DNA of 64,000 nt from assembly GCF_026210795.1 (NCBI RefSeq), contig NC_089430.1, positions 1,240,001-1,304,000 on the forward strand. Reading direction: 5' to 3'. The notes beneath the pieces are model-generated. The model was not told the DNA's origin, did no database searches, and saw only the letters and a program-made list of their open reading frames with translations. Origin of the DNA: Rhizophagus irregularis (Eukaryota; Glomeromycota; Glomeromycetes; Glomerales; Glomeraceae). Positions 1 through 64,000 of this stretch are shown piece after piece (position 1 is the stretch's first letter; the number at the start of each line of letters is the position of its first letter). A program made the position numbers and the translations under genes.

Positions 1-1150
1 ATACGGAAAGGATACGTTTTGTATACATTTTATGTATGTTTTTATAGATTCCGTATACAAATTCCATATATTTAATAAGCAATTCATTTTTGAACATTTT
101 TTAAAAAAACTAATGTATACGAAAAAAATTAATCATGCAGAATGTATACGGAATTTTTAAACTTAAGATAATTTTACCTATCATAACACAAGATCACATG
201 ATTGTTTATTGTTTTATTATGATACATTTTTTGTTTTTTATATAAACCCTTACTTGATCTTCTGATCTTCCTTTCTGTCTTTCCTTTCCTTTCTCTTTCT
301 CTTATCTTATTTTTGTTATTTTTTCTAAATTTTTCTTCTTTCTTTGTCACCCCCTTTTAAAAATAATTTTTTTTTTCGTACCTCACTTTAAAAAAAATTT
401 TTTTTCGTCACTCTCCTTTGAAAAAAAATTTTTTTTTGTCGCTCCCTTAAAAAAAATTTTTTTCTTTTATTTCCACTCTTCTTTTTTTTGAAAAAAAATT
501 TCTTCTTTCTATTTCCTTTTCCTTTTTATAAAAAAATTTTTATTTTTCTAACTTTGACGTCCTCCCTTTAAAAAAAAATTTTTTTTTAACTTTCCTAACT
601 TCGTTATTCCTTTTTTTTAAAAAATATTTTTTTTGGTTTATTCTTTATTCCCCTTTCTTCTTTATTTATATTTAATTTCATAGGCCAGCAGATTTTTTTT
701 GTGAGAATATTCAGTTTCTTTTTTTTTTGTAGATCAGTTTGGGAGTCCTTTTCTTTTTGTAGGATGATTCAGGATTTTTTTTTTTTTTAAGTCAGTTCAA
801 ATTTTTTTGTTTTTTTGTATGTTAGGTTCAAATTCTTTTCTTTTTGTAGGTTGTTTCAGTTTTGTTGCTTTAGAGTCTTCTTTTTTTGTAGGTCAGTTTT
901 GGATTTATTTTGTTGTTTTAGTTTCTTTTTTATCAGATGCTTCATAATTCTTTTCATTTATGTAGGTCAGACATTCTGGAGTTCTCTTTCTTTTTTTGTA
1001 GGAATGCTGACCTTTGGTGACTTGGACGATTGCAGATACTATATGAAGGGGGGGTTTTGTTTCCAATTAAGTTAGACGTTCTTATGTTTCTTTTTTTTGT
1101 TCTTTTAGGTTGTTTGATCCAAATGAACCTGGACTTATAGATAATTTAGG
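1..1150. other. T-rich low-complexity tract with repeated T-run/GTAG motif
   Basis: No gene is supported here. From about 340 to 640 runs of A followed by runs of T (A7-9 T7-9) recur, separated by short spacers such as TCGTCACTCTCC. From about 690 to 1120 a degenerate ~50-bp unit recurs about eight times, built of a T-run, then GTAG or TTAG, then often GTCAG or GTTC. The 86-residue open frame at 815-1075 is only a read-through of this T-rich repeat. The motif resembles a 3' splice site followed at once by GT, so part of a spliced non-coding transcript or UTR is possible but not shown. Confidence 0.5.
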
Positions 1151-1437
1151 TTGCAATAGGTGGTTTTAATAAAGAGGGAATTTTCATAATGTATTTGTAC
1201 TTTGTTTATTTTTTATTTTTAATTTAATTTAATAAAGTGAAATTAGATTTATGTAAATACAATTATAGTAAACTGTAATACAAATAGTAAATTCAGTGAC
1301 CAAATCATATAAATTTCGTGATAAAATCAGTGATCAAATCATGTAAATTCCATATAAATCCCGTGCAAATTCCATATCCAAACCATATTTTTGGTGATAT
1401 GGAATTGTGCATTTTTCCGTATCCTATTCAAATTATT

Positions 1438-2790
1438 TTCAATTATACAAAATGATTATCAATTTTACTAATGGCTAGCATTTTCCAATATTTGTATTTA
1501 AATGATATATTAATGTTTTTAATAAAGAAAAAGCAATATATAATAAAACTTATATAATATTCTTTTTAAATAATTTTTTTATTTTTTTTAATAAATTATA
1601 ATAAACTTTTTTTATAAACTTTTTAATTTTTCTTAATGAACATTTTAATTTTTTTTTTTTATCAAATTTTCAATTACAATCAACCCTTGTTATAACAAAC
1701 CCTAGATTCTAGACCTCAACTTCGCTATAAGGCTATAGTGAAGATTTTAAGAGATTTAATTAGTTAATTTATTATAACAAGGGAAATTTATTATAGTTGT
1801 CTGAAAAATTCACTATATCAAGGGTTGACTGTATACAAAATAATTATCAATTTTACTAATAGCTAGCATTTTCCAATATCTGTATTTAAACGATATATTA
1901 ATGTTTTTAATGAAAAGAAAGCAATATATAATAAAACTTATATAATATTCTTTTTAAATAATTATTATATTTTTTTAATAAATTATAATAAACTTTTTTT
2001 ATAAACTTTTTAATTTTTCTTAATAAACATTTTTAATAAGCTTTTTAATTTTTTTAATAAACATTTTAATTTTTTTTTTTTAACAAATTTTTAATTATAC
2101 AAAATAATTATTAATTTTACTAATGGCTTAATATTTGTATTTAAGTAATATATTAAATATGTTTTTAATAAAAAGAAAACAATATATACAATATATAATG
2201 AACTTATTTAATATTCTTTTTAATAAATTTTTTTATAATTTTTATATTTTTATCTTTTAATTTTTCTTAAAAAACTTTTTAGCTTTTTTCTTAATAAACT
2301 TTTTAATTTTTTTTTGTTTTTTTTGTCAAATTATTTTCAATTATACAAAATGATTATCAATTTTACTAATGGCTAGCATTTTCCAATATCTGTATTTAAG
2401 CGATATATTAATATTTTTAATAAAGAAAAAGCAATATATGATAAAACTTATATAATATTCTTTTTAATAAATTTTTAATAATTTTTATATTTTTTTTAAT
2501 AAACTTTTTTTATAAACTTTTTAATTTTTCTTAATAAACATTTTAATTTTTTTTAATAAGCTTTTTAATTTTTTTTAATTTTTTTTGTTAATTTTTTTTA
2601 TCAAATTTTCAATTATACAAAATAATTATTACTGATTTTATTAATAACTCAATATTTGTATTTAAGTAATATATTAAACATATTTTTAATGAAAAGAAAA
2701 CAATATATAATAAACTTATTTAATATTCTTTTTAATAAAATTTTTTAATAAATATTCTTTTTAATAAATATTCTTTTCTTTTTAATAAAT
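1438..2790. repeat. Five degenerate copies of an AT-rich ~250-450 bp repeat
   Basis: The segment starting CAATTATACAAAATGATTAT and running through TTTTACTAATGGCTAGCATT recurs near 1438, 1832, 2085, 2336 and 2612, each time followed by the same series of T-rich and TTTTAATAAA blocks. Copies differ by substitutions and length changes. The array behaves as tandem or serial segmental duplication. No coding sequence is visible, and the parent element is unknown. Confidence 0.7.
1677..1831. mobile_element. pogo/Tigger-type MITE inserted in the AT-rich repeat
   Basis: A 155-bp non-coding element. Its ends are inverted: the left starts CAATCAACCCTTGTTATA, and the right read backwards starts CAGTCAACCCTTGATATA. 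It is flanked by TA on each side. Removing it with one TA restores CAATTATACAAAA, the sequence seen uninterrupted in the neighbouring repeat copies, so the empty site is preserved in the same window. TA target duplication and CAGTCAACCCTTG-like ends are typical of pogo/Tigger derivatives of the Tc1/mariner superfamily. Confidence 0.8.
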
Positions 2791-3083
2791 TGTTTTAATA
2801 AATATTCTTTTTTTTATAAATTAAAATTAATATAAATTTGAAAATCATAAAATAAGCATATCTTAATCTGTTTTATAAGTTTACTTAAAGAAAAAAAATA
2901 GTTTTTAAATACTATTTTTAACTTTATATTTAAACAAAGATTTTGCTAATTATATCCAAAAATAGAAAAACAAAAAATAAAAATTTAAATAAATTGAAAA
3001 TGGCATTTAAAACCTCATTTTGTATTTTAAGTAAACTTATAGAGCAGATACTGAGCAGATTAAAATAGTACATTTAATATATA

Positions 3084-4405
3084 CACTACTTGGAAAAAAG
3101 TAGGCGGACACCATATTTATTAATTACTCAAAAACGTACATAATAAGTGGGGTCAAAATTTTAAATTTTATTAGTTAAACCATATACAAAACTAATATTT
3201 AGTTGGCCATCCATTATTCTTAATACACGCCTCAACCCTGCGTGGCATACTTTCAATTAAATTAATTAACGTATTATTAGGAATTTGATTCCATTCTTCA
3301 TGTAAAGCACACTCCAATTCTCTCACATTTTTTGCAGGATTGGGACGTTTTCTAATGCGCCTTTCCAGCTCTGACCATAGGTGCTCGATAGGATTTAAGT
3401 CAGGTGACTGACTCGGCCAATTTTCTAAAATTTTAACCTTTTTTGTTTCTATCCATTTTTTAACATTTTTAGCGGTGTGGACAGGGGCGTTATCATCTTG
3501 GAATAAATAACCTCGTCCATTATAATTATTATTAATAAATGGAAGTAAATGTGATTCGAGTATTTGTATATAGTCACGATGGTTCATTTTACCATTAATT
3601 TTTATTAGCGGCCCTAACCCCTTTCCTGAGAAACAACCCCACATCATTACACCTCCACCACCATGTTTTATTGAAGGAACCATGTTTTTAACATTAAACC
3701 TTGTTCCGGGGGTTCTCCAAACACGACCTGGACCATCATTTTTAAATATAGTAAAGCGGCTTTCATCGCTCCAAATAACTGACTTCCATTTTCTAACAGA
3801 CCAGTCTTTCCTTTCAATACACCAGTTTAAACGATTTTCTCTTTGTTTATCATTAAGAAGAGGTTTGAATGCTGGAATACGTGAAAAAATATTAAGTTCA
3901 TGCAAATTTTTCCTTATAGTCTTGGTAGTAACTTGTAGTCCAGTTTTCTCTTGAAAATTATTTTTTATTTGTTCAGCTGATTGACGATTATTTGTTTTGA
4001 CAATTTTTTTTAATGTTTTTTGGTGTTGGCAATTTAAAAGTTTAGGACGACCACTTCGTGGCTGAGTTTCAAGACTTTTTCCTTCACAAAAGATTTGAAT
4101 AGTTCGGTAAACTGCTGTTCTAGAAAAGCCAAGCATTTTAATAATTTTTTGTCTGGTGGCGCCACCTTTAAATAGACCAATAATCTGGTTGCGTTCAGCT
4201 TCCGTTAAATCATACATGGTGCGAAGTAGTACAAAATCCTAATTTGTCGATCACATTTGATGGTTGTCTATAAATGAAATAACAATTACGTCATTGTTTA
4301 TTTATACCATAAACTATCACGTGATAAAATTTCAGCCCAAATTATTATGTACATCTTGGAGTAATTAATAAAATATGACGTCCGCCTACTTTTTTCCAAG
4401 TAGTG
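3084..4405 (-). mobile_element. Complete Tc1-family transposon
   Basis: A 1,322-bp element bounded by perfect 26-bp terminal inverted repeats: 3084-3109 (begins CACTACTTGGAAAAAAGT) and its exact complement at 4380-4405. TA target duplications lie at 3082-3083 and 4406-4407. It holds one uninterrupted transposase gene on the minus strand. Identical ends plus an intact reading frame suggest recent insertion and possible autonomy. Confidence 0.95.
3192..4217 (-). CDS. Tc1-family transposase, intact
   Basis: A single-exon 341-residue protein, the normal length for Tc1 transposases, which cut and paste their own element at TA sites. An N-terminal paired-like helix-turn-helix covers about residues 10-110 (RQKIIKMLGFSRTAVYRTI is the first recognition region). 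The DDE catalytic domain follows: first Asp in VIWSDESRFTIF, second in FQDDNAPVHTAKN, and Glu in SPDLNPIEHLWSELERRIR. I count 35 residues between the second Asp and the Glu. The GGGGVMMWGCFS motif typical of the family is present. The gene occupies most of the element between its inverted repeats, and the ATG lies about 160 bp inside the right end. No stop or frameshift is seen. Confidence 0.96.
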   Translation of the reverse strand: MYDLTEAERNQIIGLFKGGATRQKIIKMLGFSRTAVYRTIQIFCEGKSLETQPRSGRPKLLNCQHQKTLKKIVKTNNRQSAEQIKNNFQEKTGLQVTTKTIRKNLHELNIFSRIPAFKPLLNDKQRENRLNWCIERKDWSVRKWKSVIWSDESRFTIFKNDGPGRVWRTPGTRFNVKNMVPSIKHGGGGVMMWGCFSGKGLGPLIKINGKMNHRDYIQILESHLLPFINNNYNGRGYLFQDDNAPVHTAKNVKKWIETKKVKILENWPSQSPDLNPIEHLWSELERRIRKRPNPAKNVRELECALHEEWNQIPNNTLINLIESMPRRVEACIKNNGWPTKY

Positions 4406-4407
4406 TA

Positions 4408-5106
4408 TGTTTAAGAGATTGTATTATTTTATATATATGGTGAAAATTTTATTTAGAAAAAAATTTTTTTTTGAAATTATATAATTTACTTCTACTTTAG
4501 ACATTCTTCAAAAAGGAAAGTGTAATGCATTATATATGTAATGAATAAATTTACTTATAATAAAATAATATAAAAAGAATATTAAAGGCAAATATTGGAG
4601 AGACTTATTGGAAAAAATATAAAAAATTTATTAAAAAAATAAATTTTATTAATTTGCATTTTAGGTAAAATTATCTAAAATAAAATTTAGCAGTTAAACA
4701 ATTGTTAAAATTTAGCCTACAACATTACCACTAGCTAATAATAAATAATAACAGATTAATTATTGAAAATAAAAAATAGAAAGTATAATGTCTGTAATAA
4801 ATAGCTTTTTTAGTATTATTACAAAATTTTTCTTATATAATTATAGCAAAAATTTATCTCCTTATATAATAAATACTTTAAATACTCTTCACATTTCCAT
4901 TTTTATAAGTATTCTAAAAACAGAATTTTTTCAGTAATTAAAATCTATTTATTATGATCTTATTTATCATATGGTTCATAATGCTAGCCAAAAAATCATG
5001 AAAAAAAAAATTTTGTAGTAATACTACTAATAAATTAAATAAAAATTAAAGAATATAAAAGAATATTAAAAAGAATATTAAAAAAATTATCACACTATAA
5101 TTAAGC
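4408..5106. other. AT-rich intergenic stretch
   Basis: I see no gene, RNA or clear repeat structure between the Tc1 element and the next MITE. The sequence is almost entirely A and T with short homopolymer runs. Confidence 0.6.
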
Positions 5107-5474
5107 TATAATGCTGGCCGGAATTAAGTGATCTCCATATAAATTTCCTTTTTTGGAGTATTTGTGAAACCAAATTTCCAATTTTTTGCGAGAAGTAAAA
5201 TTTCCTTTTTTGGAAATTTGTGTAACGTTACATTAATAATTTTCTTAAATCCGCCCAGAATTACTCCAATTTTTGGTAGAAATTAAATATTTCCTTTTTT
5301 GAAAAATTGATCACAAGTAACTGTAAAATTAATAAAATCAATTATAATTCCGGCCAGAATTACAATCACATGATTTTGGAATTCGGGTAAATAGTTTAGC
5401 CACCAGATTTGTTAAAAAAATATTTTTAAACAAAATTTCTGTATAAGGAGATTATAATTCTGGCTGGCACTATA
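5107..5474. mobile_element. Foldback MITE with TATAATGCTGGCC ends
   Basis: The left end (TATAATGCTGGCCGGAATTA, then TGATCTCC and TATAAATTT) is matched in inverse orientation by the right end (ATTATAATTCTGGCTGGCAC, preceded by GGAGAT). The interior is non-coding and repeats TCCTTTTTTGGAAATTTG and GTAACGTTAC modules. Similar half-ends (AATTCTGGCC, CCGGCTGGAATTA) occur near 4980, 5350, 30650 and 58590, so this is a dispersed family. Exact limits and target duplication are uncertain. Confidence 0.55.
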
Positions 5475-5483
5475 AATTAAATA

Positions 5484-5697
5484 TTGTGCGACGTAGATCC
5501 CTTACATAAAAGGAAAATTTCCTTAAAAGGCGATTTTCAAATTCAAAATTTTGAAATTTCGAAATTTCAAAAATCTTAAAAAAAAATTCCTTTTATGGTA
5601 ATTTTTTTTTGAAATTTCGAAATTTTGAAATTTTGAACTTTTAAAATCGCCTTATAAGGAAATTTTCCTTTTATAGGATAGATCTACGTTACACAAA
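5484..5697. mobile_element. Near-perfect 214-bp palindromic MITE
   Basis: The left arm TGTGCGACGTAGATC...AAAAGGAAAATTTCCTTAAAAGG and the right arm read backwards (TGTGTAACGTAGATC...AAAAGGAAAATTTCCTTATAAGG) agree over about 50 bp, and the AAATTTCGAAATTT-rich centre is itself symmetric. It would fold into one long hairpin. There is no coding capacity. It abuts the preceding MITE, and related GTAACGTTAC and AAGGAGATTTTCC pieces continue to about 5840. Confidence 0.7.
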
Positions 5698-6089
5698 ACG
5701 TCCAAAAAGGAAATTTGGTAACACCAACTTCCTTATTTAGACATTTGTGTAACGTTACATTGCCATAAAAGGAGATTTTCCTTATAAGGAGAATCTCCTT
5801 ATAAGGAGATTTTAAAATTCAAAAATTCGAAAAATCAATTTTTCGAAATTTTGGCACTTTTCATCCAAACGGTACACCGTAAAAATCACCATTTTTGCCA
5901 AATTTTAGTGATCTTCAGTGGTGGATTTTTCGGCAACTACCAGTCCAACCTTTCTGATTTTTTAAACATAAGCTATTTTTTAGTCAAAGAATTGTTTTCT
6001 GGCATTCATTTGGCCGTAACTGCTCTAGTTAAAAAGTTAAGAATTTTGCCATTTTTAAAATTAAAAATTTCTGCCAATTTTTACTAATA

Positions 6090-6227
6090 ATTAAGCTAAA
6101 AAAACCCTTTTAAAAAGTGTCTCATGTCTTGAACTTTTAAAATAGATATAAATTTATTATTGGGCCTCCCGAATTTTTTATGATTTTTTAATTTTTAGGG
6201 TGGTCGGATACTTTTTGTAGGGGAGTG
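6090..6227. mobile_element. Possible solo end of a Tc1/mariner relic
   Basis: The segment ends GGGTGGTCGGATACTTTT...GGGGAGTG followed by TA, which resembles a Tc1-type terminus read outwards. Right after the TA the sequence becomes CATGTATAAAC, which in the copy at 28688 is preceded by TATA. This fits insertion into a TA of the foldback repeat. No matching opposite end is visible, so the rest is deleted or decayed. Confidence 0.35.
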
Positions 6228-6951
6228 TACATGTATAAACAAAATTTTCCAATAGATCGCTATAGAAATAACAAAATCAGAATTTTTTTAAAAGTTTTTT
6301 TATTTTCTAATGATAACAGTCGATATAATATAAGACAGATATTGCATAAATAAAATTTTTTGATTTATTTTTTAATAATATTAATAGATCACTATAGATC
6401 TTTTTTTAAATTTTTTTTTCTAATGATTGTATAATATATAAGACAAATATTGTATCATAAATAAAATTTTCCAATTTTTTTTTAATGCCAATAGATATAA
6501 CAAAATCTTATAGAAATTTTTTTTACCTTTTTTTAATAATAAAAATAATGTACTGTATATTAGAAACTAATAATTTATATCTCATTGGCCTCATCTTGCT
6601 TAAGGGTGATAATATCATAAAAATTGAATTCTTATTGGCTGAGATATTTCAATTTGAAGTTTTAACGACAAATGTGATGTATCACGTGACCGATAATATG
6701 TAACAACCGGTGTAGAAATTCAATGATCATCCAGGGTAAAATTTGCATCCAGGGTAAATGTTCAAAAATCCCGGGTGATCACCCTGGATGCATCCAGGGT
6801 AGCTACCCGGGATCAATCCAGGGTGACCACCCGGGATGTATCCAGGGTCATCCTGGATTTTTGAATAGTACGGCGTTTGATGATCCAGGGTAAATCCTGG
6901 ATACATCCCGGGTAGCTACCCTGGATTTTTGATCAGTACGGCGCGTCATAG
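6228..6951 (+). repeat. Truncated copy of the ATCCxGGGT foldback element
   Basis: These 724 bp match 28688-29429 nearly base for base, including the AT-rich CGCTATAGA blocks and the GC-rich end. The end carries repeated ATCCAGGGT/ACCCGGGAT half-sites, many arranged as palindromes around GATC or AGCT. It terminates in GTACGGCGCGTCATAG like the full element. One module of about 17 bp is missing relative to the other copy. Only one end of the element is present here, and the 5' side is cut off by the preceding relic. The 72-residue open frame inside (6485-6703) is not credible. Confidence 0.85.
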
Positions 6952-7890
6952 TCTATCATGATATGTCTGCGCACTATGGAAAAAAAAATCGATCACATGA
7001 ATTTCTCTGTCCGCCACGTGATCATCACCCACGGTGACTACAATCACCAGTTCCTTTGAGAAGGTCTGACATATGTAGAGAAAAGTTGAGACTTTTAAGT
7101 TTGTATCAAAGATCATATTTCGAGAGTTTAGCTGAAGTAGAATCGTACGGATTCATGTTCATCCATTATTATTACTTAGCTTCCCAACCGATATAATCTC
7201 CGTCTTTAATAGGATGTAATCATGTAATGGGCGTAAGCGATGATTATTGACGAATATGTTGAATAAATAGGATTAATATATAGGTATGTTTACCCACTTT
7301 CTGATATTGCGATCTACGATGTGTAAATTATTCTACAAATTGAAGCCAATGAGTAAAGAATTGTGTTTAATAACATCCATTTTTTTGCTAAACGATCTGC
7401 GATGATATAATTTTCAGAGTGTAATGATCATTAATTTGATGTTGAATAAGCTTCCAGACGAGGAAATTGTTGTATCTTAACGCTTTAATGTTAACCCAAA
7501 CGTGACAGCAGATTCAATAATATTATATGCATATTTTCCTAATTTTGCGTTTTTATTACATTTTGTGCCATTTTTTAATAAATTAATGTTAATAAAATAC
7601 TGTATTTTGATCTATTATAAATTGATTTTCATTTATTTATATGAGAAAGATAAATTACATAAATAGTGTTATACATAAACTATATAATCGCTAAATATAA
7701 ATAACTATTATCTTAATCGTTTGTTAACATCATATAAAATTTAATTACCAACAAAACTTCAGTTATTGTAATTCAATTTATGATTTCTCATTCTAAACAT
7801 TCGCTATTATTAGAATTTGAAGATTCTTCTATAAAAGATAAAAGTAATTTGTAAGTAGTTTGAAATAATAAACAAATAAAAAATATTTCA
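6952..7890. other. Intergenic stretch without recognised gene
   Basis: More balanced base composition at 6960-7250 than elsewhere, but no open frame or RNA fold that I recognise. The phrase GCACTATGG...TTTCTCTGTCC at 6970-7012 resembles 55170-55235, pointing to a shared old repeat. From 7250 on it is plain AT-rich sequence. Confidence 0.5.
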
Positions 7891-8106
7891 TTAAATACCT
7901 AAATATATCATATCTGATATATTATCACAATTTTCATAATAATTATCAGAATTTTTTGGTTCAGGAAGATTATTAAAATTAAAAGGTCTACTCGTATATA
8001 TAGCTCCAGGATGCTCCTTATTTGTTAAGGGTAAATTATTAGTAGTTGAAAAATTATAACTAATTTCTATTTCTTTAATTTGTTTAATTAATTCCGTTTT
8101 AATTAA
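7891..8106 (-). pseudogene. Kinase C-terminal tail stranded behind a premature stop
   Basis: Directly after the TAA at 8107-8109 the same frame stays open for 71 codons and then ends at TAA 7891-7893. The encoded stretch includes YTSRPFNFNNLPEPKNSDNY. The second kinase gene of this window has a matching tail (KLHNFENFPEPRNATE), which shows that such tails are normally translated. The tail is therefore best read as coding sequence cut off by a nonsense change in its own gene. Stop-codon readthrough or a base-calling error are alternatives. Confidence 0.75.
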
Positions 8107-9381
8107 TTATGGTCGATCATTTCTATAATTAGCAAAATCTGTTGTCCATTCGTGAAAAGTTCTTGAAAGATCCTTTGCACTTGGTCGATTTGATGGATTT
8201 ACATCTAGACATCTTTTAATTAAATGCACAATTAATTGTGGTACCTTAATATTAAAATTGGGTCTTAGCCCTTCACAGATGTCTATTGCCAAATGTTCAT
8301 CATGATTAATATTTGGATATGGAGGTGTTTCTGAAATTATTTCATACATAATTATGCCAAAACTATAAATCTTTCCTCCTATAATTTCAGGAGCCATATA
8401 AGGTAAAACACCATAAACCTTATTTTCTAATTCCTCATAATTTACCGGTTTACACAATCCCATATCAGTTATACCAATTCCTCTAACAAAACATACTATA
8501 TTCCCAGTATGTAAATCTCGATGAATTAATCCTTTTTCATGAATTCTTTTAATTCCGCTTGCAATATGCATTAATTTACTACATCTTTTTTTCAACTCAC
8601 TAAGTTTAATAAAATTTGGTTTATGCTTTATATTCCTTCTATCCAATGAACTTCTTAAACTTCCATTTTCGGCATATTTCATAACCATTACATAATTATT
8701 TGTACTTGGATCTTGGCTTATCCCATAACATCTGACAATTTCATTCGTTGTATTTCTATCAATTATTTTTACATGTGATGTGATCTATATTAATAAATAA
8801 ATTAATTAGCAAATTAAAACATTTATAGATAAAATTTTAATAATAAATCAAATATATACTTCATCGATAAATTCTGATTTAAGTTTTTGTGATTTTTCTA
8901 AAACTTTTAGAGCCACACATTTATTTGCATTATTTCTTTGCCATCGATGTTTAATTACATTCCAATGTGATATATAGCCATCCTTCCAGCATGCCTTATA
9001 TATTTTTCCAAACCCGCCTTTTGTAATATATTTAACTCCATCATGAAACCTATCATAGGGTATCCACTCTAATAATTGATATTTATTTTTTGCTGATAGT
9101 TGATTGTTTTGAATAAATTTATCAACGTCATCATTATTACTAGCCCAATTACTAAAATTTTGTCGAAATCTATCTGAATTACAAGGCTGACACCAATTCT
9201 GTCCAGTATTTATTTGTTTGCATTTTATGCATATACCAAATTTTCGTGTTCTTAAATTTAAATCACAAGTCTGACACAAGATTGTCGGACCCAAATGTGA
9301 CTTACACAAGAGCGTATTCATTTGTCTACATTCCATACACCTTCCATATTCTTCTTGTTCTTCCACGCTTGATTGATACAT
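8107..9381 (-). CDS. Cys-rich TKL-like protein kinase, probably decaying
   Basis: Two exons, 8860-9381 and 8107-8784, joined in phase 0 over a 75-bp GT-AG intron (8785-8859), give 399 residues. The N-terminus carries CxxC pairs (CMEC, CQTC, CIKC, CQPC; residues 15-67) that may bind zinc. The kinase domain follows: glycine loop KGGFGKIYKA (121-130), lysine in VALKV (159), catalytic loop HRDLHTGN (Asp264), DMG in place of DFG (Asp281), APE (305-307). Two things are odd. Seven residues are missing between APEIIGGK and IYSFG, removing the conserved subdomain IX Asp that the kinase at 51133 keeps (KSDIYS). The frame also ends early, before a still-recognisable C-terminal tail. It belongs to the expanded signalling-kinase family of Glomeromycotina; catalytic activity is doubtful. 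Confidence 0.88.
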
Positions 9382-9787
9382 AGTACGAATATCAATTATT
9401 ACAGTATGGTTCGGAGAAGAATGTTCTTTTATTCTTTTAAAAAAAATATTAAGATCGGCATGATTGACAAATGAGAATGTACGATGTTTGCAAAGAATAG
9501 ATCATTATCAACCGAAAACAATATGCTAACTTTTATGGAAGGTATGAGAAGTATGAGAAAACTGAAATGATCATTTATTAATGCAATTAATTCTATTTTT
9601 AATTATTATCGGCCGAAACGGGAAAACCTTTTTATGGAAAGAATGACCTTTGTCGCATCAATTTACCATTATTTACACCACTAAAAGATTTGTTGGCTGC
9701 CGATCGTATTTAAATAGAAAAGCTTAAATCAAAGTTAATATAAGTGTATTATATAATTACAAATAAATACTAAATATGGGAGCATCT

Positions 9788-9826
9788 TATGTTAACGTTA
9801 ACGTTAACGTAAACGTAATGTTAACC
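9788..9826. repeat. GTTAAC/ACGT short tandem repeat
   Basis: Several head-to-tail copies of GTTAAC, grading into GTAAACGTAATGTTAAC. It is self-complementary, so it can form small hairpins. No function can be assigned. Confidence 0.6.
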
Positions 9827-10610
9827 TGTCATTCCATTTCAAAACGATGACGTAACGGCGTAATGCGCCACCCAGTCACCCACCCCCTAAGAAATTATGG
9901 ATATGAAAATTAAACAATAATAAATAATGATTTTTCATCAGAACATATCAGCTGATCAGAAAAGCCTCCCATAATTTTATATGTAATGACAATAAGTAAC
10001 CCATCAGTTATATACACAGGTCAAATGAAGAAAAATCGGATTTTGGCGATTTTTAATAAAGTGTGCCGATATTAGTATAAACACGCCTATCATAAAATAT
10101 CTATGGATGATATTAATATATGTATGTCGATACATGTATAAACATGCCGATATATTGAACATGCCGATTTACATATCTTTATAAAAATAGTTTATGCCGA
10201 TTCTAGTATAGCGTGTACCAAATTTAGCCGATATTCATCAAAGCAAATTTTAACATAGTTGCTATTTTGATATACGAAGTACGATATAAATAATTTAATA
10301 ATTGATTATGATAATTAGAAATTAGGGTTATTTATTTTCATTTATTATATTTATTATTATAAATTTATTATATATGGCATAAATTTAATATAAAAAATAT
10401 ACATTATCTTTACTATACATAAAAAATAATAACTAGTGGTAAGACTTCGAGGTAGTCATTTACACTGGTGATGCTAACCATAATATGCATACTTTGATTG
10501 AACCTACCAAGCGAGAGGTCACACCTTCTATATAATCAGAAGTATGATATTCCTCCGTAGCAGGTCCTATTGACCCCTTCTCCTCGGACTGGTGCTATTC
10601 ACCACCTGTT

Positions 10611-10804
10611 AGACTTCATCGAAATATCATGTGCTTCTTCTATAAATTTTGCTTCTCTAAACGCAACCCCTATTTACCTATAAAATAAAGTGTAAAGGCA
10701 AAGTAAGAGACTTCATCGGAATATCATGTGCTTCTTCTATAAATTTTGCTTCTCTAAACGCAACCCCTATTTACCTATAAAATAAAGTGTAAAGGCAAAG
10801 TAAA
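10611..10804. repeat. 97-bp tandem duplication
   Basis: AGACTTCATCGAAATATCAT... (10611-10707) is followed at once by a second copy (10708-10804) with two base differences, and AGA follows the second copy too. There is no open frame across it. The near-identity implies a recent duplication. The flanking sequence 10440-10610 has unusually even base composition for this window. Confidence 0.9.
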
Positions 10805-11808
10805 AGACCTCTGCTTTATAAGCTCTCTTTAAAAATAAATTCTAATTAATATGAGTCCGTCATATCTTCAAGACCGTCTAAACGTCTAAAAAGGTAAAAA
10901 AAGAGAAAATTGAAGCGTTAGTAAATATTTTGTTAAAAAAAAACAATTTACCTGACGTCCTACGCCTAAAAAAAAAAAACGAGTAAAAAATTTTTTTTTT
11001 TTTTTTCATATCATGGATGTTGATCGATCACCATTTTAAGTAAAATTTGATATCTTGTGATGGGATCAGAGTAACCGAATCGGTACTACAGCATACCAAT
11101 TTTGTTGCTTTATAAGTCCATACAACGTATGATTTCTATAATCATGCTCGTGTAAGTTGGAAAAATTTAGAAATATGAAATCTTAAATGATGTATAATCA
11201 ATCTTCGTAATTTTTTTTTTTTTATATATATATAAATATATAGAAAAAGATTTTCTATTCAACATAATTGTGAATGATGGTCTTCCTAAGGGCGTTATAC
11301 AACTAGTAAAATTTGAGAACCGGAAGTCCTTCGTGGCCACAGTTTGCGAAAGTTTCCAGTCAGGTAACCAGACCTGGCGTACGGAGGACGGCCTACTGTG
11401 AACGTCCTTCTCTATTTGGCTATCCTGGATAAGGCGTTGTATAACTGATAGTTATTCATAATTATTTTTTTGAGTTGCGTTGGTACTGACGTCCTCGTCG
11501 TGCAACTTGGGTATCAATGTGATTTTCATTGGTAGCAGACAAGTACCATCTTGCATTGAAATGAGCGAACTTTTCTTAGTCGCAACCAAAGATCTTTATT
11601 TTAACTAGTGCTTTTTTTTAAATTTTTGATGCTTTTTACTTTCGGTATGTTTCTATTTTTTAACGTTGTTATTTTATTAATTTATGGCATTGACTAACGT
11701 TCTTTTTTTTTGTAGGTGCTTAGGTTTAGGTTATTCTTTTCGGCTTTTAACGGCTTTAGATTTCGGCATCAGGCTCCCAGTAAATGGTAAGTTCAAGACG
11801 CTTGAATC

Positions 11809-12177
11809 TTGAAAAATTTGTCTTCTTTAATTAACCATTTTTTCTTCTTTTCTTTTATTGGTTGGGCTTTTCTTTTATTTGCTTTTGGACTTCGCTTTTT
11901 GTATTTCATTCTTTCATTTCGTTCTTATTCCCTTTCGTTTCTTTTGTTTTCTCTTTCATTCTTTATCCGTATCTTTCGCTTCTCTTTCATCCTTGATCGC
12001 TCCTTTCATCATTATTTCGTCCTTAATCTTTTTTTTCGTTTCCTTTATCGTTTCTTTTGTTCCCTTTTCGTCCTTGATCGTTCCTTTTATCATTATTTCA
12101 TCCTTGATCGCCCTTTCGTCATCCTTTTGTTCCTTAAAAACTTTATTATAATAAGAACAATTCGGCATCACAAATAA
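11809..12177. repeat. Pyrimidine-rich degenerate minisatellite
   Basis: Plus-strand sequence is nearly all T and C, with variants of TCCTTGATCGTTCCTTTTATCATTA repeated. Open frames on both strands (for example 11956-12171 minus, with KDE-rich repeats such as GAIKDERE) follow from lack of stops in a two-base composition and do not look like genes. The block resembles 32323-32700. Confidence 0.6.
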
Positions 12178-12482
12178 AGATAATATTTGTATTAAAGTTA
12201 TTTTTTATAAAAAAGATTTTTTTCCGATATTTGTACTTGTTATTGAAATTTTTTCTTTAATTAATTAAAAAAAAATATTGTATTGTAGTTAATACGTAAA
12301 ATTATATGATTATCGATATCAGTATCACAGGATTAAATGATTGTATCACGTAAAATAGAATTTTAACTAACATCGTTTTAACACGTCGTAAAAGAGTAAA
12401 AAAAAAGTTTAAAATTGACGCGTTTAATTTCTACGTTATCTTGAATTGAGATCACGTTATCTTGAATTAAGAATGTAAATTT

Positions 12483-12828
12483 AAGAAAAGTTCGAACGAA
12501 CTTTTCTTGAATTGAGATCACGTTATCTTGAATTAAGAATATAAATTTAAGAAAAGTTCGAGCGAAACTTTTCTTGAGTCATGTTATCTTGTATTACGTT
12601 AAAGCTGATCCCAGATCAGATTCAAGAAAAGTTTTCGAGCGAATCAAAATCACGTTATCAAATTTGTATTAAAATAAAATTTTAAGAAAAGTTCGCTCGA
12701 ACTTTTCTTGAATACACAAAAAAAAAATGATATATAAAATATATAAAATTAAAAATTTAAAAATAAAATCACGTTATCAAATTTGTATTACAATAAAATT
12801 TTAAGAAAAGTTCGCTCGAACTTTTCTT
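12483..12828. repeat. Left cluster of 26-bp palindromes
   Basis: Copies at 12483-12508, 12549-12575 (one extra base), 12684-12709 and 12803-12828, plus a broken one at 12624-12643. Each has arms AAGAAAAGTTC and GAACTTTTCTT around four variable central bases (GAAC, GCTC). Neighbouring bases are also shared (ATCACGTTATCTTGAATTAAG; ACGTTATCAAATTTGTATTA). The same palindrome forms a cluster at 19480-20061 beyond the transposase gene, and one copy sits at 14692. Clustered subterminal binding sites are a known trait of CACTA-superfamily transposons; I infer that role here. Confidence 0.85.
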
Positions 12829-12988
12829 GAATCAAGTACACAAAAAAATGATATATAAAATATATAAAATTAAAAATTTAAAAAAATTAAAAAAATTTAA
12901 CTTCTACTTATGAATAAAAAAACTAAATATTATATAAATTTTCTTGAGGAAATTAAGATACCGTCAAAAGAACTATATGAACGCTGTT

Positions 12989-14176
12989 TTAAATGTCATT
13001 CACATCCTCATCCATAGGATCATCAACATCCGGATAATATCTTGGGGAGTCTTCCAATTCTACATCATCCGGATAGTATCTTGGTGAGTTGGAAGAATCA
13101 TCTTGAATATTCCCTGAAAATTCATCATCATTATTTAATTCATCATCATTATTTACTAATTGATATACTTTTTTAATATTATCTTTTCTTAATTTATTAT
13201 CATCATCTTTTTTTTTCAAATATATCTTATGACAATCTTCTTCAGAAAGAATTTGATTCGTTTCGACAATCTTCAACCAACACTCAAATGCGATGACACT
13301 TATTGATGTTGATCTAAAAAAATTAATATCTAGGTTTGGAACCATATCAATTACTCGCCAATCACCGTTTGAAAGATTTGTTAGTCTTTCTATTCTTTTC
13401 GCTGCTTTGATAATGATTTTTAAATCATTATGTTGAATTTTTTGTTGGGAATATTCAACAATTTTATTGCTAACTTGATTTTTTATCGTCTGGCCTTTTA
13501 TTCTTATCTTATATAAATTGCAATATATTTCTATTTTTCGATAAATTGATAGAAAATTTATGTAATCTCGGAAACTTTTTCGTCTTTTCATTTCTACATC
13601 AATATGCTGTTGGAGAACTTTATCGTAAACTATTACTAATTGCGAAACCAAGGTTTTAATGGTTTCTTCTTTAATTTGGCTAAAAGACGATTCACCAAGT
13701 TTTAACAGCTCAACCTCCGAAATAACATCACTTTCGTCAATTTCATCTTCATTTTCGTTCGTATACTCAATTTTTAAAAAAATTTTATTGTTTTCTATTT
13801 CAGATTCGAATTCTTCTTTTGTGTTTTTTTCAAGAAGTTTACTTAATAATAATTGAATATACGTTTCTTGCTTTTCGATTTCGAATGGATTCATCATTGG
13901 AGGATGATCCGAAAGTTTTTCTATATTTGCTAATAATACATATAGAATTTTCGCCATTTTAACATTTTGTTCTGTCAAGAATGGTCGTTTCTTATTATCC
14001 AGATTTATAGATAATTTTGATGATGTATCATCATCTTTTGAGACATCATCATCTTCGTTTTCTTTTATGGCATCATTGTTACTGAGGATCACTTTTAACA
14101 CTCCAAGTTCATTATTTTCCATCATTATTTCTTTTTCGGTAATATTGAGAGTACTGATGCCCAATTCAAACATCAT
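12989..14176 (-). CDS. Uncharacterised acidic 395-residue protein
   Basis: One intact exon starting MMFELGISTLNITEKE. I do not recognise the family. It is acidic, with Asp/Glu-rich stretches near residues 35-50 and 125-150. A basic helical middle (FRDYINFLSIYRKIEIY; AAKRIERLTN) is followed by NGDWRVIDMVPNL. The C-terminus holds two copies of SPRYYPD in an acidic context (DSPRYYPDVDDPMDED). No signal peptide or membrane segment is seen. It lies between clusters of the 26-bp palindrome and is oriented away from the transposase gene at 16142, so it may be an accessory or passenger gene of the same mobile element. A nuclear or DNA-binding role is only a guess. Confidence 0.75.
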   Translation of the reverse strand: MMFELGISTLNITEKEIMMENNELGVLKVILSNNDAIKENEDDDVSKDDDTSSKLSINLDNKKRPFLTEQNVKMAKILYVLLANIEKLSDHPPMMNPFEIEKQETYIQLLLSKLLEKNTKEEFESEIENNKIFLKIEYTNENEDEIDESDVISEVELLKLGESSFSQIKEETIKTLVSQLVIVYDKVLQQHIDVEMKRRKSFRDYINFLSIYRKIEIYCNLYKIRIKGQTIKNQVSNKIVEYSQQKIQHNDLKIIIKAAKRIERLTNLSNGDWRVIDMVPNLDINFFRSTSISVIAFECWLKIVETNQILSEEDCHKIYLKKKDDDNKLRKDNIKKVYQLVNNDDELNNDDEFSGNIQDDSSNSPRYYPDDVELEDSPRYYPDVDDPMDEDVNDI

Positions 14177-14385
14177 TCTTTTTGTTTTTATTCCAAATTC
14201 TAAGAGCTTTTTTTCTATTTGAAAATAATTAATATAAGTTGTAATTAATAATAATTTGTAATAATTAATAATTTTAATAAATCAATTTTACTATTTATTT
14301 AATGAATAAGATGATTTACTTAGCGAATTCTCTTGAGATGAAAAGGTGGTCCCTTGAGATGATGAAGTCGTCTCCATTGAAAACA

Positions 14386-14476
14386 AAATTCACGATATTA
14401 TATTTAAAAAAAAAATTCACGATATTATATTTGAAAAAAAAATTCACGATATTATATTTGAAAAAAAAATTTACGG
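14386..14476. repeat. 27-bp tandem repeat
   Basis: AATTCACGATATTATATTTG plus an A-run is repeated with a 27-bp period (positions 14391, 14418 and 14445 are equivalent), with a fourth degenerate unit. Since 27 is divisible by three, a 69-codon frame (14302-14511) with KKKFTILYL repeats stays open, but nothing else suggests a gene. Confidence 0.8.
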
Positions 14477-14544
14477 TTTTGAGAAAAAATACAAGAAACA
14501 GATCGATCTAATTACGCAAGTCATGTAAAATCAAATGATACATT

Positions 14545-14563
14545 CCCCCCCCCCCCCCCCCCC
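14545..14563. repeat. Run of 19 cytosines
   Basis: Uninterrupted C19 followed by CTCTTTTTTT after a spacer T. This is striking in a genome of this base composition. The G-strand could form a G-quadruplex and the C-strand an i-motif. It may also be length-variable or an assembly-sensitive spot. Confidence 0.95.
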
Positions 14564-14691
14564 TCTTTTTTTCTGAAACATGTTAAATTACATTGTTATG
14601 TTATTATTATTTTTTGATATTCTCATGAAGGACTTTTTTGTTGATTGATATTCTCACATGTCAATTATTTTTTTATATTATACATTAAGTT

Positions 14692-14717
14692 AAGAAAAGT
14701 TCGCTCGAACTTTTCTT
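14692..14717. repeat. Single internal copy of the 26-bp palindrome
   Basis: Arms AAGAAAAGTTC and GAACTTTTCTT around GCTC. About 40 bp on (14756-14795) a piece resembling the 108-residue gene appears (CCTCTCTTGGTACAAAATTTG, compare 15237-15258), so part of that gene and its flank may have been duplicated and decayed. Confidence 0.85.
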
Positions 14718-15070
14718 GGACAATCTATTGTAATACAAATTCTATTATTTTAATTTTCATAATCCTCTCTTGGTACAAAATTTGCTTATGGGATAAATAT
14801 TAATATTTAATTATTTTTATATTATTATTTACTTATATAAATCGAAGCAAAATCAAACAACAAAAAAAAATATTAAAATATTGTAATAATACATAAATTA
14901 CAGCGAAAGAACTTAAAAATATTTTAAGAGCTGCAAGACGGATCAAGGTACCGACACGCGAATGTCAATTATTTGGAAATTATATCCGAAATTAATTGGG
15001 AAGAAGAAGATTACGAATGAATTTTTTTTTTACAAAAATTATAATAAAAAAAATCCAAACAAAATAATGT

Positions 15071-15478
15071 TTATAGTACGTGATTCAAAAAAAATTTTAT
15101 TAAAGTTATTAAACAATATATCATTATAAAAATTAATAAAACTCTCCACAAACTCAATCCAAATCTAAACCTAATATTTAAATTTCCATAGTCTCTATCA
15201 AGATCTTTAAAATCCCTCCACAACTTTTCATACCACTCTCTTGGTACAAAATTTGTTTGCGAAATATACATATTATTTACTGCATCAGCAAGTGCGTTAT
15301 CTAAATTTTGATTTTGTTTCTAATAAATGAATAATAATAAAAAATATATAAATGTTTAATAAAAAAATAAACCATTTTTATATTACTAATTAATAATTAC
15401 CGATTGCTGCTGCTTTTGACGATGCTGATTACGACTAAAATATTTTATGCGTTTGTTTCTTCTTGAAGTGGAAGTCAT
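15071..15478 (-). CDS. Small tail-anchored-like membrane protein, 108 residues
   Basis: Two exons, 15401-15478 and 15071-15319, joined in phase 0 across an 81-bp intron with GTAATT...TTATTAG borders. Exon 1 encodes a very basic, Ser/Arg/Gln-rich start (MTSTSRRNKRIKYFSRNQHR); exon 2 adds a soluble stretch (FVPREWYEKLWRDFKDLDRD) and ends with one strongly hydrophobic helix (LWRVLLIFIMIYCLITLIKF). A positively charged start with a C-terminal membrane segment suggests a tail-anchored protein. I do not recognise a family. It lies inside the palindrome-flanked region together with the transposase gene. Confidence 0.65.
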
Positions 15479-15839
15479 TATTTAAAATTTTAATCTTTAA
15501 ATCATCAAGATTACGTTATTAAATCTATTATAATGCAATGATATTATAAAAAGAAAAAGTTCGTTTCGTTCTAACTTACTTAACGTATCCCAGACAAATT
15601 AAAACTATGTGATTAAAGGAACTGAATGAAAAGGATTATTATTATTTATTTATCCCACGGTTCCCTAGTTAAAATTCGTGATTTTTTTTTAAAAAGATTT
15701 ATCAATTTATCTATATTTTTATATGTAATATAACTAATTAAAGAAATTGATAATGTGATTGAATTATGTAGCTAATTCCCTCGATATGGGGGCAAAAAAA
15801 ATAATACATGTGCTTCTGAACTGAACATCTGCATCTGAA

Positions 15840-15921
15840 GAATCGATATTTCATAACTATTAATATACATTCTGATTAAGGAATCGATATTTCATAACTA
15901 TTAATACACATTCTGATTAAG
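15840..15921. repeat. 41-bp tandem duplication
   Basis: GAATCGATATTTCATAACTA...ACATTCTGATTAAG occurs twice head to tail (15840-15880, 15881-15921) upstream of the transposase gene. It could be a promoter-region duplication; no known site is recognised. Confidence 0.85.
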
Positions 15922-16141
15922 GAAGTCGGCAATGTGAATGTGTGATTGGATCATTGAATTATTTCTCAAAGAATGGGACGTATTGTTTACAACATATTGT
16001 TCTTGTGAATATTTATATTATAAATTAATAAAATGTGTCAAATTAATAAAATGTGGCTTATACAATAAAAAATTAAATGTATGAATGATTGATTAGTTCT
16101 GATTTTATATAGTTTATATTGTTAAACTCTATTCGTTAAAA

Positions 16142-19100
16142 ATGTCTTTAAGAACGAGAATTAAAGTGCAATGTTTTTGTGATAAGTGTGAAGGTAATAA
16201 ATTGGTGGATCCAAGAACGAAAATAAAGCATGAAGAATTTATGTCAAGAAAAATTAAGTATCAAAAAGCTAGACTATCTGTGCTACCGGATGATGAAGAA
16301 ATGTATGATAACGGACAAGAAACCGGGCCATCTGATGAAATGGGCAATATTGAAATGTATGATAACGGACAAGAAACTGGTCCATCTGGGCTACCTGGGC
16401 TACCTGATGAAATAATGCGCGAAGAAATGGATGATGAACAAGAAGCTGGTCCATCCGGGCTACCTGGGCTACCTGATGAAATAATGCGCGAAGAAATGGA
16501 TGATGATGGAATGGAGTTTCCCAAAAGAAATTATAATTTTTTAACAAAAAAGTTGCCTATGCAAAGCGTAAAAAAAGGAAAAATTTCTAATAGAATTCTT
16601 GAAAATTTATTGTTGGACGATAATGATCAAAATAGACATTCGGAGGATCCCGAGGATAATGATCAAAATATCGATTCTGAAAACGAAGTAGATTCTGAAA
16701 ATGATGAATATGAGGAGATTAACTTTGCATCGCCAAATTTTGACGATAAGCCCAAACGTCCTAATACAGTTAATAACCATCATATGCATTATTGTTGGAT
16801 TATTCTATGGTTATTAGAATACAAACAACGATTTAAATTACCAAATGTTGCTATTGACTCTTTATTTAAATTTTTAAGTCTCTTACTTTCGACAATTGAT
16901 AAAAATAAATTTTTGTCCTTTCCTTCATCCTTGTACATGGCAAAAAAGGAACTAGGAATACCCACAGATATAATTCAATATGCCGCCTGCAACAAATGCC
17001 ATAAACTTTATGACATTAACGAGTTACTGGGCAAAACCGAAGTCCAGACATGTAGTTTCATTAATTTTCCAAATCATACCATACAACGTTTTCGACAACC
17101 ATGTAATAATCCTTTGACCAAAGAAATAAATAATAATAATCAACAAATATATCGCCCGATTATGACGTACCCAATAGGTAATATTAGGCAACAATTAACT
17201 CTTCTTTTTGGTCGCAAAGATTTTGAGACATCGTGTCGAGAGTGGGCAAATAGAAAAAATGATACAGAAGCGTTATTCGACATCTATGATGGTATGATTT
17301 GGAAGGAGTTTAAGGACGATAACGATGATCTTTTTTTTACAAAGGAACGCGCCGATACAAATCTTGGTTTAATGATAAATATGGATTGGTTCCAACCATT
17401 TCTAAGTTCGTCATATTCTGTCGGTGTGGTTTACGCCGTTATATGTAATTTGCCACGCACCGAACGCTACAAGTCACATAATATCCTGACATTGGCGGTG
17501 ATCCCCGGTCCGAATGAGCCGAAGCTTCATGAGATAAATAATTATTTGTATCCGATAATAAACCAATTAGTTCATTTATGGAATGGTTACAACATAATAA
17601 CTCATGAAAGCAACAATGATCGTTTTATACGAGGTGCGATAATCGGCTGTTCCAGTGACGTGCCTGCTACCCGAAAGTTATGCGGATTTATTTCTGCACG
17701 TATTGCGTGTTATCGGTGTCATAAGTCCGCAAATTTTGTTGGCAACCAACCGAATTTCGGAGGATTTTCGGATTTGGAAGATTGGTTTGTTGATCGAGAC
17801 ATTAAGATAATTAGGGAAAAGGCGAGTGAATGGAAACAATGCCAAACCGAAGAATCACGGAAAGCTCACGTATCCCAACATTATGTTCGTTGGTCCGAAA
17901 TATATAATTTACATTATTTTAACCCTGTGCGACATTGTGTAGTTGATCCTATGCATTGTCTATTCCTCGGAGTAGCCAAATGGATAGTAATGAAACTTTG
18001 GATAGGAGAAGGGATTTTAGATGATGCAAAATTGAAAATAATGCAAAAAAGGGCTGACGAAATTAAGATAGCAAGTGATCTTGGGCGTCGTCCTGCCAGG
18101 ATAGCCACCGGTGATGGGTTTTCGAATTTTACAGCTGACATGTGGAAAACATTCATCATGATTTTTGCAATACCCATCACATGGGATTTTTTGGATGAAA
18201 TTGATAAAAAAATCCTTGCATACTTTGTACGTGCCTGCAAAATATTAACTGGTCGGGAACTACAAAAAAAGGAGTTAGATGAAGCGTTTATTAGACTATT
18301 TGAAATGAATAAACTAGTCGAACAGAAATACGGCCAAGAGAAAATAAGCCCAAATTTGCATTTGTGTCTTCATATCTGTGAATGCGCATTAGATTATGGC
18401 CCTTTATCTTCGTTCTGGTGTTTTAGTTTTGAACGAATGAATGGAATTCTAGGTATAAATTAATTTACTGATTTTTAAACAGCATTGTTTCAAATAACAA
18501 ATTTATTATTAAAAAAAAATGTAGGTTCCTATCAAAATAGTAAACGTAACATTGAGCCCGAACTTCTAAAAATCATAAACGAAAATTCTTTCCTCAAGTA
18601 TTTCCTTTCCAATTGTGATGATGAACTCCTGCGCACTTCCTTGGACTTCATAAAACCTCGAAAATCAACTGGCAGCCTGGCTGCACTTGACGACTTTACG
18701 AGCGATGAATATCAAGATTTCATAAGACTCGCTCTTATTGAAGATGAATCGGCTATCGGAACAGAGCCTTTTCCCGGAATGTTAATGGACCCATACAAAG
18801 AAACATTCCTTCCGACAGATATTTTAAACCTTTTGGTGGAATACTATGAAAATTTGTACAATGATAATTTCATTTCTATCTCGTCTATGATCGATCCAAG
18901 TAATAATATTGTAATAAATTCCAATATAAAACAGTATGGCCGATTAAGAATCGGTGCAGACATATACGGTTCCATTCAAGCAGCTCGGCATGAAAAATCG
19001 TCATATATATTAGCTCGATTTGTTCAGGATGATGGAACAGTTGACACATATCCTGGACAAATTCAATTCTTTTTTAAACATACTATTTATAAAAGACAAT

Positions 19101-19366
19101 CGTTAGTCCATTCATTAGCACTGGTTAGATGGTACAAACCAGTTCAGGATCACAAAATAAGGTATCATTTTCAAGTGGATAAGGAAGACATAAATTCATG
19201 CAACATAGAACTATGGTCTAACGAATTTTATGCCATGAGTAGAGATAGTATCATCCCAATACAAAACATATTAGGAAAATTTATTAAATGTAAATTTTGT
19301 GTTGGAAAGAGAAATCCAAAAGAATATATGGCCGTTATTGCATTAAATAAAAAAATTTCTTTTTAA
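16142..19366 (+). CDS. tnp2/Plavaka-like (CACTA superfamily) transposase
   Basis: Two exons, 16142-18452 and 18525-19366, joined in phase 1 over a 72-bp GT-AG intron, give 1,050 residues. The junction restores FERMNGILGSYQNSKRNIEP, a conserved family block, which supports the splice. The N-terminus has a CFCDKC zinc-binding pair, then three acidic repeats (EMYDNGQETGPS, GLPGLPDEIMREEMDD), then a CNKCHKLYD finger. The transposase core carries NMDWFQPFLSSSYSVGVVY, NLPRTERYKSHN, PGPNEPK, CSSDVPATRKLCGF, CYRCHK and VVDPMHCLFLGVAKW. The C-terminal part ends with a small beta-rich, Cys-containing domain. No stop interrupts either exon. Palindrome clusters lie on both sides. Family assignment comes from these motifs; the catalytic triad was not fixed. 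Confidence 0.9.
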
Positions 19367-19479
19367 ATAAATAAAATTCATTTAATGATAATTATTTCTT
19401 AACACTGCTGTGTAACCGTTACGTTTAGGCATATAACGTAAATGTGATCTTCGTGATCAGGAACAATGTGATATACGGA

Positions 19480-20061
19480 AAGAAAAGTTCATTCGAACTT
19501 TTCTTAATTCTCAAAATCTTGTGATTAAAGATCTTCAAGGATAAGGAAGAAAAGTTCATTCGAAGTTCGAACTTTTCTTAATTCTCAAAGTCTTGTGATT
19601 AAAGATCTTCAACAATTTAATACAACATTGTATTTTAAATTCATGTCGCCCATCCAAATCATAATGTTTGCCACGTTTAAACCATTCAATGTGATTATTA
19701 ATAAATAAGGGGTTATATGCAATCAATATCAAAGGAAAAAAAAAAATTTTTTTTTTTTTTCATAATAGATTTTTTGCATTATTATTCAGCAGAAAAGTTA
19801 GCAACAATCTTCGGCTGCACAGTCTCCGATATTATGGCTATCAATAGGGAGATCCTAAAATACGATAAGGAAGAAAAGTTCGTTCGAACTTTTCTTAATC
19901 GTGATTATTAAATGTGCCGGAGTTTTTTGATTGGTCTAAATGATTTCGACTAATATTACTGGATAAGGAAGAAAAGTTCATTCGAACTTTTCTTAATTCT
20001 CAAAGTCTTGTGATTAAAGATCTTCAACGATAAGGAAGAAAAGTTCGTTCGAACTTTTCTT
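19480..20061. repeat. Right cluster of 26-bp palindromes
   Basis: Copies at 19480-19505, 19547-19579 (expanded centre), 19871-19896, 19969-19994 and 20036-20061. All have arms AAGAAAAGTTC and GAACTTTTCTT with centres ATTC or GTTC. Several are embedded in a larger unit starting GATAAGG and ending AAAGATCTTCAA. They start about 110 bp after the transposase stop codon. The 64-residue open frame at 19717-19911 runs through one palindrome and is not a gene. Confidence 0.88.
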
Positions 20062-20125
20062 AATCGTGATTATTAAATGTGCCGGAGTTTTTTGATTGGT
20101 CTAAATGATTTCGACTAATATTACT
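19862..20125. repeat. Perfect 99-bp direct repeat
   Basis: 19862-19960 and 20027-20125 are identical over 99 bp (ACGATAAGG...TAATATTACT), each carrying one palindrome. The 66 bp between them contains another. The perfect identity indicates recent duplication of the iteron block. Confidence 0.92.
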
Positions 20126-20404
20126 ATATGAGGAAAGCACAAGTATACGATTACCACGTGAACAAACAAAATCAATTATTTTATTATATAAGCCGAGTGC
20201 CTCCTTTATTAGTTATTATACTTTCACATTTCAAAAATACAATTCTGCGTGCTGACACAAACGATGGCACGCCGCAAAATGGTTAGAATTGTTATAAATA
20301 TTAATATGTCCATGTACGTGTACGTGTGTCTTGCAATACGTGTGTCTCGCAAGTAAGTTTCGTGGTCTCATTTTAAGACGGACGTAAATTTATCATCAAA
20401 AATA

Positions 20405-22435
20405 ATGTCTCAAAGGAAGTAAGTGGTTACCATATTATATTTTTTGTTCAATATTCTATTATACCATTCAACATTGAAACCAATTAAATTATACGTAGTA
20501 GTAATTCTTCTCGCTCTCGAGATTCTCAACGTTCTCAATCACAAGACTCCCTTCGTTCTCAACGTTCTCAATCACAAGACTCCCTTCGTTCTCAACGTTC
20601 TCAATCACAAAACTCTCGTCGTTCTCATACGCGAGACTCTCGTCGTTCTCGTACGCGAGACTCTCGTCATTCTCATACGCGAGACTCTCGTCATTCTCGT
20701 ACGCGAGACTCTCGTCGTTCTCATACGCGAGACTCTCGTCGTTCTCATACGCGAGACTCTCGTCGTTCTCATACGCAAGACTCTCGTCGTTCTCATACGC
20801 AAGACTCTCGTCGTTCTCATACGCAAGACTCTCGTCGTTCTCATACGCGAGACTCTCGCCAATATCGATCTCGTTCTCGAGGTCAATCTCAGAGACGAAA
20901 CTCCCAACGATATCGTTCTCGAAGTCGGTCCCAATATTATCGATCTCATTCTAGCTCCCCCTCAATAAGAGGGAGACCATTGACAAGAGGTAATAATAAA
21001 TATTTTCTGGTTAAAATTATATTTAATCTAATTATTAACTTTATATAATCTAATTATTAACTTTATAATATTAATAGGAGATGAATCGAATTTGAATCGT
21101 ACCTCACGTCACTCCCGCTCTCCCTCGGTGATGAGAAGTAATATAGTAGAATTCTAAGAGATTTTTTTCATCATGTTCATTATGTTCATTAATTTATAAT
21201 AGGAAATCTTGGACAACAAGAGCAACAACCGCAACAACCAGGGATTCAAGAATTCTTAAATGCGCTGTCGCAGCAACTCCAATCAACCTTTCCAACCTTC
21301 CCAACCCTATTATCCAATATCCAATCGTCTGGGATTCCAAATCGATCCAGTGAAGACGTGTCATCACCCGTCTTAAAAAGAAGAAGAAATAGAAAATTAT
21401 CTCCAATGTCAAACAGTTTCAGAAAAACACTTCACGTGACTATACATTATGAATTCTATCTTTAATCTAATCTTAGCAACTGACATTGTTTCGTTGTATT
21501 TAAATAGGATGAAGTTGTTCAAATATACAATAGTTTGAATACTAACTTGCACTTCGATCTTTCGAAAACTTTCGGAAGTCAAAAGAAAACGTTGAACAAA
21601 AGACTTCTACCAGCGATTAAGTCCGCCATGAACCCATCTCTGAAAGCTTACGATACAGAGATAATGAAAGTAATCAAGCAATTACATAAGAGCCGGCGAG
21701 AGATTTGGAGATTAAGACAGGAAGACGGACGAATTGAGAAACATAACAGAAAACAACATATTGCATCAAGAAGAGATCAGGTATGAAATTTATTACCTAA
21801 AATAAAAATGTACACAAATTATTAACTTTTTATTCTTTTTAATAGAAATTAGGGAGGCGTCGGAAAGGACTGCTGCATATGGTCTCAACAAAAGATAAAT
21901 TGTTGACCGATTGTCACCCTTCGGGTGATATTTCTTGGAGCGAATTTATAAGAGATTGTGAAACGGCTATAAACACTCCTGAACTACATTCAGACGAATG
22001 TTCGTCGAATGACGAAGATATTGCGCAAGAAGAGAGAGATCATAGACTAAGACCTGAAAATATACTAAGTACGAATTCAGTGATCAAAATCTATAACAAG
22101 GAATGGAGATCGACTAGAGTAAGTAAAGTTTTAGAATTATTTTAAAAACATAACCTTTATATAATAATATATAGCCTTTATGTATTACAATAATAATTTA
22201 TTAGATTAAAGAGATTTTATATCGAGCCGATGAAATTGGTATAGGAACCGGAACAGGACTAACTCGTGTTCGTCACCGTTCCGATGCTTATATTGACAAT
22301 AAAAGCAAACCGAACGATAAAATGCCAAGATGGTGGATCTCTTCCGCCTGGGTCCCATCATCAGAATCCGACGACGACGACGACGATGTTAATAATGACA
22401 TCATTAATGATGATGAACATAATCGTGATGATTAA
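20405..22435 (+). CDS. RS-domain protein with conserved C-terminal region
   Basis: Seven exons: 20405-20418, 20502-20989, 21078-21137, 21203-21435, 21508-21780, 21846-22118, 22205-22435 (523 residues). All borders are GT-AG and phases close. Exon 2 has tandem 24-bp repeats encoding SRRSHTRD, and with SRSR stretches it forms a clear RS domain like those of splicing regulators; no RRM was found. Exon 4 is Gln-rich. Exons 5-7 carry a basic helical segment (KSRREIWRLRQEDGRIEK; RRRKGLLH), an acidic HSDECSSNDED, the block YNKEWRSTR and MPRWWISSAWV before a D-rich end. The order SSDE-like acid patch, K-WRS, then a final aromatic block recalls proteins encoded beside fungal transposons (from memory, tentative). 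The 5' splice of exon 4 (GTGACT) is weak. Exon 2 has tandem acceptors 3 bp apart (20499 or 20502). Confidence 0.8.
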
Positions 22436-22580
22436 TAAATAAATTCACATTAAATAAATAATATATATTATTATAATATACACATATATAATTAATAAAT
22501 AATATATATATATATATATCATTACAATTAATATTAAATATATTGTTCATAAATTCAGATAAATCAGCTAACAATATTCT

Positions 22581-22770
22581 AAAATCGACATATGATTTGC
22601 ATTTACTATTTTGATATTGACCGTAAATTGTCATATACAATTCACAAATCGTCATTTACTATTTTGATATTGGCCGTAAAATTGTTATATACAATTCACA
22701 AATCAATCACAAATCGTCATTTACTATTTTGATATTGACCATAAATTGTCATATACAATTCACAAATCGT
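22581..22770. repeat. Three ~60-bp tandem repeats
   Basis: TTTACTATTTTGATATTGACC, TAAATTGTCATATACAATTC and ACAAATCGTCA recur three times. TTGTCATATACAA is partly self-complementary. The array lies just downstream of the RS-protein gene; no function is evident. Confidence 0.8.
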
Positions 22771-24166
22771 CATACCGATTCATACGGAAAAAAGGAATTC
22801 CGATTGGTGTCAATTCGCGCCATAAAATCGCCTTTAAATATCCACAAATCGGACGAATATAACCAAAAATCGCCCGGAATATTTGCAAACAGGTTAAGAC
22901 TATTTTTATTAATTCGACTTGTGATAATGAACCCATCAACTGAGCTTAAATATTAATTGGCTTGATTTTTCCAATCAGCCGATATCTGATATGAATAATT
23001 AAACCAAAATGATCAACAATTGTGTTACGAAGTCCCAGTAACTGGTAGATCATTTTGTGTCTAATGAAACGATTTTCATTAACAGTTAATATGTATAGAA
23101 TTAGTTATTTTTTTTATTATTTTTATTATATTATACTATTTTATATTATTTTATTTTATATAGTTTTTTCATAATATTTAGTTGGAATTTTTTTATTTAT
23201 TTGATTGATTTTGGAATTCATTATATTATATCGAAATTTTGATCATATTTTTTCCAAATCCGATTTAGCATCTGAATGAAAAATAAAGAGATTAAGAGAA
23301 TATTTTATTTGTTATAGATGATCTACATGTTAAAGACTTTTTCAGTTTGAAAAGCAGCAGCTTTGACTAAAAACTTTTCATTCAAAACAATAATAATTGG
23401 ATTAAAAGGTAATGCTAAAGATGTTTCGTTTTAACAAGAAAATTTTCTTTTTTTTTATGTGAAACTAAAAATCTAACTTTTATTAATAAATTTAAAGAAA
23501 TAAAATGCATATAATACATATAATATACATAAAAAGCAACTTGTCTTCATGAGTATGAAATATTTGTATATAAGAAGCTAATAATTATTTTATTAAACAT
23601 TAAGTTTTATCAAAAAAAGTTTTGATACAATAAAATTGATTTATATTTACATATGCATTATGTAGCCATGATTAATAGTAAAAAAGTAAATTACGAGATG
23701 ACTAGCCTTCAAGGAACATTCTGGAAATTATCTTAATAATAGTATTCATATCATACATATATATTGCAATTATTACATGTACTAGAATAACTAGATCAAC
23801 CATAAATATTTTAAATATGTATATATCAAACGAGTCAAACTTATGAAAGTTGACTCACTTGCTAAACAAATATAAATTAAAATAAAACTCAAAAATTATA
23901 TTTTGCCATATTTGGCAACATGATTCAATTATTTATCAGTATTTATCAATGTGACAAAAAATAGATTCAACTATTTTCACTTAGATATTTCAATATGTCA
24001 ATCCAAGTCATATTATATACAAGAGATTTTTTTTATTTAAGACTCTTTTCCCATCACCAACTCATTCAATTCTAAATCACAATTAGTAAATTTACAAAAT
24101 TTACTAAATTAAAAATAAATCAATTATCTAAATTAAAAAATTAATTATCATTTACTTTGAATTAAT
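22771..24166. other. AT-rich intergenic stretch
   Basis: No gene, RNA or clear repeat is visible. The 75-codon open frame at 22729-22956 begins inside the tandem repeat and shows no protein-like features. The last 100 bp before the next gene probably hold its promoter; no specific element is recognised. Confidence 0.5.
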
Positions 24167-26275
24167 ATGAGCACATTTGAGAGCTATTTTGGTCAAAATG
24201 GTAAGTCTGAGAAATTATATTTTAGATTATCATATTATTAATAACTAATTTTTCTAGCCATTATTTCTTATATTAGAAAGCAGAAAAATAAAGCATCATA
24301 TTGGGGATTTTTAAACAATTACCATAAAATCATTGTTACTTCAATTTTCTCAGATAATACAATGTTTTCAGATGATTGGAATGAACTTAATAATACTTGG
24401 ATTGCTCATTTTATAAATGAAGGAAAAATTATCCCTGGTTTTAAAGATAAGGTGCATTCAGTTTTTTTTATTTTGCAAAGGGAGGACATCTTTGGTAACC
24501 AATCCAAGGCTCTTAGATTCAGGTGCCTTAACTTTGTTGTTTTATTTGGTGAAGGGTGGAAACTGGATTTGACATCCTTGGTAGCTAATCGCCGACCCAA
24601 GGCTCTCAGTTCAGGTGTACTAACTTTGCTGTGATAAAGTCTGCTTGTTCTGGAGGAGGAACTGGCTATGTACCTTCTTTATCACTAATAAAACTAAATA
24701 AAAAATTTTTAACGCACTACTAATAATCTTTGTTTATAACAGATAATTACAGAACAATTGCGTTATTCAACAAAATTGCAAACATTTTGGCAAGAAATTA
24801 TCAAGAAATATAAAAAGAAAAGGAAAATCAAGTATCATCCCATCAAGAAGAATATGAAAAAGAAAAAGAAAATCAAGTAACTGCTATTGCATCCCATTCA
24901 AAAAGGATAATTAAAATTCCTGTTAAAGATAAAAACATTAAACTCATTAATTTCTGTTATAATATTCTTCAAGAACTTGATAAAAAGTCTAATACCCATC
25001 CATTTTATAAATATGATGAAAAGGAAATTTCAAATAAGATTATAAAAAATCCAATGGATTTATTTACTATAATTTTAAAATTAGAGCATGATCAATATAC
25101 AAATACAGAAGAATTTGAAAAAGATATTCATCCCATATTTTGCAATTGTTATATATATAATGATGTAGGAAGTGAAATGCATACTTTAGGAGAAGCATTG
25201 GAACTTTTAATAAGATTTGGACTGAAAAAATTGTTTCTCAAGTTAAACAAAAAGAAAAATTAAAAAGAGCACGAGATAATAATAGTGATTCTTCTGGTAA
25301 ATTATAATATTTTCATTCTATTTTTTTGCATTTATTTATTTATTAATTTTTTTGTATATTGTTAACTATTTATTAGAACTTGTTAAACAAAAAGGAAAAT
25401 TAAAAAGAGTACGAGATAATAATAGTGATTCTTCTGGTAAATTATAATATTTTCATTCTATTTTTTTGCATTTATTTTATTTATTAATTTTTTTGTATAT
25501 TGTTAACTATTTATTAGGATTTATAACAAAACAAATTCAAATTTTAGAACAAAATAAAGATAAATTAGTATATAGGCAAGTTGTGAATGATGCTACTCTT
25601 ATTGTTTCAGCATATGAAAATCTTGTTTCTGGAAATATTATACCTTTTATTGAAATTTTAAAAACATTCCTATTAACAAGATCACAAATGTACTTATTTT
25701 CTGCAGATGAGCCTGTTCTTCAGGCAATTGTTGAAAGCCTTTTACCATTAAAATATTGTATTCCTGAACTATCACTAGTAATGGATGGTACAAAACCAAA
25801 AGGATTTGGTCGATTTGGATATTCAGATATTTTTATTTTAAAGGGAATAGGAAATAATAATGTTAGTTTGGAATTGAAATACATCTCATTAGTTGGTTTA
25901 ATAAAAAATCAAAAAAAAAAGTTTAATACAAATGATCTGGAAAACCTAGATAAAATTATTGAAAAAGAGGATGAAAAAGTTCTATTAAAAAGATTATATA
26001 CATACTGGTCAAAAGAACATAATGAAACTAGACAAACAACTATAGAAGATATATTAAATAATGGAGTTAATCAATTAAAATCATATATGAATATCATTTC
26101 AAAAGGGAAAACAATTGATTATTATAGTTCAGGAATATTTGATAAACGAATTAAAATAACTAAATCAAATTCTAATAAATTAGAAGGATTTGTTATTTTA
26201 GTAATTGGTTTTCGACATATTTTATGGAGATCTGTAGAAGAAATAATAACTAATTATTCATATGATAAGATTTAG
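24167..26275 (+). pseudogene. Bromodomain plus PD-(D/E)XK-like gene, broken twice
   Basis: Five exons fit: 24167-24200, 24258-24494, 24743-25296, 25377-25436, 25518-26275, all meeting in phase 1. The N-terminal ~113 residues are of unknown type. A bromodomain follows (about 156-246) with IIKNPMDLFTII and CYIYN, whose Asn (about 230) is the acetyl-lysine contact. A Lys-rich linker leads to a C-terminal domain with GRFGYSDIFI and SLELKY, the D...ExK signature of PD-(D/E)XK nucleases, plus NQLKSYMN and a final VIGFRHILW. Two lesions interrupt it: an in-frame TAA at 24811-24813 (codon 114) and a one-base loss in a T-run near 25207, directly after the bromodomain. Downstream phases only agree if that frame shift is allowed for, so both look secondary. 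Intron 2 (248 bp) is unusually long. A base-calling error in one or both sites is possible. Confidence 0.75.
25242..25516 (+). repeat. Tandem duplication of an exon end and intron
   Basis: 25242-25381 and 25382-25516 are near copies (about 140-bp period): end of an exon (KQKEKLKRARDNNSDSS), its donor GTAAAT, the intron and acceptor ATTAG. Coding differences are few (K to G, A to V). Because the intron phase is 1 on both sides, the copy adds a 60-bp in-frame exon. Confidence 0.9.
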
Positions 26276-27171
26276 AATTTATTATAGTATTAATATTTTA
26301 TTAGATTAAGATTATATAAAATTTGCATATTGATATATATTACTTTATTTATTTTATAATTAATATATATTACTCTATTAAGTAAAAATAATTAAATATT
26401 ACTAGTGGTACTGAATATATCAGTAAATAAGGGTCAGTATTAAATATTAATTGTATATTCACACAATTACCAACAGGATTCTTACTCAATACTACCTATC
26501 CTGGTATTCCAGTATTGTTTAAGAATCAGCAAGGTAAACAACTACAAAATACGATTAATGATAGTACATGACAGGTAATAAATAAATATATTAATATACA
26601 GAAACAACAAGTTAAAATTATCTGATGTATAATGATTAACATAGGGTTATGAGTTTACAACAAAATGATAAAAAGTGATGAAAAGTGATAGAGGTATATT
26701 TCTTAAGGGAATATAACTTAATATAACTTCAATATATCTTAATATGATCTGATATAACCTTGTTAACAACGAGTTGGCAGAAGGTATATTTATATCTATT
26801 TCTCCATCTCTTTTTCTATCAAATGACATCTAATCTATAGATATCCTATTGACAGTGTTTCATCGTAATATATCTATGTGATTACAATAGTGATATTTTT
26901 TAATGTAAGCCATTTTTTAATAGAACACAAATGACAAATTCTATCGGTTAATTACTATTGAGCTAATTATCCTACAATGACTTTAATAAAAATTGTATAC
27001 ATATAAATAATACAAATAAAGAAAATAAATAATATAAAATAATATAAACAATAATAAAAATAACTATACTACTACTACATATGTAAATATAATCAAATAA
27101 AATCAATATCTTTCTAAGTTATTAAGCTGGTGTACACAAATCAATAGCTGTATATTGGCGTAAATCGGATG
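26276..27171. other. AT-rich intergenic stretch
   Basis: No gene recognised. At about 26478-26536 a short inverted repeat (GATTCTTACTCAATACT against AGTATTGTTTAAGAATC) could form a hairpin with an 18-bp loop. The 60-codon minus frame at 26647-26829 is not convincing. Confidence 0.5.
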
Positions 27172-27175
27172 TACA

Positions 27176-29429
27176 CTATAATGCGCCATACTGTTCAAAA
27201 ATCCCGGGTGGCCACCCTGGATGCATCCAGGGTAGCTACCCGGGATGTATCCAGGATTTACCCTGGATTAACAAACGCCGTACTGTTCAAAAATCCAGGA
27301 TTTACCCTGGATTGATCCCGGGTAGTTACCCTGGATGCATCCAGGGTGATCACCCGGGATTTTGAAAATTTACCCTGGATGCAAACATTACCCTGGATGA
27401 TCATTGAATTTCTACACGAGTCGTTACATATTATCTGTCACGTGATATATCACATTGCTCGTCTTAGCCAATGAGGATTCAATTTTTGTGATATCATCAT
27501 TCTTATATCACCATTAGATTCATCTAAGCAAAAATGAAGCCAATAAGATATAAATTATTGGTTTCTAATTATTAGTTTATAGGATAACTCAAGCAATATT
27601 TTGTACAACGCTTTTCATCAATAATAATATAAAAAAATATTTGCAAGATGTTTTTTATATATTAAAACACTTAGAAAAAACGTTTCGCAAACGCTTTTTA
27701 TTAATAATAATATAAAAATGTGGTAAGAAACGGTTTTTTATATTAAAACACTTAGAAAAAAACGTTTTGCAACGTTTTTTTTCAATAATAATATAAAAAA
27801 TGTTACGAAACATTTTTTTATATTAAATACTTAGAAAAAAACGTTTCGCAACGTTTTTTATCAATAATAATGTAAGAAAATGTTGCAGGATGTTTTTTCA
27901 TATTAAAACACTTAGAAAAAAACGTTTTGCAACGTTTTTTATCAATAATAATATAAAAAAATGTTACTAAACGTTTTTTTATATTAAATACTTAGAAAAA
28001 AACGTTTCGCAACGTTTTTTATCAAGAAAATGTTGCAGGATGTTTTTTTATATTAAAACACTTAAAAAAACGTTTTGCAACATTTTTTATTAATAATAAT
28101 ATAAAAATATATTAAGAAACGTTTTTTTATATTAAAACACTTAGAAAAAAACGTTTATACTTAGAAAAAAAAACGTTTCGCAACGTTTTTATCAATAATA
28201 ATATAAAAAATTTTAAGTGTTTAAGTATTTTAATATAAAAAATGTTTCACAACATTTTTTTATATTATTATTGATAAAAAAGATAGCGAAACATTTTTTT
28301 AATAACGCCAATAGATCGTTATAGATACAATAAAATATTTCAGAAATTTTCTCTTTTTTTCTAATAACAATAGATTCGTATAATAATAAATAAGGAAATA
28401 AAATTTTCTAATAATGTCAATAGATATAACAAAATCTTTCAGACATTTTTTCTAAATTTTTTTTCTAATAAAATTTTCTGATTTATTTTTTTAATAATGC
28501 CAATAGATCGCTATAGATCTTTCAGAATTTTTTTTTAAATTTTTTTTTCTAATAATAGGTATAATACGTAAGACAATATTGTATAAATAAAATTTTCCAA
28601 TTTTTTTTTTAATAATGCCAATAGTTCATTAAAGATCTTTCAGAATTTTTTTTTAAATTTTTTTCTAATCGTAACAATAGATTGATATACATGTATAAAC
28701 AAAATTTTCCAATAGATCGCTATAGATATAACAAAATCAGAATTTTTTTAAAAGTTTTTTTATTTTCTAATGATAACAGTCGATATAATACATAAGACAG
28801 ATATTGCATAAATAAAATTTTTTGATTTATTTTTTAATAATATTAATAGATCACTATAGATCTTTTTTAAAATTTTTTTTCTAATGATTGTATAATATAT
28901 AAGACAAATATTGTATCATAAATAAAATTTTCCAATTTTTTTTTAATGCCAATAGATATAACAAAATCTTATGGAAATTTTTTTTACCTTTTTTTAATAA
29001 TAAAAATAATGTATATTAGAAACTGATAATTTATATCTCATTGGCCTCATCTTGCTTAAGGGTGATAATATCATAAAAATTGAATTCTTATTGGCTGAGA
29101 TATTTCAATTTGAAGTTTTAACGACAAATGTGATATATCACGTGACCGATAATATGTAACAACTGGTGTAGAAATTCAATGATCATCCAGGGTAAAATTT
29201 GCATCCAGGGTAAATGTTCAAAAATCCCGGGTGATCACCCTGGATGCATCCAGGGTAGCTACCCGGGATCTATCCAGGGTAAATCCTGGATGCATCCAGG
29301 GTGATCACCCGGGATGTATCCAGGGTCATCCTGGATTTTTGAACAGTACGGCGTTTGATGATCCAGGGTAAATCCTGGATACATCCCGGGTAGCTACCCT
29401 GGATTTTTGATCAGTACGGCGCGTCATAG
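27176..29429. mobile_element. 2.25-kb foldback transposon with iteron-rich ends
   Basis: The ends form inverted repeats of about 410 bp (27176-27585 against 29012-29429), flanked by TACA at 27172-27175 and 29430-29433. The outermost bases are CTATRAYGCGCC. The outer ~250 bp of each end carry many ATCCAGGGT and ATCCCGGGT half-sites, several paired as palindromes around GATC or AGCT; further in comes a TCACGTGATATATCAC palindrome. The centre (27590-28290) repeats an ACGTTTCGCAACGTTTTTTAT unit of about 77 bp, then (28300-28690) repeats an AATGCCAATAGATCGCTATA unit. No protein is encoded, so it is non-autonomous. A truncated copy lies at 6228-6951. I cannot assign a superfamily. Confidence 0.85.
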
Positions 29430-29433
29430 TACA

Positions 29434-30880
29434 CAAATGTAATTTCACCGGATCATCATACAACATCAGAAATCACGTGCACAAGAAATCGCGTAACACT
29501 AGGTAAGATTTTTTTAACCAATAATATGACCAATAAAAATGCTTAATTTTGTATCACATAAAATTTCTCCATTGAATCTTTTTAACGCTTACACAAGTTT
29601 GTAAAATATTCTTTTGGAGCAGGAAAGTTATTGTATACTGTTTTTTTTTTACTTATTAGAAAAATTTATTAAAGAACAAAAATTCTGAAATTTTTTTTTT
29701 TATTAATTACAAAGCCCATAAAATTAATTATTTTTTTTACTAAATTAATAAATAATTATTAATTATCATTCTCCTATTTAAGTGAGATCCATCCCTTAAC
29801 ATCTATACGTCTATACTACCAATTTACTTTATCCCAAATTTGATTTTGTATCCCCACTCTCACTTGCTTGTCCATCTATAATGTAATAAAAGGAAAGAAA
29901 TGTTAAAACTGTTTTAGTAATGGTTTCATGAATTTATTTTTTTTTTATTTTATTTCAGAGTGGTGATCAATATCTATTACATTAACAGTTATATGTACAT
30001 GAAAGAAAACATAGGGAAATTGGAATGCCAACTTTTGTCCCGCATAGCAGGATCTCACCCTTTGAGTGGAACTATTTTAACAGGGGGTCTATGCTATTGA
30101 AAAAATTTAATGCACTAGAGAAAGAAAAGGACCTAAGAATAACAAATGAGAAAAAGAATATCTTGTAATAACTCAAAAGGGGTTATATTAGAAATAAAAT
30201 AAATCTAAGTTGTAAGAGTCTTGAGACTGGTTAAAAGTAACAGAAGACAGGTCTATGTCCAATGATGATAGCCAAGGTAGGTTGTGGAGGAAGTTTGAAC
30301 TCGTAAGATAGATCCACAAAATAGTGTTTTCCCTTGCATGCCATGAATCTTTGAAATGGTTTATATAGCCAAGGGAATTTTGTAAATCATTATATCTTTA
30401 GAGAGTTGAAGCATCAGGAGTGTTTCTAGTCAGTTTATTACGCTGATACATCATGAAAGATGTTTTTGTAAGATTTTTAGATTTTTTTAATTCCTTCCAA
30501 TGAAGTGAATGTTCATGCCAAATGGTTTCATATACCTCAATGTAAGTCGATGGTTTCATGAATCATATAGCAATATTAAAACTTATTAGCAGTTTAGATT
30601 GCTACTGAGATGTCAGGTGGTCTTCTGCGTTGAATAGTGCCGGCCGAGACTAAGTTAATTCCGGCTGGAATTAGGATGGTATCAGTTTATTGCGAATAAA
30701 TAAGTATGACTGGTTTATGATATTAAACTTCATTATATGTAATATCGCGAAATTTATAATAAGGTCAGTATATAGTGATAAAAAGTTCGTTATGGGCCAA
30801 AATCAGTTTATCCCGAATCATTATATCGAGTTATGATTGTATTGAATATATTATAATAAAATTTTAAAACAAATTAGAAA
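29434..30880. other. Intergenic stretch, possibly decayed repeat
   Basis: 29980-30420 has more even base composition than its surroundings and could be a decayed element or untranslated RNA, but no frame or family is recognisable. CCGGCTGGAATTAGGATGG near 30652 recalls the MITE ends at 5107, and TCAGTTTATTGCGAAT recurs as TCAGTTTATCCCGAAT near 30803. Confidence 0.45.
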
Positions 30881-31026
30881 ATTACTAAACATCGCCTGGG
30901 CGATCATAGCCTTTACCAGCGTTAGGATGGAACTTGAGGTAGAATTAAGAATATGAATGTAACTCCACCCAAAATGCCATCCTAATGCTGGTAAAGGCGA
31001 TGATCTTCCAGGCGATGTTTAGCAAT
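30881..31026. mobile_element. 146-bp foldback MITE
   Basis: ATTACTAAACATCGCCTGGG... and the right end read backwards ATTGCTAAACATCGCCTGGA... agree over about 50 bp, through TTTACCAGCRTTAGGATGG, with only a short centre. CAAATTAG occurs just outside both ends (30870-30877, 31029-31036) and may be an 8-bp target duplication, as made by hAT elements. Ends resemble the 434-bp element at 58543. Confidence 0.78.
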
Positions 31027-31244
31027 ACCAAATTAGTAAAAGCGAACATTTGCAGATCAGTCAAATGATTTCTGAAGTATTGAGCACATATTGACCATTA
31101 CAATTATAGCCTGTAAGTGGTTAAGTGCAATTATAGAAAAGGAATGTCAATATAGACAAAGTCTCCCATTTAAATTGGAGTAAGTTATAGCATAGTGAAA
31201 TCATTTTATTAGAAAAAAGCTCTTAAATAATTTCACGCTTATTA

Positions 31245-31680
31245 CCATATAGTTCCGAAATTAAGCAAACTTTTTTATTATAGAGTTGCTTAATTTTGGG
31301 GTAGTTTTTTTTTTGAATAAAAATCTGAAAAATCCGAAAAATCTGAAGAAAACTGTGCATTTAAATGATCAAATATATGATCTGTACAATATTGTGATCT
31401 ATAAATCAGCCGCGCATTCTTGTTTCTCATGTTTCAGTTAAAATTCACTACATAGTATGCCACAAAAAAAGAGAAGACATATTAGCACCATTAGAGAAAT
31501 AGTTGTTAAGAGTTACTGTAATTTGGAACAATTTGCATAATTAATGTTTATAATACTTAATAAAATTGTCCATCATTTTGAAGTGTTAAGTGATTTTAGC
31601 AATATTAAATGTTTCTTTATTACATTTATTAACTTTTTATTACAGAAGTTCGTGAGTTGCTTATTTACGGAACTATACGG
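31245..31680. mobile_element. Internally deleted mariner-like element
   Basis: TA-flanked (31243-31244, 31681-31682) with inverted ends: left CCATATAGTTCCGAAATTAAG, right read backwards CCGTATAGTTCCGTAAATAAG. At 436 bp it is too short for a transposase but keeps a fragment of one. TA duplication and these ends place it in the Tc1/mariner superfamily. Confidence 0.8.
31457..31540 (+). pseudogene. Transposase N-terminal fragment
   Basis: A 27-codon frame starting MPQKKRRHISTIREIVVKS and ending at TAA sits inside the mariner-like element. Basic start plus a helix with the look of the first DNA-binding helix of a transposase suggests the leftover N-terminus; the rest was deleted. The fragment is too short for firm family assignment. 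Confidence 0.5.
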
Positions 31681-31817
31681 TATATAACATACAATATGTC
31701 TCAAAATACTATAATTATACAGAAATACTAACCTTATCTCGATTATAGGTGTTTAATAAAGGAAAAAAGTTATCAAATTGTTGCGCCACTTAATATAATT
31801 ACAATCACGTTAAAATG

Positions 31818-33205
31818 AATATATAGAAAGTAAGTAACGAAAGTAAGTAACATAAAGTCACATGATCTATTACGTTACTTTTCTTATTATATAAGGTACG
31901 GAACGTAAATTTTTTTGGTAAATACTTTACGTTACTCCTTATATTTGCACATGATCGCGTCATGTTTATTTGTTTATCGAATCTCGTTTTCAATATAGGT
32001 TCATTTCCTCAGTTCCTTCCGGTTCTGCAATTAAGGTTCAGTTGTTTTAGTTGTTTTTGACTTTACGTTTCGTTTCTTACTCATTTTTTTATTTTTTTAT
32101 TTTGTTTCTGTTTCATATTTCGTTTTTCACTAATTTTATTTCATTTTTTTTAGATATTTTAGTTCTTTCAGTTCTAAAATTAATAAAGGTATATTTTTTA
32201 TTTTTTATTTATTGTTTTTTATTTCGTTTTTATCTTATATTTCGTTTCTTACTAACTTCATGATAGGAGGTTGGGTAATGATAGGAAACCAAGTAAAAAA
32301 TAAACCATAAAGTAAAAAAAAAATGATCATTTTTTTATTTTTTGTCTCTCATCATTTTTCACCTCATATAACTTCTCATTATTTATTTCTATTACATCTT
32401 TTCATTTTCCATTATTTCTTTTTCTCTCCTGTTTACTTCCCATCATTTCTTTTTGTCTCTCATCACTTCTTTTCGTATCCCATCACTCCTCTTTGTCTCA
32501 CATCACTCCTTTTCATCTCCCATCATTCTTCTTCGTCTCCCATCACTTCTTTTCGCTTCCCATCACTCCTTTTTATCTCCCATCATGTTTTTTGTTTCCT
32601 ATCACTTCTCATTGCTCTTTTTTACTCCCTTTCATCTTCTATTACTTTCCATTACTCCATTGTTATTTCATTTTTTTATTAGCATCTTTTTCCTTGATCA
32701 TTATAATTTACTTATCTTTTTTATTTATTGTTATTGTTTTTTTATTTGTATCACTTCATTAAAATAAATATGGTAATTTTTTTCTTTAAAATCAAAAATG
32801 TGACTTAAATTTTAATATATGCAAAATAAAATTTCATTAAATAAGATTATTTTGAATTAAATATGTTTGCAAAAAAATTTTTTAAAATATCTTCGCAATA
32901 AAATTTAAGTTTAACCGATCAAAAATTAGCTAAGATAAACAATCAGCCATCAGCCGATTAATAAATTTACTCTATATATTGTGCATCATGTGACAATTGT
33001 GACATACTTGAAAAAAAAACCCCAGGCGATGATCTCCCAGGTGACCCTTATATTATTTTCTGTAGAGTAACGTAAAGTAAATATAATTGACTTTACGTTC
33101 CGACCGTTCCGTGCTTTATATAAGGGGAGTAACGTAAATTGACCTAAAATAGTAATTTTACGTTACTTACTTAGCCAATTTCCGTTACTCACTTACTACC
33201 TGCCG
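31818..33205. mobile_element. Possible Mutator-like non-autonomous element
   Basis: The 10-bp sequence CGTTAAAATG is repeated directly at 31808-31817 and 33206-33215. Just inside, imperfect inverted repeats of about 90-150 bp face each other: AGTAAGTAACGAAAGTAAGTAAC, TTACGTTACT, TTATATAAGG and ACGGAACG on the left, their complements on the right. Long inverted ends with 9-11-bp duplications suggest a MULE. The outermost ~10 bases match poorly, so the exact ends are uncertain. The inside is pyrimidine-rich and non-coding. Confidence 0.6.
32441..32600. repeat. 20-bp minisatellite, eight units
   Basis: Units of the form CATCACTYCTTTTCGTCTCC follow one another with an exact 20-bp period. As 20 is not divisible by three and the repeat lacks stops, all three plus-strand frames are open here; none is a gene. 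Confidence 0.92.
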
Positions 33206-33215
33206 CGTTAAAATG

Positions 33216-34029
33216 GTTAAATTATGAACGTTTTACAATTAAAAATTTTTATAATGTTTATTAAATGTCAATAAATTTAAATTTAAATTTATTGTTTATT
33301 TAATTATGTAATCACTTAAAATTTTCATTAACAGTTTTTGGAATGCTCAAGGTATCAAATGCGGCGTATACTATTTAGCCAGCAATCTAGATCGTTCTAT
33401 GAACACAGGTGCGTCGATCAGTTAACATTCAGCCCATTCAAGCTCTTCAAGCCCTTCAAGCTCTACCGTATATTAAAATATCAATCTTCTAATCATCTAC
33501 TTCGTGGTGTGACATTTTTATGAATAATTGATTTTCAATTTTGAGAGAAAAAAAGGGAAGTAAAATAAGAGAAATATTTACATTTTCATGAAGGAAATTG
33601 GTTTATACCATTTTTGTAAGCAAGCATAAGGATAAATTAAGTATTGTTTAAATCTAATAATTTATGCGTTTCCTTCCCTTTTATGGCAAGAGAATTTCGA
33701 TCTCGGAAAAATACTAATCAACAATTAATTTACTCTGTTTGCATACATTATTACATACAATAACTTTAACTTTGTTAATTATTTGCATTTATTTGCATCT
33801 ATTAATATGGTTCCGTGGCGTCAGTTTGTATCACCTTTTTTTTAAAAAAAATAAATAAATAAATAACAATAATAAAAATAATAAATAACTTTCCAGCGTA
33901 AAAAAAATAGAAAGAAAAATAATTATAATAATAACTTTACAAAATAAAAAAAGAAAAGAAAAAATCAAAATTAAAAATTAGAGGTTCGTCTTTGATATTT
34001 GGTATATACAGTATTGGTAGATAAGAATT

Positions 34030-34069
<40 letters not shown>

Positions 34070-34879
34070 CGATAAAATTCATATGAGCTCTCACCGTATG
34101 AGATCTTAATTTGGTTTGGTCTATGATGTAATTGAGGATCGGTTTTATCCTATTTTACATTGATTTAACGCTTTCGGGAATGCGTGCGAGAGATGTTGAA
34201 ACGTGGAAAAAACAAATTAGCCAATTTTGTCAATTTAAATAGAGTTGATAATCTTAGCTTTGTTCATAACAATACGCTTAAAATCGATGAGTCACAATAT
34301 ATTTTATTTTTATAATTATTAAAAATATATTCACCAATTATTTCTAGTTATAATACTTTGAAAAGAAAATTATTTATTTATTTATAGATAATAGTTTAAA
34401 AAAAATATCCTGTAGGGTATTAACACGAATTTGCCGCAAGAAATTGTCATTTGATCTCGAGTTTGTTTATTCATATGATATTATTTGATTGAAAAAGTTA
34501 GCTCGTAGGATTAATCTCTAGCATATAAAGGCAGTCTTTTATCTAAATCACGTGATTTTGAGAATAATAAAAACTATTGTTATAAATATATTTTAATCAT
34601 GACTTTGGATTGTTAAATATAAATCATTAACCAACAGAATACTTTTATTAATTGCAACAATATTAAAGAAAAATGCTAGCGTTCAATATAAAAGGGGTGT
34701 CATTTTTCCAATTTTTTTAGTTTTTTTTCAAGAAATTTCAAAAATTCTCAAAAAAAAAAAAATTATTACTCAAATAACACATATAAGATTCTAATATGTA
34801 AGTCCAGTAAGATACGGTATTTTTATTGCAACTTTAAAAATAAAATTTATTCAATAATTATTTTACATAAAACAGAAAA
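33216..34879. other. AT-rich intergenic stretch
   Basis: No gene is supported; the 61-codon frame at 33338-33523 lacks protein features. A run of 27 A lies at 34037-34063. The block 33800-34000 is A-rich. The region just upstream of 34880 may hold a promoter. Confidence 0.5.
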
Positions 34880-35116
34880 ATGTCCTCGCGTGATTCATCA
34901 TCCAACTATTTTGCCAGAATATCTTCGATTTTAGATGGCCCCCCAACCCTTCCCCCACTATCATGGGTCTTCGAAAATTTAATTAATAATACCAATAATG
35001 GAACAAACCATACTCTTTCACCTCTTCGCATACAAAACCATATCAAAATATTACCAACTCTTGAACCCGCTTATAGACCAACTCAAGAACAATTAAATCT
35101 TCCATTAACATTATAA
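34880..35116 (+). CDS. Small Pro/Asn-rich hypothetical protein, 78 residues
   Basis: An ATG in a good context (ACAGAAAAATG) opens a 78-codon frame with balanced amino-acid use (MSSRDSSSNYFARISSILDG; LEPAYRPTQEQLNLPLTL), unlike the low-complexity frames of this window. AATAAA-like signals follow within 120 bp (CAATAAATATT at 35218). No signal peptide, membrane segment or known domain is visible. It has no close neighbour. It may be a real small gene or the last exon of a longer one. Confidence 0.45.
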   Translation: MSSRDSSSNYFARISSILDGPPTLPPLSWVFENLINNTNNGTNHTLSPLRIQNHIKILPTLEPAYRPTQEQLNLPLTL

Positions 35117-38100
35117 ATATTTTTTTTTTCCTAGTATCAATAATAATAATATATCACAAGTTTTTGTATTTTACCATTTTTGTATAAATATTTAGCTAAT
35201 TACATTACCGAATTTTCAATAAATATTTTTGTTTATATTTTGTCAATATAAACTTTTTCCATTTTCCTCATGTTTGATCTTATAAAAAATATATATATAT
35301 ATAAATTTCTTTTTAATCTAAAGTGTATTTTAATGATTCAATTTTCAAATTCCATAAAAGGTAAATAAAAAAAAAGTGAACTCGAATTTAACATATCTCT
35401 CACTTGTTAGGTATACAATACGATGCCTATTAGACGACAATGAACACCCTTCACAATATAATCATAAGCTGCCAAAGTACGGATAATTTTGTTTTCGAAC
35501 TTTAGACTACAATAACGTGTCAATTTTACCAGTAAAATATTGTGTTAAGTAAAATATTGATTAAGCTAAAACAATGATCTAAATTTTACTTACCTTTATA
35601 AAAAATTCTTCAAGTATCGTGATGAGTTAGAAAACAGCAAATATCCTCTCATCAACTGTAACCTCGTCCACGTATCAAATTGTCATACAGCCTTTGAAAG
35701 TTGGTATGTCGAACCCACAAATCGAAGAGACAATAATAATTCTCTGATTCACAAACCCATTTCTTTTACAATGCTGTACGTCATCAATGTTATAAAAAAA
35801 GTTATTATTAACGAATGCATAAGTTTTTACAAAAAGGGTGATTAATTGATTATGCTTACTTCATGGAATGATCCTTAAACAGTAAGTAATAATTGAGGCA
35901 TCCTGAATGATATTTTGTTCTTTCATGGAAGAACGCTGGAATGAAAAATGATTGTTTCATTTTTTTTTAAAAAAAAAAATGCAATTTTTTACTGTGCGAC
36001 TCAAATCTACTTATGTAAATTTGCATTTAAACAATATTGGTAAAGTTATGCCTTACGTCTCTTCAAGCTAAAACTTATTTTTATGCGGACTTTCAGAAAC
36101 TTTTCCTAAAGTATGGACTGTGATACATTGTACACAACCGAATAAACAAGGGTATTTATACATGCGAACGTATACTCTCGCATACTTCTGTAAAAAGGAA
36201 TATGAACAGAGATAGAAAATGAAAAATAATACAAATTTCTTATAACATATGAATGATTACAAATAGTTCAAAATTGAGAATCTTGGGTGGGTGTCATTAA
36301 CAACAAACAAAGAAAATTGCTTATCTTAATTCCTCAAGTTTGAAAATTTATGGTAACTTTTTTTGTTGTCTTCACTAAACCAAATTAACTTTATTTAAGT
36401 ACATAACATATAAATATTTAAATGGAATAATTCGGAGATATAAAATGCCTCTATTTGATTCGTCTCAACAGGACGATCTAGTGATGATGTAAAAGTTTTT
36501 TAACCTCCATCTTTCAACAATGAGATTTCTTTAAATGAAAATAGACTTAACATAAATGTTGTAATCATAAAAGAATGGTGATAAGATTTATATTGTTTGT
36601 ATCATAATCAACACGTCATAATTTCATAATTTCGTTAGCATGTCCAAAAATTATTATGACATATTATATCTGAGAGATCAATGAAAAAAAAGATCTGCAT
36701 GAACTTCCCTTAATTGGTGTAGCACGACAGCGCCTTTTAAAAATTCAAACATTTTTCTCGTACTAAAATAATTTAATGAGAGTATTTATTAAACGTAAAT
36801 TTTTACTGAGAGACAAGAATTCAAAATTACCTTTTCATAACAAAAGTTCCGCTGTAATTCACAAAATAAATCTTTTCTATCTTCATTCTACAAGACGCCC
36901 ATTATTTCATAACCGTCAATCTAGAGATTATCAATTATATAAATTTACGAAATCTTTATAAAATTAATGGATATTGAGATTTTCAAGAAAAATTAATCAG
37001 TGGTGAATATGAAGTGAAGGTATTTGTATTTGTATTCTTGAAGATAGTTTGAATATACTACTCCGATATCAATTGCTTGATGTAGTTAATTATGACCATA
37101 AATGATACAAACTTACAATGTGAAAAATATTTAATGATATTAATTATTTTTAAATTTATTCAGGTAATAGAGAAGTTTGATTCTCTTTTTTCTTTATTGG
37201 AATTGATAGCGAGAGACCTAAATACATTATTAAGTCAAATCCTTTAATGCTTGAAATTATTTATTTAACGGTAAATGAAATCACCGAGATAGATTGACGT
37301 ATCATAAATATTGTTTTATTCACTTTAATAACAAATTATCTTTTCCATTTATTTCTGTTGCCATTCTTTGATTTCCATATCTAGGTGTACATTTTTGGAT
37401 CCTAGACATGAAAAGATCAGGTAATTATGCAGACTCTATAGATATTATGGACTCTGATCTCCTAATTCCAAAGGATGGAAACTTCACTATAAGTCTATAA
37501 CCAAATGGTTTTTTAAGAGTTGATGAACTCAGAAATTTCATGATCCTACATGATTTGTAAAACGGGATTCTTTATTTCCATTATTTTTTAATGTCTTTGC
37601 ATATTTCTATAAGTCAAAAATTAGTAAAAGTTGCATACGTTGCCTTTAACTAACAGGTTCTTTGATACATCTCAAAAATTTTTAACCGCCAGGGTAAACC
37701 GATCGATAGTTAATATAGAGCGGTGGACAGCTAAACATTAATGATCGTCACTAACGGAAATATCTGTATTTTATATGATCACATATGTTGGGTAATTTAG
37801 AGTTCAAGAATTAATTATTGGTAAAAATTTTTTAAAATATTTTTATTTTTTATTGTTAAATTATAAAAGTGTAAAATGTACTGAATTTATTGGAAATATT
37901 TTTACAGGAGGAGCGGAAGAATTTTTTGGTTACAAATCTCCAAAAATAATTTTAAAGCTAATGGAGAAATAAAAAAATGCAAAAATGAAATGAAAATAAA
38001 CAAGATCATTAAATGAACCAAATTGAAAACAAGGTTAAAAACAAAGGGGAAAATGAACAAAATCAAAAGTAGAGAAAGTATAGATGAAAAAGATAAAAGA

Positions 38101-39779
38101 ATCAACCAAAAATAGACGAAAAAATGGGAATATAATTAAAAAGAAACCGAAAATGAATACCATAGAAAAGCGTAATAAAACACTTAAATCAAGATATTGA
38201 CTCAAGAGAAATGAAGTAAAGGGGGTAGACGACGAGTATATCTTTATTGAGTCTGTCTGATGATCTTTCTGAATCCAGTCATATCAATTTTTAGCACAGT
38301 CATAAAACTAAATCTACATGACCGATCTACATTTTATTTTTTTTCTTCATGTAGATTTAAATAAACATTTTTTTATACAATAAAATGTTTAAAAACTTAT
38401 AACAAAAATTAATTGCATCTTAATTTATTGAAACAAGAGGTTTCTAGCAATTTATACTATATCATTTACTAAAACCATTATCTCATTAAATATTTAATAG
38501 TAAAAAAAAAAATTTTTTTTTAATAAAGCGAACAGCAAAAAAAAAAATCGTGTAAATCAAGCTTGATAACAAATTGGATTTTAAGCGAATCACTGGACCG
38601 ATGATCTGGACCAAAATTCACATGACTATGCTAAAATTGTCGTTACTGGACTCTGAAAGATCATTGGACCAGACACCGTAAGGCATAACTTTTTTTAATA
38701 CATGTAATATTTTTGTGTACAAAATAATATAAATTGGCACATTAATACTAATGAAAAATAATAACCAATTTGTCATGTCAAACTCTCGTAACAGAATACA
38801 TTACTGTAAAAGCATATAAATATGACTATACCCTTTTTAGCTAAGATTCATTATTTTATTTTACATTGTATGCTGTATGGTATCAATATTTGTTGAATAA
38901 AATTGGTAATATGTTACCTAAACCTAGACAGCATCCACACACTATATACTATATATATTTTAATTAACTTTAAAAAAATAAACAAACAAATCAATAATCA
39001 TTTATTTTTATAGAAGCTTTAGGAGGGAAGAACATGTATTGTGCTAATATCTTGATTTTCCTTAGGTGTAAAGAACGTGAACCGTTCCAAAATTAATTTG
39101 TCGATGATTATTATTGACTCAATAATAATAGAGGAGATACAAGGTAATTTTACAAGCATCCTTGTTTGTATTCAAAATATAAAGTGCTATGATTTGGTGC
39201 TCTATCTTTAATATCAGAGAATGTTAAAGTTTGATACATTCATGGATCCCTGCTTAAATGGCCCGCACTATGACTTTGACTGACTTTGACTTGAGTTAAC
39301 TCGTAGAGATAGAAGCTATTATGAACTCATATCCTCACTAGTTTCCATACTATTCCATGCATTAATAGTATATTCAAATTTTAATTTGAAATTCACAATT
39401 AAACAAATTCATAATCAAAATATGATTATTATTAGATTCCTTCTTTTCATAATATAATAATGTTTTAAATGGGAAAACAATTACGGCAGCAATTTTTTAG
39501 ATAATTGTGATACACATTTTATACGATTATAGCATTCAGCAAGAAAAAATTATGTCATTACAACATTACGCCAGATTACACCATAGCAGCCAGGCTATAT
39601 TTCGATAGTTTCTAATCTCTTAACAATATCATACTTTATAAATCATAAATATACGTACATAAATTCCTGCAAAAGATTTTACTAAATAATGTTCATTTGA
39701 CATATATATATAATTTAATAAGAATCTCAAAACAATAAGAATTGGAAATTTTAACTTGATTTATCCCATATTATACTTA
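35117..39779. other. 4.7-kb region without recognised gene
   Basis: No long frame, splice-linked exon chain or RNA gene is visible. Small frames at 36776-36961 and 37902-38105 show no protein character. Base composition is slightly less extreme than in pure AT deserts, so decayed elements are possible. The end of the large GTPase gene (stop at 39780) borders it. Confidence 0.5.
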
Positions 39780-42700
39780 TTATACTTTCTTCAATGAAGC
39801 TGGTTCATGATTTCTTAAACTGTCTTCTACGTAATTAAAATAATTCGCTAATTTGCCCGCATCAGCAGTACTAGTAAATTGACATCGTAGAGCATTTTTG
39901 GATGATGGATTCTGTGGATGATAAGATTGTGCAATCTCTGCCATTTTGTTTAAAGAGTTACTATGTCGATCACTACCAAATAATACCGTATACAGGTATA
40001 ACGGAGAACTGAAATTTTCAAAGATTTTTTTAAAAAATAGGGTCATTAAATGAATTTTAATCTAAAAAAAATAAAAAATAACTAATAAACTAATTACCCT
40101 TTTTCTTTATTTTGTTTACAAATAGCATTAAGTTGATTTGTTGGAGTTCCGCATTCTCTATCAGATAAGAATATAATGACATTTACTCTAAAATAAAATT
40201 ATAAATAAATAAGTTATACAAAATAGTTAATGTATTTAACTTATTCAAATGAACGTACTTTGTAGGATCAAAGTGAGTTTCAATCAAAACTCCGGCTTTC
40301 TGAATTGCACTATCAAAATTTATTAAACCACAAGCTTCGTATTGGAGCATTGAATTTAACAAATCTTTCAGATTTGTTAAATCTTGATATTCAAATGGGA
40401 CTATAGTCTAGATTATATCGATGATTAGAGTATATCTTTTGAATAAATATGAGTTCAAATTTAAATATCATTAAGTGTAAAACAGAATACCTTATGGTTG
40501 AACAAGACTAATGAAATTCTATCAGTCATAGTGGAATTTCTACGTGCATTCATAAATAAGTATACCTATATTAATAGTAAATCTAGTTAACGAAAACTAA
40601 GGTTGGATTGGTTAATTGAATATCATTTAATATTACCGCTTGATAAACTGCGCCAATCCTATTATTATGCTTCTTTGTTAAATCATTATAAATTGGAAAG
40701 TCTTGAATCGGTTTAATATCTTGCTTAGTCATAGAACTTGAATAATCCAAAACAAAGATAATGTGAAAAGGAGTATTTGGTTTTTCACAATTAAAATAAT
40801 GCCCATCTGAAGATACATATCCATAATCATTTGGAGGTTTTGATATTGGGGCATGGAAAAGTTGTAATTCACAAAATGATGATTTAGATTTATGTTTTTT
40901 ATCGGGACATTGATGATCACATTTTGTAAATTCTTGTTGTTCTTGACAAGTATGAGGGTCTAATGTCAAATAAAACAATTTAAATATACATAAAGCATAT
41001 TTATTAGGGGGGTACTGATGAACTTTTTATGTATTTTATACCTTTGAAGCCTGTTCGCTCCCAGAAAAGTTTGTGAGAAATAAAATCTTTTGGCTTATCA
41101 GGATTAGGCGAAACTTTCACTGATTAAAGAATAACAACGGTAATATGTAAATAAGTTCATTTAATGAAAAAAGAATTATAAATTACCATTGATGTGTTGC
41201 ATATCCCGGCTCAGTTCGCAATTTTCATCATTTTGGCAATAATCAATATGGCGATGTCTGCCTAAATCTTTACAAAACTAATACAGAGAAAGAAAATTAA
41301 TATATATTATTATTATTATAAATCTATATTAGTGTAATACTTACTAAATTGCAAAGAACAAACGTTTTTTGATCACTAACTCTTAAATTGTATCAAACAA
41401 ATAGACATTTTAATTAAAACAAAACATCATATTTACTAGATTTTTCCTTAATGATTTATATACTATACCCTGCATATACAAATTCATCTCCTGTGAATTC
41501 AGTTTGTGTCATATTTATACCATGTCTTGTGTCATGAAAATGCGGATGTCCATAAGGTAATGTACACTAATTTCATTTAGTCTTTTTAATATTATATTGT
41601 AATCGACAAAAAATGAAATTATATAATTAAACATAAAATCTTGAGATACATACATAATATTCGCAGAACTGACATTTTTTATCACAATAGTGATCTTCAT
41701 TATGCGTATGTTTTCCAGCATGCTCAAATTCATTCGGAGGAATCATTTTATTACATTTTAATTTCTCACTTAATTGAATATACTATTTTTAATAAATTAT
41801 CAAAGGCTTAAGAGTTAATACATTTTATCATATTATTAACATTATACATTAAAATTGTACCTTTGTATATGTAATAACAGTTCCTTCGACTCTACCCTTA
41901 TAAGTTTCTTCTTGCTTTTTAGGTTCAGTCACCACATTACATATACCATCTTCTTCGCATAATTCACGACATTGATGCTCTTTCCTTTAATCAAAAATAT
42001 TTTTTTAATTAATTAACATTCATTCAGAAAGAAAATAATGAAAATAATTATAAGAGTATAGTACATACCCACAAAAATGATTAACTTGCTGTGAGTCAGA
42101 AAAAGCATGAAAGTGATCATCACTTTGACATCTTTCCTTGCAATCTGGAATTGGACATTGAATTGGACAAGTTGTATTTTCACAACGATGAAAATAATGA
42201 TGTTCTTTATATGATATAGTACATTTATTTGGGCAACGATAATCTCCTTTTGTGTTGTGTATTGATAATGAACAATCTTTTCCACAATAATGATTACGTT
42301 TTGATTGACATAAATGTTCGCCATCATCATGTCCAAATTTCTTAGAACAAAATTTTTGACAGTTAAACTTGCCAATAAGGAAACATGTTTTACCACATAA
42401 ATGAATCATTTTGGCACAAGCATGTTTTCCTTTATGTCCAGCCTTGTGTTTACATTCTGGGGTTGGATTGTCGTTGTGGGCTTCACTAAAGTGACAAGGA
42501 AAATGGCACTTATGATCGGTTAAACAGTCATGATTTTCTTTGTGATCATGATTTTTCACGCATTTCAAACCACATTGATAACATGTTAATCCACACAAAG
42601 TCCATAGACGTGTAAGTTCATCTATTTTTTGATTCAATGCATATCTTCCATCAGTTATGTCACTATTATCTTGTGGAAATTTGGCAGTATTTTGCAAATA

Positions 42701-45700
42701 CCAATTTTTAACACGTGAAGTTCGACGTTTAATAATATCCTTTAAGAATCTATCAAAGTTAGAAAACCATTCATTATCATCAGATGATTCTTTTCGTGAT
42801 TGTTTAGTTGTCTCGAAATGGGTTCTTAAATACTCGGAAAGTTGGATGAAAAATTCATCAACATCATCATTGATATCTGGAAACAATTTAATTGGGTTTC
42901 CATCATTCAAAAAATCAATTGGGCCATAAATTGGTTCTTCAGAATCATGATTCTATTGGAATGAATAGATTAGATACACATATCTCTCATTAAGAGTTAT
43001 ATACGCTATATTCATTATAACAAAAGAGTGTATTTACCACAAGAGGTATAATAACGGGATCTTTTTGCTCTATACCATAAGATACAGCAATTGGAAGTAA
43101 TCTTTTTAAAGTTGCAACACGTATATGTATGAGGTTTTCGTTTAATGAACTCCAATCACATATCTAAATTTCAAGATGTAAAAATTAAAGAAAAAGAATA
43201 CTCATCATTAGACATAGCGCTTACAAACCTTCAATTTAGCCATGATTACTTTCGTATTTTGCAAGAAAGTTTTGGCATTGTCATATTTTGTTTCTTTTCT
43301 ATCTAGCAGCATTTTAATTTTTGATAGCCTTTCAAACCATGCTACGTCATGAAAATCAGGCAAAGCCATAATATTTAATTCATCTCCATACATTTTTGTA
43401 ATAAAATTATCTATTCCTTCCTAAAACCTTAAATTAGCTTTTTTAAAGATATACACTGTTTATATAATTTTTATTTTAATTACCTCTGCAATTAATTTCT
43501 CCAATTTTAATTGAAGCTCGTTAATAATACCATCCTTATCTGCTTTAGGCACGTCTTTAATGATAATACAGAGTCTTACCTGAAAAATAATAATAAATAA
43601 TATGCAATGTTTGGGTTTAAATATTTAATTATATCATAATTATGATTTACCTTTGGATCCGACTCAAATAACTTTACGCCAGCTTGTAAGTTTTGAAACA
43701 TTTTTGCATCTCTATTTATGGTGTATTTATTCTTTTGTAATTAAACAATTTATTGATCATATTAGTAAAAATACAAAGCAAGAGCCAAATAATATAATAC
43801 AACAGTATAATTAATATAATTACTTTATTATAGAGAACAAGATTTGAAACAACTGTATTAAAGAGTGTTAGAAACATATCTAAGAATTTATTAATTGGCA
43901 AAATATAGTTAGATCACGATAAATAAATAGATAATTTGTAGATACACTTTAGCACATGCCTTCTTGTGAAGTTCCTTCAAAAGATCTTAATCCTTCAAAA
44001 TCGAGCGCGACATAAATACATTCTTTTGTATTAACTATAAATATAAAAAGTTAATAAAATGTATTTTGATGGAGTAAAAAAAAAGTTTAAACCCTACCTA
44101 ATGACATCCATACTCCTTCAGTACAACGCTAAAACAAGTTAGTAAATATTTAGAATTAATCAAAAAATTTAAAAAATTTAAAAAGATATACTACATACCT
44201 TACATACTGTTGCTGGCACATCAAATGTAGTTCCAACAAGATGGTTTAACATAAATGATTTTCCACATGATTGTTCACCCATGCTTGAAATAATTTTTAC
44301 TTTTTTATTACTAAAATGCTTGAAGATTCCCTCATACCATCCAAAAGATATGTTTTTTGATATAATTTCTACATGACGACGATCATCTCCAAGTTCAATT
44401 AGATGGTTTTCATCCGAAGATAATCCATCCTTGAGTGGCTGAAATAAGTTGTTTCTTGCTACAGCAATTTGTATAGGAATTAGACAACAAAGTTGAATAA
44501 TCCATTCTCCTAACTGATATTCTGATGAAAATTTCTTTTGAAATTCCACATTTTCAATATCAAGTTCTTGAAAAGTCATAACTGATGTAGAAAATTTCTT
44601 TAATATATTTGCAGGCTTCTTTGTCAAACGCTTTAAATTGTCAAATATTTTAGTAGTATATTTTTCAAATTTCTCGCCATATTTTTCAATGTTGCCGCTT
44701 TCATCAATATCAAGAACTACTTTTAAACTAAGAGGGCGACTTTGTTCAGGATCGATACAGCTATCAATTGGATATTTTTCAAACATTAATTTATAAGGAT
44801 TGATAAGATCATTTGATTTTGTTCTCTGAAGCGCAAGTGAACGATTTCGCTTGTAATGTTGGAAACGATATATCATCTTCTTATGGACCAATAATAAAGA
44901 ATTAAAACATCCATTATTTAAATCGAGTGAGATCAAATGAGTTTGTTGGTTATCGATACAGGAAATTTGAAGAAACTCCAAGAATTTAAAATTTAATGGT
45001 AAATCAATAACTGAAAAATAAAAGAAAATAAATATTAGTAAATTCATAAACTTTTAATAATACAAAAGAAAATTTAAATTATGAACCTTTATTAACAGGA
45101 CCTCCATATTCTCCGGAAAAATAAACGTAAACACGATTTATCTCCTTAATACCATTATTATAGTCACGTTGTTTTTTATCATCAGTAGAAATAATTGAAT
45201 CAAATTCTTCAGATTTATCTTTCAATATTTCTTTCGTAAATGCCACAATATAAGAACCATCTGGGGAACTTAAAACATTCACTAGATTAGACGGAAACTT
45301 ACAATCTACTCGGAATTGAGGATACATGATATTAAAAATACGTGCTCGACCACAATTCTCGACAAAGCAAAGTTTCTCAGTGTCTTTGATGAACAGAAAA
45401 TATTTAATGCTCGGTATATTACTATACCATTGCAATAATTGAATATTTGCATAACATCGATTTAACCTTGATCGATTATCGCCAAAAGAAAATACGTCAA
45501 GCTAATGTTACATTTTTTATATAAAAAATAAATTAGACGAAAAAATGCATTACAAAATTAAAATAAACTAGGGACTTATATCAAATACCTTAACTTCTTT
45601 CGTATTATATATTGCGAGAAGCCCTTTTGGTTCATTAACTGCAATAATAAAATTTTCATCTGTATTCAATAGTTTAAATGGTTTAATAGTCGAATGCGAT

Positions 45701-48662
45701 TTAAAATTTTGTGCTAATTGTCTTGCAGTATTAAAGAATATTTCAATTCTTTTGTTATCTTTATTGTAAAGCATAAGAAGAAATTTACAATTATCAAATT
45801 GAGATATTTTTCTATAATTATAAAAATGATATTAGATATTATTTTTTTCTTAAATATCTTATTTTAAGTTACAAAAATTATTCAAATTCTTACTTAAAGT
45901 CATAGACTTGAGGAATGCGAAATGATGTACCGTATTGATTAAGTAAAATTGGAGATGGGGTATCTACTTTTAATGATGTTTCATAAATCGTTAATTGCAG
46001 TTGATCTGGTTGAAGCTCTTCGATATCATATTCAATCGTGAAAGATTCTTCATTTTCTGAAAAAAATTATATTAAAACCTGATTCGCTAAAAAATTTATT
46101 TAAACAAAATAAACACAATAACAGGCATAAACAATTTACTTTTTACATTTAATAGATATAATCGCATGGAACTACAAAAATGAATAAAATCGTAATAATT
46201 AGTTAATATAAATAAGGGGCAATTATAAAAGAGAACTTAACTCACCCGCCATCTTTATATTTAGTTTCTATTTCATTACATATTTGTCCAAACATATTTT
46301 TCTCAATTATTTTCTTTTCTTCTTCGTATTCTCGCTTTAATTTATTTACTTGATTGTTTTTCCATTTATGATACTCCTCAATAAAAATATTTATAATATT
46401 TTCTCTAATTTCTTCATATCCTTCAAATAATTCATATTCCATGAGTTCATCAATAAATTCTTCATCTGACATTTTACTGGTCATTTGTTCTGCCTTATAA
46501 ATATTCGAAGTTTTAAAAACATTAAAAATACTCCAATTATTTTGTGTATATTTTTCAAGCAATTTGTTTAAGTCAGATTCAATATCAGTGAACATATTAT
46601 AAAAGGTTTCTATTGCGAATTTTTTCGTTTCATCTGTTTCATCTGTATCATCATCATCTTCTGATTCATTTGTTTTCAATATTTTATTAATAACGATGCA
46701 TGATAAATTATATTTTGTTTTCATTTTTTCCCAATTTTCTGAGTCAATTTTAATCATTTTTTTAATTTGATATTCTATTCCAGGATACCTCGTTCGAATT
46801 CTTTCGAGGTCTACATAATCAAATATATATTTAAATATTGTTTTTCAAAGATTGTAATGATTGACATTATATTTACCCGTATCGCTAATGTTTGTTCGTG
46901 ATAGACAATTATCCCGAATAATATATTTATCAAAAATACTATATATATATATCATACATAGAAATTTATTTAATGATAACATAAATACATATATAAATTT
47001 TAAAGCAAATATTAATTCATATACGCACCTTTCAAAATCATGTAGTTTTATTATTGCCATTTTTTGAATGATTTCGATATCTTTAACGGTAGAAATTGCG
47101 TCATACAGTGGAGTTAAAGATTCTTCCATTCCTAATCCGTGTTTAATAAACAATTCTAGTGCATATATATCCATCTTATTACGATCAATACGTAAATATC
47201 GACCTTGCAGTTTTGTTTTAAGATGATTTGGAAATTTTTCTACAGAAACTCGCGCAAGGACAATCTTTGAATGCCTAATTCCCTTTATCAATTGTCGAGT
47301 GACGAATGATTGATTTGTAGTAGATTCAACAACTAAAAATAAAATGGATATTTTTAACATTTATTAATAATGCAAGCTCAACTTAAGTCAATTTAAAGCG
47401 TACCTATTGGATATAACGGGATGTCACCTTCATTTTGATTATTAATTTCGGTCTTAATGTTATTTGGCAAATTCACCTTCATAAGATAAAATTATTATAT
47501 AAATTATTGTTGACTTTTAAGTTATATAAGATATTTATTTTAAAAAAAAATAAAACCTTAAAGCCGTTATCAATATTAAAATCTTCCTTTTCTTCTTGAC
47601 TTCTTTTTACTGTAAACTCGTAATCTAAATCATCTGAATCATCTGAATCATCTGTATCATCAATTTTGCCTAAGTTTAAGCCTTTCAAATCTTCATCGCT
47701 CATTAAACAGATCTGATGATCGGTGAGTTTTGTTAAATATCTGATTAAAAATTCAAATGAGTAATTAATTATAAAAACCCTAAATTTTCAACTCAAAAAG
47801 AAAGAATCAGCACCTATGTAAATTAACCATATTCCTTTTAATCTGGAAAGGAGTAATTAAATAATTTTCATAGCATCCAATTTCAGGCCAATGAATAATT
47901 AAACCAAAATTAGAATTCACTTTTAAAAAGTAAATTCCTGGAAGTAGCAAGTTGGAAGTTGTGAGCAATTTATACCTGTAAGAAAAAATTTAGATTAACT
48001 ATTTTTCGTATATAATAATATTATTACAACGAAAGAAATTTTATATTTACAATTGTTGATCAATTATATTTTTATTCAACAAGAGTTTTGCGATCAAAAT
48101 GCGATTTCCATAACATCCAATAAGACGAAATGAGATTGAATTTAATTCCGAGTAATTAATTTCAGAAATAGATTTGAAACTTGATTGGACCATATCATTG
48201 CATAGCTTCCCTAAATATTCCTTGGAAATAATTATCTTGTCCACTTTAAGATATTAAACATAATGAAAATTAATGTTGCTTTACAGAATGTTCCAGTAAT
48301 TTGACCTTAACTAAATTTACCAATTCCGCTTGATTCAATATCATTACATAAATCCAACAATCGGTACAATCCATTAATACAATTAGCTAAGTCGCTTGAA
48401 TCTTCAGTCGTCAAGTCATCCGTATCCTCTTGAACCTCTAAAGAAAGAGTTACAAATAATTAAAGAAAGTACAAATTTGTCATTCGGATAAATTGCACAC
48501 CACATGATTATTGCTTATTTCATTAAGCAAGAAAATATTGAACTTAAAAGCATACAAATAAATAAATAAAATATTTTATGCACCATTAGAATCGTTAGAA
48601 ACTTGTTCAAAATCACAATTTTGCATGATGCGTTGCGAAAATTTTAAATATTCTAGAGACAT
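39780..48662 (-). CDS. Giant GTPase with zinc-binding region and VWA domain
   Basis: I could join 33 exons (first 48584-48662, last 39780-40008) with every phase closing, giving 2,115 residues. Residues ~570-900 are WD/propeller-like. The GTPase domain has P-loop GEQSCGKS (about 1102-1109), RCTEGVW, DFEG (about 1150-1153) and IIIKDV, as in GB1/VLIG-type large GTPases. Residues ~1467-1810 hold many CxxxC/HxxxC groups (LCGKTC, HLCQSK, CPNKC, CPIQC), zinc-binding in an NF-X1-like way. The VWA domain (about 1890-2100) has an intact metal site, DYSSS, then a conserved SDRECGTP. All introns are GT-AG except 43880-43959, which needs a GC donor (AAG|GCATGT). No stop or shift is seen. The same architecture exists in other fungi (from memory). 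Role unknown; membrane remodelling or defence would be by analogy with animal large GTPases only. Confidence 0.9.
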
Positions 48663-51132
48663 CCTTTTTTATATGTAAATATTTGGAAATATTTGGAATT
48701 TTGTTTTTGGAAACAATCGGCTAAATAATTTGCCGATATATTATTAATTCACAAACATGCATGTGACAATCAGATTTTATATAAGGGATCGCTAGCCATA
48801 TAAGAATACCAATAATCTAATATTGATGAAAAATTCTGGTTTAAAACTTGCAGTTGTATTTACTTTAAAACTGTTGTAATGTGCAACAAGTACGAAGTTG
48901 CATTGTTATATTCAAATTAAATTATGACGATATCTCTTTGCTATGCTAACGTAAAGAAATACATGTGTATGTTTTCCGATATGTAAATTTATTCTTAATT
49001 GAATAAATAAGAAGATAATATATTAATCACTTTATTCCTTAACAATTACATCTTAATTTTAGGTTCTATATATACTTTATTTATACAAATGTGCCTTCTT
49101 TATGCACAATTAATTCATGATTCATTTAAAATTAAAATATTTACAAAAAATACAGACACACAAAATGATTAAGCAATAGAATCTAGGATTAGACACAGAC
49201 ATATATATATATATATATTGAGCCACACGGAAAACTTGAACATTTGCTAATTAAAGTTTAATCAATTGATAAACTGTGTAACCAGTAAACAGATTAAGAT
49301 GTTAGCTGCGTACTTTAAATTTATTATTTTCTGAGCTTATCTGTTATTAATCTTAAGGTCTTTAAAAAATGAAACAAAATTGACTCCGAACCGACTTCAA
49401 CGAGCCGGATCGTTCAAATTGAAATTAAAGGTGGTTATTTAAATTTTTTTAGTCGACCAACTTCAGAATAAACGAACCGATCCCACCTCCAAACCGATCA
49501 ATTTGCGATCAAAAGCTCAACGATCAGTTATACTATTGTGTTTGCATAATATCCATATAAAATGGATGGTTATTGTCGAATGAAAAATAATATTTTTGTT
49601 AAAGAATCATTTTTAGTTCACTAGATAATAATCGTAAATTCGTAAACGGTAGCTATAGAACCCATGTAATAGATCCGATTGCTACTCATTTTGTCAAAGA
49701 GATTTCTTGTAACCTAGCTTTCGCATGGAGATTGTAGGAAATTTTACGCTTAATTCGTATTGTACCAAAGATATATACATTTATACTCAAAATTTTATGA
49801 ATTATGAATACAAACATTATTATTTATTATACTAATAATTAAAATTGTTAAATTCTTATTAGTGACACTAATAATTAACTTAATAACGGGAATTGTTAAG
49901 ATCATATTTAGTATGGGCATTTCATTTTTTTACCTTAGTTTTTACCTACTATGATTTTTTTTTTGAATCTAATCAACTCAATAAAGAATTGTACGAAGAA
50001 AATTGTATTATCCTAAAAGTTATTCCAGGGTATATTCAAGAATTTAATAGAAGTATAGAAAACTTAAATCGTATGGTTTGTTGTAATGAACTTTTCACAT
50101 ATTGTTATTTTGGCAACGCATAATTAAGCGATAAAATAATTTTGAAGCGACTGCTGAAACTTTCTGACCAATCAAAATCAGGAGTTTTGCGTTCAAGGTC
50201 AGGTGTATTTTTTATATATTAATATATATGGGTTTAAAATTTGTGCGCACCTGCGCATGTGTGCACTCCATGGATATATTATATATAAAAGTCAAAATGA
50301 CATTCTAAACCCTTCATGGCTCATTAAGTAAAGTTGTAGAATGGGCAAAAATACGCATAGCAAATAAATTTTAAGGCTCCATAGTATGTACGTAAGAGTT
50401 GCAGCATGAATATTTAAAAAAATCGGGATTTTACTAAAGTCATGTGATAATTAATGATCGACAAATTTACTATATAAAAATTACCAAAAATGGAGGGTGC
50501 GCACATGCGCGGGTGTGCACAAATTTTATTTCCTTAATATATATAATGATGAAAACTATTTTCATATATTGAGATTAGAATGTATTCATAAATCATTTCA
50601 TAATAACAAGAGTTCATGTATAATATTTATATACACTATTTTATATAATTTTAATAGACCCAACATGGATTTTATGTAAATGTGTAAAATATGTATATGT
50701 AGATTTTTTTACTTAAAATTTAAACATATTTCATATAGTTTTAAATAAATATTATTTAATATTATAAATTAATAAATTGTAAATTCAGTTTAATATTTTA
50801 TAGTTAAACTGTTTTAAAATTAAGTTAATGGGTATAATGATTCTAAATTATAATAAATAATTTTGAAGTTTGAATTCATAAGTTTAAACAAAATACCTAA
50901 GTTAATATCAAAAATTTTTGCATGATTTTATTTTTTTATTTTATTTTCCAATTTTGTACTTATTTTGAACATTTTACATGTAATGCAAAAATTATAACCT
51001 AATGATGCTGTGCTACATAGAATTTAGGTTTGTTGTAGCATGTGATACAAATTTGTTGATCAAAAGGCGGTGGTACATGAAACTCCGTTCTGAAACCCTT
51101 CTTTCCAACAAAATTAAAAGAAATATTTTGTT
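48663..51132. other. Divergent intergenic region between GTPase and kinase genes
   Basis: The two genes point away from each other over 2.5 kb, so both promoters lie here; no defined elements are recognised. An (AT)n microsatellite lies near 49201-49220. The 76-codon frame at 49893-50123 (KELYEENCIILKVIPGYIQ) starts only at a TTG and has no partner exons; it may be a relic. A MITE lies at 50230-50533. Confidence 0.5.
50230..50533. mobile_element. 304-bp MITE with GC-rich inverted ends
   Basis: The left end AAAATTTGTGCGCACCTGCG...CATGTGTGCAC faces AAAATTTGTGCACACCCGCG...CATGTGCGCAC read from the right. TTAATATATAT occurs directly outside both ends (50219-50229, 50534-50544) and may be an 11-bp target duplication, though its AT composition weakens this. 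The interior is non-coding. Confidence 0.7.
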
Positions 51133-53443
51133 ATGTCTGTTATACGAGAGGAACTAATTAATGTGGCAATTAGTAGAGCGATTGCATTAATAGATTATAA
51201 TATTCATAATGATATAGACAAACAACATGAATTTATACAACAAACGGTCCTTGCTGATAAATCTTTTACAAATGATGAAAAAAATGAAGCAATAAGAAGA
51301 ATAATTAAAATTGTTGATAAAAATAAAGTTCTTTTTAATAAAGGGACAAGAAGAATTTGTGAAAATTGTAACCAAGAATGTTTAGCCATATCATATTGTG
51401 AATATTGTGTTCGAAATTATTTAAAATTAAATTTTTTAAATTGGACATCTGGAAATAATGATATTGATAATTTAATACAAAAATGTCAAATGGAAACAAT
51501 TGAACCAGAAAAAATAATTGAATGGATTCCATATGATAATTTGCAAAATATTAAATATCTAACAAAAGGTGGATTCTCGGAAATTTACACAGCAGTTTGG
51601 AATGGTGGAAGATATGATGAATTGGATACTATGAAGCAGCAATTAACAAGATTGGGAAATCAAAGAGTAATACTTAAAAGATTAGAAAATGTTGAAAGTG
51701 CAGATCAAAGTTGGTTTGAAGAGGTTTGTAACCTAATGAATCAGTAATTGATAATTATCTTATTAGTGATAAATTAATTAATAATTCTTTTTTTTTTTAT
51801 AGGCAAAATCACATTTAACTATAAGCAATAAACATCCAAATATTGTCCGATGTTATGGCTTAACACAAGATCCATCAAATGAAAATTACATGCTTGTAAT
51901 AGATATAATGGATTTAAATTTAAGAGAATATTTACAGAAAAACTATAATCAACTTACATGGAAAAGAAAAATTCAATTCGCTTATTACATAACTACTGCA
52001 CTCAATGAAGTTCATGATGAAAATGCAATCCATAGAGATTTACATTCTGGTAATATATTATTCAAAGAAATTAATCAAAGATTCTTTATTAGTGATCTTG
52101 GATTTTGTGGTCCTGCAGACAAATCATCAAAAAGTATATATGGAAATCTTCCTTATATAGCACCTGAGGTTATTGCTGGAAAAGAATATACTTTTAAATC
52201 TGATATTTACAGTATTGCAATGCTTATGTGGGAAATTTCATCTGGAAAACCACCTTTTAATAATTATGAGCATGATTATTATCTTGCAATGAATATAATT
52301 AATGGTATAAGACCAAGAATAGTATCAGGAACTCCTTTAGAATACAAAAATTTAATGAAACAATGTTGGGAGGCTGATCCATTGAAAAGACCTGACATTG
52401 AAACACTTCGGAAAAAAATAAAAGAAATTTATAAAAAATATCTGAATATGCCAAATGAATTAGAAGAAAATAACAATTTAAAAATAAATGAAACAGATAG
52501 CTTAGAAGAATCAAAAGAAACAAGCAGCATATTATTTACAAGTAGCAAACTTCATAATTTTGAAAATTTTCCTGAACCAAGGAATGCAACAGAAGGTATG
52601 TTATCACATATTAGATACTAATTCAATTACTAATAATTAATATAATATATTTTATTTTTTATTTTTATTTAAAAAACAACAGAAGAACAAGAAGGTATAA
52701 ATTGAACCATTTTTTATACCAAATTTATTTACAGGTTGTTAACTATTTTTATAAATTTTTAGCATTTCATAGCAAATCTTATGATGAATTTTATATCCCT
52801 AATAGCAGTAAGTATTTATTAAATTTGAATTTACAATAAATTTTTTATAGTAGAGCTTTTTAATTAATTTTATTTTTGATTTTTTAGTTAATGATTTTGC
52901 CAAATCAAGTAGTAGTAAGAATAACAGTATGTCAAAAAAAATAAGCAGTATTTTTAAAGGTAATTATTAAATTTATTTTATAAATTACATATTAGCGAAA
53001 GAATATTAATTATATATTCAAAAATTTATTGTAGTTAATAGTAAAAAATTTTCCAAAATGTTTAAAAAATTGCAAATAAAAAATGGTGAGTAAAATATTT
53101 AATATAACATACTAATCATGTTTTATTAAGTACGATTTATTTAATTATTTATTTAGATTCTCGAGAAGATTATAATAATAAAGAAACAATGAAGCATCAT
53201 TCTTGTATTGATGGTATGGTAAAATTTGCTTTTATATAAATAACATAACAGATAATAATGATTTATGTTCTTATTTTATAGATGAAGATGAAGTACATAA
53301 TAATCCAAATCTTCATTCAGAAGAACAAGATGAATTAGAAATTCCTGATGGTAAAGAAAAATTTTCTAAATGATGATATTTTAGATATTATTTATTCTTT
53401 AAATCTAATTTGTTGATTTTTTTTTAATTTTTTAGATATTTAG
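51133..53443 (+). CDS. Cys-rich TKL-like protein kinase with mini-exon tail
   Basis: Nine exons: 51133-51723, 51803-52595, 52683-52694, 52763-52807, 52888-52959, 53035-53085, 53157-53213, 53282-53350, 53436-53443; 565 residues. The N-terminus (1-75) is helical, then CENC...CEYC (76-92) and WIPYDNLQNIKYLTKGG. Kinase signatures are KGGFSEIYTAVW (145-156), RVILKRL (Lys182), HRDLHSGN (Asp276), SDLGF (Asp295) in place of DFG, APEV, and KSDIYS with the subdomain IX Asp. All key residues are present, so it is probably active. The tail carries ENFPEPRNATE, then Ser/Lys-rich and acidic segments encoded by seven tiny exons; intron 1 is phase 0 and all seven later introns are phase 1. Skipping any mini-exon keeps the frame. 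If intron 2 is retained, the protein ends at 52621. Confidence 0.88.
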
Positions 53444-55142
53444 ATACGAATTATATAAAATATTTTATGATTGATATTAAAAGTATTCTTTACTACTCTA
53501 GTCTTAGTGTTTAAAATAATTCAAAAAAATAAAAAAATATAAAGTTATCTTACAAAAGCTTCTTAGTTTGTAATTTTAAATAATTCATTTCATATTTATG
53601 TTATAAATTATTCAATTATTATATAAATTATCAAGTTTTGTTTTATAATTAACTATTAATTATGTAATCAAATTAAGATTTAAGTGGATTTATGTTTATA
53701 AAACCAAAGTAATGAGAATGAAGCGTATAAACCCACGTCTTAAATACAGTCATCACATTATCGGCATAATTAATTATTTACTATAAACTACATCATCAAA
53801 AATTCACAGATGTAGTATAAACTATAAGTGGTTAGAATAAATATTTTAGACGTACTATATAATCATTAATCTTTTCGATACAACTTTTTATATTTAGTAC
53901 ATCTTTTTAATGGACGATCATATCAGGATAAAGTTTGAAAGCGTTCTCAAAAAATTACCTCCAAGAGTATAAGAGAACAAGATTATCAGTTTTACCAACA
54001 ATTAAGCAACTATATTAAATTATTTTCAATAAAATAATATTATCATAAAAATATTAAATATTCTAATTTTATTAATTTTATTTAACTTTTTACAATTTAA
54101 TGCAATAATTGTAAAAAAGAAGTATATTTATTTTTATAAAAAAAATTTAATTAAATCATATGAGTCATGTGCTAAATTATTTAAACTACCTAATAAATTC
54201 TATACAATCTATATTTAACGGAATATTACTGATAATACGAGGTTTTAAACAAAAATATTTGAATTAATATGGTTAAAAACCCATCTTTTTTTCTTCACCT
54301 TTTATAAGATAAAGTGTGTTGTATGAGGAACCTCTTTAACAAGTATTTAAGTGATAAAGGAGGTTCTTATAATACCAAGCACAGATTACGATTTCCAGCA
54401 AGGTTAATACTTAATATTGTAATCAACAAACCAACTTTAATAAGCAATTTAACATAATGAACGTAACTATTTATATAACAAGTTAAACCATTATTATTTG
54501 GTTACAAATCATCCAACTTACCAAGAAAGAATACCTGTGACGTCATAGTGAATAATAATTCCAATAACCACCTAAAGAAAAAAACTAACTTAAACAATCG
54601 TTATTGACAATAGGATAAACTTTAACTACCGAATTTTGTTTTTATTAAAGATAACATTTCATAATTAATGTACTAAAAAATCTTTTTACATTTTTTATTG
54701 TCAACTACAATTTTAAATTTCTTTAAATCATCGCAACATAAAGATACTAATTACAACAAAGTTATTAAGTATTCTCTGCAGGATCGTCAAAGTATTACCA
54801 CCCATTTACGTTAAATAAAAGTGACGATTAAAAAAAATACGTGTATCACGTTAAGGCTAATCTAAAATGATGAACAATTTTATTACAGTTGCGTACCTTA
54901 CTCGACGTTCTATAGTAAATCCTAATACTATCAAGACACTTAGGAAATAATCATTAAATAGAAAAACTTTTAACCCCTAAAACCCTGAAAAAACTTGCCT
55001 TCCTCCCTCCTCAATTTTAAGGCATATTTTTAATGTGATTAAGCGTCAAATTTAACCATGGGTCAATGAATTTTTTTTTAAAAATAGAAAAATTTAGTAT
55101 TATAATGTAATACTAAGTAAATTAAAGAAGTTTTTTGTTATT
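53444..55142. other. AT-rich intergenic stretch
   Basis: No gene recognised. A possible hairpin pairs GAGGAACCTC (54325-54334) with GAGGTTCTTAT (54360-54370). Otherwise plain AT-rich sequence. Confidence 0.5.
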
Positions 55143-55396
55143 GTCCGGAGCGAAGCGAAGGACTATATATGTTTACGCACTATGATGATCTATGGAAATA
55201 ACGTGTAAATTTTCAATCACGTGAGTTTCTCTGTCCAGGAATTCCAAGGCGTTATGCTGCTAATCAGCAGAAAATTACCGGAATTCCAAGGCGTTATGCT
55301 GCTAATCAGCAGAAAATTACCGGAATTCCAAGGCGTTATGCTGCTAATTAGTAGAATATCGCTACATCTTTTATTATTATACCTCGCTCCGGACTT
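55143..55396. mobile_element. Small element with GTCCGGAGCGA ends and 42-bp repeats
   Basis: GTCCGGAGCGAAGCGAAGG at the left faces CTCGCTCCGGAC at the right. Between them a 42-bp unit (GGAATTCCAAGGCGTTATGC...) is repeated three times, at 55238-55279, 55280-55321 and a diverging third from 55322. As 42 is 14 codons, a 70-residue frame with EFQGVMLLISRKLP repeats stays open, but I take it as fortuitous. Part of the left arm resembles 6970-7012. Confidence 0.65.
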
Positions 55397-58118
55397 ACAA
55401 CGGTTCCCGTTTCCTAGTAATAATATATATTAATTGACGATAAGATCGGCACTATATATAAACGTATTAATAAAATTTGGGGTAAATTTATTATGAATTT
55501 TTATCATTTTGGAATCTGAGCTGCGTATAAAGGTAAGTCATAAATATTAAAATACAATTATTGGTTTATTTTACTGCATAAGTACATATAACAATTAAGT
55601 ATTTTTTGACCAATTTTCAAAGATTTTCTTAAAATATAAAAGGTCCTATAAGCTCAAAAAATCAATTCTTCGAATTTATAATTATTTCTGTGCACAGTAG
55701 ATTCAGACTATTGGTAATTTTATTAAGTACCTTATCCCCAAAATCAATTATGCCGATCTTATCCGGATTGCCAATTAATGATTTGACGTTTGAGTATAGA
55801 ATGAATTCGGATTAATTTAAGGAATTGTGAAAAAATAATTACCAATAAAAATTGATTGATTTTTTAGAAAGTATTTTCGAAAAAAATTTTAATATTATGA
55901 AAATACTACAATAATTAAATGTATTAGAATCTATTCATTTCATTTTATTATTATTCTTTTGATACTCATTTTACTCGATAAATTATTAATTTAATTTAAA
56001 AACCATTTTGAATTAAAATCTTTATTCAAAAATCTTGAAAAAAAAAATTTTTTTTAAAAAAAATAACAATACGGTCTAAAAAAATAGATCGAAAAAAAAT
56101 AATATAAAAAAAAATCAGTCTTAAAAGACCGAAACAAATAGGGTTATTTAAAGCAATTTTTCAGTTTGGGTAAAAAAAAATTAAATCTAAACGGGAAATG
56201 AATGAGAAAAAGCAAATTTTTCGGTTTGAAAAAAAAAACTAAACCGAAAGAAGAAAAGGGAGAAAAAATTTTTTTCGGAAAAAAAGCCAAAAATATTTGA
56301 AAAAAAAATCGGACAAAAAAAAATTAAAAAAAAAAATTCCGATTAATGTAAAATTTTATTACTGTAACGAATATTTGGCATGTCACGATTGTCACGGGTT
56401 TTAATCTACTAAAAAAAGAATTTCATCTTAATCTTTTTTTTACATTAAAAATTAATTTGTCAATGAGTTAATTAAATACTTCATAACTTCATATATAGGT
56501 TGCGATTTGTATCAACAGACGCAAATAGCGGCTTCATTATATTTGTTATTGGTTATTTCTCCCACTTATAAGCATTTCTTACTGGCCATAAGATTTATAC
56601 CATCGAGATTTTGTCAAATAAATTTGCTTAATCATATTTATTCTTTCTAATGTGTTATAAATATAATGCATAGAGAAATTTGTGGCGCTGTTAATTTAAT
56701 ATACTGATATTTTTACTATTGATTAGTACTAAATTTCATATAAACTAAACTGAATAATTTATCATGCATAAAACCATATAGGTAAAATCCCAAAAATATT
56801 TTTTTATTAATAGCTTTAAGCAAGGCTTTTAATAAGCAAATTAATCTTCTAATCTAATTAAATTTATTTTTTCAGTTAAAGTATAAATAAAAAAATATTA
56901 TAAAATATGTAAGTCGTTGGTCATCCTATCACATATGAAATAAATATTGTCAGAAAAAATTTTTTGATCAAAACCTTTTAATATACAGTACTAAAGAAGA
57001 ATGCACCACGCCACCACCTTAGTTTTTTTTCAATATCGAATATGTTATTTATTGATAAATATATAATATTACATATAAATATTATTTTATATAATAAAAA
57101 AATTATAAAAAAATTAGCTAAAAAAATTTTTTATGCATAATTTATTTAAATTGTCTTTTTTTTTTAAAAAAAAAAAAGGAAATTTACGTCCATTTCATCT
57201 ATCAGTCAGATCATTCGATAATTTTTTCAAATTTTTTTTTTATTTTATAAAATAATTTTATTTCATAAAATAATTTTTTTTAAAAAAAAAGTTTGTGATT
57301 AATAAAAAATATATCCAAGAAATTTTTATATGCGATTATCAAAAATTATTTTTTCAGTTTTATAAAAAGCCATTTTTCCACTTCTTAAAATCGATCAGTC
57401 AGATAATTAGACCAATCAATAATTTTATTTAAATATAGCTATATAAATGTAATAAATGTAAAAACCAATTAAAGTTTTTTCCAGTTTGATAAGAACCGAA
57501 AAAAAAGGTATTTGAAAAAAAATAATTTATAAGAATAGAAAAAAGAAGCCCATTATGCTTTAACTGGATAGATTCGGCGATATGATCTGTTGTAGCTGAT
57601 CACATTAAGACAATTAAACTTTTTTATTAAACTTTATTAACCGGAAATCAGGATGTACGCAGGATCCAAATTTACTAACTATAATAAATACCAGGTGCAG
57701 AGTGCAGACATGTTTTCTTTTAAAATGGTTAATTTGGACAACTTTGTCTTGTTTATAATAAAAATATAAAATATTTTAGACGCACAAAAAAAATTTTCCT
57801 ATCATATATTAAATCATTGATAATGCAATATTCAATATTCAAACAATATTCTTAAAATAAAAAAAGATTTTAAATCACATGTTAAAAGAAAAATTAGGAA
57901 AGACATTTCTTTTTTTAGTTAAAAAAAAAAATTTATTGTATGATGATCTCTGCTACGTTCGAAGTTAAATTTAACACAGTGTAATACCTTAACCTTGAAA
58001 CAAAATCAAAATTTCTTTATTTGGGTCTGAAAATTAGTACTATTTTTTTTCAAAATTAAATCAATTTTGAATTTATTAAAGTTTCTTTAAATATAAAAAA
58101 AATAATTATTATTAATCT
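55397..58118. other. AT-rich intergenic stretch
   Basis: No gene is visible. 56030-56340 is A-rich with dispersed CGAAAAAAAA and CGGTTTGAAAAA. Long A and T runs dominate. Confidence 0.5.
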
Positions 58119-58121
58119 ACA

Positions 58122-58390
58122 TTTTAGTTTTATTGGCCAAAATTAACCATAATTTTCAGTGAATTTTTTTTTACCAGAATTAATGATAATTTTTAGTTAC
58201 TTTTTTGGGTTGAAAATCTAATTTAGAAGATGGTAATACAAAATTACATTTTTAGTTTTGTTGGCCAAAATTAACCATAATTTTTAGTGAATTTTTTTTA
58301 CCAGAAAAAATGATAATTTTTAATTACTTTTTTGGGTTAAAAACTAATTTGGAAAGCAGTAATACAAAATTACATTTTTAGTTTTATTGG
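58122..58390. repeat. ~127-bp tandem repeat, just over two units
   Basis: TTTTAGTTTTATTGGCCAAA...ACCATAATTTT...GATGGTAATACAAAATTACA recurs with a period of 126-128 bp (starts near 58122, 58250 and 58376). Non-coding. Confidence 0.85.
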
Positions 58391-58542
58391 CCAGTTATAT
58401 TACTTAAAATATTATATTAAACCTAATTTATAATTATTATAAATAAATAATTAATAATATAGTATAAGTAAATATTTATAAATTAAATCTTTTATAAATT
58501 AAAATTTAATAGTAAATCTTATTTCTAAAGATTAAAAAAAAA

Positions 58543-58976
58543 TGGGTATTGCTAAATATTACCAGTGGTAATCGTCACCACACCACTTAATTCTGGCCGA
58601 AAATTATAATTTTGGCCAGAGTTAAAAAACACATCATAAATTTTTTTTCAAAAATTTCAATTTAAATAATAAATGTGTAAAACAAACCTGAGTAGATACT
58701 AATCACACTAAGATTTTGAAAATTTGACTAAAAAAAATCTTTTTTAAAACAAAAAATTGTATTTTGCTTATAAAATCAAACTTTGCTATTTTGTTCAAAA
58801 ACTATCTAAACAACAGCCTTTATAATCTAAGGCAAACTTGTTCTACCTATAAATTTACATATAATAATGATATTTATATTATAATTAGAATAATATCTTA
58901 GTCAAAAATTTTTGAAAATTCAAAAAATATTTTACATGTAATGATGATCACCACTGGTGATATTTAGCAATACCCA
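58543..58976. mobile_element. 434-bp foldback MITE
   Basis: Left TGGGTATTGCTAAATATTAC, CAGTGGTAATC; right read backwards TGGGTATTGCTAAATATCAC, CAGTGGTGATC. The interior is non-coding and includes TTCTGGCCGAAAATTATAAT with its own inverse. The ends are related to those of the MITE at 30881 (ATTGCTAAACATCGCCTGG). A-runs flank both ends, so the target duplication cannot be read. Confidence 0.75.
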
Positions 58977-59220
58977 AAAAAAATAATTTAAATAATAAAA
59001 TACTTATATAAAAATTTTTCATTATTAACAAATAATTTAAATATAACTTTAAATAACTTTAAATAATTATTTTTTCTTTATAATATTACTTTTACTTAAA
59101 ATATTTCAGTCAAATCAATTTTATTTAATTTTAATATAATAATAATAAAAAAAGTATATAATTTTTAAATTAATTTAATAAATTATTGTATTTGAAAAGT
59201 ATTTTTATATATATTTATTT

Positions 59221-59300
59221 AATAATTTTATTTATTAAAAATTAATTTTATTTATTAAAAATTAATTTTATTTATTAAAAATTAATTTTATTTATTTAAA
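59221..59300. repeat. 20-bp AT minisatellite, four units
   Basis: ATTAATTTTATTTATTAAAA repeated about four times in register. No other feature. Confidence 0.85.
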
Positions 59301-62298
59301 TTCTAATATATATATAAAATTAAAAATTATTATTTTAATAATTTTTTATTTGAAGATTTAAAATTATTAGAATTTCAAAAAGTTTAAAATAGTATTATTA
59401 AAATTATTTAAATTTAAATTTATAATATTTAAATATTAATTAAGTAATATTAATAAAAGTTTTATATATTTTATTTATTATTTAAAAATTTAAAATTTAT
59501 TATTTATTAATATTTTGATTATATATATATACTATGTAAAATATTATCTGAATAATTAAGAAATAGTATTTATAATAATATTTTAATAATTTGTAAAAAT
59601 AAGTAATACAAAGTATAATCTTTTAGCTATTAAAATACAAATAATAGACAAAGTAAAGAAATATATAATTATTTTATAAATGAGGCAAGAATAGTACAAA
59701 AGATTTGATTATTAGTAATAAAAGTGAAAGACTGTTCTATATATTTAGCCTAAAATATAGGTACTTGTTGGTTTTTATATAAAAAAAAAATAATAAAATA
59801 CAACTTTTTGTTTTTTTTTAGATAAATATATTTTAATGTATTAACTGTTAAATATTAAAAAAAATATTATAATGTTAATTTTGGTTTAAAATATAATTGA
59901 TTAATAAATCATATAAAAGTGAAAAAAAGCATTTAGTTAATAAAATCTATAACAATTATACTATAAATTGTATATAACATTTGTGTAATTATTTCCATTT
60001 TATTAAGTATTCTGAAGACAGAATTTTTTTTAATAAATAAAATCCTATTTATCATACATTATATATTTAATTTTTTTAATGCTGAGAAGAGTATCTATTG
60101 CTGGTAGTAAATCATAATGTGCCAACATGACAATTTATTGCATTGATATAGAGATATAGAGTTAATAAAATTTCCTTTTGGAAATCACGACCTGAATTAT
60201 GTATTAGATAAAAAATATAAAAAAAAAGTCTCCAAGCCATTCAAAATCATCCTATCATCCTTTGCCTCCTACTACTATCACCATTACTACTATTTGTATA
60301 CTACAAAAGAATAATGATCACGCCATATGCCATACAACAACAGAACCCTTATTGAAAATATAAATCCTAACAATGAAGTGATAGTAGATTTACTCTTAAA
60401 TTGTCGCCAGATTATTGAATAAGAAAGAATGGTAAAGATACCGTACATGGAGATTTGAACAAAAAAAATAATAATAATAATAATCCAATAAAATTAAGTA
60501 GAAATTGAGAATATTTATTTTATAATAAATACAATTACAATAAATTCTAATTTACTGTCATCATTAATACCATACCGCTACCAATGTCACCGCCATCACC
60601 ATCAACAACTCCACTATCACTATTACCAAACTTATCATAACTACTAGCGCAACCGATACATCAGAAGGTAAGCTACGTGTACAGTAAGTAGTTTACACAA
60701 AAAAGGTAATCTAGGTAATCCGAAAAAAAAAATTAAAAAAGTTAGCTTAAACGAAAATAAATTCATGTAATATACACTACACACACAAAGGAAAAGGATG
60801 TCAACCTTGCTCTCGTCAAAAAAAGAATAAATTATGCAAAAAAATCGGGTAAATTTTTTGAACCATCTTATAATGATTTTAATTATTAATCACTCAAGAT
60901 GCAAGACGAAATCTAAAAATAAGAAATTAAGATTAGAAATGGAATGGAAGAAAAATAAATGAAAATACAACCAATTTTTACCTTGCAAACGCAGGATAAA
61001 ATTTTGGGAATTATACTGAATAATAACTGTTAATACTTTTACAACCGATTTAAAAATATCAAGTATTCTACGAGATAAATGAATAACTAATAAGTTAATT
61101 TACTTTCTACAAAATAAAATATTCATCACAAAGTCATACAAAATTTACCTAAGTAAAACTTCCAAATGAGAGAAAAAAATAATCTTCAAATTACTAGAAA
61201 TACTCCAACCAATCTAACGCTAAATAAAAAAAAGAAGAATCATACAAGTGTAGTTTGAAAATAATATTAAAGTCAAAGAATTTAATTTTGATTTTTTGCA
61301 TTTTACATGAAAACTGATGGAGTAACTACCATTATAAGTTTTTTTCCTCATAATCTGCATATATTTCTGTCATTAAAACATATATTCATCCCCATTTTTA
61401 CGAAGAACTTATAGACAAAAAATTTGTTGCGAAATTATTGTTAATCTAATCTTTTAAAAAAATCTAATCAGTACAAGATTGCCAGATAACACAATTCTCA
61501 ATTATCAATTGACGTTTTAAATGATTTTCGTGCTACGATTATAGAGTAGACCCGAAGTGAATTATGTTTTATATGAAAATTTATCGATTTTATGCTAGAC
61601 CAAACATTTATTCTTATCGTGAATTTATACCAATAATGGTCATTATAGAGCACAATTAGCAGGTGGGATTATCCATTTCGGTTCCTTTGCAGCCTTTAAA
61701 CAATCTTTCGTCGTACAATTTGTGATGTCGTACACATTTTGCTGTATATTCAGTTACATTCTACGATAACTTTTACATGTAATTTCTTTACTACAGAATA
61801 ACTATCGAAATATCATTAAAAATTTTTCATTTAATTTTAAAATTTTGGAAGTGTTAATGTTGACTTATTATTAATAATAAAACACAAGAAATTGGCATAC
61901 ATTTACTCTTATTCTGGTGAGGGAAGGTTAGAATTAAGTTAGTTTCTTCCGGACCTAGAACACTCATAAGACATATTCGTTTATACATTTTTCTAGTGAC
62001 AAGATCTATAGCTTATTGGAACGAGTTTGTGGTATATTCGTTCTATTTTCACTTTATTTATTTTATTTGTTTTAAGTACAACATTAACGTTGTTTTCGTT
62101 TATTCTCTTTTTAGGAAACTTCCCAGAATGGGTTTGAGGTAATATATTACGGTCAACTTTATTTTTGAAGTAATTTATTGTTTCACTTTGTTAAACCCAA
62201 CAAATAAACTTACTCTTCTTATTTTCTTTTTTTCTTGATTCAGGATGTTCAATATTTTACCTCATTTTGGGTAGGATATTTGATTTTTATCTAATATA
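59301..62298. other. AT-rich intergenic stretch
   Basis: No gene recognised. From about 60240 the sequence is less AT-extreme and includes CACCA/TCATCA-rich stretches (60555-60640). Near 62100-62160 a T-run with TTTTTAG followed by GAGGTAATA resembles exon borders, but no coding frame accompanies it. Confidence 0.5.
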
Positions 62299-62399
62299 CA
62301 AGTTAGAATTCGACATAATGAACCCTTCGATTAAATAAAAAACAATCTTCAAATCAAGGTAAACATGAAATTCATAGTCGTTATATCGAGTTCTGATTG
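62299..62399. mobile_element. 101-bp pogo/Tigger-type MITE
   Basis: Flanked by TA (62297-62298, 62400-62401). Left CAAGTTAGAATTCGACATAA, right read backwards CAATCAGAACTCGATATAAC. The ends resemble the CAATC... ends of the element at 1677 and the TCGAGTTATGATTG end near 30820. Non-coding. Confidence 0.65.
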
Positions 62400-62401
62400 T
62401 A

Positions 62402-64000
62402 ATCTTTAATACAATCATTTTTTAACGATCGAATGTTAATTTTTAATAGGTTTGTTATGTAATTTATAAGTTAACTTTAAAAAAGACTGAACTTTGGCAC
62501 TAAGGATTATGGCCCTACGGTCAAAATCCTGAAGGGAGCCTTATGTCGAAAGCCGTTGGTGCCCAGCAGAGAAAAGTATTGCTTCGAAGTTTTCGATAAA
62601 TGTCTCTAATTTGAATTGAATGATCCTCAAAATATTCACTTAAGAGTAAGTTTTAATTCATTAGCAAACCAATACAAATTCGATAAAATAAATTTATTGA
62701 TCAAATTACGTACTTTTTTATTAATAGAGTAACAGGAAAGATTATAAGTCATTAATAGATCTCTATTCGTTACTTCATCGTTAAAATAAATTCGTTGATC
62801 AAATTATTTTTTTATTAATAGAGTAACAGAAAGATTGTAAACCATTAATAGAAAAATAATTCAAGGAATCAAATAAAAATAATAATAAAAAAAAAGGAAA
62901 TAATTTTGATACCAAAAATTAAAGTAATACCTAACAATAATAATAACAATAATAATATTCATCTTAAAATGTGTGCATTTAAAATAAAGGGAGTACTAGA
63001 TCGGCATAGCCGAGTCATTTGGTCAACGTTATTTAACTTGTTTCTGGTGTGTAGGGAATCACATTTGTGCATTTTATCAGCATCTCAGCATAGGATTTCC
63101 ACCGATGTGCGTTCGGAAGATGTTCTTAACAAGAAATGACGATGATTTCGATTTAGAATATACAGTAGATATCAAAATTTTATAACATATTTTCAGAGCG
63201 TAATTTACCGAATTTAATTTCTAAGAACTAAAAATTAATTCGCCATTTTTTATGCAGTCGTAGTAGCCGCAGCTTCAACGTGATAAATGATTGTCGTGAT
63301 TATATTTTGTATCACCCTGCAAATTATTTATTTTCATATTAATCTCCGTTCCAACTCTTACATAAGCTCTATCAATCTCCGAAGAGAAGAGTTATCTTAG
63401 CGTCATTTAAATAACCTTTTTTTAAAAAAAAGGCTATTTGTTTTTAAAGGTTATTTGTTTTCTTAAAAAGTATTTGTTTTTTTTAAAAAAAAATAAAAAA
63501 ATTTGTTTTTAAAAAAAATTTTTTTTTTTTACATAGCACAAGAAAAAAGGAAAATTAATAATCATTTTGTAAATATTTATTTATTTAATATTTTCTCTTA
63601 CCATTTCCCTTTATAGTTAATAAGGTATAACAATGAACACTAATTGATAATCATAAAACGCATTATCTATATTATCTATATTGTCATATGCAAAAAGAGT
63701 TTGGTGCATGAACTTCCAAGATGACGCTCCTTTTTTTTTTTTTTTTTTTTTAAAAAAAAAATAAGTTTCCCACGCAAAAATAAAGAACGTCAATGTTTTA
63801 ATGTCTCAAATAATCTGTAATAACTGGTTGGATATATTACGAAAATGCAGGGGTAACTCACAATATACAAGTATCCGGATATCGGCATTTTTATAATTAG
63901 AGTTTTTATACTTTATAAAAAAAAAAATGATTGATGATGAGCAGAGAAATATATAAATTATTAAAATTAAATAATCCTTGAAACTTCCAAATTTGCTTTA
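62402..64000. other. Intergenic end of window
   Basis: No gene is supported; the 77-codon frame at 62906-63139 is not convincing. At 62495-62570 a short GC-richer stretch can fold locally (GGATTATGGCCC against GGTCAAAATCC) but matches no RNA I know. Long T/A runs lie at 63420-63530 and 63730-63762. Confidence 0.5.

What the first reader, a model, noticed from the sequence alone, without database searches (positions are those of the whole stretch)
39780..48662. A 2,115-residue GTPase-zinc-VWA protein encoded by 33 exons
Manual threading gives one continuous frame over 8.9 kb with a propeller-like N-half, a GB1/VLIG-like GTPase (GEQSCGKS, RCTEGVW, DFEG), a Cys/His-rich zinc region and a VWA domain with an intact metal site. 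The G domain resembles the large interferon-inducible GTPases of animals, while the zinc and VWA parts point to ubiquitin-like or adhesion functions. Its job in fungi is, as far as I know, undescribed. Seen: motifs and junctions. Known: large-GTPase and VWA families. Inferred: a membrane or defence role.
Basis: partly seen in the sequence, partly recalled or inferred. Interest (0 to 1): 0.75.

Follow-up and report, generated by a model that had tools for sequence, protein, structure and literature searches.

The report
Giant fungal GTPase-zinc-VWA gene family
A symbiotic soil fungus carries a family of about 14 giant genes whose core is related to the interferon-induced very large GTPases of animals, with a zinc-rich region and often a VWA domain added; the copy in this window has an open reading frame but shows signs of loosened constraint.

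Summary
The gene is real. An independent splice model gives 33 exons and 2,112 residues (reader: 33 and 2,115). Against the nearest paralogue, 29 of 31 exon indels are multiples of three, 8 of 49 in introns. The G domain is a large GTPase closest to Pfam's URGCP/VLIG model (E 2e-11, below that cut-off); it passes the GBP cut-off. Two long VLIG-type ORFs of the same genome share the G region and the CxxxCxxCGxxC module that opens this gene's zinc region, so I read it as a derived VLIG with added zinc modules and a VWA domain. Searches find 14 loci (8 in one array) plus a relic. The VWA domain is complete in 7 of 14; two copies have lost the P-loop.

Corrections: the VWA metal site here is not intact (MIDAS Thr is Ile); the 'propeller' has no support; this copy has evolved near-neutrally since it split from its sister.

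Best reading: a cytosolic, GTP-driven oligomerising scaffold, perhaps for cell-autonomous defence or self/non-self control. The function is inferred. The genome matches a published Rhizophagus irregularis DAOM197198 assembly in scaffold number and nearly in size. Ten full-text searches listed no description.

The parts
39780..48662 (-). whole gene, 33 exons, 2,112 aa (CDS limits)
   Evidence: in-frame indel test against paralogue L005
47331..48662 (-). N-terminal region aa 1-270, seen only in this family in the genome search; acidic stretch within aa 206-245
   Evidence: the 45 matches listed fall in the same 14 loci
44514..47330 (-). middle region aa 271-1023, no recognised domain; the 'propeller' is not supported
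44457..44513 (-). conserved hydrophobic segment LGEWIIQLCCLIPIQIAVA, aa 1024-1042
   Evidence: mean hydropathy 1.75
43235..44405 (-). VLIG/GBP-like G domain, about aa 1060-1300
44256..44279 (-). P-loop GEQSCGKS, aa 1102-1109
44114..44128 (-). RCTEG (switch I region; RCTRG in the VLIG-type ORFs L018 and L022), aa 1126-1130
43991..44002 (-). DFEG, aa 1147-1150
42485..42595 (-). first Cys module, aa 1464-1500, collinear with the C-terminal Cys module of VLIG-type ORFs of the same genome
41212..42595 (-). Cys/His-rich zinc-type region, aa 1464-1790
   Evidence: (55 Cys/His invariant in the 4 members aligned, counted from its list)
39819..40777 (-). VWA domain, aa 1886-2100, DYSSS at 40733-40747
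40321..40323 (-). codon of aa 1986: Ile where the MIDAS Thr is expected

Best explanation
A fungal multi-copy GTPase derived from the VLIG/URGCP branch of the GBP/VLIG large GTPases. Shown by sequence: one gene, a large-GTPase G domain, a Cys module collinear with the C-terminal module of VLIG-type ORFs in the same genome, an extended zinc-type array, a C-terminal VWA domain, 14 loci with a tandem array, loss of the VWA domain on several branches, and G-site loss in some copies. Inferred mechanism: the protein is cytosolic; GTP binding drives G-domain dimerisation and assembly of large oligomers; the zinc-rich array and the VWA domain bind partners or targets and are the exchangeable part. Inferred role: cell-autonomous defence or self/non-self control in a coenocytic fungus that can host viruses and endobacteria. 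This particular copy has an open frame but looks relaxed, possibly on its way to loss.
For: G domain: URGCP_GTPase E 2.2e-11 in the window and matched by 6 of 6 members scanned; GBP above its cut-off; GBP structures found by profile. BLASTP to the VLIG-type ORF L018: 34% over 136 columns, E 2e-13; L018 carries URGCP_GTPase 3.9e-65 and URGCP 7e-21. Cys module: window against L018 z 5.9 and against L022 z 7.8, 0 of 1000 shuffles reach either, and for window and L018 it is the best-scoring place in each protein. Family: 14 loci by three queries; the G-exon query gives the same 14 and a relic. VWA complete in 7 of 14, linker only in 2, nothing detected in 5. P-loop lost in L010 and L013. Dynamin-superfamily proteins with volatile copy number and a proposed antiviral link occur in fungi (MxF; passages of PMC11789081).
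Against: The URGCP score is below Pfam's curated cut-off (43.5 against 55 bits) and the N-terminal URGCP domain was not found. The Cys-module match is weak in the most divergent member L017 (z 2.0 and 2.6; 51 and 23 of 1000 shuffles) and borderline for L005 against L018 (11 of 1000). GTP binding, zinc binding, oligomerisation, location, expression and any defence phenotype are untested. The window branch has N:S 107:36, not distinguishable from neutral, so this copy may have no function. Repeated domain loss also fits plain relaxation without an arms race; pairwise Ka/Ks is below 1.
Confidence: 0.5

Rival explanations
1. The family matters but the window copy is a relaxed or decaying duplicate whose frame has not yet been broken.
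For: Window branch N:S 107:36 (omega 0.77-1.06 for kappa 1-3) against 60:40 on the L005 branch (0.39-0.54), Fisher p 0.017; G domain 23:5 against 3:6, p 0.011. 50 private changes at positions conserved in the outgroup copies compared, against 28 in L005. MIDAS Thr to Ile, one GC donor. VWA Ka/Ks to L005 1.06.
Against: No internal stop in the 2,112-codon model; P-loop, RCTEG and DFEG intact; overall pairwise Ka/Ks to L005 0.63 (bootstrap 0.52-0.80) and to L006 0.43 (0.37-0.50). L005, the better constrained branch, itself shows an in-frame stop and a 1-base indel. Rapid change can also be adaptive.
Confidence: 0.4
2. A zinc-dependent ubiquitin ligase built on a large GTPase, in the manner of RNF112.
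For: Dense conserved Cys/His array; RNF112 is reported as a dynamin-superfamily member (PMC12012479, title and start of abstract in the listing only; that it carries a RING is recalled).
Against: No zinc-finger family in Pfam at E up to 1 for 4 of 4 members scanned; no PDB match at E up to 10.
Confidence: 0.12
3. A housekeeping membrane-remodelling GTPase (Sey1/atlastin-like) with a large adaptor tail.
For: RHD3 profile 6.5e-9, SEY1 in the PDB list at E 0.007, a conserved hydrophobic segment before the G domain.
Against: URGCP scores higher; the six most hydrophobic 19-residue windows lie at aa 139 and 1023-1029, none at the C-terminus; 14 copies, 8 of them in an array, with the VWA incomplete or absent in half.
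Confidence: 0.12
4. The model is an artefact of threading, or two adjacent genes.
For: Thirty-two short introns in A+T-rich DNA can be threaded in many ways; several junctions are weak; substitution rates by codon position differ little.
Against: Indel periodicity, shared intron positions and the same order of N-terminal, G and zinc parts in 14 loci.
Confidence: 0.03

Closest known systems
VLIG/GVIN/URGCP very large GTPases (Pfam PF25683, PF25496); here the ORFs L018 (C1:5945279) and L022 (C14:3103990) of the same genome
   Same: G domain around the P-loop, RCT-G motif, and a CxxxCxxCGxxC..H..H module C-terminal of it
   Different: 33 exons where L018 and L022 are single long ORFs; no URGCP domain hit; URGCP_GTPase below cut-off; many added Cys/His modules and a VWA; P-loop to Cys-module distance 362 against about 790 residues in L018
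GBP guanylate-binding proteins (PF02263); one search lists 17 matches in the same genome, one of them the VLIG-type ORF L018
   Same: P-loop to switch II and the following stretch align with GBP1/GBP2; above the GBP cut-off
   Different: RCTEG instead of the HTKG of GBPs in the alignments; no GBP C-terminal family found; about 3.6 times as long as the 592-residue chains
Fungal Mx-like MxF proteins (PMC11789081, passages seen)
   Same: dynamin-superfamily GTPases of fungi with volatile copy number and a proposed immune role
   Different: a different G-domain branch without zinc or VWA part (recalled; not compared here)
RNF112 (PMC12012479, listing only)
   Same: large GTPase joined to a zinc-binding domain (RING recalled)
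   Different: the zinc region here matches no Pfam zinc-finger model

Membership tests
VLIG/URGCP-like GTPases | URGCP_GTPase domain above Pfam's curated cut-off | tested here: not met
   43.5 bits against 55; E 2.2e-11
VLIG/URGCP-like GTPases | URGCP domain N-terminal to the G domain | tested here: not met
   no hit in the full protein at E up to 1 (first model); present in L018
VLIG/URGCP-like GTPases | C-terminal Cys module as in the VLIG-type ORFs of this genome | tested here: met
   z 5.9 and 7.8 for the window, collinear; weak for L017. That this module defines VLIGs in general is recalled
VLIG/URGCP-like GTPases | GTP-dependent oligomerisation | not testable with these tools
   needs protein
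GBP/RHD3-type large GTPase class | P-loop GxxxxGK[ST], switch I Thr, DxxG | tested here: met
   GEQSCGKS, RCTEG, DFEG
GBP/RHD3-type large GTPase class | profile match to the class | tested here: met
   GBP 27.3 bits against 21.1; RHD3 36.0 against 42.4, below its cut-off; PDB GBPs
GBP/RHD3-type large GTPase class | G4 RD motif | tested here: inconclusive
   IIIKDVP is the candidate (KD, not RD; the RD motif is recalled)
VWA domain | profile match | tested here: met
   VWA_2 29.4 against 27 bits; VWA 19.0 against 23.8, below its cut-off
VWA domain | complete MIDAS (DxSxS, Thr, Asp) | tested here: not met
   Thr is Ile at aa 1986 in the window; Thr in L005, L006, L008, L009 and L012, Asn in L017; the MIDAS pattern is recalled, the column is fixed by the profile alignment to anthrax toxin receptor 2
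Known zinc-finger families | Pfam zinc-finger match | tested here: not met
   none in 4 of 4 members scanned
Beta-propeller | WD40 or other propeller profile | tested here: not met
   (3 members); the fold itself was not predicted

The most novel reading that the evidence does not exclude
A fungal immune or incompatibility system built from VLIG-type GTPases: a tandem, changing family in which the zinc array and a dispensable VWA 'bait' read foreign or non-self molecules and the GTPase drives an oligomeric response, with P-loop-dead copies acting as partners or decoys. With the GBP-type and VLIG-type genes of the same genome, this fungus would hold counterparts of two animal interferon-induced GTPase families.
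Probability: 0.22. Interest if true: 0.8.

Novelty: new variant of a known kind. Interest (0 to 1): 0.52.

Why it matters
Very large GTPases are best known from vertebrate interferon responses (recalled). A mycorrhizal fungus that holds VLIG-type ORFs, GBP-type matches and a derived VLIG-zinc-VWA family gives a place to ask what this class does without interferon. It also names candidate genes for how coenocytic symbionts cope with viruses, endobacteria and foreign nuclei.

Tried and rejected
Propeller in the N-half: no Pfam family and no PDB propeller match (the best PDB hit, E 0.0068, is a designed TIM barrel over 37 positions); not excluded as a fold. AlphaFold2 of the single zinc exon without an alignment: mean pLDDT 37.7, not used. 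Relatives in prokaryote genomes and viral contigs: none; these scans are pattern-based, so distant relatives can be missed, and no other fungal genomes were at hand. Ten paper searches listed no description of this family; listings are capped and most subscription papers are not held. A first VWA scan gave 0 hits everywhere because of a wrong option and was redone. Positive selection is not claimed: pairwise Ka/Ks is below 1 overall.

Left out of counts: Ka/Ks was computed for 2 of 13 paralogues; the branch test used L005 with L006 as outgroup and left 150 differing codons unresolved (122 N, 28 S) outside the comparison. Profiles were built from 3-6 of 14 members. The tree used automatic models over 1,107 columns; L012 has an insert near the P-loop and its model is poor.
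Full report
What was checked. The window lies at G000:C2:1240001-1304000 of a genome of 146,748,485 bases in 32 contigs. This matches in scaffold number, and within 25 kb in size, the published 32-scaffold assembly of Rhizophagus irregularis DAOM197198 (146,773,001 bp; passages of PMC10234402).

The gene. A splice-site and codon programme without homology found 33 exons on the minus strand ending at 39780. Alignment with paralogues corrected several junctions; the final model has 33 exons, 6,339 nt and 2,112 aa with one terminal stop. The frame is supported by the indel pattern against the nearest copy L005: 29 of 31 exon indels are multiples of three, 8 of 49 in introns, p 3.5e-12. The two exceptions are a 10-base indel near the start codon, so the first few residues are uncertain, and a 1-base indel in exon 7; L005 also shows an in-frame stop, so L005 may be damaged. 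Substitution rates by codon position (0.082, 0.067, 0.085) hardly differ from introns (0.075); the indels, not the substitutions, carry the coding evidence. In the control run the gene stretch scores 456, its opposite strand 7.3, and 18 other stretch/strand combinations 4.4-282. Paralogue models share 17-26 of 32 intron positions in phase within two columns. One intron has a GC donor; the paralogues L008, L009 and L011 have GT there.

Anatomy. Aa 1-270 form a region seen only in this family (query from residue ~40 on: 45 matches listed, all in the 14 loci). Aa 271-1023 match nothing known. Aa 1024-1042 are a conserved hydrophobic segment. The G domain follows, then a Cys/His-rich region of 327 residues with 36 Cys and 32 His, of which 55 Cys/His are invariant in the 4 members aligned (counted from its list), then the VWA domain.

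G domain. On the corrected splice the window's G region scores URGCP_GTPase 2.2e-11 (43.5 bits, cut-off 55), RHD3_GTPase 6.5e-9 (36.0, cut-off 42.4) and GBP 2.6e-6 (27.3, cut-off 21.1). URGCP and RHD3 match 6 of 6 members scanned, GBP 5 of 6. Against the PDB, a profile of these 6 finds GBP2 and GBP1 at about 4e-5 and SEY1 at 0.007. This places the P-loop inside the large GTPase class and nearest to VLIG.

The link to VLIG. The same genome has strong URGCP_GTPase matches: 8 listed, 4 of them in open frames of 763-1,559 residues. L018 carries both Pfam VLIG domains and aligns with the window at 34% over 136 columns. Its C-terminus holds CTEACYRCGALCWGSRDHH, and L022 has nearly the same. The family's zinc region opens with CGLTCYQCGLKCVKNHDHK. 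In Smith-Waterman tests with shuffled segments the window scores z 5.9 (L018) and 7.8 (L022); scanning window against L018, this is the best-scoring place in each. Of 12 member/target pairs, 9 were reached by 0 of 1000 shuffles; L005-L018 (11), L017-L018 (51) and L017-L022 (23) were not as clean. Two collinear landmarks make descent from a VLIG-type gene the best reading. Formal membership is not claimed, because the URGCP cut-off and the URGCP domain were not met.

The family. The zinc-exon query, the N-terminal query and a query from the most divergent member give the same 14 loci: 8 on C14 (zinc exons between 3,992,817 and 4,085,867, 93 kb), and one each on C2 (window), C11, C25, C10, C20 and C6. 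The G-exon query gives these 14 and a stop-riddled relic at C2:5411486. All such counts are lower bounds by the tool's own note. The VWA domain is complete in 7 of 14 (window, L005, L006, L008, L009, L012, L017), reduced to the linker in L010 and L011, and undetected in L007, L013, L014, L015 and L016 within the 1.9-2.3 kb held downstream of the zinc region. On the tree these fall into five places (L007; L011; L014 with L015; L010 with L013; L016), so loss looks repeated, if the root and models are right. L010 and L013 lack the P-loop GK[ST] with its Gly; L010, L011, L013 and L016 depart from DFEG.

State of the window copy. Against L005, Ka 0.074, Ks 0.117, ratio 0.63 (0.52-0.80), with the VWA part at 1.06; against L006 the ratio is 0.43 (0.37-0.50). 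Split by branch with L006 as outgroup, the window has 107 non-synonymous and 36 synonymous codon changes, L005 60 and 40, with 150 unresolved. The window is not distinguishable from neutral, L005 is below it, and the two differ at p 0.017. Private window changes at conserved places include two beside RCTEG (S1123P, M1125T). The VWA metal-site Thr is Ile; it is not in the list, where several of the copies compared have no VWA. So the frame is open but constraint seems to have slackened in this copy; a paralogue with intact P-loop and MIDAS, such as L008 or L009, would be the better one to study.

Mechanism. From established knowledge of GBP, VLIG and Mx proteins (recalled, with passages on fungal MxF in PMC11789081, and on GBPs in PMC5758549), large GTPases of this class work by nucleotide-driven dimerisation and assembly on targets. 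The conserved P-loop, switch motifs and zinc array fit such a scaffold. The step to defence or self/non-self control rests on array formation, copy number and repeated loss of one module, and is inference. Fungal immunity genes of other kinds are reported to respond to mycorrhiza formation and endobacteria in Gigaspora (passage of PMC10197012).

Novelty. None of the listings of ten paper searches described this family. It may well have automatic database names; those databases were not available here. It is a new variant of a known kind.

Noticed in passing
G000:C28:1797273-1862746, C24:2722222-2749731, C9:4831677-4844794, C15:3344082, C18:3462752, C22:2874843-2927193: GBP-type GTPase matches: 17 PF02263 matches over cut-off, many in clusters; one of the 17 is the VLIG-type ORF L018, and several have stops or are short exons.
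   Followed up: no
G000:C25:2034126-2283166 (L019 holds one): Partial URGCP_GTPase matches in what look like multi-exon genes, different from the family studied here.
   Followed up: partly
G000:C2:5411486-5412110 (L021): Degenerate relic of the family with several stops.
   Followed up: partly
L001-L004 and G000:C2:2605797-2633832: Other VWA genes, some in a small cluster, that look like VIT-VWA proteins (by eye, recalled); no zinc or GTPase part seen in the ORFs of L001-L004.
   Followed up: partly
window 51803-52618 and 8110-8784: ORFs that look like protein kinase genes (by eye).
   Followed up: no
window 3195-4238 (-): ORF of 348 aa with a helix-turn-helix start like Tc1/mariner transposases (by eye).
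   Followed up: no
L008, L009, L010, L011, L017, in the stretch before the G domain: About 60 extra residues, absent from the window-type copies, that read like a small beta barrel (by eye).
   Followed up: no
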